DNA from: Pedobacter sp. PACM 27299
Lineage (GTDB): Bacteria > Bacteroidota > Bacteroidia > Sphingobacteriales > Sphingobacteriaceae
Assembly: GCF_001412655.1 (NCBI RefSeq)
Contig: NZ_CP012996.1
Location: 62,001-126,000 of the forward strand
Length of the DNA stretch: 64,000 bases
Direction of reading: 5' to 3'
The translations under genes were made by a program, and so were the position numbers. This document shows positions 1 to 64,000 of this stretch, piece by piece. Every line of letters starts with the position of its first letter. Position 1 is the first letter of the stretch. The notes beneath the pieces were generated by a model that was not told the DNA's origin, ran no database searches, and saw only the letters and a list, made by a program, of their open reading frames with translations.

Positions 1-1315
1 CCCAGATCTCGTCACCTGCTCCGGCTTGTGCCAGGGCAACCTGTAGATCTGTAATTGCATGGATCCAGCTATTTCCGGTCTTTGTTCCTGTTGCGGCTTC
101 ACGTACGTATAAACGTGCTGGCGCCTGCTGTACCTCTATTGTATATTGTTTAGATCCAATCAAATTGCCATCTGAAGCAGCTACTGCAAAAGTATATCCA
201 CCAATCACGGAAACCATTGCACGCCCATAGATTTTACCTGCAGGAGAGATAAAAAGCCCTGTAGGAAGATCTCCAGATAATAAGCTCCAGGTATAAGTCC
301 CGCTGCCACCAGTGGCTTGTAACTGGATGTTCTGCTCTTCACCACGGACCAGTACCGGCAAAGTGGCTGGTGTAATTTTTAACGAAGCACCGCCTTGATT
401 TTCATAAGCTCCCTGATCAACAGTAGTATTATAAAAACGTGGATTTCCTTCAATATCTTTTGTAGTCGTGGTATAAGCATTATTTCCTTTATCGATGGCC
501 AATGAGCCGTTTTTCAGACTCAGGTCGTCGGTTGCGGCATTTGAGAATAGTGGGTCTCCTACTAAAATAGCCGTTCCTGCTGCATAATCATCCTGCACGG
601 TACTATTCGCAATGGTAATCCCTGCATTCAATTGATCAGCAACTCCAGCCGCTTTGGCATTTCCCCAGAAAATACTGTTGTACACTTTTACAGTACCCGC
701 AGCTCTGAATAATCCTGCTCCGGCACTGGCAGCCACCGAAGCGACAGTATTATTGCTGAAAGTAGCATTGCTCATGTTTAATGTACCGCTGCCAATGTAT
801 ACCCCTCCACCGGTAGCAGCTGTTCCTGTTCCTTTATTACGACTAAACACCACATTGTTCATGTTATTCGTGACCGTTCCATAAAAACCTGCACCGCTTT
901 GAACGGCAGTATTGCCAAGGAAGGATACCCGGTCCAAGTCTATGGTACCTACGTTATTTACCGCTCCCCCATAAGTTACCGCAGCATTTTCTCTGAAAAC
1001 AGCATCTGTAATCGTGGCTGAACCCGCGTTATAAATTGCGCCTGAGCTTGCGTCTGATCTGTTGTTGATAAATTCGGCATTGCTAATCGTGAACCCGGTT
1101 CCTGCGGAATTATTAAATATGGCCCCTGCATAAGTATTGCCGAGGTTGTTTTCAAACACCGCTTTATTGATAGAAACATTCGCTGCGGAAGTAAAAATCG
1201 CCCCGCCATAATTTGCCTGGTTTCCTCTGAAAACCACATTATTCAGCACTAGATTTGCCCCTGTATTATAGAGCCCGGCACCATAACGATTACCTGTGAG
1301 CAGGATGTTATCTTC
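1..1315 (-). pseudogene. Downstream part of frameshifted giant beta-helix repeat protein (continues off left edge)
   Basis: I translated the minus strand by hand from 1315 down to 1 in the frame whose codons end at positions 2 modulo 3. It is open throughout and continues exactly the repeat pattern of the upstream reading frame. It holds beta-helix turns such as YGGAIF and FSRNKG, the conserved VYNSIFWGN and DLSLKNGSLAID motifs, a putative Ig-like (He_PIG type) segment (WSLLSGDLPTG) and the start of a fifth unit ending in AGAGDEIW at the window edge. No start codon is needed, because this is the same gene as 1249-6771 displaced by one base. The C-terminus, where a type IX secretion sorting domain might lie, is outside the window. 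Whether the gene is really broken or this is a sequencing error cannot be told here. Confidence 0.8.
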
Positions 1316-4300
1316 AAAAGGACATTGTCTATTTTTGTTCCTGGGGCAAGGTTATAAAAGCCTGCTCCATATTGAGCCCCTTTATTCTTTTTAATGATCA
1401 GGTTCCTGAAAGTTCCGTTCGCTGCTGCCGCAAGGTGGTTAATACCCGCTCCGGAAGCATTGGTATATCCTCCCGAAATGGTAAAACCATCCAGTAAGGT
1501 TTCTACCCCTAAAAATGTCGTGTTGTTAACTACACGGCGGTTGAAATCGTTTCCGCTCAATTCGGTCTCGTGAAGGGTAAACTTACCATTTGCATCAGTA
1601 ACACGCCCTGTGGTACTCGTTTCTGTGCCCGCAAATCCACCGTACATCTTTACTCCGGAAACCATATAAAACGAAGAATCCAGCTCTGCAACAGGGAGGT
1701 ATTTTCCCTTAGCCACCCAAATCTCATCCCCATCTTTTGCGAGTGTCAATGCGCTTTGCAACTTGACGAAACCATTTTTCCAATCTACTCCATTATTAAT
1801 TCCTGTAGCAGTCAGGTTTACATGTAACCTCGTGGCTCCTGGATTAACAATGATGTTATATTGTCTGGTTCCAACTTTAGTTCCCTGAACCGCACGCAAT
1901 ACAAAAATGTAGTTCCCGGCGATCATCGGAATTCCGCTGATCACACCTGTTTGCGTATTTAATGTCAATCCTAAAGGCAGTGCTCCTGTGAATAATGACC
2001 AGGCGACTGCCCCAGGGCTATTGCTTAAACTAAATTGCTGCTCCAGAACCGCTCCTCTGGTCATCGGCGTTAATGTTGCCGGAAGGATGGTTAAAGAACC
2101 TGGAGTTCCCAGTAGATTTTCCAATGCCCCAAGGTCTACGATCCCATTGATGATCCTGGTATTTCCGGCTAAATCTGTTGTGCCAACGACTTCCTGATTG
2201 TTCCCGGCATCTATGGCAATGGACCCATTTTTTAATCGCAGGTCATGCTGTTCCGGGTTTTCAAAATCAGGGTTCCCAATCAGGTTATTTGTCCCAGAGC
2301 TATAGTTGTTCTGAACGATGTTATTGGCCATGTTTTTAAGCACCGCTCCACCGATCTGATCTTCTACATTTCCTCCTCGTTTATTTCCCCAGAAAATGCT
2401 ATTGTAGACATTTACCGTAGTGGGTGCGGCCCATAAACCGGCGCCAAGAAAGGTGCCTGGTAAACTCGTTACCGCAACCGTGTTGTTACTGAAAGTACTG
2501 TTCTGAATCGTTGCGGTGGTGCTGCTTTCTACATACACCCCTGCCCCATTAGAGGCCGCTAAAATTCCTGTGATTCGATTTTTGCTAAACACCGCATTTC
2601 GTATCGTAATTAGCCCGTAAGCAAAAATACCAGCCCCTTTTTGATCTGCTGTATTTTCGAGGAAACTCGCTCTGTCAATGATGATTTCTGCAATAGAATG
2701 TAGTCCCCCACCAGTCGTACTGGCTGTATTTCCTTCAAACCTAACATCGTTCAACTTCACATTCGCGACGTTGTTATATACACCTCCACCAATAATGGCT
2801 TTATTATTTTTAAACGTCACCTGATTTAAGATCGCATTTGATCCTGTATTGAATAAGCCTCCGCCATATCTGGTGGTATTGGTCACTTCATTATTTTCAA
2901 AAAGGACATTGGTCATTTTCAAACCTGGGGAAGCATTGTACATCCCCCCTCCATAGATGTGCGCTCTGTTATTTTTGATGACCAGATTGTTATACGTCCC
3001 ATTCATTACGGCTGCACCATTATAGATCCCCGCACCATAACCGTCAAGCCTGGTACTGTCTGCAAAACCGGCAGTAATGGTTAATCCATCCATTAAAGTA
3101 TTTGGAGAAAGGAGCGTATTATTGAAAACAACATGTCTGTTGATATCGTTTCCATGAAGTACCGTTTCGTTGGTCGTAAACCTGCCTGAAGCATCTGGTA
3201 CCCGCTGCGTCAAATCTGTCTCTGTCCCTGCAAAACCGCCATACAGCTTTACGCCAGAAACCAGAGAGAACGTTGCTTTAGGCCCTGCTCCCGGACTATA
3301 TTTACCTTTAGCCATCCAGATTTCATCCCCATCTTTAGCAATGGCCAATGCGGCTTGCAAATCGGTAAAACCATTGCCCCAGTCGATTCCATTGTCATCA
3401 CCAGTCGCCGCCGCATTCACGTGTAACCTTGTTAAACCGGCATTCACAACGATCGTATATTGGCGGGTTCCTATTTTATTTCCCTGTAATGCCCTAACCA
3501 CGAAAACATAAGTTCCGGCAATTGTTGGGATACCGCTTAACTTCCCTGTTTTAACATCAAAGCTAACTCCTGAAGGTAAATCTCCTACCAGCAGGGACCA
3601 GGTTACAGCACCAGAACCACCAGTAAGCGTCAGCTCCTGCTGAAAAACAGCTCCACGAATCTGCGCATTTATCGCAGCAGGCATGATGGTTAAAGAGCCA
3701 GTCATCCCTAGCGGATTTTCCAATGCCCCCAGGTCAACCGTTCCATTAACAATCCTGGTATTTCCAGCAAAATCGGTAGCCGTAACCACCTTTAAATTAT
3801 TACCGGCATCCAACGCAATAGAACCGTTTTTTAGCCGGAGGTCATGCTGTTCCGGGTTTTCAAAGTCAGGATTAGCAATCAGGTTATTTGTGCCAGAGCC
3901 GTAGTTGTTCTGAACCAGGTTATTGGCCATATCTTTAAGTACAGCTCCTCCAATCTGATCCGCAACGTCATTACCTCTTTTATTACCCCAGAAAATACTG
4001 TTGTGAATGCTTACTGAAGCAGGTGCCGCCCATAAACCGGCACCAACAAATGTACCTTCTACAGCGGTGCTGGCTAGCGTATTCTGACTGAATGTGCTGC
4101 TTTGAATCGTAGTTGTCCCACCTTCCACAAACATTCCCCCACCATTATAACCTGCTGTTGTACCGGTTACATTATTTTTACTAAGGATAACATTGCGCAG
4201 GACATTCGTACCCAGTACATACAGTCCCCCGCCTTTTTGCTCTGCTGTATTTTCCAGAAAGGATACGCGGTCAAGTGTTGCGATAAGCAAACTGTAAAGT

Positions 4301-6693
4301 CCACCACCATTAGTCTTTGCACTGTTGTTTTTAAAGACGACGTCTGTCAGCGTCACTTCAGAAATATTATGTAAGCCTCCACCTATTGTCGTTGCTGTAT
4401 TTCCTTCAAAACTCACATTATCCAGGGTCACTTTTGTGACATTATTATAGAGACCCCCTCCTAGTATTGCGGCGTTATTTTTGAAAACCACTTGGTTCAG
4501 ACTCGCACCAATCCCTGTATTGTACAATCCACCACCATACCTGGTTCCATTGACTACCTGGTTGTTCTCAAAAAGGACATTCGTGAGTTTTAACCCAACA
4601 GCTGCATTAAACATCCCTCCACCAAAAATATTGGCGTTGTTATTTTTAATGACCAGGTTGTTGAAGATCGCATTCCCCACCGAAGCACCATTGTATATTC
4701 CTGCGCCATGTCCACTTGTTGAGGTGGAATTTGCATTACCTTCCGATACGGTAAAACCGTCCATTAAGGTGTTTAATGATAAGGCGATGGTATTATAGAC
4801 CACATGCTTGTTGATTCCATTTCCAGTTAAAATAGCCTCATTACGGGTAAATCTGCCAGATTCATCTGCCAGTCGCTGACTCAAAACCGTCTCCGTACCT
4901 GCAAAACCTCCGTACATTTTTACACCTGAGACCATGGAAAAAGTAGAATCAGCATGTAAAAATGGGCTGTATTTTCCTTTAGCTACCCAAATTTCGTCTC
5001 CATCTTTAGCAAGCGCCAGGGCAGTTTGCAGCCTGGTGTATCCATTTGCCCAGTCTACCCCATTATTCAGGCCAGTTGCCGATGCGTTGACGTGCAATCT
5101 TGCAGCTCCGGCACTAATTGTAAAATTATATTGCCGGCTCCCAGTCAGGCTTCCCTTACTGGCTTTGATCACGGCCAGATAATTTCCGGCGATGGTTGGA
5201 ATTCCAGAAAGCTGCCCGGTTTGAGGATTTAAAGAAATTCCGGGAGGCAATGCCCCAAAGGTAACCTCCCAATTGCTGGCACTGCCTCCATTGATACTCA
5301 GCAATTGATTAAAAGGCAATCCACGTTGCTGAACACCGATTGCTGCTGGCAGGATATCTAATGTGGCCGACATTCCCGAAGGATTTTCCAATGCCCCAAG
5401 GTCTATATTAGGCCCAGCTAACCTTGCATTTCCTGCTGCATCCGATGTTCCGTTTTGTTTGGAATTGTCTCCAGCATCAATTGCTATGGACCCATTTTTC
5501 AACCGAAGATCATCGAGCTCTGCATTCATAAAATCAGGATTGGCGATGATATTGTTTAGCCCATACAAGTAATTGTTTTGAACAATACTGCGTTCCATCG
5601 TGATTCTTACGCCACCAACCTGATCTTCTACATTGTTTCCTCTTTTATTTCCCCAGAAAATACTATTGTAAACATTTGAGGCTACCGCAGCATTTAAAGC
5701 CCCTCCGTAAGTATTATTGTCTGCAATCACATAAGCAATAGAGTTATTGCTAAAGCTGCAGTTAAAGATATTCATCGCCGTTGTCACTCCATAAACGGCC
5801 CCTCCAAGATGGGTTGAAGCCAATCCTGTTACCCGGTTTCTACTAAATATGGAATTCCGAAGCGATATTCCACCTGTAGAATAAATGGCTCCTCCTTGCT
5901 GACCAGCAGTGTTTTGTATAAAACTAACCCGATCTAAAGTCAGAGCGCCTGTACTGGCTAGTGCTCCTCCATTAATAGTAGCAGTATTGTTTTTAAAGAC
6001 ATTATCTTCCAGTGTAGCTACCACGGTATTATATAGGCCGCCACCAGAGCTCGCCCCGATGTTATTGACAAAAGAAACATTTCTGAAAACTGCTGAGCCG
6101 GAATTATACATTCCTGCACCAAAGGTGAAACTGAATGCAGCATTATAAAAGCTGTTATTCTCCAGGAGGAGATTGAGGTAAGCCGGCGTTCCACTATTAA
6201 AAAATCCAGCGCCATAATTGCTGGCGATATTATCTTTAATCCATAGATTTTGGAAGACGGCAGATCCCGCAGTATTGTAGACACCCGCCCCCCTGTTCGC
6301 AACATTCGAACTATTGCTATTTACTGTTCTTCCTCCAGTAATGGTAAATCCATCTAAAATCGTTTCTTTAGGGACATTTGCAATATTGCTGACCACATGG
6401 TTATTGACATTACTACCCGTCAAAATACTTTCGTTAACCGTGAATAAGCTCTCCGGATTTGCGATACGCTGTGTCAGTAAGTTCTCGGTTCCTGCAAAAC
6501 CGCCGTACATTTTAACGCCCGCTTTCAGCGTAAATGTAGAGGCTGCTGCTGTCCCAGGGCTATAAGTTCCTTTCGCCACCCAGATTTCATTTCCGGTGGC
6601 CGCTTTAGTAATTGCATTGAGCAAGTCCGTATAGGCATTGTTCCAATCCGCACCGGTATTTGAACCTGTGGCAGCGACATTCACATAAATTTT
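116..6693 (-). repeat. Four full tandem in-gene repeats of 1.6-1.7 kb plus a partial fifth
   Basis: Using the RLHVN-type motif as the unit boundary, the units are 5101-6693 (1593 nt), 3430-5100 (1671 nt), 1831-3429 (1599 nt) and 116-1830 (1715 nt), with a fifth beginning at 115. The first three lengths are multiples of three. The fourth becomes one (1716) only if the missing base at 1316-1319 is restored. Units 2 to 4 are close at the DNA level, for example the segments around 2230-2300 and 3830-3900, which suggests recent duplication or gene conversion. Confidence 0.85.
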
Positions 6694-6771
6694 TGTTTGA
6701 GCGGTAATTTGAAGAGCGGAAAAGAATAGGGTAGAAAAAGTAATGGCCTTAAAAAGGGAAGTACGCATCAT
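1249..6771 (-). CDS. Giant secreted repeat protein, pectin-lyase-like beta-helix plus Ig-like modules (frameshifted)
   Basis: The 1840-residue frame starts at ATG 6771; the TTG at 6810 would put an unlikely charged extension before the signal peptide. Residues 1-25 form a signal peptide ending near QITAQ. The rest is tandem units of about 530-570 residues. Each opens with a VNxxATGxNNGxDW motif and DGDEIWVAKGKYSP, has a GVKMYGGFAGTE segment, then many short turns rich in Asn and Gly (NNxxxxGGGLYN) typical of right-handed parallel beta-helices. It then has VYNSIFWGNKRG and LRLKNGSIAIDAGN, and closes with an Ig-like putative domain (LPxGxxxxxxTGxxSGIPTIAGxY). Family knowledge suggests a surface adhesin or polysaccharide-binding or -processing protein; enzymatic activity is unproven. 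The frame ends in a nonsense tail after NVLLKIT, where other copies read NVLFENN. Confidence 0.8.
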   Translation of the reverse strand: MMRTSLFKAITFSTLFFSALQITAQTKIYVNVAATGSNTGADWNNAYTDLLNAITKAATGNEIWVAKGTYSPGTAAASTFTLKAGVKMYGGFAGTENLLTQRIANPESLFTVNESILTGSNVNNHVVSNIANVPKETILDGFTITGGRTVNSNSSNVANRGAGVYNTAGSAVFQNLWIKDNIASNYGAGFFNSGTPAYLNLLLENNSFYNAAFSFTFGAGMYNSGSAVFRNVSFVNNIGASSGGGLYNTVVATLEDNVFKNNTATINGGALASTGALTLDRVSFIQNTAGQQGGAIYSTGGISLRNSIFSRNRVTGLASTHLGGAVYGVTTAMNIFNCSFSNNSIAYVIADNNTYGGALNAAVASNVYNSIFWGNKRGNNVEDQVGGVRITMERSIVQNNYLYGLNNIIANPDFMNAELDDLRLKNGSIAIDAGDNSKQNGTSDAAGNARLAGPNIDLGALENPSGMSATLDILPAAIGVQQRGLPFNQLLSINGGSASNWEVTFGALPPGISLNPQTGQLSGIPTIAGNYLAVIKASKGSLTGSRQYNFTISAGAARLHVNASATGLNNGVDWANGYTRLQTALALAKDGDEIWVAKGKYSPFLHADSTFSMVSGVKMYGGFAGTETVLSQRLADESGRFTRNEAILTGNGINKHVVYNTIALSLNTLMDGFTVSEGNANSTSTSGHGAGIYNGASVGNAIFNNLVIKNNNANIFGGGMFNAAVGLKLTNVLFENNQVVNGTRYGGGLYNTGIGASLNQVVFKNNAAILGGGLYNNVTKVTLDNVSFEGNTATTIGGGLHNISEVTLTDVVFKNNSAKTNGGGLYSLLIATLDRVSFLENTAEQKGGGLYVLGTNVLRNVILSKNNVTGTTAGYNGGGMFVEGGTTTIQSSTFSQNTLASTAVEGTFVGAGLWAAPASVSIHNSIFWGNKRGNDVADQIGGAVLKDMANNLVQNNYGSGTNNLIANPDFENPEQHDLRLKNGSIALDAGNNLKVVTATDFAGNTRIVNGTVDLGALENPLGMTGSLTIMPAAINAQIRGAVFQQELTLTGGSGAVTWSLLVGDLPSGVSFDVKTGKLSGIPTIAGTYVFVVRALQGNKIGTRQYTIVVNAGLTRLHVNAAATGDDNGIDWGNGFTDLQAALAIAKDGDEIWMAKGKYSPGAGPKATFSLVSGVKLYGGFAGTETDLTQRVPDASGRFTTNETVLHGNDINRHVVFNNTLLSPNTLMDGLTITAGFADSTRLDGYGAGIYNGAAVMNGTYNNLVIKNNRAHIYGGGMYNASPGLKMTNVLFENNEVTNTTRYGGGLFNTGSNAILNQVTFKNNKAIIGGGVYNNVANVKLNDVRFEGNTASTTGGGLHSIAEIIIDRASFLENTADQKGAGIFAYGLITIRNAVFSKNRITGILAASNGAGVYVESSTTATIQNSTFSNNTVAVTSLPGTFLGAGLWAAPTTVNVYNSIFWGNKRGGNVEDQIGGAVLKNMANNIVQNNYSSGTNNLIGNPDFENPEQHDLRLKNGSIAIDAGNNQEVVGTTDLAGNTRIINGIVDLGALENLLGTPGSLTILPATLTPMTRGAVLEQQFSLSNSPGAVAWSLFTGALPLGLTLNTQTGVISGIPMIAGNYIFVLRAVQGTKVGTRQYNIIVNPGATRLHVNLTATGINNGVDWKNGFVKLQSALTLAKDGDEIWVAKGKYLPVAELDSSFYMVSGVKMYGGFAGTETSTTGRVTDANGKFTLHETELSGNDFNRRVVNNTTFLGVETLLDGFTISGGYTNASGAGINHLAAAANGTFRNLIIKKNKGAQYGAGFYNLAPGTKIDNVLLKITSCSQVIVMVPGSIIQGQI

Positions 6772-7140
6772 TCGACAAAGGGATTTCTTCTTGAAAAAAT
6801 TAAGATTCAATATGTGTGGGGCAAAATGTTTTAATCGCTTTCCACCAAAGAAAGAAAATTATACTTAATGGCCTTTTTAAGAAAAAATCTGTAAAAAGAA
6901 CCAAATTAATATTGCTTTATTGATGGTTTAAATAACAAAATCAACCCAGTAGCAAAGCTATAAAATAAAGTTTGCTTCACAATAAAATCACTGGCGGTTT
7001 TAGTAAAAAAAAGGATAGCTAAATCAATAACTTAGAATAAGTTAGCTAAAATTATGAGCGATTCTTAGAATTTGAATTTTAAACTGCCTTTAGGACTAAA
7101 AGACTAGCTTTTTAAAAAAATAAAAGAGGAGAAAAAAAAT
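6772..7140. other. AT-rich intergenic region upstream of the repeat protein
   Basis: This stretch holds no credible gene. It is very AT-rich and must carry the promoter of the giant repeat protein, which reads leftwards, but I found no convincing pair of promoter boxes. Its right end adjoins the dcp terminator. Confidence 0.5.
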
Positions 7141-7172
7141 GACCAACATCGTCAAATTCGAAGATGTTGGTC
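7132..7172 (-). terminator. Rho-independent terminator of dcp
   Basis: A perfect 10-bp inverted repeat (GACCAACATC at 7141-7150 and its complement at 7163-7172) is followed, in the minus-strand sense, by eight T residues (A-run at 7132-7139). It lies about 60 bp after the dcp stop codon. Confidence 0.85.
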
Positions 7173-7233
7173 ATTTTACTTTGATGGAGCAGCAATGGAA
7201 TGCACTCCAGATTACAAAAAAATAAATCCTGGG

Positions 7234-9372
7234 TTAAAGTGCTTTGTCCAGCCCTCTATCTTTTAGCAAATATTTCATGTTTGGTTCTTTACCTCTAAAG
7301 GCTTTATATAAATCCATTGGCTCTACAGTTCCCCCTTTTTCCAATACGTTTTTACGGAAAGAATTGGCCACTTCCGGATTGAAGATATTTCCACTTTCCT
7401 TGAAGGCAGCGAAAGCATCACTATCCAATACTGCCGACCAGATATAGCTGTAATAGCCTGCTGAGTATCCAGAAGCGAAGATATGCTGGAAATAAGTGCT
7501 GCGGTAGCGAGGCGCAATTTGCTTGATCAAGCCATATTTATTCATTTCCGAACTTTCAAATTCCGTTGCATTTACTGCTTTGCCGGCTGGAACAGTATGG
7601 AATCCCATATCCAGCAAAGAGGCCGCAAGGTATTCTACGGTTTCGAAACCCTGGTTAAATTTCGAGGCATTTTTCATGCGGTCGATCAATTCCTGAGGAA
7701 CAATTGCACCTGTTTTATAATGTTTAGCATAAAACTGAAGTACTTCTGGTTCAAAAGCAAAATGCTCCATCACCTGAGAAGGCAGCTCTACAAAGTCGCG
7801 GGGAACAGACGTTCCAGCCAGACTTCTGTATTTCACATTCGACAATAGGCCATGCAGTGCGTGTCCCATTTCATGGTAGAAGGTAGTCACCTCATCTGCC
7901 GTAAACAAAGCCGGTTCATCACCGTTAGGTCCTGAGAAATTACAAACGATAGAAACTACCGGAGCTACACGTTTGCCATTTTCATAAGATTGAGTAGCAT
8001 AAGAAGTCATCCATGCACCGCCGCGTTTAGAGCTGCGGGTAAAGAAATCCATGTAAATAACGCCGATATGGCTTCCATCAGCTTCTTTCACCTGATAAGC
8101 AGAAACGTCTTTATGGTATACCGGAACTTCTGGAAGTAAGGTAAAAGTAATGCCATACAGTTTGTTGACCACCTTAAAAAATCCTTCTCTTACATTGTCA
8201 ATCTGGAAATATGGACGTAATGCTTCTGCATCATAATTGTATCTTTCTTTACGCACTTTATCTGCATAATGTGCCCAATCCCAGGCTTCCAATTGCTCAT
8301 TGCGCCCCTCTTTGTCCATCACTTTCTGCATATCTGCAGCTTCCTGCTTTGCAACTGGTAAAGCGGCATCCCAAAGACCATTTAACAAGTCATAAGCCTC
8401 TTTAGGAGATTTTGCCATACTTTCTTCCAGTACAAAATCAGCATGGCTGTTATAGCCTAATAATGCGGCTTTCTCTGCACGCAAAGCCACGATACGGGAA
8501 ATGATCTTTTTGTTATCATTCTCATCATCATGATTGGCGCGGTTGATATAAGCATTGTACATTTTTTCGCGAAGGGCACGGTTTTCCGAATACTGAAGGA
8601 AAGGCGTTACACTTGGTGTGTGCAGTGTAAATCTCCATTTTCCTTCTTTCCCTGCTTGCTTTGCCGAAGCTGCTGCAGCGGCTTTTACCGATTCCGGCAA
8701 ACCGGCAAGATCTGCCTGATTGTCGATGATCAATTCGTAAGCATTCACCTCAGCCAGCAAATGCTGCCCGAAGTTTAAGGTCAGTAAAGAAAACTCTTTA
8801 TTGATCGCTCTCATTTGCTGCTGCTGTGCTTCATTTAAATTGGCACCGCTTCTCACAAAAGCTTTATAAGTTTTCTCCAGCAAGCGCTGTTGTTCTGCGC
8901 TCAGTTTTGAGGCAGTACGTTTATCGTATACGGCTTTTACTCTTTTAAACAATTCAGAGTTCAAATAAATATCGTCACTGTGTTTAGACAATTCCGGAGC
9001 CATCTGCTGTGCAATTTTCTCTAATTCAGGAGATGTATTTGCAGAACTCAGGTTAAAGAAAACCGTACTTACTTTAGACAATAATTTGCCGCTTTCTTCC
9101 AAAGCCACAATTGTATTTACAAAAGTTGGCACTGAGCGTTGTTTATAAATTGCGGCAACTGCTTGCTGCTGCTGTTTCATTCCTTCCTGGAAGGCTGGAA
9201 TAAAATGAGCATTGGTAATTTTATTAAATGGTGGCACTCCATAAGGAGTGTTATACGTTTCCATAAATGGATTTGTGCTTTGCCCTAATGCTGTTTTATC
9301 GGTTACCAGCAGCATACCGCAAACTAAAAGCATAGAAGGGATTCCTTTTTTTAAGTTCATCTTTTTCATCAA
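7234..9372 (-). CDS. dcp: Peptidyl-dipeptidase Dcp, M3 family zinc metallopeptidase, exported
   Basis: The 712-residue product matches the usual length of the M3 oligopeptidase family. An N-terminal signal peptide (about residues 1-30, ending near ALGQ) predicts export to the periplasm. The zinc site HEMGHALH lies near residue 497, and the third ligand Glu is expected in the ELPSQVMEH segment about 30 residues later. The start of the mature protein (NPFMETYNTPYGVPPF) is characteristic of bacterial Dcp. The enzyme removes C-terminal dipeptides from peptides. The first two in-frame ATGs (9372 and 9369) and a third at 9360 are all possible starts. It stands alone between two intergenic regions and has its own terminator. 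Confidence in family is high; Dcp rather than oligopeptidase A is inferred from export and the N-terminal motif. Confidence 0.93.
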   Translation of the reverse strand: MMKKMNLKKGIPSMLLVCGMLLVTDKTALGQSTNPFMETYNTPYGVPPFNKITNAHFIPAFQEGMKQQQQAVAAIYKQRSVPTFVNTIVALEESGKLLSKVSTVFFNLSSANTSPELEKIAQQMAPELSKHSDDIYLNSELFKRVKAVYDKRTASKLSAEQQRLLEKTYKAFVRSGANLNEAQQQQMRAINKEFSLLTLNFGQHLLAEVNAYELIIDNQADLAGLPESVKAAAAASAKQAGKEGKWRFTLHTPSVTPFLQYSENRALREKMYNAYINRANHDDENDNKKIISRIVALRAEKAALLGYNSHADFVLEESMAKSPKEAYDLLNGLWDAALPVAKQEAADMQKVMDKEGRNEQLEAWDWAHYADKVRKERYNYDAEALRPYFQIDNVREGFFKVVNKLYGITFTLLPEVPVYHKDVSAYQVKEADGSHIGVIYMDFFTRSSKRGGAWMTSYATQSYENGKRVAPVVSIVCNFSGPNGDEPALFTADEVTTFYHEMGHALHGLLSNVKYRSLAGTSVPRDFVELPSQVMEHFAFEPEVLQFYAKHYKTGAIVPQELIDRMKNASKFNQGFETVEYLAASLLDMGFHTVPAGKAVNATEFESSEMNKYGLIKQIAPRYRSTYFQHIFASGYSAGYYSYIWSAVLDSDAFAAFKESGNIFNPEVANSFRKNVLEKGGTVEPMDLYKAFRGKEPNMKYLLKDRGLDKAL

Positions 9373-9489
9373 AATTTATTCATCTACCTCAAAATCCTGG
9401 CAATCCAGGTCCTCACAAAGATAATTTTAAAAATGCTGATGCCCTTCTTAAAATGTATCATTGTTGCAACAAAATAGAGATAAAAATAT

Positions 9490-11016
9490 TTAAAAATCGA
9501 ATTTAACCCTTAAACCTGTTCCGATCAAGTATAGATTTTCTTGCGTAAACTCTTTAATCGGGAGCTTTAAAAATGGCTCTAAAGAAACCGATTTGCCTCG
9601 GGAGATCCGCTGCTTATAACCCAAAGAAAAGTTATAGAACCCAAGATAAGGATCAGTTTTAAGCTCATCAGAGGATTGCTTTTCTTCTATTATCGTGGTG
9701 CTCAACACATTGGACTTAAACGCAAAGGAAGCATTTGCTGGATCCATAGGGCTATCCTGCACCTGACTTTCCAAAAAGATGTTTTTTCTTTTTTGATTCA
9801 GAACAGCAAAAGCGGATATCCCCACATTTGCATATAGACTTTTACTTAGGCGGTAGCTAATTTCCAAAGGAATATCTATCCCCTGCAGACTGGCATCTAC
9901 AGATTGCAGCTGTTTGCTGTTGCTGGGGAATCCACCACTAAAAGCATTGGGCGAATTTTGCTCCCCTCCACCCGAAGAGGCCGCATTTCTTGAGGCTCCC
10001 ATTTCATTGTAGGAAATTCCTGAATTGATGGATACCTTTTTACTCAAAGCATAGGCCATACTGACTCCATAGCCCATATTCAATTTCTTGCTGCTGCCAA
10101 AAGAAGGGGCAACCATCACGCCCATCTCCCATTTGTCATCTTGTATAGCTAATCCCCTTTGATTACCTGTATTTCTCATTCCGCGGGCATTGCCATTTTT
10201 GGATTCCTGTGCTAAAAATTCTTCCAGACTTTGTTTTTGAACAACTGTCGGAGTTTTCGGTAAGGTAGCTTCAGCGGTTTTATCTTTTGCAGGCGACATA
10301 CTGGAATTGTTCAGTCCGGCAACTGCCGTATTGACTGTCTGCTGCTCCTCTGGAATTTTAGTATTGACTACCGCTGCATTTTCCTTTTTTAAACCCTTGC
10401 CTCCAATTAAACTCCTGTTTTCATTTAGCCCCTTATTTTCACTTACATCTTTGTCTCTCGCGGCAAGATGCTGTGAAATACTAACAGAGCCATTTTGTTT
10501 TGGAGCAGTAGGATTGGAAAGCCCCGCTATTAAGGGGGGATTACTAACTAAATGGTCCGAATGAACTGGGCCAACCGGATGAATTGCCCCAGGTTTTTGC
10601 CCTGCGACAGTCTCTCTGACTTTAGCCGGTCCTGTTTTTTCTTTTTCCTCTGCAAATTCAGCAGGCTTCATCGTTTCAGCTGATCCTGCTCCTGGTAATT
10701 TTATATCTTGATTCACGGCCTTATTTCGCGTCAATACTGACGGTTTAGGCCCTTCTTTTCTCTCATTTACTAAAAATATGGCAAAGCCGATCAGGATCAA
10801 TGCGGCAGCGCTGCTTAAACTTCCGAACCAGAAGAATACACCTCGTTTTTTGGCGGGCTTTTCGGAATTGAAATTTTCCCATGCTCCGGGAGCATAGTCT
10901 TCCTCATGAGCCAATAATTGCTCCTTAATGTGAGCGATCAGCTCATCATCAGGTAACTTTATATGTTCATTCGGTTTCATTCTTATATTTTTATTTAGGT
11001 CATTTTCCCCGTTCAT
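9490..11016 (-). CDS. Envelope-spanning anti-sigma-like protein: cytoplasmic N-terminus, one TM helix, outer-membrane barrel-like C-terminus
   Basis: The 508-residue product has four parts. Residues 1-60 are soluble and charged, with an EEDYAPGAWENF motif like the N-termini of Bacteroidota anti-sigma proteins. Residues about 63-83 form one transmembrane helix (SSAAALILIGFAIFLV). Residues about 85-290 are a low-complexity Pro/Lys/Asn-rich linker. Residues about 293-508 look like an outer-membrane beta-barrel with alternating strands (WEMGVMVAPSFG near its start, ending LIGTGLRVKFDF). The gene starts 28 bp after an ECF sigma gene. This layout fits the dual membrane-spanning anti-sigma (Dma) class described in Bacteroides, in which one chain links the outer membrane to a cytoplasmic sigma factor. 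A second start at ATG 10980 would drop 12 residues. The partner assignment is inferred from adjacency. Confidence 0.7.
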   Translation of the reverse strand: MNGENDLNKNIRMKPNEHIKLPDDELIAHIKEQLLAHEEDYAPGAWENFNSEKPAKKRGVFFWFGSLSSAAALILIGFAIFLVNERKEGPKPSVLTRNKAVNQDIKLPGAGSAETMKPAEFAEEKEKTGPAKVRETVAGQKPGAIHPVGPVHSDHLVSNPPLIAGLSNPTAPKQNGSVSISQHLAARDKDVSENKGLNENRSLIGGKGLKKENAAVVNTKIPEEQQTVNTAVAGLNNSSMSPAKDKTAEATLPKTPTVVQKQSLEEFLAQESKNGNARGMRNTGNQRGLAIQDDKWEMGVMVAPSFGSSKKLNMGYGVSMAYALSKKVSINSGISYNEMGASRNAASSGGGEQNSPNAFSGGFPSNSKQLQSVDASLQGIDIPLEISYRLSKSLYANVGISAFAVLNQKRKNIFLESQVQDSPMDPANASFAFKSNVLSTTIIEEKQSSDELKTDPYLGFYNFSLGYKQRISRGKSVSLEPFLKLPIKEFTQENLYLIGTGLRVKFDF

Positions 11017-11044
11017 CCCCTGTTATTCCTTTCGCGCGCGCCTT

Positions 11045-11614
11045 TTAATTTGGTTCAAAATCAGTGATTAGTGATTTCGAATACAGTATTCTTAATTTGT
11101 TCTTTGCTCTGGTCAGGTACACCCGACTAGAACTTTCCGGTATTTTTAATAGTTTAGAAATCTCCTCATGAGAAAAGCCCTCCAATTCATACATATTGAA
11201 AATCAATTTATGCGTTTCCGGTAATTGATTCAATAGTCTCATAATGTCTTGTACATGGAGTTGAGAAATGGCATTTAAGTCTGTGATTGGCTGTGGCGGC
11301 TCCTCCATATCATCTACGTATAAAAAGGTCTTCTTGCTGCGTAAAAAATCGATCGCTGTACGGGAAGAAATCCTGGCGGCCCATCCTTTAAATGCTTTTT
11401 GTAATTGTTCCGGGTCGCTGGGCGCCCCAAACTGCCCTAAACTTTTAAAAACCTTAATGAAGCAGTCGTTGATCAGCTCTTCAGCATCATGACGGTCGTT
11501 GACATATCTTAAAATAACGGCCATTAAATACCCATAAAATGATTTATAAACCACCTCCTTGCATTTATTGTCATTTTTCAAACATCCAGCTAAAACGTCC
11601 TCAAACTTGAGCAT
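11045..11614 (-). CDS. ECF-type RNA polymerase sigma factor
   Basis: The 189-residue protein has the two sigma-70 regions of the ECF class. Region 2 lies at about residues 25-95 (AEELINDCFIKVFKSLGQF, FKGWAARISSRTAIDFLR) and region 4 at about 125-180 (LPETHKLIFNMYELEGFSH followed by EEISKLLKIPESSSRVYLTRAK). It heads a two-gene unit with the envelope-spanning anti-sigma-like protein just downstream, which probably holds it inactive until an envelope signal arrives. The product is cytoplasmic and directs polymerase to a small regulon, probably including its own operon. No autoregulatory promoter could be identified by eye. Confidence 0.9.
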   Translation of the reverse strand: MLKFEDVLAGCLKNDNKCKEVVYKSFYGYLMAVILRYVNDRHDAEELINDCFIKVFKSLGQFGAPSDPEQLQKAFKGWAARISSRTAIDFLRSKKTFLYVDDMEEPPQPITDLNAISQLHVQDIMRLLNQLPETHKLIFNMYELEGFSHEEISKLLKIPESSSRVYLTRAKNKLRILYSKSLITDFEPN

Positions 11615-11771
11615 TCTTTTCTAACACCATTAAGGATTTTTTAATTTCTTCTACATTGTACAGAGGAAAGGAAGCTTACTAAAAACTCCTTTCCTCCGAA
11701 CATCTTCTAAAACAGGAATTATTCCTGGAAAGGCTAATTTACGCATTTCCAAATTAACTCTTTTAGAAGCC

Positions 11772-11787
11772 GGCCCATAAACGGGCC
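11772..11787 (-). terminator. Weak hairpin after the DUF4397 gene
   Basis: GGCCC at 11772-11776 pairs with GGGCC at 11783-11787 across a six-base loop, 16 bp past the stop codon of the DUF4397 gene. There is no T-run after it, so it is at best a weak terminator. Confidence 0.3.
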
Positions 11788-11802
11788 AAAGCTAATGGTG
11801 TA

Positions 11803-12522
11803 TTATTTTGCAGAGTAAACTGCTGCTTTAAATTTCAAAGAATCGGTATCGGCTTTGTCTTTAAATCCTTTTGCCCAAACGGTATAAAATTTACCTTTTT
11901 CCAGCTTCATGGCAGGAAGTGTTGCTTTAACGGCTTTAGTCGTATGGTCTTTTACCTCCAATGCTACACTTGCTCCTGGTGTTACATCAGTAAAGAGACT
12001 ATACTCTTTAAATGCTTTATTGCTGGCGATATCTGTTGCTGAACCCGTAATGGCTAAATCTAAAGTTGGTGCATCCGGACTTAAGTTGATGAAACGAACT
12101 TTGGCATTGTCGTTCGCTTTGATACTATCTAACTTGTCATTGATTGTCAGGAATGATCTTTTACTTCCAGTATCCAACAGGAAAGTACTGTAGAACTGAC
12201 CTGATTTGTACAATTCATTTTTTGTCAGTAAGAAAGTTGTTTTTCCTCTTTCCGTGATGGCAATCGTACTCACACCAGGATACAATCCCAGGTAACCTAG
12301 TTTAAAGCCATATTTAAATGGCCCGTCATTGTTTGCTCTTTGTCCGCCTACAATGAAATCAAGTTCTTTAGCATCTGGACCAGCATGAACAATGGTTAAA
12401 GCTGCAAGCTCAATTGGCTCTCCGCCATCAAACTTTTTTGAGCAAGCTGAAAACACAACTGATACTGCAACGGCAGCAACAAAAGTCTTAGATATTGTTC
12501 TTAAATGGTTTGAAACTCTCAT
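11803..12522 (-). CDS. DUF4397-domain lipoprotein
   Basis: The 239-residue protein begins with a lipoprotein signal (SVVFSAC, Cys near residue 27), so it should be membrane-anchored in the envelope. Two DUF4397-type beta-rich segments follow: one at about residues 40-130 (LTIVHAGPDAKELDFIVGG) and one from about 140 (VRFINLSPDAPTLDLAITG). The repeated pattern of an AGPDA or SPDAP motif followed by LDxxxxG is diagnostic of this family, which is common in Bacteroidota and of unknown function. It has its own leader region upstream and no obvious partner genes; htpG lies upstream on the same strand but behind its own strong terminator. Confidence 0.8.
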   Translation of the reverse strand: MRVSNHLRTISKTFVAAVAVSVVFSACSKKFDGGEPIELAALTIVHAGPDAKELDFIVGGQRANNDGPFKYGFKLGYLGLYPGVSTIAITERGKTTFLLTKNELYKSGQFYSTFLLDTGSKRSFLTINDKLDSIKANDNAKVRFINLSPDAPTLDLAITGSATDIASNKAFKEYSLFTDVTPGASVALEVKDHTTKAVKATLPAMKLEKGKFYTVWAKGFKDKADTDSLKFKAAVYSAK

Positions 12523-12619
12523 AATAATTTTTTTTTTGTTTGAATGGTTAATTATTGGCCTTTAGCCTTTTCCTTATAAAACGGAGGTCATTTTAAAAAC
12601 GCTACAACCTCCATAAAAA

Positions 12620-12657
12620 TAAAATAAAAAACCCCGCTGCATTGCTGCAGCGGGGTT
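12620..12657 (-). terminator. Rho-independent terminator of htpG
   Basis: A perfect 12-bp inverted repeat (12630-12641 with 12646-12657, loop 12642-12645) is followed in the minus-strand sense by a T-rich tract (complement of 12618-12630). It lies about 20 bp after the htpG stop codon. Confidence 0.93.
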
Positions 12658-12677
12658 CCATCTTCTTTTAAAAAATA

Positions 12678-14567
12678 TTAAATCAGGTTTACGCTTCTGC
12701 TTACAAAAGCAGTCAATTCTGCACCTGTTAACATTCCCTGCGCCAATAGAGCAAGATCTACAGCTTGTTTAGCCAATAATCCCTGTTCCTCTTCATTGTC
12801 GGTCAAAAGAATCTTACCAATCAATTTATGGTTTCCATTGATGGCTACTTTATAAGTATCTGGCATGCTGCCATATAAGCCCATTCCGCCACCCATTTGT
12901 GCCATTTCTTTCATTCGGCGCATAAACTCATCCATCGTTACCGTTACTGGCAACTCTTCCGGGTTCAGGCCAACTACTTCTACCTGCATTCCTGGTTTAG
13001 TAATCGCTTTGGTAAAGATCTCCGTAATCTTTTTCGATTGATCTTCTGTCAATACAGACTCGATCGCCTCGTCTTTTTCGATCAGTTTATCGGCAACACT
13101 AGAGTCTACACGTTTCAATAACGTTTTCTCCAGTTTATTTTCCAGGAAGCTGATAAAGTGATTGTCGATTGCCGAGTTCATCAGCAATACATCATAATCT
13201 TTTTTATTGGCCGACTGGATAAAGGTATCCTGTTTAGCAGGATCCGTTGCGTAGATATATACTACCTGACCATTTTTGTCGGTCTGGAAATCTTTTACCT
13301 TATCATGGTATTCTCCTAAAGTATAATTTTCGTTTTTAGTATTGGTTAGCAAGGCAAAATCCTTCGCTTTATCGTAGAATTTCTCTTCGCTTACCAAACC
13401 ATATTTCACGAACAATCCGATGTCACCCCATTTCTCTTCATAACCCTTACGGTCTTTATTGAAAAGTTCCTGAAGTTTATCTGCTACCTTTTTCGTGATG
13501 TAGCTATTGATCTTTTTCACATTGCTGTCTGCCTGAAGGAAACTTCTGGAAACATTCAAAGGAATATCCGGTGAATCAATTACCCCATGTAACAACATTA
13601 AGAATTCAGGAACGATGTCTTTTACCTCATCGGTGATGAATACCTGACGTGAAAACAACTTGATCTTGTTCCGCTGCATGTCAAAATCATTCTTCACTTT
13701 CGGGAAGTACAATACGCCTGTTAAGTTGAAAGGATAATCTACATTCAGGTGAATCCAGAACAGAGGATCTTCTGCATACGGATACAATTGCTTGTAAAAT
13801 GCAAGGTATTCCTCATCTGACAAATCTGCAGGTGCTTTGGTCCAGATTGGATTCGTGGTATTGATGATGTTATCTACCTCAACAGCTACTGTTTTTGGTT
13901 TTCCTTCTTCATCTTCTCCATCAGCAACATGCTCTGTTCTTGTACCAAATTTAATCGGTACCGGTAAGAACTTACCATATTTATCCAGAATCTCTTCCAG
14001 TTTATTTTTGCTCAAAAACTCTTCTGATTCTGCATTGATGTGCAGGGTAATCTCTGTTCCACGAGTGGTTCTGTTACCGGCAGAAATCTCGAAAGAAGTA
14101 CTGCCATCACATACCCAACGTGCAGGCTCTGCGCCATCCTGGTAAGAAAGGGTTTGAATTTCTACTAAATCCGATACCATAAAGGCCGAATAAAAGCCCA
14201 AACCGAATTTACCTATGATTTCATTCGCGTCTTTCGCGTCTTTAAACTTCTCTACAAACTCACTTGCGCCAGAGAAAGCCACCTGATTGATGTATTTCTT
14301 GATCTCCTCAGCAGTCATACCTAAACCATTATCTGTAATGGTAATGGTTTTTTTATCTGCATCAACCGCTACTTCTACCAATGGGTTACCCAGCTCTCCG
14401 TTGTATTGTCCTAATGCAGCAAGACGTTTAATCTTTTGTACCGCATCTACTGCATTGGATACCAGCTCACGCAGGAATATCTCATTGTCTGAATACAGGA
14501 ATTTTTTGATGATCGGGAAAATATTCTCCGTGTGAATGGAAATGGTTCCTTTTTCTTCTATGCTCAT
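12678..14567 (-). CDS. htpG: Chaperone protein HtpG (Hsp90)
   Basis: The 629-residue product has the expected HtpG length. The N-terminal GHKL ATPase domain shows RELVSNAVDAV (residues 33-43, containing the magnesium-binding Asn), DNGLGM (79-84) and GKFGLGFYSAFM (119-130). The middle domain contains the NVSRSFLQ motif and the C-terminal dimerisation domain follows. It is a cytosolic ATP-dependent folding chaperone. It is transcribed alone: divergent from the membrane-protein pair at 14721 and ended by a strong terminator. Two adjacent palindromes lie 62-83 bp upstream of the start and could be a stress operator. Confidence 0.97.
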   Translation of the reverse strand: MSIEEKGTISIHTENIFPIIKKFLYSDNEIFLRELVSNAVDAVQKIKRLAALGQYNGELGNPLVEVAVDADKKTITITDNGLGMTAEEIKKYINQVAFSGASEFVEKFKDAKDANEIIGKFGLGFYSAFMVSDLVEIQTLSYQDGAEPARWVCDGSTSFEISAGNRTTRGTEITLHINAESEEFLSKNKLEEILDKYGKFLPVPIKFGTRTEHVADGEDEEGKPKTVAVEVDNIINTTNPIWTKAPADLSDEEYLAFYKQLYPYAEDPLFWIHLNVDYPFNLTGVLYFPKVKNDFDMQRNKIKLFSRQVFITDEVKDIVPEFLMLLHGVIDSPDIPLNVSRSFLQADSNVKKINSYITKKVADKLQELFNKDRKGYEEKWGDIGLFVKYGLVSEEKFYDKAKDFALLTNTKNENYTLGEYHDKVKDFQTDKNGQVVYIYATDPAKQDTFIQSANKKDYDVLLMNSAIDNHFISFLENKLEKTLLKRVDSSVADKLIEKDEAIESVLTEDQSKKITEIFTKAITKPGMQVEVVGLNPEELPVTVTMDEFMRRMKEMAQMGGGMGLYGSMPDTYKVAINGNHKLIGKILLTDNEEEQGLLAKQAVDLALLAQGMLTGAELTAFVSRSVNLI

Positions 14568-14628
14568 ATATTAACTCATTTTTAAGTACATAGCCAACCT
14601 ATCAATGGCTATTCCAATTCGAAAATCT

Positions 14629-14650
14629 TGTCAAATTGACAGTAATACTG
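14629..14650. promoter_or_regulatory. Two adjacent palindromes in the htpG upstream region
   Basis: TGTCA-AAT-TGACA (14629-14641) is an inverted repeat with a 3-base spacer. It overlaps by two bases a second palindrome, CAGTA-A-TACTG (14640-14650). They lie between the divergent htpG and DUF2157-like genes. They may be operators; this is inference from symmetry and position only. Confidence 0.35.
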
Positions 14651-14720
14651 ACCGAAAATTGCCAGAGCATTCTCTTAAATTTATGTATACTTGAATATCC
14701 TATAAAATATATTTCGCCTC

Positions 14721-15704
14721 ATGACCAATGCCGACCTTTATAAAACCTTAAAAGAGGAGGATGCCCTATCGCCCGAGTCTTATGAAAAGCTATGTGAAAA
14801 ACAGCGAAGCACCCTATTTTCCTTACACTGGGAATTAAAGACGCTGTTATACCTGGGTGTAATGATGCTCAGCACCGGATTAGGGGTCCTGATTTATAAA
14901 AATATAGATACGATCGGCCATCAGGCAATATTGGCCCTCATCGCAGCCATTTGCGGCGGCTGCTTTTATTATTGCTTCAAACATAAAAAGCCCTTCAGCA
15001 AAGAATTGGTCAAGGCTCCGAATGCGATGTTCGACTACCTGCTGCTCCTGGCTTGTCTGAGTTTCCTGACTTTTACCGGTTACCTGCAATTTCAATATGG
15101 GGTTTTCGGAACCAATTACGGTATGGCCACCTTTATTCCGATGGTGGTTTTATTTTATATAGCCTATGAATTTGATCATTTGGGAATTCTCAGCATGGCG
15201 ATCGCCAACCTTGCTGTTTGGATGGGCGTATCAGTCACCCCAAGTCGCTTACTTTCCAATGGCAATTTCGACAACCAAACGATCATTTACACCTACCTCG
15301 GCTTAGGTTTAATGCTGCTTCTTGCAGGTTTTCTTACCGATCGCTACCATTTCAAAAAGCATTTCCGGTTCAGCTATCTTCATTTTGGCATCCACATTAG
15401 CTTCATCGCTTTGCTCTTCGGATACTTCAATGCTTATGAATCGAAGCTGTCTATTTTATGGTTATTGGTTTTATTTGCCCTTGCCTTCTATCTATACCTG
15501 GATGCCATGCGCCATCAGTCCTTCTATTTTGTGCTCCTGATGATACTTTATAGCTACCTCGCGATCAGCATCCTCGTTTTCCGTATGCTGGATGGGATGA
15601 ACAATATGGGTGGACTTTACTTGCTCTGCTGCTACTTCATCATTTCTGCCACTGCATTAATTCTGCGCATTGTCCGTTTAAACAAACAAATGAAAGCCTC
15701 ATGA
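14721..15704 (+). CDS. DUF2157-like multi-pass membrane protein
   Basis: The 327-residue protein starts with a short cytoplasmic helical segment (LSPESYEKLCEKQRS) resembling the DUF2157 N-terminus. About eight to ten hydrophobic segments follow from residue 40 to 320. There are no recognisable catalytic motifs. Its stop codon overlaps the start of the next gene in an ATGA arrangement (15701-15704), so the two are translationally coupled and probably form one complex. Function is unknown; the family assignment is by resemblance of the N-terminal segment plus the repeated membrane helices. Confidence 0.6.
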   Translation: MTNADLYKTLKEEDALSPESYEKLCEKQRSTLFSLHWELKTLLYLGVMMLSTGLGVLIYKNIDTIGHQAILALIAAICGGCFYYCFKHKKPFSKELVKAPNAMFDYLLLLACLSFLTFTGYLQFQYGVFGTNYGMATFIPMVVLFYIAYEFDHLGILSMAIANLAVWMGVSVTPSRLLSNGNFDNQTIIYTYLGLGLMLLLAGFLTDRYHFKKHFRFSYLHFGIHISFIALLFGYFNAYESKLSILWLLVLFALAFYLYLDAMRHQSFYFVLLMILYSYLAISILVFRMLDGMNNMGGLYLLCCYFIISATALILRIVRLNKQMKAS

Positions 15705-16873
15705 TCATTTACAATACGACCTGGTTAAAAAACCTGATCATTCAGGATCAAATGAAAAAAGTACAGCAGGACCTGCAGCCAGGGGAATTACTATCCATTC
15801 TGGAAAAACATCCGGTAGGCTTTCATAGCTCCAACCTGTTTATGCGGATCGGGTTATTTGTGGTCACGAACATTCTGACTTCCTTTGCTTTTGGTTTTGT
15901 GAGCCTGATCCTGAGCAATACCCAATTATTAGAATCTCCCACTTATTATATTTTCCTTGGACTGATCAGTTATACCGCCCTGGAAATTGCGGTAAGGGTG
16001 TATCATCATTATAGATCAGGCGTGGACGATGCGCTGCTATGGACCGCGGGAGGCCTGCTGATCATGGCTCCTTATGTTTACCTAGACATGAAGTACAACC
16101 TGAACAATGTCGCCAGTGGATTACTGCTCTCAGGAATGATCAGCATCCTGGCCATTTATTTTACCCTCCGTTTTGCCGATATGCTCATGGCTTTACTCTC
16201 TTTCTGCGCAGGCATTACTTTTGTTTTCTTTGCCTGGTACGAGTATGGATTTCTACCCTTTGCCACCATGCCCTTCCTGATCATGATCCTATCATCGGCC
16301 GTCTATTTTCTGACCCGAAATCTTTATAAAAAGCATTGGATCTATAAAGACTGCCTCCGTATGATTCAATTGGCAAGTTTGTTAATCACCTATGCCGCCG
16401 GAAATTATTTTATAGTCAGAGAACTGGGGAGCATGATGAATGACGTGACCCTTTCTTCAGATCAAGGCATTCCTTTCGGTTGGTTTTTCTGGCTCTGGAC
16501 CTTTGGGATTCCTTTAATATATATCGGAATGGGTTTAAAAAATAAAGAGGTGATCCTATTGCGATCCGGCTTAATCCTGGTGGCAATCGCTGCTTTTACC
16601 TTTAGAAATTATTATCATGTCTTACCGATCGAAATGGTCCTGGTTATCGTTGGAGTTTTGTTGTTGGGCATTTCTTACGGCATCATGCGATACCTAAAAA
16701 CTCCGAAACATGGCTTTACAGCAGAAGAATTGGAGGGAGATCAGTTATTAGACCAACTCAAAGTAGAATCGCTGATCGTGAGCGGTACTTTTGGAGATGG
16801 AGCTACAGCCCCGGAAGGAACCAGGATGGGTGGCGGCAATTTTGGCGGAGGAGGAGCATCGGGAAATTTTTAG
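15701..16873 (+). CDS. Multi-pass membrane protein with glycine-rich C-terminal tail
   Basis: The 390-residue protein has a soluble N-terminal helix (residues about 1-45, including DLQPGELLSILEKHPVGF) and then about ten hydrophobic segments up to residue 340. It ends in a tail of Gly, Asn and Phe (GGGNFGGGGASGNF). It overlaps the preceding DUF2157-like gene by 4 bp. The N-terminal plan is like that of its neighbour, so the two may be distant paralogues. The tail resembles the Gly-rich ends of YgcG/TPM-type membrane proteins, but no TPM domain is seen. I do not recognise a function. Confidence 0.6.
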   Translation: MIIYNTTWLKNLIIQDQMKKVQQDLQPGELLSILEKHPVGFHSSNLFMRIGLFVVTNILTSFAFGFVSLILSNTQLLESPTYYIFLGLISYTALEIAVRVYHHYRSGVDDALLWTAGGLLIMAPYVYLDMKYNLNNVASGLLLSGMISILAIYFTLRFADMLMALLSFCAGITFVFFAWYEYGFLPFATMPFLIMILSSAVYFLTRNLYKKHWIYKDCLRMIQLASLLITYAAGNYFIVRELGSMMNDVTLSSDQGIPFGWFFWLWTFGIPLIYIGMGLKNKEVILLRSGLILVAIAAFTFRNYYHVLPIEMVLVIVGVLLLGISYGIMRYLKTPKHGFTAEELEGDQLLDQLKVESLIVSGTFGDGATAPEGTRMGGGNFGGGGASGNF

Positions 16874-16928
16874 AGAATTATTTAGAATAATTATAAATAG
16901 TTTGTTTCTTTGTAAAAAAAGAACAGCC

Positions 16929-17432
16929 ATGAAATTCATCATCAAGACTTTATCCATTCTATCACTTATTATTTTTACCGGACAAGCCATATTTGCCCAA
17001 ACTGCCAAAACAGAGAAAAATCTGGATGCTAAATCTAAGACTACTTTTTATAGTCTGACGGAAGGAAAACCAGTCAAAGAAAGCGAAAACTGGGACCTTG
17101 CCTTCAATAATACAACCATCAAACTTAACAGCAAACATAAAGTTGCAGGCCAGATATTAAGTAATACCAGCTTTGATAAAGTAGTAAAAGTACCAGAATC
17201 CGGTTATAAAGAAGATACCCAAAGTACAAGTGTGATTCCAACCGGATCAGGAAAAGGCTGGTACAACTATGACATGGCCAGTCATGCTTTAACCCCAATT
17301 GAAGGTAAAATCATATTGATCCGCAATGCTGCGGGAAAACACTATAAACTGGAAGTATTGAGTTATTATTTTGACGAGCAGGACTACAACGAAACAGGTT
17401 TCTATACCTTCAGATACACCGCATTAAAATAG
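16929..17432 (+). CDS. HmuY-family secreted protein
   Basis: The ATG at 16929 gives a 167-residue protein with a clean signal peptide (about residues 1-23, ending FAQ); an upstream in-frame ATG at 16791 lies inside the preceding gene. The mature part shows the HmuY pattern: FYSLTEGKPV, NWDLAFNNTTI near the start, GWYNYDMASHALTPIEGK in the middle and KLEVLSYYFD near the end. HmuY proteins bind haem in Porphyromonas and Bacteroides; haem binding here is inferred from family only. Unlike classical HmuY lipoproteins it has no lipobox Cys. There is no TonB receptor (HmuR) beside it, so its job may differ. Confidence 0.75.
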   Translation: MKFIIKTLSILSLIIFTGQAIFAQTAKTEKNLDAKSKTTFYSLTEGKPVKESENWDLAFNNTTIKLNSKHKVAGQILSNTSFDKVVKVPESGYKEDTQSTSVIPTGSGKGWYNYDMASHALTPIEGKIILIRNAAGKHYKLEVLSYYFDEQDYNETGFYTFRYTALK

Positions 17433-17477
17433 TTAATCCAGCAATTGAATCCCAATCCAGGAAACATACAGCTCCAT

Positions 17478-17511
17478 AATAAGCGTCTTAGTTTAAGCTA
17501 AGTCGCTTATT
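17478..17511. other. 34-nt near-perfect hairpin without a T-run
   Basis: AATAAGCG (17478-17485) pairs with CGCTTATT (17504-17511), and inside it CTTAG (17487-17491) pairs with CTAAG (17498-17502) around a six-base loop, with one T-T mismatch between the two stems. It follows the HmuY-like gene by about 45 bp. It may be an RNA 3-prime end or a protein-binding site. Confidence 0.4.
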
Positions 17512-17572
17512 CAGATACAGAAATGACCGGAATGCTACATAAATATTATCCCGCTGAAGGTGATTTCTTCCG

Positions 17573-17580
17573 TATCTTTG
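17573..17580 (+). promoter_or_regulatory. Candidate -7 element directly before the M16 peptidase gene
   Basis: TATCTTTG matches the Bacteroidota -7 consensus TAnnTTTG and lies 6 bp before ATG 17587. No TTG box is visible at the usual distance upstream, so support is partial. If real, the transcript would be nearly leaderless. Confidence 0.35.
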
Positions 17581-17586
17581 CGCCAG

Positions 17587-18816
17587 ATGGAATACAATGT
17601 TCACACCCTGCCAAATGGCATCCGATTACTTCATGTCCCTTCTCCTTCAGCGATTTCTCATGCCTGCATTATTGTAAATAGTGGGTCTAGAGATGAGCAG
17701 GAAGAAAAATCTGGTCTCGCTCATTTTATTGAGCACTTAATCTTTAAGCGTACAGAGAAAAGAAATACAAACCAGATCTTAAACCGCTTAGAAAGTGTAG
17801 GTGCAGATCTTAATGCCTATACCACGAAAGAATATACCTGTATTCATGCCTCTTTTCTGAACCCTTATCTGGACAGAACTTTAGAGCTTTTCCATGATAT
17901 TGTGTTTCATTCGACCTTCCCGGAAGATGAAATGGACAAAGAGAAAAGTGTCATTCTAGATGAGATTACCTCATACCTGGATCAACCGGAAGAAGCGATT
18001 TACGATGATTTCGAAGACCTGGTTTTTGCGGGTCATCCACTAGGAAGAAACATCCTGGGCAGCCCGGAAACAGTGAATAATATCAATCAGGCAGACATCC
18101 ATCAATTCATTAAAGAAAACTACCACACCGACAAGATCATTGTTGCAGTTTTAGGAAACTACAGCCTGAGTAAACTGATCAAAACCGGTGCTAAATATTA
18201 TTCAGAGATTCCAGAGAACCGACATAAAGACACCAGAACAGCTCCAGAAAAAGCGCCTTTAGCGAAGGTAATCCTGGAGAAACCGATCAGTCAGGCTCAT
18301 GTTATGCTTGGCTCTCAGGCCTATTCTTTGCACCATCCTTATAAAACCGGCTTATTGTTACTGAACAATATTGTTGGCGGTACGGGCATGAGCTCTATTT
18401 TAAACTTACAGATCCGCGAGAAATATGGCATCGCCTACACCATTGAAACGGGCTATAGTCCGCTCAGTGACACCGGCATCTTTACCTTATATTTCGGGAC
18501 GGACAAAGAAAAAGTGGAGCGGGCATTATCCCTGATTTTCAAAGAGTTTAAGAAATTAAAGGACAACCCGCTCACTGAAGTGCAGCTTCAAAAGGCAAAA
18601 AATAAGTTCATCGGACAAATTGCTTTAGGCGAAGAAAATAGAATCGGCCTGATTATATCTATGGCTAAAAGCCTGATCGACTACAATCACATCGAAGATT
18701 TACAGGCGGTATTTAGTAGAATTCAGTCAGTTACCACCACTGATATGGCCAATATTACCCATGAAATCTTAGATGAAAGTAATCTTAGCGCCTTAACCTT
18801 TTACCCTTTAGCGTAA
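17587..18816 (+). CDS. M16-family zinc peptidase (insulinase/processing-peptidase type)
   Basis: The 409-residue protein carries the inverted zinc motif HFIEH (His46, Glu49, His50) of the M16 family, with the third ligand probably one of the Glu residues near 126 in KSVILDEITSY. The C-terminal inactive half includes the typical GGTGMSSILNLQIREKYGIAY segment. The ATG at 17587 is preferred over an in-frame GTG at 17560, because the family begins close to YNVHTLPNGIRLLH. There is no signal peptide, so a cytoplasmic single-domain-pair peptidase is likely, degrading peptides or processing proteins. The def gene follows 18 bp downstream, but with its own possible -7 element. Confidence 0.9.
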   Translation: MEYNVHTLPNGIRLLHVPSPSAISHACIIVNSGSRDEQEEKSGLAHFIEHLIFKRTEKRNTNQILNRLESVGADLNAYTTKEYTCIHASFLNPYLDRTLELFHDIVFHSTFPEDEMDKEKSVILDEITSYLDQPEEAIYDDFEDLVFAGHPLGRNILGSPETVNNINQADIHQFIKENYHTDKIIVAVLGNYSLSKLIKTGAKYYSEIPENRHKDTRTAPEKAPLAKVILEKPISQAHVMLGSQAYSLHHPYKTGLLLLNNIVGGTGMSSILNLQIREKYGIAYTIETGYSPLSDTGIFTLYFGTDKEKVERALSLIFKEFKKLKDNPLTEVQLQKAKNKFIGQIALGEENRIGLIISMAKSLIDYNHIEDLQAVFSRIQSVTTTDMANITHEILDESNLSALTFYPLA

Positions 18817-18822
18817 TATTTG

Positions 18823-18830
18823 TATTTTTG
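18823..18830 (+). promoter_or_regulatory. Candidate -7 element directly before def
   Basis: TATTTTTG matches TAnnTTTG and lies 4 bp before the def start at 18835, just after the M16 stop codon. A TTG box was not found at 17-23 bp upstream, so this is a weak call. Confidence 0.35.
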
Positions 18831-18834
18831 CATT

Positions 18835-19395
18835 ATGAAATTACCCATTGTAGCATACGGCGATCCGGTACTTAAGAAAGTTTGCGCTCCTATAGACGAG
18901 ACTTACCCGGATTTAAAACAATTGATCAGCAACATGTTTGACACCATGTATAATGCTCATGGAATTGGTTTAGCTGCCCCTCAGATTGGCTTACCGATCA
19001 GGTTATTTATTGTAGATACGGGAGTTGATGAAGAGGAGAAGCAAGGCTTCAAAAGTGCTTTCATCAATGCAGAAATCCTGGAAGAAACAGGTGAACCCTG
19101 GGCTTTCAACGAAGGCTGTTTGAGTATTCCTGACATCAGAGAAGACGTGATGCGCAAGCCTAACATCCGCATCAGATACTACGATGAGAACTGGGATTTA
19201 CAGGAAAAAGAACTCAATGGCATCCTTGCCCGCGTGATTCAACATGAGTATGACCACATTGAAGGCAAGCTGTTTACAGAAACTTTAAGTTTATTGCGTA
19301 AGAGAATGCTGAAAAGCAAGCTGGATGCGATCTCCAAAGGAAATGTAAGAGTAGATTATAAAATGCGTTTCCCGCAGCAGAGCAGAAGGCGTTAA
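18835..19395 (+). CDS. def: Peptide deformylase
   Basis: The 186-residue protein has all three deformylase motifs: GIGLAAPQIG (residues 43-52), EGCLS (93-97, metal-binding Cys) and HEYDH (137-141, metal-binding His pair and catalytic Glu). It removes the formyl group from the N-terminal methionine of nascent proteins in the cytoplasm. The ATG at 18835 (MKLPIVAYGD) matches the family start; a TTG five codons upstream is not needed. Its stop codon overlaps by 4 bp the stop of the convergent gene at 19392. Confidence 0.96.
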   Translation: MKLPIVAYGDPVLKKVCAPIDETYPDLKQLISNMFDTMYNAHGIGLAAPQIGLPIRLFIVDTGVDEEEKQGFKSAFINAEILEETGEPWAFNEGCLSIPDIREDVMRKPNIRIRYYDENWDLQEKELNGILARVIQHEYDHIEGKLFTETLSLLRKRMLKSKLDAISKGNVRVDYKMRFPQQSRRR

Positions 19396-20030
19396 TTCCC
19401 TTCGCTCCTGCTTTTATCCCCTTTGAATATGGATTGCATCAACTTACCCCATGCGAATGGGTTTAAAAGCGGGTTGGTTTGCACCATATTCTTGTTTACA
19501 GACCTATCGTGATTCAACCTGAAGTTGATCCCGGAAATCTCTCCCGCATCTCTCGGCAGCGTCTGCATCATTCCACTGATACTTTCTGGAGAAAGATTCC
19601 TGATGGCGATTGCAAAATCATCATCAGCAATCTTCATGGCCATAAAATCTCTGGTGAAATCCTCTACTGTGGCCCACGGATAAACCCGAACAGTTGGCAG
19701 ATTGACGATCTCAGACTTTAGCTTTACCATCGCTGTATATTTACTGTCGTCGATTTGCGTAGGGATTGCTTGCAGCAAATCCCTGTACCCTACGGCAGTA
19801 TATAGAATGGTATCACCGGGATGTGCGATAAAAGAGAAATAACCCTTATAATTCGCTGCATACCGCTGGCCTTTATTTGTTAAATTGGTCACCGTCACAT
19901 AAGGCACCACTGTATTACTGTCTACATCGGTAATAATCCCGCTAAACTGAATCAACTTTTTACTTGGGCTGTCCTGTGCGAAGGCCGTACCCATAAAAAG
20001 AAGTAATAATAAGGTGAGTGAATACTTCAT
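19392..20030 (-). CDS. Secreted protein with CarboxypepD_reg-like domain
   Basis: The 212-residue protein starts at ATG 20030; a TTG two codons upstream is not needed. It has a signal peptide (residues 1-19, ending GTAFAQ). Residues about 28-100 form a carboxypeptidase regulatory-like beta-sandwich (FSGIITDVDSNTVVPYVTV, then GYFSFIAHPGDTILYTAVGY), the same fold as the N-terminal domain of SusC proteins but without a TonB receptor attached. The C-terminal half (about 105-212) is not recognised. Such stand-alone proteins are common in Bacteroidota and probably act in the periplasm or at the cell surface; the function is unknown. Confidence 0.75.
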   Translation of the reverse strand: MKYSLTLLLLLFMGTAFAQDSPSKKLIQFSGIITDVDSNTVVPYVTVTNLTNKGQRYAANYKGYFSFIAHPGDTILYTAVGYRDLLQAIPTQIDDSKYTAMVKLKSEIVNLPTVRVYPWATVEDFTRDFMAMKIADDDFAIAIRNLSPESISGMMQTLPRDAGEISGINFRLNHDRSVNKNMVQTNPLLNPFAWGKLMQSIFKGDKSRSEGN

Positions 20031-20083
20031 ATACAAAAATAGCTGTATTAATTAAGACGGCTAGTTAAATAGTGTTAAAACGA

Positions 20084-20329
20084 TTATACCGGCTCTGCAA
20101 GGTTAATAGCCACAACAGAAGTGATTTGCGGCACAGCTTTCATGATGGCTTGTTCAATACCTGCTTTCATGGTCATAAAGCTCATTTTACAAGATCCACA
20201 GTTACCTAATAATTTCAATTTAACTACATTGTCCGCCGTAATCTCTTCTATAGCCACGTCCCCACCATCAGCGATTAAATAAGGTCTGATTGTGTCTAGT
20301 GCCTGCTCTACTTGTTGTGTTAAATCCAT
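20084..20329 (-). CDS. NifU C-terminal-domain Fe-S scaffold protein
   Basis: The 81-residue protein is a stand-alone NifU C-terminal (Nfu) domain: LIADGGDVAIEEI (residues 18-30) and the CGSC cluster-binding motif (Cys44 and Cys47) followed by MSFMTMKAGIE. Nfu proteins carry or transfer 4Fe-4S clusters. It is 36 bp downstream of the Mrp/ApbC ATPase gene on the same strand, another Fe-S cluster carrier, so the two probably form an operon for Fe-S protein maturation in the cytosol. Confidence 0.92.
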   Translation of the reverse strand: MDLTQQVEQALDTIRPYLIADGGDVAIEEITADNVVKLKLLGNCGSCKMSFMTMKAGIEQAIMKAVPQITSVVAINLAEPV

Positions 20330-20365
20330 TTTATTAATTTTTTAAAGTATAAAAATAGTAATTTT

Positions 20366-21442
20366 TTAGCAATTAACCGTCAGCGCATTGTTAATTGCTA
20401 CCTGTTGCGCTACCTTTCCTGCAATTTCTGCAAATACAGTTGACATTTTACTGGACAGGTCCAGTGCTATCGGAGCACCGCTGTCACCAGCAGCTGTAAT
20501 ACCCTGAACGATTGGTATTTCCCCTAAAAATGGCACCTGAAATGATTTCGCCAGCTCTTTACCACCATCTTTACCGAAGATATAATATTTGTTTTCCGGC
20601 AATTCTTCTGGCGTAAAGTAAGCCATATTTTCTATGACACCTAACACCGGAATGTTAATGCTTGGCATTTTGAACATCGCCAGTCCTTTTCTTGTATCCG
20701 CAAGCGCTACCTGCTGAGGAGTAGTTACAATCACCGCACCTGCAATCGGAAAGCTTTGAGTAATGGTAATGTGAATATCGCCTGTGCCCGGAGGAAGGTC
20801 AACAATCAGGTAATCCAATTCTCCCCAATCTGCATCATTGAACAATTGCTTGATCGCATTTGAAGCCATCGGGCCTCTCCATGGTACAGGCTGATCCGGA
20901 TCTGCAAAAAATCCTAATGACAATAGTTTAATGCCATATTTCTCAATAGGAAGAATCAGTGTTTTTCCATCTTCAGTTTCTCTGGCACTAGGTTTTGCAC
21001 CTACCAGATCAAACATGGTAGGAACTGAAGGACCGTAAATATCGGCATCAATCAATCCTACTTTTGCGCCATCAGCAGCCAAAGCCACTGCAAGGTTACT
21101 CGCAACGGTAGATTTTCCAACCCCACCTTTTCCGGAAGAAACCAACAAAATATTGCGGATCGCTTTCAGCTGAGTGGTATCCATTGGCTTGGTTACCCTC
21201 GATGTGATATTGATTGCTACTTCAGCCTCCTGGCTTACAAAATGTTTTACCGCATTTAAACACGCATTTTTCAGCATATCTTTCATCGGACATGCAGGAG
21301 TGGTTAATTCCAACGTAAAACTCACCTTCTTATCTTCTATTTTCAAATCCTTGATCATGTTCAAAGTCACCAGATCTTTTTTAAGATCAGGGTCTTCAAC
21401 ATTTCTCAGAGCGGCTAGAACTTGTTCTGGACTAATCATCAT
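20366..21442 (-). CDS. apbC: Mrp/NBP35-family ATPase, Fe-S cluster carrier ApbC
   Basis: The 358-residue protein has an N-terminal MIP18-type domain (about residues 5-80, with TPACPMKD) and a P-loop ATPase domain with the deviant Walker A GKGGVGKS (104-111). LPPGTGDIH and VIENMAYF follow. Bacterial Mrp/ApbC proteins bind and transfer Fe-S clusters. The usual CxxC of the family is not obvious: the region after VIENMAYF lacks the common CPxC segment, as in many Bacteroidota. Two adjacent ATGs (21442 and 21439) may serve as start. The Nfu-type gene lies immediately downstream. Confidence 0.92.
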   Translation of the reverse strand: MMISPEQVLAALRNVEDPDLKKDLVTLNMIKDLKIEDKKVSFTLELTTPACPMKDMLKNACLNAVKHFVSQEAEVAINITSRVTKPMDTTQLKAIRNILLVSSGKGGVGKSTVASNLAVALAADGAKVGLIDADIYGPSVPTMFDLVGAKPSARETEDGKTLILPIEKYGIKLLSLGFFADPDQPVPWRGPMASNAIKQLFNDADWGELDYLIVDLPPGTGDIHITITQSFPIAGAVIVTTPQQVALADTRKGLAMFKMPSINIPVLGVIENMAYFTPEELPENKYYIFGKDGGKELAKSFQVPFLGEIPIVQGITAAGDSGAPIALDLSSKMSTVFAEIAGKVAQQVAINNALTVNC

Positions 21443-21558
21443 TAGCCAAAATTAACAAAAGACGGCCACAATTAATTGACTTTAGGCTTTTTAAGTGTAA
21501 TTTTAACACGAAATAAACATTTGCGTTTAACGTTTAGCAATTATATCTACTTTACCGT

Positions 21559-23730
21559 ATGCAACTTCCCAAAATTAACATCCCCAAAAAATATATAAAA
21601 ATAGCGGCTTGGGTGTTTGGAGTTTTTCTTGTGATCTCTGTTATTCTAGGCGGTATTGCCTATAGTAAACGGGAGGCATTGTTACAAAAAATGATGGCGA
21701 AAGCCGTTGCTAAAGCCGACAAAGATTACGGTCTGGATCTTAAAATCGGAAGCTATGGCTTCAGTGGATTGAGTACGGTACACCTGACCAATATCTCTGT
21801 CGTACCAAAAGAACGTGATACACTAGCTACTATTGATGATTTTACAGTTGGCGTAAAACTTTTCCCTCTGATCTTCGGAAATGTTAAGCTGTCAGAGATG
21901 ATCCTGAATAAAGGAAACCTGAATGTGGTATTTAAAGATTCAGTAAGTAACCTAGATTTTCTGCTGAAACGTAAAAAGAAAGACTCAGTAAGCACCAAAA
22001 AATCTGATCTTGCCGATCTTGCCCATAATTTATTAAACCAGGTTTTATATAAAATTCCTGACCACATGGAGCTGAAAGACCTGATGCTCCGAATCAATGA
22101 CAACGATACCGCAAAGCTGACTTTTTTAACCACTACCGCCACGATAAATGATGGAGAACTGCTGTCGACCATTAAAGTGAACGGTAATTATGCCACCTGG
22201 CATGTGAACGGTTCTGTGTATCCAGGGAAAAAACAACTGGACATGATGCTCTTTGCGGATCATAAAAAAGTAGATTTCCCTTATCTTGAAAACAGATTTA
22301 AAACCAAATTTAGCTTTGATACGGTAAGAACGGAGCTGAAAAGCGCCGATTATAGTGGTGATGACTTTAAGATTAAGGGGTCTTGGGCGGTTAAGAATCT
22401 ATTGCTGAACCATCCAAAAGTAGCTTCAAATGATATTGTGATTGCCGATGCCAAGATTGATGCCGATATGCGCATCGGTCCGAATTACATCGCGCTAGAC
22501 AGCTCATCAACAGTATATCTTAAAAATGCAATCGTTCACCCCTACCTGAAATATACATTATCACCAAATAAAATATACGAGGTAAAAATCCAGGCACCAG
22601 AACAGGATGCACAGCAAGTGCTGAATGCTTTCCCACAAGGCTTGTTCGAATCACTGGACGGTCTGCAGGTAAGCGGTAAGGTGAAATATGCCTTGAATTT
22701 TTACCTGGACAGTTCCATTCCGGACAGTGTGAAATTCGATTCTGGTTTAACACCTGTCAATTTTAAGATCCTTAAATGGGGAAAAACAAACCTGCAAAAG
22801 ATCAACAGCGACTTTATCTATACGCCTTACGAACGCGGAAAACCAATGCGCGACATTATGATTGGTCCTTCAAACCCAAACTTTACTCCGCTTTCCCAAG
22901 TATCCAGCAATTTCAAAAATGCAATCCTGACTTCCGAAGATCCTTCGTTCTTTACCCATAAGGGCTTTGTACAGGAGTCATTCCGAAAGTCACTTGCCGT
23001 GAACTTTAAAGAGAAAAAATTTGTCAGAGGGGGCAGTACGATCTCCATGCAACTGGTGAAGAACATCTTCCTCAGCAGACAAAAAACACTGGCCAGAAAA
23101 GCAGAAGAGATTCTGATTGTATGGCTGATTGAAAATAACCGCCTGATCAGTAAAAATAGGATGCTGGAAGTCTATTTCAACATCATCGAAATGGGACAAA
23201 ATGTATACGGTATCGGTGAGGCCACCCGCTATTACTTTGGAAAAAGGCCTTCCGACCTGAACATTGGAGAAGGGATATTCCTTGCCAATATCGTTCCGCG
23301 TCCGAAAATTGCCCTTTTTAAATTCAAACCAGACGGCGGGCTGAAAGATTACCTGCATCCGTACTTTAAATATATTGGTAATATCATGGCCAATCGTGGA
23401 TTAACACCTCGAGACAGCAGTGCTTACGGCTTCTACAATGTACAGCTAAGACCTGCATTGAGACAATATTTATTGCCGGATACTACCGCTGTAGATACTT
23501 CGGCATTCGACAATGATGATCCGCTTCCAGCCATAGAAACTCATGATGAGTCTAAAAGCTTATTTGACCGTATCTTTGGTGGCAGCAAAAAAGACACAAC
23601 CTCCCGCCCAGCCATCAAAACTGATAGTCTGCAAAAGACTAAAAAACAGTTGAGACAGGAAAAAAGAGAGCAAAAGCGGAAGGAACAGGAATTGGAAAAA
23701 CAAATGGAGCAGTCCAAAGGAAACGGTTAA
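21559..23730 (+). CDS. AsmA-like domain fused to GT51 peptidoglycan glycosyltransferase domain
   Basis: The 723-residue protein has a transmembrane helix at about residues 15-35. An AsmA-like segment follows at about 40-130 (GLDLKIGSYGFSGLSTVHL and FTVGVKLFPLIFGNVKLSEM), then a long beta-rich periplasmic stretch. A GT51 domain spans about 430-620. In GT51 the catalytic Glu is in SEDPSFFTHKG (near residue 459). GGSTISMQLVKN (about 490-501), ARKAEEILIVWLIE and LEVYFNIIEMG are all present. No transpeptidase domain follows; the last 70 residues are a charged Lys/Glu-rich tail. Glycan-strand polymerisation at the outer face of the inner membrane is the likely role. The AsmA-like part normally belongs to lipid-transport or envelope proteins, so the fusion is unusual. 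Confidence 0.8.
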   Translation: MQLPKINIPKKYIKIAAWVFGVFLVISVILGGIAYSKREALLQKMMAKAVAKADKDYGLDLKIGSYGFSGLSTVHLTNISVVPKERDTLATIDDFTVGVKLFPLIFGNVKLSEMILNKGNLNVVFKDSVSNLDFLLKRKKKDSVSTKKSDLADLAHNLLNQVLYKIPDHMELKDLMLRINDNDTAKLTFLTTTATINDGELLSTIKVNGNYATWHVNGSVYPGKKQLDMMLFADHKKVDFPYLENRFKTKFSFDTVRTELKSADYSGDDFKIKGSWAVKNLLLNHPKVASNDIVIADAKIDADMRIGPNYIALDSSSTVYLKNAIVHPYLKYTLSPNKIYEVKIQAPEQDAQQVLNAFPQGLFESLDGLQVSGKVKYALNFYLDSSIPDSVKFDSGLTPVNFKILKWGKTNLQKINSDFIYTPYERGKPMRDIMIGPSNPNFTPLSQVSSNFKNAILTSEDPSFFTHKGFVQESFRKSLAVNFKEKKFVRGGSTISMQLVKNIFLSRQKTLARKAEEILIVWLIENNRLISKNRMLEVYFNIIEMGQNVYGIGEATRYYFGKRPSDLNIGEGIFLANIVPRPKIALFKFKPDGGLKDYLHPYFKYIGNIMANRGLTPRDSSAYGFYNVQLRPALRQYLLPDTTAVDTSAFDNDDPLPAIETHDESKSLFDRIFGGSKKDTTSRPAIKTDSLQKTKKQLRQEKREQKRKEQELEKQMEQSKGNG

Positions 23731-23748
23731 CGCTCCAAAAAATAAGAT

Positions 23749-24306
23749 ATGAATTCGATTAAAGTACTAGATAAGGAGTTTGATATCCTTCTCGAAAACG
23801 ACAACATTCTGAAACGTACCCGACTAATCGGAATACAGATGAATGTAGACTATGAAAACCGGAGTCCCCTTTTTATTGGGGTGTTGAATGGTAGCTTTTT
23901 ATTTATGGCTGATCTGGTAAAAGAGATCACCGTTCCCTGTGAAATGACTTTCATCCGCGTTTCCTCCTATAAGGACACGCAAAGTACCGGCGAGATTAAA
24001 GAGATTTTTGGCCTACCAGAAAACCTGAAAAACCGCGATATTATTATCGTGGAAGACATTGTAGATACTGGTTTTACCCTGAGTCATATCCTGAAAGAAA
24101 TTTATAAACAAGCACCGGCATCCGTTAGCGTATGCTCATTGCTGCTAAAACCAGACGCATTAAAAGTACAGATCGACGAACTGGAATATGTTGGTTTTGA
24201 GATTGCCAATAACTTCGTTGTAGGTTATGGTCTGGATTATAATGGCTACGGCAGAAACCTTAACCACATCTACACGGTTAAATCTGTTGCCAACCCTTTA
24301 CCTTAA
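23749..24306 (+). CDS. hpt: Hypoxanthine phosphoribosyltransferase
   Basis: The 185-residue protein shows the PRPP-binding signature IIIVEDIVDTGFTL near residues 99-112, with the family hallmarks GVLNGSFLFMADL (about 44-56) and RVSSYKDT (about 70-77). It salvages hypoxanthine (and usually guanine) to nucleoside monophosphates in the cytosol. It starts 18 bp after the GT51 fusion gene and 49 bp before psd, all on the plus strand, so the three are probably co-transcribed up to the terminator at 25044. Confidence 0.94.
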   Translation: MNSIKVLDKEFDILLENDNILKRTRLIGIQMNVDYENRSPLFIGVLNGSFLFMADLVKEITVPCEMTFIRVSSYKDTQSTGEIKEIFGLPENLKNRDIIIVEDIVDTGFTLSHILKEIYKQAPASVSVCSLLLKPDALKVQIDELEYVGFEIANNFVVGYGLDYNGYGRNLNHIYTVKSVANPLP

Positions 24307-24355
24307 TGTTATATTTTTTTATCACTTTTGCAGAAACTAATACTCCCCATCACCA

Positions 24356-25015
24356 ATGACCATACATAAAGAAGGTTACACTACCATTGCCGTATCATTG
24401 CTGTTCATCTTTGTATTGAACGCATTCATCGATTATAAATTTGCAGATATTACCTGGTTAACCTGGTTCGTATATATATTATCATTTGCTCTATTTGTTA
24501 CTGTATTACAGTTTTTCAGAAACCCAAGCAGACAATTCGTTACCGCCGACAATAAAGTAATTTGTCCGGCAGACGGTAAGGTTGTGGTTATTGAAGAGAC
24601 TGAAGAAGGTGAATATTTCAAAGATAAGAGAATTCAAGTATCGATATTTATGTCGCCTGTCAATGTACACATCAATAGAAACCCGATTTCTGGTGTAGTA
24701 AAGTTCTTTAAATACCACCCGGGAAAATACCTGGCCGCATGGAATCCGAAGTCTTCTACAGAAAACGAACGTACAACAGTAGTAGTAGAACACGCTAATG
24801 GAACTCCAGTATTGTTCAGACAGATTGCTGGAGCCCTTGCCAGACGTATTGTATGGTATGTGAAAGAAGGTGACCAGGTGAAACAAACTGAAGAATTTGG
24901 CTTTATTAAATTTGGCTCCAGAGTGGATATATTTTTACCAGTTGGCACGAAGGTTAATCTTCAGTTAGATCAGGTTGTAAAAGGTGGAATTACGGTGTTA
25001 GCGGAATTGAGCTAG
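24356..25015 (+). CDS. psd: Phosphatidylserine decarboxylase proenzyme (short form)
   Basis: The 219-residue protein has the length of the short phosphatidylserine decarboxylase class typical of Bacteroidota. Two N-terminal membrane segments (about residues 13-60) anchor it. VICPADGKVVVIEE (about 64-77) and SIFMSPVNVHINRNP (about 98-112) are family motifs. The self-cleavage site is the Gly-Ser of FIKFGSRVD near residues 183-191, which produces the pyruvoyl group. It makes phosphatidylethanolamine from phosphatidylserine. The synthase gene is not beside it; cdsA lies elsewhere in this window at 57224. A strong terminator follows. Confidence 0.95.
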   Translation: MTIHKEGYTTIAVSLLFIFVLNAFIDYKFADITWLTWFVYILSFALFVTVLQFFRNPSRQFVTADNKVICPADGKVVVIEETEEGEYFKDKRIQVSIFMSPVNVHINRNPISGVVKFFKYHPGKYLAAWNPKSSTENERTTVVVEHANGTPVLFRQIAGALARRIVWYVKEGDQVKQTEEFGFIKFGSRVDIFLPVGTKVNLQLDQVVKGGITVLAELS

Positions 25016-25043
25016 ACCTGTTTTTTTAAGATTTTTTTTAAAC

Positions 25044-25072
25044 GGCGTTCTGTAATAGGACGCCTTTTTTTT
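25044..25072 (+). terminator. Rho-independent terminator of psd
   Basis: GGCGTTC (25044-25050) pairs with GGACGCC (25058-25064), with one G-T pair, followed by eight T residues (25065-25072). Confidence 0.9.
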
Positions 25073-25103
25073 GGCCGCTTTTGGAGAAATTAAGTGAGGG
25101 TCT

Positions 25104-25194
25104 AAAAAACGGCCATCACTCTTCAGCGGCTGAAAGCTTTGCGTTGAAGGACGCAAAACCTTCTATGCCTTTTCAGAGGATAGCCGTTTTTTTT
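25104..25194 (+). ncRNA. Candidate structured RNA or compound terminator, 91 nt
   Basis: The ends form a long stem: AAAAAACGGC at 25104-25113 pairs with GCCGTTTTTT at 25183-25192, extended by ATC/GAT with one mismatch. Inside, CTGAAA (25130-25135) can pair with TTTCAG (25171-25176) and TTTGCGT (25138-25144) pairs with ACGCAAA (25151-25157). Alternative pairs, TTCAG/CTGAA and GAAGG/CCTTC, compete with these. An eight-T run ends it. It may be a small RNA with its own terminator, a second psd terminator, or a fossil mobile repeat; the call is inference from folding by eye. Confidence 0.35.
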
Positions 25195-25964
25195 GACTAA
25201 TGAAGGTTCCGTTAAATTGCATAAAACAGGAACAACGCGCTTGTTAATCATATTTTCCAGGTTGATTTTGCTCGACAAGGTTATTTGCTGCATTGCTGAA
25301 ATAAATTGATTGTATTTGTCAGCTGGTATTTAATGGATTGCTGAACGCTTATGAAGCTTTTGAAGGTCTGTTTTACTTCATATAGTGCAGGATGAACAAA
25401 AAGAGATTGTTTATTTCATCCTTTCAGCAAAGATTCAAGGATAAAAAGAATAACTGCTTTCTTTATGATTAGACGAATGGGTATGGGCTAGAAGATAGAA
25501 AGGTTTGTAAAACTCTAATGTAAAGGCAAAAGAGGCTTTTACAGCGCGCTAAACTTGCTCAGGGTACTGCTGGATATTTCTATAGGATATGCTTTGTTAG
25601 AAGCCTTAGACCTGCATTGCTAGCTGGGCAATTTTTAATAATTACATCTGGAAACTCACAAAAAAATAGGCGCTATTATTTAGCTGAGCAATCTGAGAGA
25701 TTTGCTCATTTACGCTGACCGGAGAAAGGCCATAGCGTGTACCATGAATACACTCCCAGGATGGGAATCCTCATGGGTTTCGCGACGATACGCAGGAATA
25801 AATTACCAGACAGCCTTCGGCAATAGGGTTATATCCTTCCATTCTAAAGCATCCTTGCCTTATTTTCCCGGTAACTTACTCGAATCCTTTTTTAACAGGT
25901 ACCTCCTGATATCACGGGTAAAATACCAGCTATATCTTTAAAATACCTCTTCCAAGAGGAGAAC
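25195..25964. other. Gene-free stretch between psd and rplS
   Basis: No credible gene is visible here. Open frames are short and lack family resemblance. The stretch contains several modest inverted repeats, including AGGATGAA/TTCATCCT (25389-25421) and GAGCAATCT/AGATTTGCTC (25685-25707). It may be remnant DNA or hold unrecognised RNA genes. Confidence 0.5.
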
Positions 25965-25995
25965 AAAAAAACCTCCCCGATTGGGATCGGGAAGG
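25965..25995 (-). terminator. Rho-independent terminator of rplS
   Basis: A 10-bp stem (25972-25981 with 25986-25995, one wobble pair, loop TGGG) is followed in the minus-strand sense by seven T residues (A-run 25965-25971). Confidence 0.92.
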
Positions 25996-26020
25996 CTATT
26001 ATGCTTTTTGACTAGAGAGA

Positions 26021-26368
26021 TTAAACTCTTCTAGATTTGATACGAGCTGCTTTACCAGTTAATTCACGTAGATAGAATAATTTCGCCCTGCGAACCTTAC
26101 CGTGGCTGTTAACCTCTATTTTAGCGATATTAGGCGAATTGATAGGGAATATACGTTCCACACCAATACCATTAGACATTTTACGAACAGTAAACGTTTC
26201 ATTAGCACCTACACTATTACGTTGTAATACTACACCTTGGTAAATTTGAATACGTTCTTTATTACCTTCGCGAATTTTATAGTGAACACTCACTGTATCT
26301 CCTGATTTGAATGCAGGAAACTCATTTTTTGCGATTACCTGCTCTTCAACAAATTTTACTAAATCCAT
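26021..26368 (-). CDS. rplS: 50S ribosomal protein L19
   Basis: The 115-residue protein is L19 by its motifs: [18 protein letters not shown] (residues about 20-37), [21 protein letters not shown] and the C-terminal [12 protein letters not shown] with a basic end. It sits at the 30S-50S interface. In most bacteria rplS directly follows trmD; here it is separated from trmD by about 1.5 kb carrying three small genes, so it must have a promoter in 26369-26588 or depend on long read-through. A strong terminator follows. Confidence 0.97.
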
Positions 26369-26588
26369 GATTTTAAGCTATTAAGCCGACTTTTTGTTGT
26401 TTAAAATCGGACTGCAATATTAGGAATTATTTTTTATAAATGAAAGCGATTTCTGTTTTTTTCCACATTCTTTAACATTTCCACATTTCATTCTTTGGCA
26501 TTTCCACAATTAAAACCCCTGCAAAGCTGTTTTTTGCTTAAAAAATATTTTTTAGCGATTTGACTACCAGCAATGTGAGTGATTTAAA

Positions 26589-26879
26589 TTAGGCTTCATC
26601 ATTAGGCTGAGCCTCTTCGGCAATAAGCTGTGCCAGGCTTTTCTCTGCTATAGGATAATTGGCGAGTTCACCTCGCTCCAGCCCAAAGATTCCCTCCAGC
26701 ATAATTACTGTTGCATAAGGGATATCAGCCTTTCCATTTATAGGGAGTTTCCTGTAATTGTGAAAGGTATTAAAAGCGATGTTCAAGTATTTAGGAATTA
26801 ACCTGCTTGCCGCTTTATAACTCTTAAGGTTCAACTTGTTCATTTCTTCTTCAATTTTGTACTTCCTTGGTTCTTCCAT
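26589..26879 (-). CDS. Small HTH-like protein A, paralogue of 27077-27370
   Basis: The 96-residue protein has no known name that I recognise. It aligns end to end with the product at 27077-27370 at roughly 40 percent identity (by eye), sharing RKYKI near the start, NTFHNYR near residues 37-43, DIPY and a V-M-E-FG-G-L series. The helical first half with a conserved central NTFHNYR is consistent with a small DNA-binding helix-turn-helix protein of XRE-like size, but the classical signature is weak. It lies between rplS and trmD. Charge is mixed and there are no membrane segments, so it is probably cytosolic. Confidence 0.6.
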   Translation of the reverse strand: MEEPRKYKIEEEMNKLNLKSYKAASRLIPKYLNIAFNTFHNYRKLPINGKADIPYATVIMLEGIFGLERGELANYPIAEKSLAQLIAEEAQPNDEA

Positions 26880-27076
26880 TATTTTTTGGTTTTGCGATTA
26901 ACAATTAGAAATTGATTTCATTGAGATTAAGTACAGTTTATTTCCAATTAAACAATTATTAGATTGCAATTATATAAATAAGCGCGGACTAAACATAATT
27001 TATTTCTGTTTAGCGTACTTATTATCACCAAAGGAATTTAAATTGGAGGCTTTACTAGGCAACTATCTTAGCGGGA

Positions 27077-27370
27077 TCATTGCAAATGCGCTTTATTTAA
27101 AGTTGGCTGCATCAAATCCTTCAGGTTGCTGATCTCAATTGGCTCTGTTCTTAAAGTGCCAGGCGCCATACCAAAAAGCTGCTCCATCATCACAACTTTT
27201 TCATAGGGAATATCCTGAGTTTCATTTCCTAAAATATTTCGATAATTATGGAAAGTATTTAGAGAAATACCCAAAATTTTAGGGAGGCTCTGTATGGCCA
27301 TTCTGTACTCTTTTACATTGAGCTGGTAGAGGTAATCGTTGATTTTATACTTTCTAGAGGCTTCTATCAT
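27077..27370 (-). CDS. Small HTH-like protein B, paralogue of 26589-26879
   Basis: The 97-residue protein starts at ATG 27370 and shares the RKYKI, LPKxLxI, NTFHNYR, DIPYxxV and FGMAPGTL pattern with the gene at 26589. The spacing between the two (197 bp) allows separate promoters. It is divergent from the regulator-like gene at 27495; the 124-bp AT-rich gap between them probably holds both promoters. A DNA-binding or toxin-antitoxin-like regulatory role is possible, but nothing in the sequence proves it. Confidence 0.6.
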   Translation of the reverse strand: MIEASRKYKINDYLYQLNVKEYRMAIQSLPKILGISLNTFHNYRNILGNETQDIPYEKVVMMEQLFGMAPGTLRTEPIEISNLKDLMQPTLNKAHLQ

Positions 27371-27494
27371 ATCTTTTTAAAAAAAATAATATTTAAAGTG
27401 TATTTTTATCAAAATTATGAGCTTAAACACATAATTTACTAGAACTAAAATACTTATTATTTTTAGCAAAATCACCAAATATTCCTATTTTTTT

Positions 27495-27851
27495 ATGAAT
27501 CTAAAAAGTACAGTAGACGGAATCTTAAAGAAAAACAATCGAAGATTCGTTTGGTTGGCTGATAAAATGGATCGGACATTTGATGGATTAAAGCTAAGTC
27601 TGACTACGGGCTCCATCAAGTATAGGGATATAGAAAAGATGGCAGAAATACTGGAAGTACCTCCCCAGACGTTTTTTAGCGACCTTACAGCCCCTCTCAC
27701 AGATCCGGCAGGAAAAGGGATTCGCATCACTATTACACCTGAATACGGGGAATTAAAACAGGCTTTAAAAAGCTGTAAAGAATTAAATGCAGCTTTGAGG
27801 AATCAGATCAAAGATAAAGACCAGATTATCGCTTTGCTCAGTAAGAATTAA
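27495..27851 (+). CDS. Small XRE-like regulator with C-terminal coiled coil
   Basis: The 118-residue protein has an N-terminal helical domain (about residues 1-65). Its RRFVWLADKMDRTFDGLKL and YRDIEKMAEILEVPPQTFF segments look like helices 1-2 and 4-5 of a lambda-repressor-type HTH. A short linker and a heptad-repeat tail follow (about 83-118, ELKQALKSCKELNAALRNQ), suggesting a dimerising coiled coil. It is the only plus-strand gene inside the S16-L19 group and converges with trmD, whose stop is 20 bp away. It is probably a transcription regulator; its targets are unknown. Confidence 0.6.
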   Translation: MNLKSTVDGILKKNNRRFVWLADKMDRTFDGLKLSLTTGSIKYRDIEKMAEILEVPPQTFFSDLTAPLTDPAGKGIRITITPEYGELKQALKSCKELNAALRNQIKDKDQIIALLSKN

Positions 27852-27871
27852 CCGATAATCTGGAGATGGGA

Positions 27872-28549
27872 TTAGTCGGTCAATAAATCTGGTCTGCGCT
27901 GCTGCGTACGCAGCAAAGCCTGCTCATGACGCCAATCGTTGATTTTTTGCTCATGGCCGCTCAACAGGATCTCCGGCACCTTATGTCCGTTAAAATCGGC
28001 TGGACGCGTATATACCGGCGCATCCAGTAATTCTCCCTGAAAACTATCTGATAAAGCGGAAGTCTCATCATTTAACACCCCTGGGATCAACCGAACAATG
28101 GCATCCACAAGAACGGCCGCTGGCAGCTCTCCTCCAGACAATACATAGTCGCCGATGGAAATCTCTCTGGTTACATATAAATCTCTTATACGCTGGTCTA
28201 TGCCCTTATAATGGCCGCACAAGATCATGATGTTCTCCTTGCCCGACAACTCATTCGCGATAGTCTGGTTAAAAGTAACGCCATCGGGACTCATAAAAAT
28301 AACCTCATCATAAGTTCTTTCCGCTTTCAGTGCTTCAATACAGCGCGCAAAAGGCGGAATAGACATCACCATTCCACTTCCGCCGCCATAAGGATAGTCG
28401 TCCACGCTTTTTTGCTTATTCGTGGAATAATCCCTGAGGTTATGGACTACAATTTCGGCAATTCCCTTAGTCTGCGCACGTTGTAAAATAGAGTGTGCAA
28501 AAGGGCTGTCCAATAACGCGGGTAATACAGATATGATGTCAAAACGCAT
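27872..28549 (-). CDS. trmD: tRNA (guanine-N1-)-methyltransferase
   Basis: The 225-residue protein contains the TrmD SPOUT-knot motifs: [22 protein letters not shown] (about residues 110-122), [16 protein letters not shown] (about 131-146) and [13 protein letters not shown] near the end. It methylates G37 of tRNAs using S-adenosylmethionine, which prevents +1 frameshifting. It begins 14 bp after rimM in the same direction, the standard rpsP-rimM-trmD order. Confidence 0.97.
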
Positions 28550-28563
28550 AGGGCAAAGGTAAA

Positions 28564-29091
28564 TTAATTTTCAAGGTAAATGTCTAACAAGCCATCAGGA
28601 AGGTGTACACGAAGGATACTTTCTTCTTCATCAATCTCCACGATCAGGTCGTCATTGAGTGGAAACATAATTTCTTTTTCCTGATAAATCACTGTGGCCA
28701 CAAATTGCTGAGGATATTCATTTATTTCAGTAATTTCTCCGAGTTCACCATGATTTTCATCAGAAACCAAGTACCCTTTCAGGTCATTGTAATGAAATTC
28801 ATCATTAGAACGGTCTGGCATTTTTGTAAGTGGCAAGTAGATTTTTTTCTTCAATAAAGGCTGAGCTTTATCGATATGATCTACATCATCGAAATAGATA
28901 TTGGCGGTATTATTGACTTGTAATTTATAAGTAGAGACAAAATAAGGCACTAATTTCCCATTAAAATCAGCAAAAACGACATCCAGTTCCAGCAAATCAG
29001 GTTCATCATATTCAAAAAATAGCTGTACCTCTCCTTTTAATCCTTTAGTCTTGGTGATGTAACCAATGTAAAATGCTTCTTCAATCTTCAT
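28564..29091 (-). CDS. rimM: Ribosome maturation factor RimM
   Basis: The 175-residue protein has the RimM start ([20 protein letters not shown], residues 7-26) and a C-terminal PRC-barrel segment (about 95-170, [18 protein letters not shown] and the final LLDIYLEN). It helps assemble the 30S head, binding S19 near the 16S 3-prime domain. It sits 14 bp before trmD and 138 bp after rpsP, with a strong hairpin in that latter gap. Confidence 0.95.
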
Positions 29092-29165
29092 AATCGTATC
29101 CTTAATGTTTCCAGGCTTTCCTGAAATTGCGTCTTAATATGCTCAGCAAAAAAATCTGGCTTAAA

Positions 29166-29210
29166 TGAAAATAGCGAAGAATACATTCCAATGGAAGATT
29201 CTTCGCTATT
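29166..29210 (-). terminator. Hairpin between rpsP and rimM, possible attenuator
   Basis: A perfect 13-bp inverted repeat (29170-29182 with 29198-29210) encloses a smaller TTCC/GGAA stem. In the minus-strand sense only four T residues follow. It lies 20 bp after the rpsP stop. It may reduce downstream transcription or mark an RNA processing site so that S16 is made in excess over RimM and TrmD. Confidence 0.5.
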
Positions 29211-29229
29211 GTTCAGAATAACAAAAATA

Positions 29230-29799
29230 TTATGCTTGTTCTTCTTTGTTCTCTTCTGTTGCAGGAGCTTCTTCAGTTGCAGGAGTTTCCTCAGCTACTT
29301 CTTCAGTTGCCACTTCTTCTTCAACAACTTCTTCTGCTACTGGAGCATTTTTGATTGCTAAAGCAGCTGCGCGATCTGCATTTTTCTTAGCTTCAGCAGC
29401 TAAAGCAGCTTTCTTAACTTCATCTTTAGATTTAGTCAAGTTGTCTTTTTTACCTTCGATTTGACCGTCTTTACCCACTAACCACTCAGCAAATTTAGCT
29501 TCTGCTTGTTCTTCAGTTAAAGCGCCTTTTTTAACACCACCTTGTAAATGTTTTTTGTATAAAACACCTTTGTATGAAAGGATAGCACGACAAGTATCCG
29601 TAGGCTCAGCACCTTTGTTAACCCAGTCTAAAGTTTTATCGAAATTGATTTCGATGGTTGCAGGATTGGTGTTTGGGTTGTATGAACCTAAACGCTCAAT
29701 GAATTTACCATCTCTTGGTGAACGGGAATCCGCTACCACTACGTGGAAAAAAGGCTTACCTTTTTTACCGAATCTTTGCAATCTGATTTTAGTCGACAT
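29230..29799 (-). CDS. rpsP: 30S ribosomal protein S16 with long Ala/Glu-rich tail
   Basis: The first 85 residues are canonical S16 (MSTKIRLQRFGKKGKPFFHV, then DSRSPRDGKFIERLGSYNP). The protein is 189 residues, about twice the usual 80-90. An added basic helix-rich segment (about 90-150) and an acidic tail rich in Glu, Ala and Thr make up the difference. Such tails occur in S16 of other Bacteroidota. It binds 16S rRNA early in 30S assembly. Transcription starts from a well-formed TTG/TAnnTTTG promoter about 60 bp upstream. Confidence 0.96.
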   Translation of the reverse strand: MSTKIRLQRFGKKGKPFFHVVVADSRSPRDGKFIERLGSYNPNTNPATIEINFDKTLDWVNKGAEPTDTCRAILSYKGVLYKKHLQGGVKKGALTEEQAEAKFAEWLVGKDGQIEGKKDNLTKSKDEVKKAALAAEAKKNADRAAALAIKNAPVAEEVVEEEVATEEVAEETPATEEAPATEENKEEQA

Positions 29800-29856
29800 T
29801 TCTTATATAGTTTATGTATTCAACATAGTTCCCGGAGCAACGCGCTTGCGGGAGTG

Positions 29857-29887
29857 CAAAAGTAAGTAAAATCCTATTGATTAGCAA
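29857..29887 (-). promoter_or_regulatory. Promoter of rpsP, Bacteroidota type
   Basis: In the minus-strand sense a TTG box (29887-29885) is followed after 20 bp by TACTTTTG (29864-29857). This matches the Bacteroidota consensus TTG-N17-23-TAnnTTTG well. The leader downstream contains a small GC-rich hairpin (CCCG/CGGG with GCAA/TTGC, about 29829-29853). Confidence 0.7.
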
Positions 29888-30157
29888 GATGCATTATTTT
29901 TTAATTATTTTCGACTTGCTTTACCGATTTGAAGCGCAGGGGAATTGAAGGTCAGTGGGATAAGGATTTGTCCTAAAAGTACCTGAAATGACAATATAGT
30001 TTATTGGGTTCTGGCGGGCTCCTGGCTGGAGACTGGTAGGGCCTTGTAGGGCCCCCTGCCCTGGAAGAACCTTTCATTCCCTTTCTTTGATCTGATGCAG
30101 CCCGCAACAATCCATCTGCTCTCCAACCATTATAGTTCTATTCCATCTGCTGATACT
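29888..30157. other. Gene-free part of the rpsP/ybjQ divergent region
   Basis: No gene is visible. A GC-rich patch at about 30011-30065 has repeated CTGG units and two copies of GTAGGGCC (near 30036 and 30046). The purpose is unknown. Confidence 0.45.
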
Positions 30158-30191
30158 TTGAGCGATTCCTAATTTTTAGGCGCTAAATTTG
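30158..30191 (+). promoter_or_regulatory. Candidate promoter of the YbjQ-family gene
   Basis: TTG (30158-30160) is followed after 23 bp by TAAATTTG (30184-30191), matching the Bacteroidota promoter pattern at the long end of the spacer range. It would give a leader of about 40 nt before ATG 30237. Confidence 0.55.
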
Positions 30192-30236
30192 TAACATCGG
30201 ATTCAGATCCACATCAAATTGAATAAAAAATAAATT

Positions 30237-30557
30237 ATGCTAGTCACGACAACGAATTCGATAGAAGGCAGAAAAGTAGTGAAATACATTGGCCTGGTGA
30301 GCGGCGAAACGATTATCGGCGCAAACATTTTCAAAGATTTATTCGCCAGTATCCGCGATGTGGTGGGTGGAAGATCCGGTTCATATGAACAGGTATTGAG
30401 AGAGGCGAAAGACACGGCCATTAACGAAATGCAGCAATATGCTTCAGCCTTGGGTGCAAATGCCATTATTGGCGTTGATCTGGACTATGAAACCGTAGGC
30501 AGTGGCGGCAGCATGCTATTGGTTGCAGCGACGGGAACGGCAGTAGTGATTGAATAA
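30237..30557 (+). CDS. YbjQ/UPF0145-family protein
   Basis: The 106-residue protein has the family pattern [11 protein letters not shown] at the start, the [14 protein letters not shown] segment, the helix [20 protein letters not shown] and the conserved [15 protein letters not shown] (about 76-90). Members form small oligomers, sometimes called heavy-metal-binding, though the biochemical role is not established. It is monocistronic, with its own promoter, and converges with pfkA at a hairpin. Confidence 0.88.
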
Positions 30558-30558
30558 C

Positions 30559-30597
30559 AAAAAAAAGCCTCCATAAAGTTCAGCACTTTATGGAGGC
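30559..30597 (-). terminator. Rho-independent terminator of pfkA
   Basis: A perfect 13-bp stem (30567-30579 with 30585-30597, 5-nt loop) is followed in the minus-strand sense by an eight-T run. It lies between the convergent ybjQ-type gene and pfkA; the plus-strand side has no T-run. Confidence 0.9.
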
Positions 30598-30626
30598 AAT
30601 ATCCTCACTTTTTAAGGGCAGTTATT

Positions 30627-31610
30627 TTATAAAGAAAGGATCTCCACCAACTTTAACCAGGCTGGTGTGATCTCTTTAGCATCGATATGTTTGATGGCGT
30701 GGTCAAAAGGCGTAAAGATAATTTCTCTGTTCATCTGTCCAACCATCGCACCTGATTGCCCAGCGAGCAATCCTTCTACGGCAGCAACTCCAAGCGTACT
30801 GGCCAATACACGGTCCATACAACTTGGTTTACCACCACGCTGAATGTGTCCAAGCACAGAAACTCTGATGTCATAATGAGGGAATTTCTCTTTCAAGACT
30901 TCGCCTACATTAAATGCACCTCCTACTTCATCACCTTCGGCAACGATAATAATTTTTGAAGATTTGTCTTTTCTTCCGGAAGCCAACCTCGTTACCAAAC
31001 CTTCTACACCCATATTGGCTTCAGGAATCATGATCGCCTCTGCTCCTACACCGATTCCGCTTCTTAAAGCAATCAGTCCGGAATCACGTCCCATTACTTC
31101 TACGATAAACAGACGGTCATGAGACTCTGCAGTATCGCGAATTTTATCTACGGCATTGATCACCGTATTGATGGCTGTATCGTATCCGATGGTAAAATCG
31201 GTTCCTTCCAGGTCATTATCAATGGTACCAGGCAGGCCTACTACTGGAAAATCAAACTCTGTAGTCAGTAAATGTGCACCAGTAAAAGTACCATCCCCAC
31301 CGATCACAATCAGTGCATCAATATCATTTGCCTTTAATTGTCTGTAAGCTTCATCTCTACCTTCTTTAGTACGGAAGGCATCGCTTCTGGCTGTTTTCAA
31401 GATCGTGCCGCCACGTTGAATAATATTGGCTACAGATTTACGGTCCATATCGAAGAAATCGCCATGAATCAGACCTTCATAGCCCCTTAATATACCGGTA
31501 ACTTTCAAATCATAATAGATTGCCGCTCTTACCACTGCCCTAATGGCAGCATTCATTCCCGGGGCATCACCACCGGAAGTTAATACTCCTATATTTTTAA
31601 TTTTATTCAT
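30627..31610 (-). CDS. pfkA: ATP-dependent 6-phosphofructokinase
   Basis: The 327-residue product matches bacterial PfkA. It shows LTSGGDAPGMNAAIRA (about residues 10-25), IGGDGTFTGA (about 102-111; the Gly after Asp fits ATP rather than pyrophosphate use), PGTIDNDLEGTDFTIGYDTA with the catalytic Asp (about 124-143), and VEVMGRDSG. It phosphorylates fructose 6-phosphate in glycolysis. Its first codons overlap the end of the dsbD-like gene by 8 bp, so the two are translationally coupled, an odd pairing of glycolysis with periplasmic thiol reduction. Confidence 0.97.
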   Translation of the reverse strand: MNKIKNIGVLTSGGDAPGMNAAIRAVVRAAIYYDLKVTGILRGYEGLIHGDFFDMDRKSVANIIQRGGTILKTARSDAFRTKEGRDEAYRQLKANDIDALIVIGGDGTFTGAHLLTTEFDFPVVGLPGTIDNDLEGTDFTIGYDTAINTVINAVDKIRDTAESHDRLFIVEVMGRDSGLIALRSGIGVGAEAIMIPEANMGVEGLVTRLASGRKDKSSKIIIVAEGDEVGGAFNVGEVLKEKFPHYDIRVSVLGHIQRGGKPSCMDRVLASTLGVAAVEGLLAGQSGAMVGQMNREIIFTPFDHAIKHIDAKEITPAWLKLVEILSL

Positions 31611-33336
31611 TTGGTTTTTCAGCGTTTTTAAATTTATCTAAACCACTTTGTAAATATGCAGCGTACTCCTTTGCGTCGAAAATTGCGCCCTGAGGTTTTA
31701 CCAGAGGATTCAGGTCATGGCCTGCAAGTACGTAGTAAGGCTGTGAATTCGAGCCATATTTTGTGGCTTGAAAATCTCCGTTCCACCTACCCAGGTCGTC
31801 CGTTGTAGTCCTTAAGATTTCCGAATAGTGGATTTTATCTTTTGGCATTTTGATGTTCCGCTCATCCACATAAAGCTGGATCAGGACATATTCCTCTTTG
31901 ATGATTCTTCCTACTTCTTTGTCAATCCAAACCTTATCTTCCATCTTACGGCAGTTCACGCAGGCATGTCCTGTAAAGTCAATTAGGACTGGTTTATTCA
32001 CGCTTTTTGCGTAGGCTAACCCTTCATCCAGGTCAAAGAAAGCATTGAATCCTACTGGCGGTTTCAGTGTTTCATTATATTTTACGCTGGCAGGGAAGCT
32101 ACTGGAAGCAGCAGATGCTGCCCCCCCTCCATTGCCATTCAGGATAAAATCTTGTGTATTCATTGGCGGAGCAATGCCACTCAACACATTTACTGGTGCA
32201 CCCCATAATCCAGGAACCAGGTATACTGCAAATGATAAAGAAATGATGGCAAAGAATAACCTTGGAACGGAAACGTAAGGGACGTCACTATCGTGCGAGA
32301 ACTTCAGCTTTCCTAGCAGATAAATACCCATCAGAATAAAGATCACGATCCATAAGGCCAGGAACAACTCACGGTCGAACCATTCCCAATGCCAAACCAG
32401 GTCGGCAGCAGAAAGGAATTTCAAGGCCAATGCCAGTTCCAGGAAGCCCAAACATACTTTTACACTATTCAACCAACCACCAGATTTAGGCATTGCGCTT
32501 AAGAATCCAGGGAAGATTGCAGATAAAGTGAAGGGCAATGCCAATGCCAATGCGAAACCAAACATTCCGATTGCAGGGGCAAGAATATCTCCTTTAGAGC
32601 TCGCCTGGACTAAAATAGTTCCGATAATTGGTCCGGTACAAGAGAAGGAAACCAGCGCCAGAGAGGCCGCCATAAAGAATATTCCTCCTAAACCTTTGCT
32701 ATTATCTGCTTTCTGATCAATTTTATTGACTAAAGAGCTTGGGAGTGTAATCTCGAAAGCACCAAAGAAAGAGATAGCGAAGACGACTAATAGGATAAAG
32801 AAGAAAAAGTTAAAGTATCCACTAGAGCTGAGTTCATTGAGTTTTGCCGAACCAAAAAGTACGGTAATCAATAAGCCTAGGGCCACATAAATGACAATAA
32901 TTGAGATTCCATAGATCAATGCCTGTCCGATTCCTCCCTGTTTACTTCCTGCTCTTTTGATAAAATAGCTGACGGTAAGGGGCACCATTGGGAAGATACA
33001 AGGCATTAGAAAGGCGATAAATCCGCCTATTAATCCTGCAATAAACGTTTCCCAAAGGGTTCTGTCTGCTTCTGCAGGAATGGAGGTGTCGGTAGTTGCA
33101 ATTGCAGCTTTGGCTACTGTATCTGTTGCTGTAGTCATTTTGACTGCAGTATCTTTCTTTACCGTGTCTTTGACGATGTTATTTGCGATGCTATCTTGGG
33201 AGGAACCTACTTCGGTAAAAACAAGTTCTTCTTCTGTAGCGGCAGTATCTGGTTTTTGCATAGCTGCAAAAGCCGTTGAGTTTAGGGCTGCGGTAAACAG
33301 CAGCATTAGACTCAGCATTAAAAATAATCTCTTCAT
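31603..33336 (-). CDS. dsbD: DsbD-type thiol:disulfide interchange protein (membrane plus thioredoxin domains)
   Basis: The 577-residue protein has a signal peptide (about residues 1-25) and a Thr/Ala/Asp-rich linker (about 28-95) where the DsbD alpha domain would normally be. Eight or so membrane helices follow (about 97-400). The DsbD beta redox cysteines are visible in MPCIFPM and SFSCTGPIIG. A C-terminal thioredoxin-like domain carries ACVNCRKME (CxxC near residue 459). It moves electrons from cytosolic thioredoxin to periplasmic thiol proteins. The missing alpha domain is probably supplied by the small gene at 33566, 229 bp upstream. Confidence 0.92.
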   Translation of the reverse strand: MKRLFLMLSLMLLFTAALNSTAFAAMQKPDTAATEEELVFTEVGSSQDSIANNIVKDTVKKDTAVKMTTATDTVAKAAIATTDTSIPAEADRTLWETFIAGLIGGFIAFLMPCIFPMVPLTVSYFIKRAGSKQGGIGQALIYGISIIVIYVALGLLITVLFGSAKLNELSSSGYFNFFFFILLVVFAISFFGAFEITLPSSLVNKIDQKADNSKGLGGIFFMAASLALVSFSCTGPIIGTILVQASSKGDILAPAIGMFGFALALALPFTLSAIFPGFLSAMPKSGGWLNSVKVCLGFLELALALKFLSAADLVWHWEWFDRELFLALWIVIFILMGIYLLGKLKFSHDSDVPYVSVPRLFFAIISLSFAVYLVPGLWGAPVNVLSGIAPPMNTQDFILNGNGGGAASAASSSFPASVKYNETLKPPVGFNAFFDLDEGLAYAKSVNKPVLIDFTGHACVNCRKMEDKVWIDKEVGRIIKEEYVLIQLYVDERNIKMPKDKIHYSEILRTTTDDLGRWNGDFQATKYGSNSQPYYVLAGHDLNPLVKPQGAIFDAKEYAAYLQSGLDKFKNAEKPNE

Positions 33337-33511
33337 TCTTGTGTGTGTTTTACTTAAAGGCTCACCATAAATGGGGAAAATTCATTTAAACGGCAATTCT
33401 CTTTATGATAAGGGCGTGAAATTAGTTATTATTTTTTATTTAAGGCTTTCAATATGGGCGGATGGGCTATAATTTTACGTTGGACGGATAACTCTCTGAA
33501 TGAATGGGCAT

Positions 33512-33541
33512 AAAAAAAGCGATGAGAGAAATCCCATCGCT
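33512..33541 (-). terminator. Terminator after the DsbD-alpha-like gene
   Basis: AGCGATG (33518-33524) pairs with CATCGCT (33535-33541) and a T-run follows in the minus-strand sense (A-run 33512-33518). It lies 25 bp after the stop at 33566, so the downstream dsbD gene probably has its own promoter or is reached by read-through. Confidence 0.7.
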
Positions 33542-33565
33542 AATATTGTTGTGCTTTTATTCCGT

Positions 33566-34015
33566 TTATTTCACTGGAATGCTGAAGCTCACTTCTTCTG
33601 GAGGCAAACATTGTTTGTCGTTACACACCATAAATTCAACTTTTCCTTTGACAGTTGCAGTTGCTTTGTTTAGTTTCACTTTTTGCTGGAAAATCACTTG
33701 TTTACCAAAATAACTTACGTTCATTTTGAAATTCTCATCAAAGTAAGTCGTTGCTTTTGGCTCTGTAGTTTTCCCTACCAGGGTATAGTCTTTTGAAGCT
33801 GGGAAACTGAAAATGGTTGGACTCGGTCCGCCTGGTTTCAGGGTTTGCGAATAAATATGCCATCCTTCGTCCATCGTAGCTTTCATATACACAACGGCTT
33901 CTGTTTTACTTATTTTTTTTGCGGCATAGGACCAGGTTACCGGTTTCTCTATTTGAGCAGAGGCACCGATCACCGTGAATAATACGAATGATAGGATCAA
34001 ACTGATTTTTTTCAT
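33566..34015 (-). CDS. Stand-alone DsbD N-terminal (alpha)-like domain, secreted
   Basis: The 149-residue protein has a signal peptide (residues 1-20, ending GASAQ) and a single beta-sandwich domain resembling the N-terminal domain of DsbD: VTWSYAAKKISK, GWHIYSQTLKPGGPSPT and the redox segment CNDKQCLPPEEV near the end. The two cysteines are separated by four residues, and the following LPP is typical. It would pass electrons from membrane DsbD to periplasmic targets such as cytochrome c maturation proteins. Its start overlaps the birA stop by 4 bp (ATGA). Confidence 0.85.
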   Translation of the reverse strand: MKKISLILSFVLFTVIGASAQIEKPVTWSYAAKKISKTEAVVYMKATMDEGWHIYSQTLKPGGPSPTIFSFPASKDYTLVGKTTEPKATTYFDENFKMNVSYFGKQVIFQQKVKLNKATATVKGKVEFMVCNDKQCLPPEEVSFSIPVK

Positions 34016-34791
34016 GTTGTGTGATTTAAAAACTCTATTTCTTTAAAATTGTACTCTTTTTTCTCTCCGTCGACCAGGACAACAAGCATCCCTGTTTCGG
34101 TCACGTCAATGATCTTTCCTTCAATTATCTCGCCATTTTGGCGGTAGCTTGAAAGTGTATCAAATTTATACAGTCCACTGACATAATCAGTGATCATGTC
34201 TTTATAATTTCCTGACTTTAAACGGAGGTACTGTTTTTCAATATTGCTGCAAATTTCTGCTAATACCTGAAATAAATTAACATCCGCTTTTAAAATTCCC
34301 TTCATCGAAGTTGCTCGGTTTTCGAGTTCCGGAGCGAAAGTCGACTGATTTACATTGAGACCAATCCCGATGACACTGGCTTTAAAAGTGCTTCCAGCAA
34401 GGATATTTTCGATAAGCACACCTCCCATTTTACGGTCGTTATGGTAGATATCATTGGGCCATTTGATCTTGATTCCTTCGGGAATAAAAAGCTGCAGTGC
34501 ATTCCTAATACCGATGCTTACGGCCATATTAAGCAGGAATTGCTTGGTTATTGGCAAGAAAGCCGGCTTGAGGTAAATGCTAAAAGTGAGGTTTAATCCG
34601 GGTTCGGTATGCCATACATTGCTTTGCTGTCCTCTTCCTGCGAATTGGTGATCTGCCATAATAACAGTTCCTTCCGTTAATGGCTCGGATTTTGACACCA
34701 AGAGTTTTATAAAGTTATTGGTAGAATCAACCTCTAATAATTTGATAAGATTTTGACCAACAAATAATGTTGAAAAAGTGTTATTTTGCAA
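34012..34791 (-). CDS. birA: Biotin--[acetyl-CoA-carboxylase] ligase
   Basis: The 259-residue protein is a catalytic-domain-only BirA without a DNA-binding domain. It contains VDSTNNFIKLL (residues 21-31), FAGRGQQSNVWHTEPG (the biotinyl-AMP loop, about 50-65), LTFSIYLKP, KWPNDIYHNDRKMGGVLIE (about 110-128) and VIGIGLNVN. It attaches biotin to carboxylase carrier proteins. The only plausible start is TTG at 34791; I found no in-frame ATG upstream of the conserved region. It is divergent from rsfS with 41 bp between them. Confidence 0.94.
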   Translation of the reverse strand: MQNNTFSTLFVGQNLIKLLEVDSTNNFIKLLVSKSEPLTEGTVIMADHQFAGRGQQSNVWHTEPGLNLTFSIYLKPAFLPITKQFLLNMAVSIGIRNALQLFIPEGIKIKWPNDIYHNDRKMGGVLIENILAGSTFKASVIGIGLNVNQSTFAPELENRATSMKGILKADVNLFQVLAEICSNIEKQYLRLKSGNYKDMITDYVSGLYKFDTLSSYRQNGEIIEGKIIDVTETGMLVVLVDGEKKEYNFKEIEFLNHTT

Positions 34792-34801
34792 GTGTTGATT
34801 G

Positions 34802-34809
34802 TATATTTG
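34802..34809 (+). promoter_or_regulatory. Candidate -7 element of the rsfS-ftsH unit
   Basis: TATATTTG matches TAnnTTTG and lies 23 bp before the rsfS start codon. No TTG is seen at the ideal spacing (nearest gives 13 bp), so the call is weak. Confidence 0.4.
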
Positions 34810-34832
34810 TTTATCAAAACTAAAAAATTTTA

Positions 34833-35207
34833 ATGGTAAAAAAGAAAAATGTAATCCTTTCTACATACCTCTCAGAGATAGCCGTAAACGGCATGCAGGA
34901 AAAAAAAGGGAAAGATATTGTGCGTTTAGACCTACGTGAACTGAACAGTTCTGTTTCTGACTATTTCATCATCTGCCATGCAGATTCAGCTACCCATGTG
35001 AAGGCAATTGCGGATAGCGTAGAAGAAGAAATCTATAAAAACACACAAACCGATCCCTGGAGAAAAGAAGGACAAGCAGGTGCAGATTGGATCATATTAG
35101 ATTATTTTGATGTAGTAATTCACATCTTTAAGACTGACAAGCGCGAGTTTTATGGTATAGAAGATTTATGGGGTGATGCCCAATCTACCAGCTATCAAAG
35201 CGCTTAA
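34833..35207 (+). CDS. rsfS: Ribosomal silencing factor RsfS
   Basis: The 124-residue protein belongs to the RsfS/Iojap family: DIVRLDLRELNSSVSDYFII (about residues 28-47), SATHVKAIADSVEEE and the signature GADWIILDYFDVVIHIF (about 84-100). It binds L14 on the 50S subunit and blocks subunit joining when nutrients run low. It is followed 30 bp later by ftsH on the same strand and is divergent from birA. Confidence 0.95.
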   Translation: MVKKKNVILSTYLSEIAVNGMQEKKGKDIVRLDLRELNSSVSDYFIICHADSATHVKAIADSVEEEIYKNTQTDPWRKEGQAGADWIILDYFDVVIHIFKTDKREFYGIEDLWGDAQSTSYQSA

Positions 35208-35237
35208 TCATTTACACAAAAACATTTTTGACTCAAG

Positions 35238-37328
35238 ATGAAAGAGAACCCGAATACAAAACCTAAGTTAATTAAGAGAATACCGAATATTCCTAAAAAG
35301 CCTCAAAAAGGCTCTAAATTCAATATTATTTGGGTTTATGGGGCAATTATTTTAGGTCTGTTTTTACTGCAGTTTTTATTTAGTGCAGATACGACCAAGG
35401 ATGTTACTTACCGTACTTTCGAAACTCAAATGCTTTTGCCTGGTGACGTTGAAAAACTGGTTGCCTATAAACATGAAGACCTCGTTAAGGTTGAAGTGTA
35501 TATAAAGAAAGACAAACTCAATGAGGAGAAGTATAAAAAGTACATCAGCAAAAATAATTTCGGCACACAGAATGGTCCATTGGTATATTTTACCGCAGGA
35601 TCAATGGATGCGCTGGATGCGCAATTAAAAGAGGCTCAGAAAAATATCCCTCCTGATCAGCAGATCCTGGCGGAAAAAGAGACGAGACAAAGTACTTTTA
35701 ACTCTTGGTTCTTCACCGTAATTATTCCGGTATTGTTATTTATCGGGTTCTGGATTTTCATTATGCGCCGCATGGGCGGTGGCGCTGGTGGTGGTGGCGG
35801 ACAGATTTTCAATATTGGGAAATCTAAAGCAACACTATTTGACAAAGAAAGCCAGGTTAACGTCACATTTAATGATGTTGCCGGTCTGGAAGAAGCCAAA
35901 CAAGAGGTAATGGAGATCGTCGATTTCCTTAAAAACCCTCAGAAATACACGAATTTAGGAGGTAAAATTCCTAAAGGCGCGCTATTGGTAGGTTCTCCTG
36001 GTACTGGTAAAACTTTATTGGCGAAAGCTGTAGCTGGTGAAGCTCAGGTTCCTTTCTTCTCTCTATCGGGTTCCGACTTTGTGGAGATGTTTGTAGGAGT
36101 TGGAGCTTCCAGGGTACGTGATTTGTTCAAGCAGGCGAAAGATAAAGCACCATGTATTATCTTTATTGATGAGGTGGATGCGATCGGTCGTGCGAGAGGA
36201 AAAAACAGTATGATGGGTGGAAATGATGAGCGTGAAAACACGTTAAATCAGCTATTGGTAGAGATGGATGGTTTTGGTACAGATTCAGGAATTATCATCC
36301 TTGCTGCAACTAACCGTCCGGATGTATTGGACTCTGCATTACTGAGACCAGGTCGTTTTGACCGCCAGATCTCTATTGACAAACCAGATTTAGTGGGCCG
36401 TGAGCAGATTTTCAAAGTTCACCTGAAGCCTATTAAGACGGATGAAGTTGTAGATGCTAAAAAGCTTTCTGCACAGACTCCAGGTTTTGCTGGTGCTGAG
36501 ATCGCGAATGTTTGTAATGAAGCTGCACTAATCGCCGCACGCCGCAACAAGAAATTTGTAGATATGCAGGATTTCCAGGATGCGATTGACCGTGTAATTG
36601 GTGGATTAGAAAAGAAAAATAAAATCATCTCTCCGGAAGAAAAAAGAATAGTTGCTTACCATGAGGCGGGTCATGCGATTGCAGGATGGTTCCTGGAACA
36701 TGCAGATCCATTGGTAAAAGTATCGATTGTTCCTCGCGGTGTGGCTGCCCTTGGGTACGCACAATACCTGCCAAAAGAACAGTTCCTGTACACTACAGAG
36801 CAGCTTACTGATGGCATGTGTATGACGATGGGCGGACGTGTAGCAGAAGACCTTATCTTCGGTAAGATTTCTACTGGTGCACAGAATGACCTGGAACGCA
36901 TTACAAAATTAGCTTATGCCATGATTACCATTTATGGTATGAATAAGGTAATTGGTAATGTATCTTTCCATGATCCGCAGAATGAATATAACTTCAACAA
37001 ACCTTACTCAGAGAAAACATCAGAATTAATTGATGTGGAAGTGCGTAAGTTAGTTGAAGAAGTCTACGTGAGAACGAAACAACTCTTAACAGATAAAAGC
37101 GAAGGATTAGAGAAACTGGCTCAGAAACTTTTAGAAAAAGAGATTTTATTCCAGGCAGATCTGGAAGAGATTTTAGGCAAACGTCCTTTTGACAACCGCA
37201 CTACTTATGATGAATTCGTAAATGGTACAGGTGATCAGAAACCGGCTGCTGAGGGTCTATTGCACCAAGGTGTTGGCGAGGCAACCGATGTATCGGCTCC
37301 TACCAGCCCTGCTCAAACAGAATCTTAA
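35238..37328 (+). CDS. ftsH: ATP-dependent zinc metalloprotease FtsH
   Basis: The 696-residue protein has two membrane helices (about residues 33-50 and 156-174) around a periplasmic domain and a Gly-rich hinge ([10 protein letters not shown]). An AAA domain has Walker A GSPGTGKT (about 252-259), Walker [14 protein letters not shown] and the second region of homology [14 protein letters not shown]. The M41 protease site is HEAGHA (about 474-479). It degrades misassembled membrane proteins and unstable cytosolic regulators. The tail is Pro/Ala/Gln-rich. A terminator follows directly. Confidence 0.97.
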
Positions 37329-37342
37329 ACACATTTATGAGG

Positions 37343-37385
37343 AACCGCCAGTACGATCATGTGCTGGCGGTTTCTCCTTTTTTTT
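37343..37385 (+). terminator. Terminator of ftsH, its T-run touching the next start codon
   Basis: A 12-bp stem (37343-37354 with 37361-37372, one G-T pair) is followed by TCTCC and an eight-T run at 37378-37385. The ATG of the LUD-domain gene begins at 37386. Confidence 0.75.
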
Positions 37386-38030
37386 ATGCAAGAAAACCGA
37401 TCTTCTAAAGAGTTAATACTAAAAAAGATAAGGAAGGCGCTTCTGGAAAAGCGTGACAACCCTTATCCGAATCTGGAAGATACCCCATTGTATCCTAAGA
37501 GCGATGAATTCCTGGAAATCATGTTCGCTGAAGAGCTGACTGCCGTTTCCGGTAACTTTATTTATTGCGAAAACGGAATGGATTTCATCGAAAATATGCT
37601 GCAATTGGCAGATAGATTCAACTGGAGAAAAATCTATTGCTGGGAGCCTGAATTACAAAACCTTTTGTCAGAATACGAATTCCCATTTTATCAGACCGAT
37701 AAGGACTTTGAAATGGCGGAAGTAGGCATTACCCTTTGCGAAGCTTTAATTGCTCGCAATGGTTCGGTAATGGTTTCCAATGAGAATGCAGCCGGAAGAA
37801 GGCTGAGCATTTTCCCTCATCACCACATCATCATTGCCAGGACCGGTCAGCTGGTACTGGATTTAAAAGATGCCTTTAAACTCATCAAAAACAAATATGC
37901 GGATCAGCTTCCTTCTATGATCAGCACGATTACCGGTCCCAGCAGAACTGCCGATATTGAAAAGACTCTGGTACTTGGCGCACATGGACCAAAGGAATTA
38001 TTTGTAATTTTAATTGACGATTTTAGCTAA
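37386..38030 (+). CDS. LUD-domain (LutC/YkgG-type) protein
   Basis: The ATG at 37386 gives 214 residues; an ATG at 37359 lies inside the ftsH terminator stem and is unlikely. The protein has the LUD pattern: an N-terminal helix (ELILKKIRKALLEKR), then VGITLCEALIARNGSVMVS (about 115-133), FPHHHIIIARTGQLV (about 147-161) and ITGPSRTADIEKTLVLGAHGP (about 183-203). LutC takes part in lactate oxidation with the Fe-S proteins LutA and LutB, which are absent here. In Bacteroidota an orphan copy next to ftsH may serve another, unknown role. Confidence 0.85.
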   Translation: MQENRSSKELILKKIRKALLEKRDNPYPNLEDTPLYPKSDEFLEIMFAEELTAVSGNFIYCENGMDFIENMLQLADRFNWRKIYCWEPELQNLLSEYEFPFYQTDKDFEMAEVGITLCEALIARNGSVMVSNENAAGRRLSIFPHHHIIIARTGQLVLDLKDAFKLIKNKYADQLPSMISTITGPSRTADIEKTLVLGAHGPKELFVILIDDFS

Positions 38031-38096
38031 TCGTTTCACAATTCAATTAATTAATCCTAATTTTATACTGTACACCAATTCAGTATCCGGTTCAAA

Positions 38097-39179
38097 ATGG
38101 GCGAAAAAACAAACATACATTCAGTTATTATAGGTACTGGCAGTTATATTCCAGAAAATATCATCTCAGGTGACGCCTTTTTGAATTCCACATTTTACGA
38201 CAATGGCGTAGTGCTGGAGAAGGATATTCATGAAATCATCCATAAGTTTAGCGAGATCACAGAGATCAAAGAAAGACGTTACGTGGATGATGATATGACG
38301 AACAGTGATATTGCGGTGATTGCTGCACAACGTGCAATTGACCATGCTTCGATTGATAAAGAGAGCCTGGATCACATTATTTTCTGTCACAATTTTGGCG
38401 ATGTGAAACTCGGTTCTAACCGGATGGACATTTTACCTTCCCTTGCGGCTAAAGTGAAACAAGCGCTGGAGATCAACAATCCTGACTGTGTGGCCTATGA
38501 CCTTATCTTTGGTTGCCCGGGCTGGGTACAGGGTGCTATTCAGGCGAATTACCTGATCCAAAGCGGAGATGCTAAAAGAGTATTGGTCATTGGTGCAGAA
38601 ACCCTGTCCAGGATTACTGATCCTCATGATAGGGATTCTATGATTTTCTCAGACGGTGCTGCTGCAGTCGTTTTTGAAGGCCAGTCTACTTCGGAAGATC
38701 TGGGTATTATTGCACATAAAACCCAGACTTACGCGGTGAATTACGGCTCCCTGTTACAGATGGGCAGCAGTAACAATCCAGCAGAAGACAATGGCAATGC
38801 TTACCTTAAAATGAACGGCCGCAAGCTCTATGAATTTGCGGTAACCAATGTTCCACAGGTTGTAAAGAAAGCTATTGACAAGGCAGGTGTTGACATTACT
38901 GCGATTAAAATTGTGTTCATTCACCAGGCAAATGGGAAAATGGACCATGCCATCATGAAACGTCTATTCAAATTATACGATATTGATAGTGTTCCGGAAA
39001 ATCTGGTTCCAATGTCTATCTGCTGGCTTGGAAACAGCTCTGTAGCCACCGTTCCTACCCTGCTAGACCTAGTCTGGAAAGGAAATGTAAATGGTTATCA
39101 GATCAATAAAGGCGATTATGCAGTATTTGCTTCTGTTGGCGCAGGGATGCACATCAATGCTTTTGTTTATCGGTTTTAA
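38097..39179 (+). CDS. 3-oxoacyl-ACP synthase III-like (FabH-type ketosynthase)
   Basis: The 360-residue protein has the FabH triad: Cys in FGCPGWVQG (near residue 139), His in FIHQANGKMD (near 276) and Asn in GNSSVATVP (near 312). It starts fatty acid chains by condensing acyl-CoA with malonyl-ACP, or may act on another acyl starter. It is longer than E. coli FabH (317 residues), with an extended N-terminal loop (residues about 20-45), and its usual Asn region reads WLGNSSVAT. It is not beside other fatty acid genes, so it may be a secondary KAS III with different substrate use. It lies 66 bp after the LUD gene. Confidence 0.88.
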   Translation: MGEKTNIHSVIIGTGSYIPENIISGDAFLNSTFYDNGVVLEKDIHEIIHKFSEITEIKERRYVDDDMTNSDIAVIAAQRAIDHASIDKESLDHIIFCHNFGDVKLGSNRMDILPSLAAKVKQALEINNPDCVAYDLIFGCPGWVQGAIQANYLIQSGDAKRVLVIGAETLSRITDPHDRDSMIFSDGAAAVVFEGQSTSEDLGIIAHKTQTYAVNYGSLLQMGSSNNPAEDNGNAYLKMNGRKLYEFAVTNVPQVVKKAIDKAGVDITAIKIVFIHQANGKMDHAIMKRLFKLYDIDSVPENLVPMSICWLGNSSVATVPTLLDLVWKGNVNGYQINKGDYAVFASVGAGMHINAFVYRF

Positions 39180-39196
39180 TCTATCATTAAATATGG

Positions 39197-40693
39197 CTAT
39201 TTAATCCGGTTTAACCCGGCTTTGGCCTGAGTTTCAATACTGCTTTCGTATTCATGGTTTTTCATTTGAATGGCAGTATTGAAACTTTCCCTTGCTTTGC
39301 TCATGTTTTTTTGCTTTTCGTACACCTTCCCCATTTGTAATGCAGCATTGGCCGCAAAGTAATATTTCAATTGTTTTCCGCTGCTGATGGCCAGCTGATA
39401 ATTCGTCAAAGCGGCATCATCCTTACCCAGGTCATCGTATAAACGTCCTAAACGGTAATAATACTCCGTACGGTCTCTACCCGCACTAAAATCTTCTGCT
39501 CTACGAGCTGATAATACTTCCACTCCTTTGCTGTAATATCCTCCATCAAAAAGTAAACGTGCTTTCAAAAGGGTTAAATCAGGCATTGGACCATTCGCTT
39601 CATTGAGCGCCTGCTTGTCTTTTTCCTGATAGACATAACCATTGTTTTTTACTTTCGTAATAAAGCCTGAATAAGCTCCTGTATCGCCTTTTAATAAAGA
39701 AACCCAAGCCAAGTGCAAGTGGGCATCTTTAATGTAATTGACGCCTTTATTTTGCTGCAGAAAGCGATTGAAATACGCAGCAGCGGAAACATCTAATTTA
39801 TTGAGCATTGCTGTGCCTGTGAGCAGCTCCAGGTAAGGAAATGAAGTATAATAATTACCGGAAGGCCGATTTTGCAAGATCTGTATGGCTTCAGCATTGT
39901 GCCCGGTTTTAGCGCATACAGCCGCTTGCAAATAAGCTTTCAATAAACTGCTATCGGCCATTCTGGCTGTATATTTCATAGTTTTCTGATAAGCATTCGG
40001 GCTGTGTGCAATGTCGTTGAGCACAAATACATAGTAGAATACCACTTCCTCATAAAAAGGCTCATACGTTGATCTTGGTAGGTTTTCGGCCAGGTTATCC
40101 AGCATGTTCATACCGGATTGCAGGTTGCCTTTAATGCCAAAAGTAGCCAATGTACTTTTTAACATCCCATCAGGCAGGTTGCCAAGGAAAGCATTAATAA
40201 CGCCCAGTCCCTTGGAATTGAGGTGGAATCCCGGAAATTTCTTCGTGTTTTCCTGCAGCAATCCGTTGGCCTTTTTAATCTCCCTGGCTGCAGTAAAGTA
40301 TTCGCCGTAACGTCCCCTGATTAAGGCCCATTGCAGGTTAATTTCGGCCTGTGCATACAAGTAATAGGGCGAGCTTTTATCATCCCCTTCTATCTGATCC
40401 AGTCTTTTTGATTTGTTTTCTTTTAGCTGATCAAAATCGGCTTTGCTTTCTGTAGTCAGTAAATGAAAGTAATCGACGTAATTTTCAAGCAGCGGGATGA
40501 TCGAATTTTTAGGGTTTACTTTTTTCTCATTGGCGATCAATGCTTTTGCGGTATTGAGTTTGAGCTCAAAGATATTCTGATAAGCCCGGAGGCAATTGGC
40601 ATTGAAGTCGAAATTGGCAAAAACAGCCGTAGGTACTGTTAAAAGGAGGATAAAAAGAGATAATCGGGTATAAAAAGATTTTATTTCAGTCAT
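39197..40693 (-). CDS. Secreted tetratricopeptide-repeat protein
   Basis: The ATG at 40693 gives 498 residues and places a signal peptide at the N-terminus (hydrophobic LSLFILLLTVPTAVFAN, about residues 12-28); the ORF extends 15 codons further upstream without need. The rest is helical repeat sequence, clearest near the C-terminus (about 405-495: YYYRLGRLYDDLGKDDAALT, then AALQMGKVYEKQKNMSKARE), matching TPR consensus. It probably acts as a periplasmic scaffold for protein contacts. Partners are unknown. Confidence 0.8.
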   Translation of the reverse strand: MTEIKSFYTRLSLFILLLTVPTAVFANFDFNANCLRAYQNIFELKLNTAKALIANEKKVNPKNSIIPLLENYVDYFHLLTTESKADFDQLKENKSKRLDQIEGDDKSSPYYLYAQAEINLQWALIRGRYGEYFTAAREIKKANGLLQENTKKFPGFHLNSKGLGVINAFLGNLPDGMLKSTLATFGIKGNLQSGMNMLDNLAENLPRSTYEPFYEEVVFYYVFVLNDIAHSPNAYQKTMKYTARMADSSLLKAYLQAAVCAKTGHNAEAIQILQNRPSGNYYTSFPYLELLTGTAMLNKLDVSAAAYFNRFLQQNKGVNYIKDAHLHLAWVSLLKGDTGAYSGFITKVKNNGYVYQEKDKQALNEANGPMPDLTLLKARLLFDGGYYSKGVEVLSARRAEDFSAGRDRTEYYYRLGRLYDDLGKDDAALTNYQLAISSGKQLKYYFAANAALQMGKVYEKQKNMSKARESFNTAIQMKNHEYESSIETQAKAGLNRIK

Positions 40694-40778
40694 TATAGAT
40701 ACATTGTACAGTAAGGAATTAATAAAGGTTAACAGCAATGTGGCAACAATGTTTCAAAGATAAAAAACAGGGCCAACG

Positions 40779-40811
40779 AAAAAAGGCCGGAAATAAATTC
40801 CGGCCTTTTTT
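40779..40811. terminator. Bidirectional-type terminator after the zinc-ribbon gene
   Basis: GGCCGGAA (40785-40792) pairs with TTCCGGCC (40798-40805), flanked by six A before and six T after, so it can act on both strands. In use it ends the minus-strand zinc-ribbon gene. Confidence 0.9.
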
Positions 40812-40829
40812 ATATTCGATAATTTGTGA

Positions 40830-41573
40830 TTATACTGGAGCTACTTCTTGCGTTAGGGCTTCATCCACAAGGATTCTTCCACAGTGCTCGCACACGATAA
40901 TTTTCTTACGTTGACGAATGTCAAGCTGACGTTGAGGCGGGATCTGGTTGAAACAACCTGAACATGAATCGCGGTCAATAGTTACTACTGCCAATCCGTT
41001 ATTTGCATTCCCTCTTAACCTGTTGTAAGCGGTTAACAGTCTTTCCTCGATTAGAGTTTCTGCTTTTTCAGATTTTTTAGCTAGTGATTGCTCTTCTTTT
41101 TCCGTTTCAGCAGTAATGGTTTGCAATTCGCCTTTTTTAATTTCAAGATCTTTTTTTCTTGACTCTAAATCAGCTAATGCTTTTTCATAAACCTCATTTT
41201 TCGTTGCGATGTCAAAACCATGCTCTCTGATCTTCTTCTCACAAACCTGAATTTCAAGTGTTTGTATTTCTACCTCTTTAGTTAAGGCGTCATACTCACG
41301 GTTGTTTTTAACATCTTTTAACTGGGTCTCATATTTCTTGATCAAGTTCTGAGCTTCTTTGATCATGTTTTTACGCGTTACAATGGCATCTTCAGTATCA
41401 TCCAATTCGCCTTTGAATTTTTGTATACGTGTTTCCAGGCCAGCAACTTCATCTTCTAAATCAGCCACTTCCATTGGTAATTCACCGCGGATTTGACGTA
41501 TTTTATCGATCTTAGTATGCAGGGTTTGTAATTCGTATAAAGCTTTTAGCTTTTGCTCTACAGTTTGTTCCAT
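40830..41573 (-). CDS. C4-type zinc-ribbon coiled-coil protein
   Basis: The 247-residue protein is a long coiled coil (residues about 10-185, rich in Leu, Lys and Glu, with the conserved VKNNREYDALTKEVE near 91-105). A C4 zinc ribbon follows (CSGCFNQIPPQ and CEHCGRIL, near 205-237). This is the DUF164/zf-RING_7 family, seen next to Nif3-like genes in many bacteria. The function is unknown; nucleic-acid binding is often proposed. Its ATG overlaps the Nif3 stop (TAATG), so translation is coupled. Confidence 0.88.
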   Translation of the reverse strand: MEQTVEQKLKALYELQTLHTKIDKIRQIRGELPMEVADLEDEVAGLETRIQKFKGELDDTEDAIVTRKNMIKEAQNLIKKYETQLKDVKNNREYDALTKEVEIQTLEIQVCEKKIREHGFDIATKNEVYEKALADLESRKKDLEIKKGELQTITAETEKEEQSLAKKSEKAETLIEERLLTAYNRLRGNANNGLAVVTIDRDSCSGCFNQIPPQRQLDIRQRKKIIVCEHCGRILVDEALTQEVAPV

Positions 41574-42670
41574 TAAATGAAATAATTTATGGGGTTTGTG
41601 TTATGCTCCGTTAAACGGATTGCAAAGTTAGGAAATTTTTCTTGAATAATATCTATCAACAAATCAGATGTAAATTGTTCACTCTCAAAGTGTCCGATAT
41701 CTGCGATGACTAATTTTTCATCGGCATCAAAAAACTCATGGTATTTAAAATCTGCGGTTACAAACGCATCGGCGCCCGCAGCAATCGCTTCTTTGAGCAG
41801 AAAGCTTCCGGAACCGCCACATACTGCGACCTTTCTGATTCTTTTAGGGAGTAATTTGGTGTGCCTGATCACGACTGCATCCATCCGGTCTTTGACCAGG
41901 TTGAGGAATGCTCTGCCTTCCATGGCTTCGTCCAGCCAGCCGATCATGCCCGCTCCTACGGTATCGAGCTTATTTTCGAGCTGGTAGATGTCGTAGGCTA
42001 CTTCCTCATAAGGATGATTTTCTAAAAGTGCCAGAAGAATCTTGCGTTCATTTTGGGCGATGAATACCGTTTCAATCCTGATTTCTTCTTCATGATGACG
42101 GATACCTGGTTCTCCAACGAAAGGATCAGTGTGTTCGTTTCCTTTGAAAGTTCCTGTACCGGTAGCATTGAAACTACATTCACTATAATTGCCGATGTTT
42201 CCTGCTCCCGCAGCAAAAAGTGCTTCTTTGAGCTCCTCAGCATGTTCTACCGGACAAAAAGTAACGAGTTTTTTAAGCAATGACCCTTTTGGACTGAGGA
42301 TTTTGGCATTTTTTAGTCCGAGTCTTTTCGCGATGACGCCATTAACGCCATATTTTACATGGTCCAGGTTGGTATGGATGGCATATAATGCGATGTTATT
42401 CTGGATGGCTTTGAGGACTACTCTTTCCACATAAGTTTTTCCGGTGATCTTTTTCAGTCCTTTGAAAACAATAGGATGATGGGTAATGATCAGGTTGCAA
42501 TTTTGGGCTATTGCCTCGTCTACAATTGCTTCTGTACAATCTAAGGCGACTAATGCGCCATGTACTTCCATTTCAGGCTGACCAACCAGCAGGCCTGAGT
42601 TGTCATAATCTTCCTGATAATTGAGCGGTGCAAAGGCTTCCAGGTGTGTTATTAAAATGGATAATCTCAT
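41573..42670 (-). CDS. Nif3-like dinuclear metal-centre protein (DUF34/YqfO type)
   Basis: The 365-residue protein has the family metal motifs: DYDNSGLLVGQP (about residues 20-31), LIITHHPIVFKG (about 59-70), IHTNLDH (about 98-104) and, at the end, GHFESEQF. An inserted central domain (about 125-235) places it in the long YqfO-like group. GTP cyclohydrolase I type 2 has been suggested for the family but without firm proof. It is coupled to the zinc-ribbon gene and follows the TM2 gene after a terminator. Confidence 0.9.
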   Translation of the reverse strand: MRLSILITHLEAFAPLNYQEDYDNSGLLVGQPEMEVHGALVALDCTEAIVDEAIAQNCNLIITHHPIVFKGLKKITGKTYVERVVLKAIQNNIALYAIHTNLDHVKYGVNGVIAKRLGLKNAKILSPKGSLLKKLVTFCPVEHAEELKEALFAAGAGNIGNYSECSFNATGTGTFKGNEHTDPFVGEPGIRHHEEEIRIETVFIAQNERKILLALLENHPYEEVAYDIYQLENKLDTVGAGMIGWLDEAMEGRAFLNLVKDRMDAVVIRHTKLLPKRIRKVAVCGGSGSFLLKEAIAAGADAFVTADFKYHEFFDADEKLVIADIGHFESEQFTSDLLIDIIQEKFPNFAIRLTEHNTNPINYFI

Positions 42671-42746
42671 AAGCTGTAAATTTACGATTTGAACCGCATA
42701 AAATAAACTTAATCATTTTGGAGGCTTTTCTCAATTTTAATACGAC

Positions 42747-42778
42747 AAAAAAAAGCCGGTTCAAAAAATTGAACCGGC
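42747..42778 (-). terminator. Rho-independent terminator of the DUF2752-TM2 pair
   Basis: GCCGGTTCAA (42755-42764) pairs with TTGAACCGGC (42769-42778) around an AAAA loop; an eight-T run follows in the minus-strand sense (A-run 42747-42754). Confidence 0.93.
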
Positions 42779-42797
42779 GCTCCTATTGCTATATCTT

Positions 42798-43157
42798 TTA
42801 TTGAATATTTCCCATTTTTACCATTTGTAAGCTTTCAAAAACCATGCGTTGGTTGTATTCCATGGCTAAAGTTTTATGGTTGACCAGGTCGATAATCGTT
42901 CCGATAAAGCACAAGCCTAAAGTAAAGAAGTAAAGTACGCCCATTCCGATCTGATTGACCAGGAACCTAGGTAATCCGGGCACGAAAAATCCCAAGATAC
43001 AGTACAGTACCATATCATCTGGATTTCTTCTTTTACTTCCGTAAATCATTAAAAATCCCCTTAATTGTTGTTCACTAAATCCTGTAGTTGCAGTCTGCAA
43101 GTAAGAATATTCCTGAGGTGTGATACCCGGCAGTGTCATAAATGGTGAATCAAACAT
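42798..43157 (-). CDS. TM2-domain membrane protein
   Basis: The 119-residue protein has a soluble N-terminus (about residues 1-45) and two hydrophobic hairpin helices (about 48-90, VLYCILGFFVPGLPRFLV, then IGMGVLYFFTLGLCFIGTI). A conserved Asp follows in TIIDLVNH, fitting the TM2 family. The gene overlaps the upstream DUF2752 gene by 8 bp and has a strong Shine-Dalgarno sequence, so it is made together with DUF2752. Function is unknown. Confidence 0.8.
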   Translation of the reverse strand: MFDSPFMTLPGITPQEYSYLQTATTGFSEQQLRGFLMIYGSKRRNPDDMVLYCILGFFVPGLPRFLVNQIGMGVLYFFTLGLCFIGTIIDLVNHKTLAMEYNQRMVFESLQMVKMGNIQ

Positions 43158-43479
43158 ATCTCTCCTCCTTATATTTTAATTTTCTATTGTTATCTATTAT
43201 CCTATTAACCAGTTCAATAATTCGGTGTCCAATGATCAGCAGTGCTGGAATTCCAAACCAGTGATGCGCCAGACTTTCTCTTACATTTCCATGGAGCAGC
43301 TGGGTGATTGCCCTGCCGATGCCACATCCCGGACACCATTCTATCCCCATATTTGCCAGCGGGCAAAGGGTAAAATGATGAATATGCCCATGCTGTATTG
43401 GTTCTGCTATCGCCAGCAATACCAGGGCCGTTATCCAGAAGATCAATTCAACAGGTATGCGGTGCAGCATTTTCATCAA
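43150..43479 (-). CDS. DUF2752 membrane protein
   Basis: The 109-residue protein has the diagnostic CPGCGIGRA motif near residues 49-57, preceded by a Cys (TLCPLANMGIEW). It has two or three hydrophobic helices (about 12-26 and 74-90). DUF2752 proteins are small, of unknown function, and often sit beside TM2 proteins in Bacteroidota. Two in-frame starts, ATG 43479 and 43476, are possible. It overlaps the TM2 gene by 8 bp and is divergent from mfd. Confidence 0.85.
   Translation of the reverse strand: MMKMLHRIPVELIFWITALVLLAIAEPIQHGHIHHFTLCPLANMGIEWCPGCGIGRAITQLLHGNVRESLAHHWFGIPALLIIGHRIIELVNRIIDNNRKLKYKEERYV
43162..43170 (-). promoter_or_regulatory. Strong Shine-Dalgarno sequence of the TM2 gene
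   Basis: AAGGAGGAG in the minus-strand sense lies 4 bp before ATG 43157, inside the end of the DUF2752 gene. Such strong sites are rare in Bacteroidota and in this window. Confidence 0.6.
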
Positions 43480-43548
43480 GAGGCATTATTTGGTTAGGAA
43501 ATTTATGGTCCTAATATCGTTTTTATTTTAGATGGATTAATAGAGACT

Positions 43549-43584
43549 TTGTTACATTTAAGCTCGCCATAAATCTTACCTTTG
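43549..43584 (+). promoter_or_regulatory. Candidate mfd promoter
   Basis: TTG (43549-43551) and TACCTTTG (43577-43584) are separated by 25 bp, slightly beyond the usual 17-23 bp. The -7 box ends 4 bp before the GTG start of mfd, so the mRNA could be leaderless. Confidence 0.45.
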
Positions 43585-43588
43585 CATA

Positions 43589-46500
43589 GTGAACATCCGT
43601 GACCTGATAAATACCTATAAAACAGACGAACGCATTGTCGCATTGGCAAAAGCCCTAAACGCGGGCAAAGGTAATAAACTTCAACTAAAAGGTTTAGTTG
43701 GTTCTGCCGATGCAACGATAGCCATTGCTATTTATTTTCTGCTGCATAAGCCCATGTTATTTGTCCTTCCTGATCGGGAAGAGGCTTCTTATTTCATGGC
43801 CGATCTGGAGAGTATCCTTGATAAAGAGGTGTTACTTTTCCCATCTTCCTTCCGTAAACCCTTTGAATTCACCCAGGTAGACACAGCAAATGTGCTGGCC
43901 AGGGCAGAAGTCCTCAATGAGCTGAATCACCATTCAGAATATGGCAAAATTGTGGTGACGTATCCAGAGGCATTGGCTGAAAAAGTGATCAATAGGAGTG
44001 TGCTGGAGAAAAATACGCTTGAAATTGCCGTTCAGACGAAACTAGGCATTGATTTTATTAATGAATTCCTGATTGATTACGATTTTGAGCGTACAGAATT
44101 CGTTTATGAGCCCGGACAATTCTCCATTCGTGGTGGGATAGTAGATATTTTCTCTTTCTCTCATGATTTACCTTACCGAATTGAGTTTTTTGGTGATGTG
44201 ATCGAGAGTATACGGACCTTTGAGATTGAAAGTCAGCTGTCTGTAGAAGATGTAAAGACTTTTACCATCATCCCAAATGTGCAGTCCAAATACCTGACAG
44301 AAAGCAATATCAATCTGTTGGATTATATAGAAAAAGACACTTTACTTTGGTTTAAAGACGTAGAGTTTAGCCTGGACATCATTAAAGGCGGTTATAAGAA
44401 AGCAAAAGAACTCTGGCTGGCTTTACCGGCGAAAGAGAAATCGGAGAACCAGGATTGGATCGACCCTAAATTTGCTTTCACTGATGAGAAAATGATGGCC
44501 GATATGGTGCATGATTTCTCCTTGATTGAGTTTGGCAAGCAGTTTTTCTATAAAACGGAGCATGTGATCTCCTTTGAGACCAAACCACAGCCTTCCTTCA
44601 ATAAAGATTTCAATCTACTCATTCACAATTTAAAAGAAAATGAGAAGCAGGGGATCCACAATTATATTTTCAGTTCTTCTCCGAAGCAAACCGAGCGTTT
44701 GTATGCGATTTTAGAAGACATTGATAAAACAGCAAAGTTTACACCGGTTAATATTCCATTACGGGAAGGTTTCTTAGATCCACACCAGAATGTGGCCTTT
44801 TATACCGACCATCAGATCTTTGACCGTTTTTATAAATACAAGCTAAAAAGAGGCTACCAGCGGAGTCAGGCGATTACTTTGAAAGAATTAAGAGACCTGA
44901 AGCCTGGAGATTTTGTGACTCATATTGACCATGGTATTGGAAAATATGCCGGTCTGGAAAAAGTAGAGGTGAGCGGCAAGACACAGGAGATGATTCGCCT
45001 GGTTTATGCCGATAACGACTTGCTGTATGTAAATATCAACTCCCTAAACCGGATTGCTAAATACAGCGGGAAGGATGGAACAGCTCCGAAAATGAATAAA
45101 CTGGGCACAGAGGCCTGGGATAAGCTAAAAAAGAATACTAAAAAAAAAGTTAAAGACATTGCCAGGGATCTGATTAAGCTGTATGCTTTGAGGAAAACCC
45201 AGGTAGGGACTGCATTTGCTCCTGATGGCTATCTGGAAACAGAACTGGAAGCTTCCTTCATTTATGAGGATACCCCAGATCAGGAGAAGGCTACCCTGGA
45301 TGTTAAAAAAGACATGGAGGCACCACATCCGATGGACCGTCTGATTTGTGGTGATGTGGGTTTCGGCAAGACCGAAATCGCGATCCGAGCTGCTTTTAAA
45401 GCTGTTGCCAATGGGAAACAGGCCGCGGTACTCGTACCAACCACCATTCTGGCATTGCAGCATTTCAAAACGTTTTCTGCCCGTCTGAAGGATTTCCCTT
45501 GTACGGTAGATTATATCAACCGTTTCAAAACGAACAAGCAGATCAAGGAAACCCTGGCTAAACTAGCGGAGGGAAAAGTAGACATCGTAATTGGCACCCA
45601 CAGGCTCTTGAGTAAAGATGTCAAATTCAAGGATCTGGGCATCATGATCATTGATGAGGAGCAGAAATTTGGGGTAACCTCCAAAGAAAAGTTAAGGGTA
45701 TTGAGGGCAAACGTAGATACGCTGACCTTAACCGCCACACCGATTCCGAGGACTTTACATTTCTCGCTGATGGGGGCAAGGGATCTTTCGATCATGAGTA
45801 CGCCACCACCAAACCGTCAGGCGGTGAATACAGAATTACATGTTTTCAATGATAAATTGATTCAGGAAGCCATTCAATTTGAGCTGGATAGGGGTGGACA
45901 AGTATTTTTTATCCATAACCGGGTAAATGACTTACCACAATTGGGTGGTATGATACAGGGAATGGTTCCTAAAGCAAGGATAGGAATTGCACACGGACAG
46001 CTGGACGGCGATGCACTCGAAGATGTAATGCTTGATTTTATCAATGGTGAAAAAGATGTATTGGTAGCCACCACAATTATTGAGGCTGGTCTCGACATTC
46101 CAAATGCGAATACCATCATCATCAACCATGCGCACATGTTCGGTTTAAGTGATTTACACCAGATGCGCGGCAGGGTAGGACGCTCCAACAAAAAGGCATT
46201 TTGCTACTTGTTAAGTCCGCCCTTATCTACGCTGACTTCTGAAGCCAGAAAAAGACTGAGTGCCATAGAAGAGTTTTCTGATCTGGGCAGTGGTTTCAAC
46301 ATCGCCATGCGGGATTTAGACATCCGTGGCAGTGGAAACTTACTAGGAGCAGAGCAGAGTGGTTTCATCGCTGAAATTGGCTTTGAAATGTACCATAAGA
46401 TCTTAGATGAGGCCATTCAGGAGCTAAAAGGCGATGAGTTCAAGGATTTATTTAAGAATGAGCCTGCACGTCCTTTCGTGACCTACACACAGATAGATAC

Positions 46501-46930
46501 CGATCTGGATATGTTTATTCCAGATGATTACGTAACGAATATTACCGAAAGATATAACCTGTATACGGAGCTTTCCAAGCTGGAAAATGAAACACAGCTG
46601 AAAGCTTTTGAAACTGCTTTAAAAGACCGTTTTGGGCCTGTTCCGAAGCCTGTAAAAACGATGCTGAACGTATTGCGCTTACAATGGGTGGCCAAACAAC
46701 TGGCTTTTGAAAAGCTGAGCTTTAAAAAAGGGGTCTTGCGCGGTTACTTCATCGCTGATAAGCAATCTGCTTTCTTTGATTCAACAATGTTCAATCAGAT
46801 CCTGCATTTTGCACAGATGCACCCGAGGATCTGTAATTTAAAAGAAGTGAAAAACTCTTTACGGATTGCTTTTGAAGGCTTGAAATCAGTAGATGAAGCG
46901 GTAGAAATGCTAAATATGGTGGCTAATTAA
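43589..46930 (+). CDS. mfd: Transcription-repair coupling factor Mfd
   Basis: The 1113-residue protein has the full Mfd plan: UvrB-like N-terminal domains (about residues 25-330, with QFSIRGGIVDIFSF) and an RNA-polymerase-interacting CarD-like domain (about 435-500, GDFVTHIDHGIGKYAGLEKV). A RecG-like motor has Walker A GDVGFGKTE (about 587-595), DEEQKFGV (about 689-696) and TATPIPRTL. A C-terminal TRCF domain closes it. It removes stalled polymerase and recruits UvrA. The start is GTG 43589; no in-frame ATG lies nearby. It probably shares a transcript with the DUF3820 gene 12 bp downstream. Confidence 0.97.
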   Translation: MNIRDLINTYKTDERIVALAKALNAGKGNKLQLKGLVGSADATIAIAIYFLLHKPMLFVLPDREEASYFMADLESILDKEVLLFPSSFRKPFEFTQVDTANVLARAEVLNELNHHSEYGKIVVTYPEALAEKVINRSVLEKNTLEIAVQTKLGIDFINEFLIDYDFERTEFVYEPGQFSIRGGIVDIFSFSHDLPYRIEFFGDVIESIRTFEIESQLSVEDVKTFTIIPNVQSKYLTESNINLLDYIEKDTLLWFKDVEFSLDIIKGGYKKAKELWLALPAKEKSENQDWIDPKFAFTDEKMMADMVHDFSLIEFGKQFFYKTEHVISFETKPQPSFNKDFNLLIHNLKENEKQGIHNYIFSSSPKQTERLYAILEDIDKTAKFTPVNIPLREGFLDPHQNVAFYTDHQIFDRFYKYKLKRGYQRSQAITLKELRDLKPGDFVTHIDHGIGKYAGLEKVEVSGKTQEMIRLVYADNDLLYVNINSLNRIAKYSGKDGTAPKMNKLGTEAWDKLKKNTKKKVKDIARDLIKLYALRKTQVGTAFAPDGYLETELEASFIYEDTPDQEKATLDVKKDMEAPHPMDRLICGDVGFGKTEIAIRAAFKAVANGKQAAVLVPTTILALQHFKTFSARLKDFPCTVDYINRFKTNKQIKETLAKLAEGKVDIVIGTHRLLSKDVKFKDLGIMIIDEEQKFGVTSKEKLRVLRANVDTLTLTATPIPRTLHFSLMGARDLSIMSTPPPNRQAVNTELHVFNDKLIQEAIQFELDRGGQVFFIHNRVNDLPQLGGMIQGMVPKARIGIAHGQLDGDALEDVMLDFINGEKDVLVATTIIEAGLDIPNANTIIINHAHMFGLSDLHQMRGRVGRSNKKAFCYLLSPPLSTLTSEARKRLSAIEEFSDLGSGFNIAMRDLDIRGSGNLLGAEQSGFIAEIGFEMYHKILDEAIQELKGDEFKDLFKNEPARPFVTYTQIDTDLDMFIPDDYVTNITERYNLYTELSKLENETQLKAFETALKDRFGPVPKPVKTMLNVLRLQWVAKQLAFEKLSFKKGVLRGYFIADKQSAFFDSTMFNQILHFAQMHPRICNLKEVKNSLRIAFEGLKSVDEAVEMLNMVAN

Positions 46931-46942
46931 CCTAAGAAATCT

Positions 46943-47155
46943 ATGAATCCGCAATTATTAAACGATCTGGTCACGATGAAAATGCCTTATGGGAAGTATC
47001 AGGGAAAGACCATGTGTGACCTTCCGGAATATTACCTGGTCTGGTACCACAATAAAGGTTTCCCTGCGGGAAAACTAGGGGAGATGATGGCCACTTTATA
47101 TGAGATTAAATTGAACGGTTTAGAGTACTTATTACAGCCTTTGAAGAAAAGATAA
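46943..47155 (+). CDS. DUF3820-family small protein
   Basis: The 70-residue protein matches the DUF3820 pattern MPYGKYQGKTMCDLPEYYLV followed by WYHNKGFPAGKLGEMM. The family is sometimes called putative quorum-sensing-regulated virulence factor, but the role is unclear. It starts 12 bp after mfd, suggesting co-transcription. A convergent terminator lies about 60 bp further on. Confidence 0.88.
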   Translation: MNPQLLNDLVTMKMPYGKYQGKTMCDLPEYYLVWYHNKGFPAGKLGEMMATLYEIKLNGLEYLLQPLKKR

Positions 47156-47217
47156 CCAAATAGCTGCCTTCGAAGAGAAAGTCGCTTAAAACCGATTATT
47201 CTTGCTCAAAAAGACAT

Positions 47218-47251
47218 AAAAAAAGCTGCAGATCTCTCTGCAGCTTTTTTT
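47218..47251. terminator. Shared bidirectional terminator between DUF3820 and the Sus-like locus
   Basis: AGCTGCAGA (47224-47232) pairs with TCTGCAGCT (47237-47245) around a TCTC loop. A-rich and T-rich flanks on both sides allow termination of both convergent transcripts. Confidence 0.93.
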
Positions 47252-47268
47252 ATGGGAATTTATTTGTT

Positions 47269-48585
47269 TTACTTGATCAATGTACCGTAGAAGAAGGACG
47301 TATTGTCATTTACGTTGTACAAGCCTCCGTAAGTTGGTCCTGAACCGGGATTTGTTACCCAGTCTACCTTGAATTTATTATTTCTAAAGTAGTCGGTAAC
47401 TGCGATTACCCCTGGCCCAGCGGTACCAGCATTTCCGTCCTGAGAAAGGAAAGTAAAAGTATAAATGCCATTTGCATCTCTTGCCACCGTAAATGTAATA
47501 GTTGCCAATAAAGTAGAATTGGATGTATTACGATACGTATAGATCAGCGACAATGTATTGTCGGTATTGAATTTTGTCGAAACTTTATCCAGAACCCTAC
47601 TGCCTATTGCAAACAGACCTGTTTTTGCTGCAGTAAATTTGGTATTAAAGTCAGCAGATAAGCCTGCTGCTACTGTGGCAGAATTATATTCAATCTGAGA
47701 ATAGTCCTTTAATGGTCCAAATAAGGCCTTTAAATCCAGCACCGGGAGTAAGGAATTCAGCACATTACTGCGTGTTCCGTTTACATTCACATAATACTGC
47801 TTGCTGCTTGCATCATAAAACAATTCTTTAATTGTAGTCGTCAGATAGGTTAATGGTGTACTTAAAGTCAGGCTATTGAGTCCAAAGGCGAATGTCGCAT
47901 TGCTCACTTTACTTGCTCCATTTTCATCGATATAGCTCAGTGTAAGCTTTTTAGCGGTCGCATCAATCCCTACAGCCACCTTTATACTTCCAGAAACCAG
48001 GTATGGGAATTTATTTACGGCTTGGAAAGCAGTATTGGCATCCATCATAGTTTTGATCCCTTCGGTACCATAGGCAGTTGCTTCCGCAGCTGTTACTTTT
48101 ACCATGTCCATTAGATTTCCATTTACGATACCTCTCATTTTTAGCGTATCTCCACTCATTCCGTCGAAAGCAAATTCAAAATCTGAGGTTAACCCTTTAC
48201 CATTTGTACCACCACTAATGCTTCCATTTGGATCCGCAGGGAGATGGATGTAGTTATAGGTATCAAACATCAAAGTTGGAAACTGCAATGCTTTCAAGCG
48301 GTAAGTACTTTCCTGAAAAGTAACTGCTGTAGTCGTATTAAAGTCTGACAGCATTTTCACTTTACCTTCTTTGTCAAATTTGAAATAAAAGGAAAAACCT
48401 TTCCCCAATTTAGGGTAAATCGTAGCTTTCCAGCCATTTTCAGCGGATAAAAGCTGTGCCTGATGTTCTACAAGCGCTGCTGCTACTCTTTGATCAGGGT
48501 CATCCAGTATTGGATCTTCGTCCTTCTTACATCCGGTAATAAACCCTGCGGACAGTAGAACTATATAGAATAAGAATTTTTTCAT
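47269..48585 (-). CDS. DUF4302-family lipoprotein, last gene of the Sus-like locus
   Basis: The 438-residue protein has a lipoprotein signal (GFITGC, Cys near residue 19). Its N-terminal two-thirds match the DUF4302 pattern (AENGWKATIYPKLGKGFSFY, about residues 53-72). The last 130 residues (from about 307: AAKTGLFAIGSRVLDK, DANGIYTFTFLSQDGN, TSFFYGTLIK) are clearly similar to the C-terminus of the neighbouring zinc metallohydrolase. It is probably a surface-exposed partner of the SusC/SusD transporter. It follows the metallohydrolase gene by 24 bp. Confidence 0.8.
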   Translation of the reverse strand: MKKFLFYIVLLSAGFITGCKKDEDPILDDPDQRVAAALVEHQAQLLSAENGWKATIYPKLGKGFSFYFKFDKEGKVKMLSDFNTTTAVTFQESTYRLKALQFPTLMFDTYNYIHLPADPNGSISGGTNGKGLTSDFEFAFDGMSGDTLKMRGIVNGNLMDMVKVTAAEATAYGTEGIKTMMDANTAFQAVNKFPYLVSGSIKVAVGIDATAKKLTLSYIDENGASKVSNATFAFGLNSLTLSTPLTYLTTTIKELFYDASSKQYYVNVNGTRSNVLNSLLPVLDLKALFGPLKDYSQIEYNSATVAAGLSADFNTKFTAAKTGLFAIGSRVLDKVSTKFNTDNTLSLIYTYRNTSNSTLLATITFTVARDANGIYTFTFLSQDGNAGTAGPGVIAVTDYFRNNKFKVDWVTNPGSGPTYGGLYNVNDNTSFFYGTLIK

Positions 48586-48609
48586 ATCAGTATTTTTATT
48601 GATCAGCTA

Positions 48610-49998
48610 TTAATATTTAATTACACCTAAAGTCCCAAAAAAGGAACTATTGGTATCTGATGTTTTGAACCATTGACCGTATTCCAAAAGATTGGCATCA
48701 TAACGGTAATTCATCCCGAAGCTTCCGGTGGTCATGTAGTTGGTTAAGGCTACAATACCAGGAGCAATCGTAGTTCCATTACCATCTCTTCTCAGGTAGG
48801 ATAAGGTCATATTGCGGTTGGCATCATACGTTGCTTTGTAGACAAAATGCGCCGCGAAGGCAGTAGTTCCGCTCGTATAATTGACGCGCAATACCAATTC
48901 CCCTGCTTTCGGGTAAAAGAAAACAACAAAATTGTTCAAAACCCTACTTGATAACCCTGCCAAGCCAGTTTTTGCGGCTGCCCAGGTAGTCATGAAAGTA
49001 GCAGACATTCCAGGATTATTATCGGGATCTACACTTAATGAAGTAAACTGACGCGCATTCCCAAAGATGGTAGCCAGATTTACCGGTGCATTCTCTGACA
49101 GTGCATAATTGGTGCGATTTCTCAGTTTCGCAAAATCAATTCCATAAGATTGCTTAAAATAAGTGATGACACTTTCTTCTTTCTTGCGGATAAATGCCTG
49201 TGCAGTTGCATTAGGAATTTCTCTCTGGATGATGAAAGGAGGGTTTGCAGGATCAGGAATAGAGTCTATTTTTGGCAATACAATACTGTTCACTTTGGCA
49301 TCATAAGCTGCCTTTCCCTCTGTCAACATGATAGAAGTCATCTCTGCATAATCTTCTCCAGGAGCAGCCTGAGCATACTGACTAATGTAACCAGCGGCAT
49401 TTGCATTGGCTAAAGTGGTGTTATTCCAATCTGCAGTATATCCTCCTGGTGTAATTTTCTCAAACTCTTTCGCATAACTGATGGTCTGGTTTAAGATGTG
49501 GGTAAACTCATGGTGAATGGTTTTCAACACGGGTTTAATGATATTTCTATCGGTCTTTACAAAGTTATTGATATTGAACAAAGTAACCCTGTTGCCACCT
49601 TCAGCCTCACCAAGTGTTACCGTACCACCAGCATTGTATTGTAAACTCCCTACTAAAAGGTATTGGCGGGGTGCAAATTGCTTGATAAAACCTAATCCGG
49701 CTTCTGCGGTATACACATCAATCCATCCTGCTTTCACAATTTCCATCACTGGCTGTACTTTTTCCGCTCTTGGCGGCACCAGGGTTTTAGATAAATCCAG
49801 TTCTGATCCATCCCAACGGTACTTCACATCGATATTGAAAGGCTTAGTGAAGTTTTCTGCAAGCCAGCTATCTAATGGGCCATTTACCCAGGTATCTCCA
49901 CCTAAACCGACAATTTCCCGGTTGAGGTTCTCTGATTTCTTACAAGAAGCCAGGGTTAACATCAGCCCGGCAGTCAATAATATATTTAATTTCTTCAT
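48610..49998 (-). CDS. Sus-associated zinc-metallohydrolase lipoprotein
   Basis: The 462-residue lipoprotein (signal ends LTLASC) carries a gluzincin-type zinc motif HHEFTHIL near residues 161-168. Another possible ligand Glu lies in GEDYAEMTS about 55 residues on. It fits the family of substrate-import-associated zinc metallohydrolases found beside SusC/SusD pairs. Residues about 330-462 form a separate domain shared with the DUF4302 lipoprotein downstream (AAKTGLAGLSSRVLNN, SSFFGTL). It probably cuts a peptide or other substrate at the cell surface before import. It lies between susD and the DUF4302 gene. Confidence 0.8.
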   Translation of the reverse strand: MKKLNILLTAGLMLTLASCKKSENLNREIVGLGGDTWVNGPLDSWLAENFTKPFNIDVKYRWDGSELDLSKTLVPPRAEKVQPVMEIVKAGWIDVYTAEAGLGFIKQFAPRQYLLVGSLQYNAGGTVTLGEAEGGNRVTLFNINNFVKTDRNIIKPVLKTIHHEFTHILNQTISYAKEFEKITPGGYTADWNNTTLANANAAGYISQYAQAAPGEDYAEMTSIMLTEGKAAYDAKVNSIVLPKIDSIPDPANPPFIIQREIPNATAQAFIRKKEESVITYFKQSYGIDFAKLRNRTNYALSENAPVNLATIFGNARQFTSLSVDPDNNPGMSATFMTTWAAAKTGLAGLSSRVLNNFVVFFYPKAGELVLRVNYTSGTTAFAAHFVYKATYDANRNMTLSYLRRDGNGTTIAPGIVALTNYMTTGSFGMNYRYDANLLEYGQWFKTSDTNSSFFGTLGVIKY

Positions 49999-50016
49999 TA
50001 CAAACAGGTTAAAAGA

Positions 50017-51462
50017 TTAACGTGGATTCAATTCCACACCGGACAAGGATACTTCTGGAGGTAACTGGCAAAGTCTTCTAGGATCATTTGCCGGTAATAC
50101 CCTAACGGTACCATCCAGGTCAATATGAGTAACTGGGATATTTAAGCGTTTAATATCCAGCCATCTCATTCCTTCATGAACAAATTCAGCAGCTTTAAAG
50201 TCTAATACTGCTTTTAAATATGCCTGTTGCGGATCTGAGATTGTCGCGATGTAAAAGTTCTTAATTTTCGCATCGGTTAAGTCATGTGTTGCAGGAACAT
50301 AACCGTTTACCCTTACACTAATTAGCGTGTTGAGATCTGCCAGGGCAGCGGTATAGTTACCTTTCATCACATTGGCTTCTGCTCTGTTCATCAGCACTTC
50401 TTCAGTTGTCAATAGTGGCACCATTGCATAATAAGTACCCGTAGTTGCGTTGATGGTCGTTCTAACGAAATGCGCATAAAACTTATTTACAAAATAAAAA
50501 GTACTGGAAGTTGAATACTTCTTAAAGGCAGAAAAGTTGACACCTACCGGAGCCGTCAGGTTATTTAACTTTACCTGAGGCATAGAATACCTTGTATTGT
50601 AATAGTTATTGGCAATTCTTGAAACCGTTTCACCAAGTAATAAATTTCCTGGATTAGTACCTGCAGTATAATTAATTCTGGTTTCCGATACGTCTAAATT
50701 CGCATAAGCAAACCAAGGTCGTACATTGGAAGCGAATTCATTAGAAGGGAAGGTTTCATTTGCTTCAGAAATTACTTTATCATATTCTCTTTTGTTCAAA
50801 TAAAAGCGGGAAGCAAATGCATGAGCTGCCTTTTTAGTGAAATGGTAAGCAGGAGCAGCATAGTTATCAACGATTAATGGAAGACCTTCTGTCAGGTCTT
50901 TCTCAATCTGTTCGTATACATAAGCCACTGTTTTGCGCTCGTAATTCTTCAATACTACCGTTTCTGGTTCCGTTACATAAGGGATACCAGGATCAACCGC
51001 AGCAGTTGCCGGATCGTAAGCTTTTGAATAATAAGTAACGAGCATAAAGTGCGCATATGCTCTGGCTACCAATGCTTCTCCTTTTTGCGCCTTGTAAGAT
51101 TCAGGATTTGTGGCTTTATTACAAGCGTCTAATGCTTGATTTGCAGCTGCGATGGCTGTATAGCAGGCACCCCAGTAATAATTCGGTGAATCCTGAGAGA
51201 TATCTTCCGGATCTTTCCAGAAATAACCACCGATATTGATGTTATTGACCGCACCAGCAATACTATTGTCGATTACATTATCAGACATAGACTCGCTCCA
51301 AAGGAAAAGATTAGCTCTTGGATAGGCAGTAACCAATAATTCTGAAACTTTTTCCGGCGTATTTAACTTAGTACGCTGATCTGGCACTTGCTCCAGGTAT
51401 TTTTTACATCCGGTGAAAAGAAAGATCACCGCAAGAATAAAGTATATATTATATTTTTTCAT
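50017..51462 (-). CDS. SusD/RagB-family nutrient-binding lipoprotein
   Basis: The 481-residue lipoprotein (lipobox FLFTGC) has the SusD fold markers: KGEALVARAYAHFMLVTYYS (about residues 130-149), LLTTEEVLMNRAEANVMKGN near 340-360 and the closing EFVHEGMRWLDIKRL near 440. SusD proteins cap the SusC barrel and hold the substrate. It begins 40 bp after susC and ends 18 bp before the metallohydrolase gene, all in one operon. Confidence 0.93.
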   Translation of the reverse strand: MKKYNIYFILAVIFLFTGCKKYLEQVPDQRTKLNTPEKVSELLVTAYPRANLFLWSESMSDNVIDNSIAGAVNNINIGGYFWKDPEDISQDSPNYYWGACYTAIAAANQALDACNKATNPESYKAQKGEALVARAYAHFMLVTYYSKAYDPATAAVDPGIPYVTEPETVVLKNYERKTVAYVYEQIEKDLTEGLPLIVDNYAAPAYHFTKKAAHAFASRFYLNKREYDKVISEANETFPSNEFASNVRPWFAYANLDVSETRINYTAGTNPGNLLLGETVSRIANNYYNTRYSMPQVKLNNLTAPVGVNFSAFKKYSTSSTFYFVNKFYAHFVRTTINATTGTYYAMVPLLTTEEVLMNRAEANVMKGNYTAALADLNTLISVRVNGYVPATHDLTDAKIKNFYIATISDPQQAYLKAVLDFKAAEFVHEGMRWLDIKRLNIPVTHIDLDGTVRVLPANDPRRLCQLPPEVSLSGVELNPR

Positions 51463-51502
51463 TGGAATATAATTTAAATTTTTAGGTTATTAAATGATCC
51501 TG

Positions 51503-54500
51503 TTAAATGCCCACTTTTAGAGATAGCGTGATCTGCTTAGGAATCGGCATTGCCACCCCACCAGAACTAAAGAATTCCGGATCCTGACCTTTCAATTTCT
51601 TATCCGCATAGATCAACCATAGGTTATTTCCCACCAATGACAGCGACAAATTATTCCCACCAATCGATTTAATCCACTTTGCAGGGAGGTTGTAAGCCAA
51701 TGAAACGCTTTTTAAACGTACAAATGAGCCATCAGCAACGCGATCTGTAGAGTAGTTGTAAGCGGTGTAAGGATATTTTCCATTTAAGGCATTTTGCAAC
51801 AGGTAATCTGCAACAGAAGGGACATTTGTTGCATTTTGATCCAATGGCAATGACCATCTGTTTAAGAATTCTTTAGGCAAAGCATCATCGTCAGAATATC
51901 TGGCCTGGAATGCATTGTTCAGACGGATTTTATTGCCTGCCTGATAAGATACAAATACGTTTAAAGTGAAATCTTTGTAGCTGAAATTGTTCATTAAACC
52001 ACCGGTAATGGTTGGATCTACGGAACCTTCATATTTCAGGAAACCACTATTAGAACTTTGCACATAAACACTATTGCTGACTTCCCCATCTTCGTTTACA
52101 AATGTTGGCACTCCAACTTTGTCTAAAGCCTGGAAATCGATAGAATACAAACCTCTTACCGCTCCACCTAGCTTAGGACCGCCTTCAGGAACGATTAAGT
52201 CATAGATCCGCGGTGTACTTTTCAGGTTTACAATTTTGTTGGTGTTGTAACCAAATGTAAAGTTCGTTTTCCAGCTGAAGTCATTTCTTCTCAAAATCGG
52301 ACCACCTAAAGTAACCTCGAAACCTGATGAATTCATGTCTGCATAGTTGGCCAGTTTAGTGGTTTGTCCACCGATACCAGAAGTTCTGATTGCAGAAATC
52401 AGATCAAATCCTTTACGGTTATAATAATCTACACTTAGGTTAATTTTGCTATCAAATAATCCAATATCAAAACCAATGTTGGCTTCATATTGCTTTTCCC
52501 AGGTTAATTCTGAGTTTTCCAAGTCGTCAATAACGATCCTTGGTTCTACTTCAGAAAGCACCGGACGACGTGTAGAACTGTTTTGGAACACTACAGATGA
52601 ATTTGTGGCACTTCCCATACTCGCAGTTAGTCCGTAACCACCTCTAAGTTTCAGATAAGAGATCTGACTTACATTCTTCATGAAGTCTTCTTGATCAATG
52701 TTCCATGCCGCACTTGTAGTCCAGGTTGGCAGCCATCTCGCTACTGCAGATTCTCCCAATCTGTTAGAACCGTCATAACGAGCGGTTGCACTGAATACAT
52801 ATTTGCCACTATAAGAATACGTTCCATTCAAAAAGAAGGAAGCATATCTATCATACAACTCATTCATCCCGTAGTAGTTGAAGTTTCCTTCCAAGGTTTG
52901 TTTGATGATGCGATAGTCGATAAATGGCACACCACCTTTGTCATATTGGTAACCGTAACCATTGCTAAAGCTGTTTTTACGGTCTGTAAATTTGATTTCC
53001 TGTCCGGCTAATGCGCTGAACAAATGTTTGTGGTTGATTTCTTTTTTCCAATCCAACTGATTTCTAACGTAGAAATTTAGCAAATTGTCATCATTTCTGT
53101 TGTAAAAACCACCCTGCGGCAATACGATTTGCTTATCAATATCTTCCGGGTGACTAGGGTCTTTATACAAAAAGTCGTTTTTATTTCTGATGGTATTTGT
53201 TGGCGCATAGCGATAGGCATTGGCCATGTTTGAATATTCAGTTACACGGTGTTCTCTGGTTGTTTTCACATAACGCAGTGCTCCTAATGACTTAAAATTC
53301 AGATTTTCTGTAATTTTGATACCCAGTTCAGCCTGTAACTTCATGTCTAGCATGTCCAGTTTAATCTTGTTATTTTCCTGCTCCTGAATGATGTTAAAGG
53401 GTGCATAGTTTTTTGGGAAAAAGTCTAATTCACCATTTTCATCATAAGCAGTTAAGGCTCTACTTGTATTTAAAGCATAACTGAAAGGGTTGATGTCAAA
53501 TGAACGGGTATATTTTCCTTCTACTACGTTGCTCGTACGGCCCAACGTTCCTGGTGCATCCTGCTGTCTCAAGGAACCTGTAGCGATTACACCAAGGGAA
53601 ACACGGTCTGAAAGTTTATAGTCGTTACGTACATTCATGGTGTAACGCTTCACTTTATCAGCAATAGACCAGCCATTGTCATTATAAAAACCGGTAGAGA
53701 AATAACTTCTTGCTTTTTCTGTACCCGAAGAGATACTTACCGTATGCTCCTGAACTAATGAATTTTTGAACAAAAGATCAAACCAATCCGTATTGGTATT
53801 GACAAATCTACCCAGATAGTTAGCACGATCTTGCGTCGTATTGTTCAAGCCAAACTCACCTGATGTTTTGTCATATCCTTTAATCAACTTCCACATTTTA
53901 GTGTATACTCCACCATCTGCATTATTGGCGATACTGATGCCCAGACCTCCCTTGCGGGCGATTTCCGAATACACAGACATCTGATCTGCAGAATTCATGA
54001 TGTTATAAGTATCATAAGTAGGCTTTAGGAAGGTAGAGAAGTTTCCAGTATAAGAAACGACAGTTTTCCCGATACGCCCTTTTTTAGTCGTGATCACTAC
54101 CACACCATTCATCGCTCTTGCCCCATATAAAGCGGTTGCAGAAGCATCTTTCAGGATGTTAAAGCTTTCAATATCATCTGCGTTAATTCCTGCAAGAGAA
54201 GAACCAATCAGTGTAGAAGCATCACCGCTTGACAGCTGATCGTTGGAGATGTTGACCACATCTTCCAATACCACTCCATCCACTACAAATAGCGGTTTAT
54301 TCTCTCCAGAGATCGATGTTGCCCCACGAACACGAATTTTTGGTGCGGCACCAAATGTTCCGGAAACGTTCTGAACGGATACACCGGCCACTTTACCTTC
54401 CAGCATTCTGGTTACATCAATTACCCCGTCCTGTTTTACATCAGTTCCACTGATACTGGTTGCCGAACCCGTAAATAATTTCTTATTAATAGTCTGATAC

Positions 54501-55123
54501 CCAGTAACGACAACCTCATTTAATTTATTCTGATCTTCTTCCAGAATGATGTTAAACTGAGTTTTTGCAGCAGTTACCTGTGCTTCGATCGATTTATAAC
54601 CGATATAAGAGAAAACCAAAGTAGCTCCTTCCGGAACGCTGATGCTAAATTCGCCGTTTCCATTGGTAGAAACACCATTTTTAGTTCCTTTTTCCTGTAC
54701 ATTGATTCCTGCAACCGCATCAGCAGCGCCAGAACTTAATTTAAGTTTGACACTTCCTTTTGCCGTAATATTTTTATTCTTAGTGTTGCTGCTGACTGGT
54801 CTGATCAGTTTACTCAGGATCACTTTTTTTCCAGTGATCACATAAGCGATACCGCTAGGTTCTAATTGTTTTAAAACCTGGTCAATAGATTTAGATTCGG
54901 TATTTACCTCCACACTGGTATTCTTGTTTACTTCTGAGGCATCATAAACAAAGTTCACTTTGTACTGTTTTTCCAGTCTTTTCAGCAGAAATTCCAATGT
55001 TTCCATCTTCATCTGCATCTCTCTAAAGGCAAAACCAGTTGAGGAATTGAGTAAAATCAACATGGCTAATAGCCAGGTGATTCCATTCCGTCCCCCTCTT
55101 CTTTTGTAGAAGTTTTTAATCAT
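51503..55123 (-). CDS. SusC/RagA-family TonB-dependent transporter with STN signalling domain
   Basis: The 1206-residue protein has a signal segment (about residues 14-33). An STN secretin/TonB N-terminal domain follows (about 45-108, YKVNFVYDASEVNKNTSVEV), then a carboxypeptidase-like domain (about 125-205). The plug has the SusC signature (IRVRGATSISGENKPLFVVD, then DGVVLEDV), and a 22-strand barrel takes the rest. It imports a substrate across the outer membrane using TonB energy. The STN domain and the FecR gene 30 bp upstream mean that substrate binding probably signals to the ECF sigma factor at 56571, as in FecA/FecR/FecI systems. Confidence 0.95.
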   Translation of the reverse strand: MIKNFYKRRGGRNGITWLLAMLILLNSSTGFAFREMQMKMETLEFLLKRLEKQYKVNFVYDASEVNKNTSVEVNTESKSIDQVLKQLEPSGIAYVITGKKVILSKLIRPVSSNTKNKNITAKGSVKLKLSSGAADAVAGINVQEKGTKNGVSTNGNGEFSISVPEGATLVFSYIGYKSIEAQVTAAKTQFNIILEEDQNKLNEVVVTGYQTINKKLFTGSATSISGTDVKQDGVIDVTRMLEGKVAGVSVQNVSGTFGAAPKIRVRGATSISGENKPLFVVDGVVLEDVVNISNDQLSSGDASTLIGSSLAGINADDIESFNILKDASATALYGARAMNGVVVITTKKGRIGKTVVSYTGNFSTFLKPTYDTYNIMNSADQMSVYSEIARKGGLGISIANNADGGVYTKMWKLIKGYDKTSGEFGLNNTTQDRANYLGRFVNTNTDWFDLLFKNSLVQEHTVSISSGTEKARSYFSTGFYNDNGWSIADKVKRYTMNVRNDYKLSDRVSLGVIATGSLRQQDAPGTLGRTSNVVEGKYTRSFDINPFSYALNTSRALTAYDENGELDFFPKNYAPFNIIQEQENNKIKLDMLDMKLQAELGIKITENLNFKSLGALRYVKTTREHRVTEYSNMANAYRYAPTNTIRNKNDFLYKDPSHPEDIDKQIVLPQGGFYNRNDDNLLNFYVRNQLDWKKEINHKHLFSALAGQEIKFTDRKNSFSNGYGYQYDKGGVPFIDYRIIKQTLEGNFNYYGMNELYDRYASFFLNGTYSYSGKYVFSATARYDGSNRLGESAVARWLPTWTTSAAWNIDQEDFMKNVSQISYLKLRGGYGLTASMGSATNSSVVFQNSSTRRPVLSEVEPRIVIDDLENSELTWEKQYEANIGFDIGLFDSKINLSVDYYNRKGFDLISAIRTSGIGGQTTKLANYADMNSSGFEVTLGGPILRRNDFSWKTNFTFGYNTNKIVNLKSTPRIYDLIVPEGGPKLGGAVRGLYSIDFQALDKVGVPTFVNEDGEVSNSVYVQSSNSGFLKYEGSVDPTITGGLMNNFSYKDFTLNVFVSYQAGNKIRLNNAFQARYSDDDALPKEFLNRWSLPLDQNATNVPSVADYLLQNALNGKYPYTAYNYSTDRVADGSFVRLKSVSLAYNLPAKWIKSIGGNNLSLSLVGNNLWLIYADKKLKGQDPEFFSSGGVAMPIPKQITLSLKVGI

Positions 55124-55153
55124 AATTGAAAGTTTAGGTTGGTTAATAGTTAG

Positions 55154-56131
55154 TTACTGTTTTATTATTATCTGATTATCGTGGTGGTCAATAGTAATTT
55201 TATAGGTCATTTTCAAAACATCAAGTACATCGGCCAAGGGGTCATTTTTAAAGTTTGCATTGAGCTTTTTGATATTCGAAATATTCCCTTGAATAGTGAT
55301 TTTAACGCCATACTGCTGTTCTATTAAGGCGCAGACTTCTGGTAAAGTAGCGTCTACAAAGTTGAGTTCTTTATACAGCCAATTAGAATTGGTTTGTGTG
55401 TCCAGTCCTAGATATTTTTGAATTTTACCAGTTTTCTGGTTAAATCGGATCGCCATTCCTTTTTCCAGAATATGGCCGGGATCATGGTCCGTACTTTCGA
55501 ACATCACCTTTCCTGTTTTAACTTCAAGGGCAATGGTGCTATCAATATTTTGAATGTTAAAGGTGGTTCCCAATACCTGAACGGCTGATTTATTGATCAG
55601 CACGGTAAAAGGATGCGCCGGATCTTTGGCGATATCAAAAAAAGCTTCTCCCTTTAAAAGAAAGAATTTTCGCTGCGATTTACTGAAAGTAGTCGCATAT
55701 TTGATTTGTGTGTGCTTGTTTAAGAATATTTTAGAGCCATCTACCAGCAGTATAGAATCCTGCTGATCATTAGTGCTTCTAAAGATAAAAGCTTCAGATT
55801 TTAGCTCTCTATAGCCCCATAAACCTGCCATACCGAACACCAGTACTGCGGCAGCAGCTCTCCACCATAATTTATAGGTTTTTGCAGGGGCAGTATATTG
55901 GATTTTTTCTTCTAATCGGGCAGTAAAAGCGGCAACTGCCTGATCAAGATCCCTACCTGTATAGCGTTCTTCTACATTTGCTGATTGCTCCCAAATGCGC
56001 TTAATACTTTTATATTCTTCTTCATTAGCTACATTTAATCCTCTCCAGGCCGATAACTGCGCTTGCAAAGCTGTATCTTCCGGATGGTTTAATGCATTTA
56101 TAATCAGAGAATAGTGATCTTGGTGTTCCAT
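55154..56131 (-). CDS. FecR-family anti-sigma factor
   Basis: The 325-residue protein has a cytoplasmic N-terminal sigma-binding region (about residues 1-85) and one membrane helix (about 89-106, WWRAAAAVLVFGMAGLWGY). A FecR domain follows (about 118-215, DGSKIFLNKHTQIKYATTF, KFFLLKGEAFFDIAKDP, VLGTTFNIQ), then a C-terminal DUF4974 domain (about 250-325, ALIEQQYGVKI). It transmits the signal of the SusC STN domain to the ECF sigma factor two genes upstream. The standard order sigma-FecR-SusC-SusD is kept, apart from a small membrane gene. Confidence 0.94.
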   Translation of the reverse strand: MEHQDHYSLIINALNHPEDTALQAQLSAWRGLNVANEEEYKSIKRIWEQSANVEERYTGRDLDQAVAAFTARLEEKIQYTAPAKTYKLWWRAAAAVLVFGMAGLWGYRELKSEAFIFRSTNDQQDSILLVDGSKIFLNKHTQIKYATTFSKSQRKFFLLKGEAFFDIAKDPAHPFTVLINKSAVQVLGTTFNIQNIDSTIALEVKTGKVMFESTDHDPGHILEKGMAIRFNQKTGKIQKYLGLDTQTNSNWLYKELNFVDATLPEVCALIEQQYGVKITIQGNISNIKKLNANFKNDPLADVLDVLKMTYKITIDHHDNQIIIKQ

Positions 56132-56200
56132 GCCTTTTTTTAGAGATAGACACGGCCAAAATCAAATACCCTTGCTCGGGCTGATTATTTTTTCAATAAT

Positions 56201-56488
56201 TTATTTGACAAGGAAAAAGCAAGCTACTAACCCCGCCGATATAAGCCCCGATAAAGCGAATCTATAGTTCATTGGTTTTTCTTTTTTAAACAGGTGATAC
56301 CCAACAAAACCAAGAATAAAAACTTGTAATAACATCAATGGAATGGTGACCAGCTCCGCTACAGCACCGACCACAACTGAATTTATGCCCGCAAGAACGC
56401 CGCTAAACATCAAAGAGAAATACACAGAAGACAAAATTGCGGCTATAAAGACCTTTTTATCGGCAGTCATTTGAGCAGTTGTGATCAT
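56201..56488 (-). CDS. Small three-helix membrane protein between sigma and FecR
   Basis: The ATG at 56488 gives 95 residues; the longer frame to 56551 adds a segment that runs back towards the sigma gene. Three hydrophobic stretches (about 14-32, 38-60 and 72-92) predict an inner-membrane protein. I do not recognise a family. It sits between the sigma gene (stop 82 bp upstream) and fecR (69 bp downstream), a place where such genes are unusual. It may be a bystander or a modulator of the anti-sigma complex. Confidence 0.6.
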   Translation of the reverse strand: MITTAQMTADKKVFIAAILSSVYFSLMFSGVLAGINSVVVGAVAELVTIPLMLLQVFILGFVGYHLFKKEKPMNYRFALSGLISAGLVACFFLVK

Positions 56489-56570
56489 AAATTTAGGATT
56501 TAGGTTTAAATACAAGGTATATTTTTTTACCAATATAAAGCACAACACCATACCCTTTAGAAAGTTTTAA

Positions 56571-57167
56571 CTATTTCTCCAATAAGAACCAACTGAGATA
56601 GCTCAGCAAGAGGAGTATACCCAACAAGTTTGCCCTTAGAATTTTTAAGGCTTTAGCGATATGCCCTTCCACAGTTTTTTCTGAAATTTGCAGTTCTTCA
56701 GCAATCTGACGGTATTTTAGCCCTTCAAAACGGTTCATTTTAAATACCGTTTTACATTGAGGAGGCAGGCTTTCTATGGCCTTGGCTATCTTTCTTTTCA
56801 GTTCTTCCTCTTCCAGTAGAGTATTGACAAATTCCGGACTGGCAGCTTTAGAAAACTGGTCATAATGTTTGCTTTGTGTTTTCTGATTGCGGAGTTTATT
56901 CAGGGATTCATTGCCCACAGAACGATACAGGTATCTTTCAAATTCTGCAATCTGATCAAACCTGTTTTCATTTTCCCAAAGTCTTAAAAAAACATCCTGA
57001 ATCACTTCTTCTGCCAAGTAATCATCCCTAACAATCTTTAAGGAGGTCATAAACAGCCTTTTAAAGTAATGACGATATAATTTGGTAAAGACCGCGACGC
57101 TATTCTCCCTGTTTTCTCCTAAAAATTCTTCTTCTATCAATAATGAGATAGTTCCCTCGCCGTCCAT
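56571..57167 (-). CDS. ECF sigma factor of the Sus-like locus, with hydrophobic C-terminal tail
   Basis: The 198-residue protein has region 2 (about residues 25-95, YLAEEVIQDVFLRLWENENR) and region 4 (about 130-180, LPPQCKTVFKMNRFEGLKYR, then EELQISEKTVEGHIAKALK). The last 20 residues are strongly hydrophobic (NLLGILLLLSYLSWFLLE) and could be a membrane or protein-binding helix. It should drive the locus from fecR to the DUF4302 gene when the FecR anti-sigma factor releases it. A 12-bp palindrome (57180-57191) lies 13 bp before its start. Confidence 0.93.
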   Translation of the reverse strand: MDGEGTISLLIEEEFLGENRENSVAVFTKLYRHYFKRLFMTSLKIVRDDYLAEEVIQDVFLRLWENENRFDQIAEFERYLYRSVGNESLNKLRNQKTQSKHYDQFSKAASPEFVNTLLEEEELKRKIAKAIESLPPQCKTVFKMNRFEGLKYRQIAEELQISEKTVEGHIAKALKILRANLLGILLLLSYLSWFLLEK

Positions 57168-57179
57168 ATTACAATTATA

Positions 57180-57191
57180 ACAGAATTCTGT
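57180..57191. promoter_or_regulatory. 12-bp palindrome before the ECF sigma gene
   Basis: ACAGAATTCTGT is a perfect palindrome 13 bp before ATG 57167. It may be an operator or chance symmetry. Confidence 0.3.
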
Positions 57192-57223
57192 ATATAATTA
57201 TATTATTTTTTCGTGTCAAATAC

Positions 57224-58033
57224 TTAATACAAAATTAGATAGAGGTACACATAAACCACCGGCGCAGACATTAATAGACCATCGAAACGATCCAAAAGGC
57301 CTCCATGACCGGGTAAAATATCTCCAGAATCTTTCACATTCAAACTTCTTTTCAGCATAGATTCTACCAGATCTCCTAAAGTTCCAAAACTGGATATTAA
57401 AACTGCCATTCCTCCAAGGGTTAAAAAAGACAGCTCTGTAAAGTAAATAGAAAGGATATAAGCAACTACTACACTCGTAAATACTCCGCCAAAGAAGCCT
57501 TCCCATGATTTCTTAGGAGAATGACGTTCAAATAGCCTTGTTTTACCAAATTTAGAGCCGAAAAGGTAAGCTCCAGTATCATTTGCCCACAACATCAGCA
57601 TGAAAGCCAATGGCAAATGAAAACTATAATCAGGGATATGCCCAATAAAACCTAGCGCATAAAAGAAACAAAAAGGAACGGTCACATACATAAAACCTAC
57701 AAAGGTGTAAGAGATATTGGCAAAGGGTATTTTATCCTTTTTATAAAGCTCTGAGATAAATACAGCGAAGATCAAAGGGACCAGCAGCAGTAAAAATTTG
57801 GTTTCAAACTGCAGGAAATGATAACCGGCAATCATGAAAAAGATCAGCGCTGCGGCAACCATGGCGATATTGCGGTGTGGCCTGATTCCTGTCGTTTTGA
57901 TGAGTTTAAAAAACTCCCATAAGGCAGCCAGACTCAGCAATAGGTAAAAAGCAGAATAGACGTAAGGTCCTAAAAACATGGATCCTAACATCACTATGGT
58001 AAAAAAGAAAGCTGTAATCGCTCTTGTTTTCAT
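57224..58033 (-). CDS. cdsA: Phosphatidate cytidylyltransferase
   Basis: The 269-residue protein has about eight membrane helices and the CdsA C-terminal signature: SPKKSWEGFFGG (about residues 168-179) and LVESMLKRSLNVKDSGDILP with GHGGLLDRFDG (about 221-252). It makes CDP-diacylglycerol for phospholipid synthesis, the precursor of the phosphatidylserine used by Psd at 24356. It follows the DUF2007 gene by 24 bp and precedes the Sus-like sigma gene by 56 bp. Confidence 0.95.
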   Translation of the reverse strand: MKTRAITAFFFTIVMLGSMFLGPYVYSAFYLLLSLAALWEFFKLIKTTGIRPHRNIAMVAAALIFFMIAGYHFLQFETKFLLLLVPLIFAVFISELYKKDKIPFANISYTFVGFMYVTVPFCFFYALGFIGHIPDYSFHLPLAFMLMLWANDTGAYLFGSKFGKTRLFERHSPKKSWEGFFGGVFTSVVVAYILSIYFTELSFLTLGGMAVLISSFGTLGDLVESMLKRSLNVKDSGDILPGHGGLLDRFDGLLMSAPVVYVYLYLILY

Positions 58034-58057
58034 GCGTAAAAGTGTAATTGTGGTAAT

Positions 58058-58267
58058 TTATGCGATCTCGTTATCTTTGATATAAGCGTTTGCTTTTTCT
58101 ACATTATCCGGGTGTACCAGGATGTGAATCGTTCCGAAAACTTTATAAGAAGAGTCTTGCTGATTCATCACCACTGCAGGAATATCATTTTCCGATAGTC
58201 CTTGTTTTAAGATTTCTGCGGTAAAAGGATCTTCGGTACTAAATACTTTTGTCCAATTGTTTTCCAT
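58058..58267 (-). CDS. DUF2007 putative signal-transducing protein
   Basis: The 69-residue protein has the DUF2007 pattern WTKVFSTEDPFTAEILKQGL, VMNQQDSSY and VHPDNVEKA. It is soluble and has a compact ferredoxin-like fold in the family. Its function is unknown. Its first 29 bp overlap the end of the CPBP protease gene in another frame, so it is translationally coupled to it. Confidence 0.88.
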   Translation of the reverse strand: MENNWTKVFSTEDPFTAEILKQGLSENDIPAVVMNQQDSSYKVFGTIHILVHPDNVEKANAYIKDNEIA

Positions 58268-59174
58268 CTGCTTTTAATGATTTATTTTTAAAATATTTGA
58301 ATACCAGGAATGTTAAAATCACACTGATCAGCACCCCATACCATTGAAAATTGGTGGTTTTATTCGCTTCCGACAAAGGTATATTGTTTTTTTGCATATA
58401 CCATGCTCCGGTTACGGCATAAGCGTTATTTACAAAATGGGCGAACATAGAGTACCACAAGCTCTGCGTCCAGAAGTAAATGTAACCAAAGGCTGCCCCA
58501 AGAAGTAAACGCGGTAAAAACCCATAAAACTGGATGTGGATCGCACTAAAAATGAAGGCAGTGAACCAGATTACAAAATGCGGGTTTTGAAACATTCTAC
58601 CCAGAGATCGCTGAATAGCGCCTCTAAAGATCATTTCCTCGGCAATGGCAGGCAAAATAGCAATCAACAAAATACTGATTAAATAATCCCCAATATCGTT
58701 AATCTTTAAAAGATTTACCATGGTTTCCGTGTTCTTATCCTCCTGAGCCCTCATCCATTCTTCCACTGGTTTCAAAAACCCAGGCAGTACCATTTTCATG
58801 TTCACCATGGTGACCCATTCCAATATCGGCATAGAAAATACCATCATCAGGATCACTAAAAGCAGTAATTCTACCTTTACTTTCTTGAAACCATAGAACT
58901 CAGGAACGCGCTGCTTTTCTCCCCAGGCCAGCACGAGAGCTGGCAATAGAAAAAGTCCGATTTGCTGCATCCCTATAAATATCCTCATGGTGACCAAATT
59001 TTTAGGATGACCAGGATTCAGCCAATCAGCATTGAACATTTCTCCATACCAAAAGTACAAGCTCAAAACTGAGGCTAGACTTGCCAGTATAATCCCTGCA
59101 ATGGCGTATAAACCCAGGGTAAGTAATTGTACATAAGGACTTTTTTCAAGTCTTTCCTGATCAATAAAATTCAT
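58239..59174 (-). CDS. CPBP-family intramembrane protease (CAAX/Abi type)
   Basis: The ATG at 59174 gives 311 residues; the frame to 59309 runs across the divergent dusB-type gene and is unlikely. There are about eight membrane helices. The family motifs are EEMIFRG (Glu179, Glu180, Arg184), SAIHIQFYGF and FAHFVNNAYA, which together form the metal-dependent catalytic site of CPBP glutamic proteases. Targets in Bacteroidota are not known. It is divergent from the dihydrouridine synthase gene and heads the CPBP-DUF2007-cdsA unit. Confidence 0.92.
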   Translation of the reverse strand: MNFIDQERLEKSPYVQLLTLGLYAIAGIILASLASVLSLYFWYGEMFNADWLNPGHPKNLVTMRIFIGMQQIGLFLLPALVLAWGEKQRVPEFYGFKKVKVELLLLVILMMVFSMPILEWVTMVNMKMVLPGFLKPVEEWMRAQEDKNTETMVNLLKINDIGDYLISILLIAILPAIAEEMIFRGAIQRSLGRMFQNPHFVIWFTAFIFSAIHIQFYGFLPRLLLGAAFGYIYFWTQSLWYSMFAHFVNNAYAVTGAWYMQKNNIPLSEANKTTNFQWYGVLISVILTFLVFKYFKNKSLKADGKQLDKSI

Positions 59175-59189
59175 TATTTGTAATATTTG

Positions 59190-59197
59190 TACCTTTG
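59190..59197 (+). promoter_or_regulatory. Candidate -7 element of the dihydrouridine synthase gene
   Basis: TACCTTTG fits TAnnTTTG and lies 30 bp before ATG 59228. No TTG box is seen at the usual spacing. Confidence 0.4.
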
Positions 59198-59227
59198 TCC
59201 TTTGATTTAAGGTTTGAAGATAGAGAA

Positions 59228-60235
59228 ATGTCTGTAAAGATAGGAAATATAGATCTGGGAGAGTTCCCACTTTTGCTTGCACCAATGGAAGATGTAAGTG
59301 ACCCTCCATTCCGTTTTGTATGTAAACAAAGCGGCGTGGATATGATGTACACGGAGTTTATCTCTTCTGAGGGCCTCATTAGAGACGCCGCAAAGAGCAG
59401 GGCAAAACTGGATATTTTCGAATATGAACGTCCGATCGGCATCCAGATTTTTGGAAGCGAAATTGACCACATGCGCGAAGCAACAGAGATTGCAACACTC
59501 GCAGGACCAGACCTGATGGACATTAATTATGGCTGTCCGGTCAAAAATGTAGCCTGTCGCGGAGCCGGATCCGCTTTATTACAAGATATTGACAAAATGG
59601 TAAAAATGACGGAGGCCGTAGTTAAAGCAACGCATTTGCCGGTTACTGTTAAAACCCGTTTGGGATGGGATGATACGACCAAAAATGTGGAAGAAGTTGC
59701 CGAACGTTTACAAGATATTGGTATTCAAGCTTTAACTATACATGGCAGAACACGTGCACAATTGTACAAAGGTGCTGCCGACTGGACTTTAATCCGTGAA
59801 ATCAAAAGAAATCCAAGGATAAAGATTCCTATTTTTGGAAATGGTGATGTAGACAGCATTCAAAAAGCAGCAGACTGGCGATTGGAATATGAAGTGGATG
59901 GCATCATGATCGGCAGAGCAGCCATCGGATATCCATGGATTTTCAGAGAAATCAGACATTTTTTCAAAACTGGGGAAATTCTTGCAGGACCAACCGTTGA
60001 AGAACGTGTCAATGTATGCCGAACACATTTTGAAAAATCTATCGACTGGAAAGGTCCAAGAGTAGGTGTATTTGAAATGAGACGCCATTATGCCAATTAT
60101 TTTAAAGGTTTACCAGACTTCAAACCTTACAGAATGTTATTGGTCAAAGAAGAAAATATAGAAATTATTCATAGCATTTTAGACGAAGTGGCAGATAAAT
60201 ACCATAACATTTCCCCTGTCGGAGAAATGGCGTGA
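59228..60235 (+). CDS. dusB: tRNA-dihydrouridine synthase, DusB type
   Basis: The ATG at 59228 gives 335 residues; a TTG at 59195 is not needed. The TIM-barrel Dus motifs are LLAPMEDVSDPPFR (residues 16-29), MDINYGCPVKNVACRGAGSA with catalytic Cys110, VKTRLGWDD, ALTIHGRTRAQLYKGAADW and IFGNGDVDS. It reduces uridines of tRNA to dihydrouridine using FMN and NADPH. It is followed by apaG 34 bp later. Confidence 0.94.
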   Translation: MSVKIGNIDLGEFPLLLAPMEDVSDPPFRFVCKQSGVDMMYTEFISSEGLIRDAAKSRAKLDIFEYERPIGIQIFGSEIDHMREATEIATLAGPDLMDINYGCPVKNVACRGAGSALLQDIDKMVKMTEAVVKATHLPVTVKTRLGWDDTTKNVEEVAERLQDIGIQALTIHGRTRAQLYKGAADWTLIREIKRNPRIKIPIFGNGDVDSIQKAADWRLEYEVDGIMIGRAAIGYPWIFREIRHFFKTGEILAGPTVEERVNVCRTHFEKSIDWKGPRVGVFEMRRHYANYFKGLPDFKPYRMLLVKEENIEIIHSILDEVADKYHNISPVGEMA

Positions 60236-60269
60236 TTTTTGAAAAACACTCTCTAATTAATTAATTAAA

Positions 60270-60656
60270 ATGGTTACAGCAATCACTCAGGGCGTTAAAA
60301 TATCAGTAGAAACCATGTACCAGGATGAATATTCTAATCCTGGAAATGAACATTTTATGTTTGCTTATCAAATTACTATTGAAAATTTATCTGATTATGC
60401 CGTTCAATTGATGAGGAGACAGTGGTTTATTTTTGATTCTAATGGAACAGAGCGTGAAGTAGAAGGTGAAGGTGTGGTTGGTCTTCAACCCGTAATTGAA
60501 CCTGGTACGAGTTATACATACGTTTCTGGGAGCCATTTAAATACGGATATGGGCTCGATGAAAGGAAATTACCTCATGCACCGCCTCGTTGATCAAACTG
60601 ATTTCACCGTAGATATTCCAGAATTTAACCTGATTGTGCCTTATCGCCTGAATTAA
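60270..60656 (+). CDS. apaG: ApaG/ApaGD-domain protein
   Basis: The 128-residue protein is a full ApaG: VKISVETMYQDEYSNPGNEH (residues 9-28), YQITIENLSDYAVQLMRRQW (about 33-52) and GVVGLQPVIEPGTSYTYVSG (about 69-88). The fibronectin-type-III-like fold binds pyrophosphate-containing ligands in family members; the role is unclear. It lies after the dusB-type gene on the same strand and converges with a zinc peptidase gene, 15 bp apart. Confidence 0.93.
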   Translation: MVTAITQGVKISVETMYQDEYSNPGNEHFMFAYQITIENLSDYAVQLMRRQWFIFDSNGTEREVEGEGVVGLQPVIEPGTSYTYVSGSHLNTDMGSMKGNYLMHRLVDQTDFTVDIPEFNLIVPYRLN

Positions 60657-60671
60657 CCAGGACGATAAATA

Positions 60672-61367
60672 TTAATATTTATTGCGTCCGAATAACATGG
60701 AAGCATAATAGATTAAATTGGCTAATGCGCCAAGTGCGGCGACTACATAGGTCAATGCTGCCCACCAAAGCGCATCTTTGGCCTGTTTATTTTCTTCCGG
60801 CGTATTCATTACCCCATTGTTATTTTTCAGCCAGATCAATGCTCTATGACTCGCATCAAATTCTACAGGCAAGGTAATGATGCTAAAGATTGTCAATAAA
60901 GCTAAACCGATTACCCCAATACTCAATACAAAAGGATTTCCTGTAAAGCCAATTAACAATACCCCCAAGATCAATACCCATTGCAATAAGGTAGAAGATA
61001 TGCTCACTAAAGGCACCATACTTGTCCTCAGTTGCAACCAATGGTAAGATTTGGCATGCTGTACTGCATGGCCGCATTCATGAGCTGCAACCGCTGCAGC
61101 AGCCACGCTTCTGCCATGGTATACATCCGTACTCAAATTCACTGTTTTATCTGCAGGATTGTAATGATCCGTTAATTGTCCATCCGCATTCATTACCCTC
61201 ACATCGTATATTCCGTAGTCGTGAAGCATCTTTTCCGCCACCTCTTTTCCCGAAAACCCCGAGCTTAAACGCATCTCCGTGTACTTTGAAAATTTACTTC
61301 TAAATTTCCATTGTACATACATGCTAATCAATAAGATCGGGATAATTAAAAATAAATAAGTTCCCAT
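60672..61367 (-). CDS. Membrane zinc metallopeptidase (Zn_peptidase_2, YugP type)
   Basis: The 231-residue protein has an N-terminal membrane helix (residues about 3-20), the zinc motif HECGH (residues 96-100) followed by AVQHAKSY, and two more membrane segments (about 120-165 and 200-222). The segment TVNLSTDVYHGRSVAAAAVA just before the site is typical of the YugP family. Its targets are unknown. Confidence 0.92.
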   Translation of the reverse strand: MGTYLFLIIPILLISMYVQWKFRSKFSKYTEMRLSSGFSGKEVAEKMLHDYGIYDVRVMNADGQLTDHYNPADKTVNLSTDVYHGRSVAAAAVAAHECGHAVQHAKSYHWLQLRTSMVPLVSISSTLLQWVLILGVLLIGFTGNPFVLSIGVIGLALLTIFSIITLPVEFDASHRALIWLKNNNGVMNTPEENKQAKDALWWAALTYVVAALGALANLIYYASMLFGRNKY

Positions 61368-61527
61368 TTTCGTAATGTATGTTTTTCAATTATTTCAAAT
61401 CAAAAAACGAGCCTAAATCCTGATCATTAATAAATAATCTTAAAAAGTGTAAAATGAATAACCGTTTATTTACGATGATCACTTGCAGGAACGTTTTAAT
61501 TTTTTCATTTTTGATAAAAATATTAGT

Positions 61528-62850
61528 ATGGAAATAGCAATCGTCGTATTATTGATCATAATATTAGTAGCAATTATAGTATTGTTTCTAAAAAAACCAG
61601 CCAGCGGAAATCAACACATTGCATTGCTAGCTCTAAAAGAAGAAGAGCATCAAAAATCATTAAACTGGTTAAAAGAGGAAAAATTGAGGTTGGAAGATGA
61701 GCTGAACGACCTGCGGAGTAATTTCCTTTTAGAGCGCAGTAAAGTAATTAAATCCGAGGAAACACTCGTTGCACAAAGAGACAAACAAGCGGAACAAGAA
61801 AAATATATCGCCGAATTACAGCAGCGTTTTAAACTAGAGTTTGAAAATATTGCCAATAAAGTGCTGGAGGAAAAAACAGCCAAATTTACCGAGCAAAACA
61901 GAACCAATCTTGACCTCATTCTGAATCCTTTTAAAGAGAATATCAAAGCTTTTGAAGAGAAGGTAGATAAGGTGTATAAATCAGAATCAGATGAAAGAAA
62001 CATCCTTAAAGGAGTTATTTCGCAACTCATGGACCAGAGTAAGCAAATTCAGGAGGATGCCAACAACCTAACGAAAGCACTCAAAGGAGATGCTAAAAAA
62101 CAAGGAAACTGGGGAGAGGTGATTCTCGAAAGGGTATTAGAGCGTTCCGGTTTAATCAAAGACAGAGAGTATAGGATACAGGCCAGTTTAAGCGCAGCAG
62201 AAGGGAGCAGGATGCAGCCTGATGTGATCATTGACCTTCCAGATGATAAACATGTAGTAGTCGATTCTAAGGTCTCCCTGGTGGCTTACGAACGACTGGT
62301 TACCGCTGACACTGATCTGGAAAAAGAAACTTATTTAAAACAGCATTTACTCTCTATAAAAAACCATATTCAAGGATTATCAGGCAAAAATTACCAGGAA
62401 CTGTACCAGATCAACTCTCCCGATTTTGTACTCCTGTTTATTCCTATAGAATCGTCTTTTGGCATTGCAGTTCAGCAAGATGCAGAATTATTTAACTATG
62501 CCTGGGATAGAAAAGTAGTCCTCGTGAGTCCTTCTACTTTACTGGCAACTTTACGTACCATCGCCAGCATCTGGAAACAAGAAAGACAGAATAGAAATGT
62601 ACTGGAAATTGCCAGATTGAGCGGCAGTATGTACGATAAATTTGTAGGATTTTTAACAGATATGGAGAGTATTGGAAGGAACATCCGACAAAGTCAGGAT
62701 GCCTATGATAAAGCCTTAAATAAGTTGTCTACCGGAACGGGAAACCTATCCAGTACTTCAGAAAAAATCAAAAAATTAGGTGCCAAAGCAACAAAGCAAA
62801 TTGACACCAAATTTTTAGATCCTTTAGTTGCTGAGGAGGACAGCTTATAA
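61528..62850 (+). CDS. rmuC: RmuC-family protein
   Basis: The ATG at 61528 gives 440 residues. A membrane helix (about residues 3-22) is followed by a long coiled coil (about 35-165) and the RmuC nuclease-like core (about 185-390). The core shows GNWGEVILERVLERSGL, MQPDVIIDLPDDKHVVVDSK and VVLVSPSTLLATLRTIASIW. RmuC limits recombination at inverted repeats. Its stop overlaps the thiL stop by 6 bp. Confidence 0.95.
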   Translation: MEIAIVVLLIIILVAIIVLFLKKPASGNQHIALLALKEEEHQKSLNWLKEEKLRLEDELNDLRSNFLLERSKVIKSEETLVAQRDKQAEQEKYIAELQQRFKLEFENIANKVLEEKTAKFTEQNRTNLDLILNPFKENIKAFEEKVDKVYKSESDERNILKGVISQLMDQSKQIQEDANNLTKALKGDAKKQGNWGEVILERVLERSGLIKDREYRIQASLSAAEGSRMQPDVIIDLPDDKHVVVDSKVSLVAYERLVTADTDLEKETYLKQHLLSIKNHIQGLSGKNYQELYQINSPDFVLLFIPIESSFGIAVQQDAELFNYAWDRKVVLVSPSTLLATLRTIASIWKQERQNRNVLEIARLSGSMYDKFVGFLTDMESIGRNIRQSQDAYDKALNKLSTGTGNLSSTSEKIKKLGAKATKQIDTKFLDPLVAEEDSL

Positions 62851-63885
62851 TTTAAATGCGTTCCATCCCTGTGCTTTCAATTCATGAACCACATTGGACT
62901 TGGAAATCATTTTACAACCAGAGTTTTTATCCGTGATGTGACCGATAATGCTGATGTCTACATCATTTTTTAACTTCGTGTAATCGTCTTGTTTAATGGT
63001 AAATAACAATTCGTAATCTTCCCCGCCATTTAACGCGCAAACCGTTGGATCTAAGCCCAATTCTCTTGCCGTTTCATAGGTCATCGGGTCAATTGGAATC
63101 TTTTCTTCGTATAAAGTACAGCCTTTTTCCGACTGCTGGCAGATGTGCATGATCTCTGAAGCCAGGCCATCAGAAACGTCTATCATCGAGGTAGGAATAA
63201 TTTCCATTTGCGCCAATAAATCAACAATGTCTCTTCTTCCTTCCGGCTTCAGCTGACGTTCAATAATATAGTCTTTCCCTTCCAGATCTGGCTGAATATT
63301 AGGGTTTTCCAAAAATATTTGTTTCTCTCTTTCCAGGATTTGCAAGCCCACATAAGCACCTCCTAAATCTCCGGAAACACATAGAAGATCGCCTTCCTCT
63401 GCACCACTTCTGTACACAATATCTTTCTTTTCTGCATAACCAATACTGGTTACGCTGATCACCAATCCTTGTTTGCTCGAAGAAGTATCCCCGCCAATCA
63501 AGTCAATGTTGAATTTATTACAGGCCAATTCAATGCCTTTATAAATTTCTTCTACCGCTTCCAAAGGAAATTTACTGGAAATTCCAATTGAAACTGTAAT
63601 CTGAGTCGCAATACCGTTCATGGCATAAATGTCACTCAAATTCACTTGAACAGCTTTAAAACCTAAGTGCATTAAGGGTACATAAGCCAGGTCAAAATGG
63701 ATGCCTTCCAACAGTAAATCTGTTGAAATCAACATCTCTTTATCTGGAAAACTCAATACTGCTGCATCGTCCCCAACTCCCTTAATACTGCTTTCATGCC
63801 TGATCTTAAAGTTCTCAGTCAGGTGTTTTATCAGACCAAATTCTCCAAGTTCTCCGATGTCGGTGCGCTCTTTATTCTCAAACAT
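62845..63885 (-). CDS. thiL: Thiamine-monophosphate kinase
   Basis: The 346-residue protein has the ThiL/AIR-synthase-like motifs: IKGVGDDAAVLSF (about residues 34-46, metal and nucleotide binding), STDLLLEGIHFDLAY, NLSDIYAMNG, LIGGDTSSS (about 133-141) and ISVTSIGY. It phosphorylates thiamine phosphate to the active coenzyme thiamine diphosphate. No other thiamine genes are nearby. It starts at 63885; the 115 bp beyond are AT-rich and carry no visible gene. Confidence 0.95.
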   Translation of the reverse strand: MFENKERTDIGELGEFGLIKHLTENFKIRHESSIKGVGDDAAVLSFPDKEMLISTDLLLEGIHFDLAYVPLMHLGFKAVQVNLSDIYAMNGIATQITVSIGISSKFPLEAVEEIYKGIELACNKFNIDLIGGDTSSSKQGLVISVTSIGYAEKKDIVYRSGAEEGDLLCVSGDLGGAYVGLQILEREKQIFLENPNIQPDLEGKDYIIERQLKPEGRRDIVDLLAQMEIIPTSMIDVSDGLASEIMHICQQSEKGCTLYEEKIPIDPMTYETARELGLDPTVCALNGGEDYELLFTIKQDDYTKLKNDVDISIIGHITDKNSGCKMISKSNVVHELKAQGWNAFKL

Positions 63886-64000
63886 ATATTTTATATCTAT
63901 TGAATTTTAACTTTCACTATTTACTTATTTTCCTTATAATTATCATTAATCTGCAGGAGAATCGCGTATTTTTAAATTATAAACCCAAAGCTGCGGATAT

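Follow-up and report, generated by a model that had tools for sequence, protein, structure and literature searches.

An ECF sigma factor and a single-chain anti-sigma-like protein of Pedobacter sp. PACM 27299, together with an adjoining DUF4397 lipoprotein gene, quite probably constitute an envelope-sensing switch, in which the spanning anti-sigma chain would free the sigma factor and the sigma factor would drive a lipoprotein regulon via the promoter-like motif TGTAGCGTT-N14-CGTTT. The genes lie in a stretch of 64,000 nucleotides (positions 62,001 to 126,000 of contig NZ_CP012996.1), hereafter called the window. Anti-sigma factors that span the envelope have been described in gut Bacteroides and Phocaeicola, and the present locus would add a Pedobacter example. 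What is newly predicted here, from sequence conservation, is a sharp promoter and a compact regulon that consists almost entirely of lipoproteins.

The first gene of the module encodes a 239-aa DUF4397 lipoprotein (11803..12522, minus strand; Pfam PF14344, E 5.2e-24). It is followed on the same strand by the gene for the ECF sigma factor P0002 (189 aa; 11045..11614; Pfam Sigma70_r2 and r4_2; TIGR02937, E 3.7e-21) and, after a gap of 28 nt, by that for the 508-aa envelope-spanning anti-sigma-like protein P0001 (9490..11016), which was assigned by Pfam and a structure model. A protein search found the 508-aa protein once in the host genome, a single contig of 6.15 Mb; the nearest named relative is that of Pedobacter polysacchareus, with a best segment 80% identical. 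We compared 80 named loci, all from Pedobacter or labelled Sphingobacteriaceae. In every one of them the sigma gene precedes the anti-sigma gene, the anti-sigma protein is called as one chain, and a DUF4397 gene adjoins the sigma gene, co-directionally in 74 and divergently in six. The outer flanks vary, with an htpG match in 23/80 and an M3 peptidase match in 7/80 of the fetched flanks. The original remark that no further target gene is adjacent is thus contradicted by this constant DUF4397 lipoprotein neighbour, which bears the conserved promoter-like motif. The anti-sigma gene is apparently interrupted in G009 (L051), where the N-terminal region lies in a separate short frame, and in G064 (C1:2482403-2483639), where the last part sits in another frame. 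Elsewhere in the Pedobacter sp. PACM 27299 genome, the sigma gene most like P0002 (34%; L099, 5210-7412) is followed by genes for a 263-aa protein that has a membrane stretch and, separately, for a 266-aa protein with a secreted-like start, perhaps the same plan split over two chains. A PHROGs search gave no matches, and a sequence-profile search of solved structures gave three rows, all at chance level.

The sigma gene and the four-part chain read from the DNA at the outset, namely an N-terminal region, a membrane helix, a disordered linker and a barrel, are borne out by Pfam and the structure model. All four parts are encoded on the minus strand. Residues 23-49 (10870..10950), which contain PGAWENF and modelled helices at 23-36 and 45-49, are predicted to bind the sigma factor; Y41, G44, W46, E47 and F49 are invariant among 66 aligned proteins. 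The single inner-membrane helix, at residues 60-85 (10762..10839), was located by the structure model and a hydrophobic-stretch scan, and the KKR that precedes it indicates an N-in orientation. Among 39 scanned chains, 34 have a G[ASE]WE.F motif followed by a hydrophobic stretch; the five exceptions are L051, which is missing the N-terminal part in its called frame, and the paralogues L065-L068, which have a membrane stretch without the motif. The periplasmic linker, placed at residues 86-295 (10132..10761) by conservation and the structure model, contains about 170 disordered residues, with nearly all of residues 90-255 at pLDDT <50; the disorder ends near residue 262 and is followed by a helix at 264-281 (LEEFLAQES). 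The earlier suggestion that linker composition carries a special envelope cue gained no support: the linker is the least conserved segment of P0001. Its length is held within 126-206 residues at the 69 loci, out of 80, for which our rule located both ends. The C-terminal domain (residues 296-508; 9493..10131) is confidently modelled as an OmpA-like barrel and ends in Phe, as does the anti-sigma chain at all 80 named loci. Profile searches gave a weak outer-membrane barrel match in Pfam and a hint of a barrel from NCBIfam TDE1717 (E 0.0033, 17.4 bits vs a cut-off of 135). Structure prediction thus yielded the barrel that had been proposed for this end of the chain, and the model speaks against a soluble periplasmic fold. 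On the same model, the chain appears to span the inner and outer membranes.

The promoter-like motif was discovered by side-by-side reading of upstream regions. In the window it lies at 12579..12606 on the minus strand, 56 nt before the DUF4397 start, and its conservation makes it the predicted promoter of the cognate sigma factor. The exact motif occurs once in the window and in none of 100 shuffles; when three mismatches are allowed, the 8 matches in the window come close to the shuffle average of 4.7, the exact one alone being distinctive. Upstream of DUF4397 at the 80 named loci, the motif is exact in 73, has one mismatch in five and two mismatches in one, and was not found at L123. Of the 79 loci that have TGTAGCG, a sequence given for Streptomyces genes in the excerpted text of PMC3160421, 74 keep a spacing of 16 between it and CGTT. 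Each of the six divergent loci has two motif copies, one in each direction, and the co-directional loci have a single copy. Between DUF4397 and the sigma gene, a terminator-like hairpin is present in 51/70 co-directional gaps compared with 12/350 shuffled copies (gaps of at least 40 nt). Together with the single motif copy, this hairpin is a point against the switch reading, as it bears on how the sigma gene itself is transcribed at co-directional loci; a hairpin in this position would give much lipoprotein and little sigma factor from one promoter. The window's own gap has a strong fold, with no terminator at the same threshold.

Across 69 genomes there are 110 exact motif copies, 109 of them within the genus, compared with 6 for the reversed control. 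The lone copy beyond the genus (G056, L267) has no ORF within 80 nt and was excluded from the target counts. Within the genus, the motif follows the module: 36 of 42 genomes have the module with DUF4397, and 34 of these 36 have the exact motif (the exceptions being G028 and G061), whereas the exact motif is found in none of the six genomes without the module (G016, G017, G033, G059, G060 and G063), a split with P 5e-6 if genomes are independent. These six genomes match the anti-sigma profile weakly (best E 3.9e-27), and the eight loci read in them have distant sigma genes, 28-42% identical, with no DUF4397 in the stretches read. At L305, L306, L307, L308, L310 and L311, these distant sigma genes are paired with anti-sigma-like genes.

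At the family level, the anti-sigma profile matches 126/151 genomes, paralogues included. At the class level it matches 85/247, and since the weak rows, which fall mostly over the membrane helix and linker, may be compositional, no wide distribution is claimed. We read 20 further family loci, 18 of which are from other genera. The sigma gene precedes the anti-sigma gene in all 20; DUF4397 was matched in 10, either adjoining the module or lying some kb from it, and had no match in the stretch read for the other 10. A relaxed form of the motif is present in eight of the 20, one of them from the same genus, compared with 0.22 on average in shuffles, and is absent from 12. Four of the eight lie before DUF4397 and four upstream of the sigma gene, where loci L281, L283, L290 and L292, all from other genera, have a related motif. 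In L276, L277, L287 and L288, also from other genera, an additional lipoprotein gene stands between DUF4397 and the sigma gene, and L276 and L277 have a further lipoprotein gene just past the module.

The DUF4397 protein has two beta-sandwich domains in its predicted fold. Its Cys27 is invariant among 49 aligned proteins, and a lipoprotein signal is present in 79 of 80 relatives. A search of open-licence papers did not find DUF4397 together with a sigma factor; the present analysis names this Pfam domain of unknown function as the linked product of a switch.

Lipoproteins also dominate the unlinked motif copies. The 6.15-Mb genome has three exact copies compared with none for the reversed control, and its two unlinked copies lie 29 nt before a second DUF4397 gene and 21 nt before a gene for a 132-aa lipoprotein. 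Allowing one mismatch added three places, vs two for the reversed control, and no lipoprotein ORF adjoins any of the three. In the 42 genus genomes, 73 places were fetched, and removal of the home loci L249 and L254 left 71 unlinked copies. An ATG ORF of at least 60 aa starts within 80 nt downstream of 56 of these 71 (median 21 nt), and 54 of the 56 pass a uniform lipoprotein-signal rule, compared with 22/514 flanking ORFs and 4/50 window ORFs (Fisher P 5e-55, with the caveat that orthologues are not independent samples). This rule was settled after the targets had been seen and before the background comparison; it replaced a cruder lipobox rule, which gave 47/60 because it missed signals such as SLGC. 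On the reverse side of the motif, two ORFs start within 80 nt and neither encodes a lipoprotein. By family, 18 of 21 target families, a count that includes the two home genes, contain lipoproteins. Ten target proteins were compared with Pfam: one DUF4397 protein and one LVIVD-repeat protein scored above the cut-off, and the weak matches below it included Lipocalin_4 and DUF4377.

At the remaining 15 unlinked copies, no such ORF begins within 80 nt; some of these, like some of the two non-lipoprotein cases, may reflect chance or other promoters. Four or five of the 15 places resemble one conserved ORF-free stretch, which may be a small RNA driven by the same promoter. In several genomes of the divergent clade, exact copies at L199 1494, L200 1546, L201 1527 and L203 1514 (plus strand) are each followed by similar non-ORF sequence, which in L199, L200 and L201 reads ATTCGAACTCCGGAATCGGGTAATGGTAGTTGCC; L266 1492 (minus strand) is a less clear case. 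Motif copies were also seen farther from genes. The same 98-aa gene (MLAHHVLFWLKADTTE...), whose product is not a lipoprotein, lies 179 nt after a one-mismatch copy in the Pedobacter sp. PACM 27299 genome (L272) and 85 nt after an exact copy in G002 (L233), and is a possible non-lipoprotein target. A different gene (MSAYINIYTNSLTDDLIPTILKRL...), shared by two genomes, is preceded by the motif at a distance of about 240 nt (L256 and L264).

We envisage that the 508-aa protein would hold the ECF sigma factor at the inner membrane via its N-terminal PGAWENF region, as the position and conservation of this region suggest, and that its disordered tether, on the predicted structure, would cross the periplasm to the OmpA-like barrel in the outer membrane. 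A change in the outer membrane or in the state of the barrel would then release the sigma factor, a step modelled on Reo and Dma1/2. Conservation, spacing and co-occurrence all point to the motif as the site from which free sigma factor would transcribe, turning on the adjoining DUF4397 gene and a few scattered lipoprotein genes, as well as its own operon where the genes are divergent. The output would be a set of lipid-anchored envelope proteins, which probably repair, shield or vesiculate the outer membrane. In a further and unlikely elaboration, the sensor would include the DUF4397 lipoprotein: newly made lipoprotein, on reaching the outer membrane, would engage the barrel of the anti-sigma chain and so re-arm it. 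If this were true, the chain would measure the delivery of lipoprotein to the outer membrane, making the switch a homeostat for lipoprotein export.

Several known systems resemble this arrangement. In FecI-FecR-TonB-dependent receptor signalling, the outer membrane is likewise coupled to an ECF sigma factor, but through three separate proteins, whereas a single chain would do so here. FecR-type surface signalling was rejected for the 508-aa protein, for which neither Pfam nor NCBIfam gave a FecR match at E values up to 1. The likeness to Dma factors that had been noted from the sequence is supported in architecture by the structure model: P0001 has a short N-terminal cytoplasmic region followed by a single membrane helix, a long disordered tether, a modelled C-terminal outer-membrane beta-barrel and an adjacent ECF sigma gene, and so, judged on the model, fits the Dma/Reo anti-sigma plan. 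The excerpted text of PMC13088901 describes Dma1 and Dma2 of B. thetaiotaomicron as having an N-terminal anti-sigma region, a membrane helix, a long disordered tether and a barrel; Das1-Dma1 and Das2-Dma2 share this four-part plan and the adjacent ECF sigma gene with the present locus. As here, Das2-Dma2 forms an operon with a further gene, although the linked gene differs, being DUF4397 here and encoding DUF4943 and DUF4858 proteins near dma2. In EcfO-Reo of Bacteroides fragilis and Phocaeicola vulgatus, an ECF sigma gene likewise precedes a spanning anti-sigma gene with a C-terminal barrel (excerpts of PMC13114119 and PMC9308784). According to the available part of PMC13114119, Reo of P. vulgatus spans all five compartments, and three NigD surface lipoproteins are under the control of its sigma factor; surface lipoproteins thus belong to the regulon there, as lipoproteins are predicted to here. 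The present locus differs in that its predicted regulon is drawn from DUF4397 and further lipoprotein families, and in that the DUF4397 gene is physically linked. Induction of the EcfO-Reo pair by an antibacterial toxin, probably via envelope stress, is given in the excerpt of PMC9308784, and a B. thetaiotaomicron transcriptome study says, in the portion available, that an EcfO motif has been reported in B. fragilis (PMC7366714). The promoter and regulon predicted for Pedobacter suggest that lipoprotein output is a shared purpose of the envelope-spanning anti-sigma class, and they provide an exact gene list with which the purpose of such switches can be tested.

It could be argued that another regulator or ECF sigma factor reads the motif and that the module is merely one of its targets. 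A search of the genome with P0002 gave 46 matches at E values up to 0.1, many of which are other sigma genes, and the motif was identified via conservation, not via binding. We nevertheless judge this quite unlikely: the motif tracks the module across the genus despite the distant sigma/anti-sigma pairs in the six genomes that lack both, the divergent loci have a copy aimed at the sigma gene itself, which is the usual sign of autoregulation, and related motifs lie upstream of the sigma gene in four loci from other genera. It is extremely improbable that the conserved neighbourhood is inherited synteny without function. The confinement of the named loci to Pedobacter and labelled Sphingobacteriaceae would fit such inheritance, but DUF4397 is kept while the outer flanks change, the motif is kept when the orientation flips, and unlinked DUF4397 genes with the same motif occur in Pedobacter sp. 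PACM 27299, G014 and G029.

Regulated proteolysis is usual for ECF anti-sigma factors, and the linker of P0001, predicted to be disordered and poorly conserved, resembles protease-accessible linkers. The chain might thus be cleaved in the linker after insertion, leaving an ordinary single-pass anti-sigma factor and a free barrel, with cleavage as the signal. We consider this doubtful in view of the one-chain layout called at all 80 named loci, the restricted range of linker length and the spanning proteins reported for Reo and Dma in the excerpts of PMC13114119 and PMC13088901. It is possible, though we do not favour the idea, that the module works as a Dma1-like controller, with vesiculation as its main output, via a lipoprotein that acts as NigD1 does. 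Dma1 works through nigD1 in B. thetaiotaomicron, according to the available text of PMC13088901, and the predicted targets here are lipoproteins too; however, the same text gives the upregulated operon genes of Dma2 as dispensable for vesiculation, and the predicted fold of DUF4397 is uninformative on vesicles. We retain an envelope-sensing switch with a lipoprotein regulon as the preferred reading.

Elsewhere in the window, the minus strand encodes at 1249-6810 a repeat protein of very large size, which has beta-helix and putative Ig domains and whose frame ends at 1249, within a repeat. A separate frame at 2-1249 on the same strand continues the same kind of repeat, and the two are apparently one gene with a frame break.
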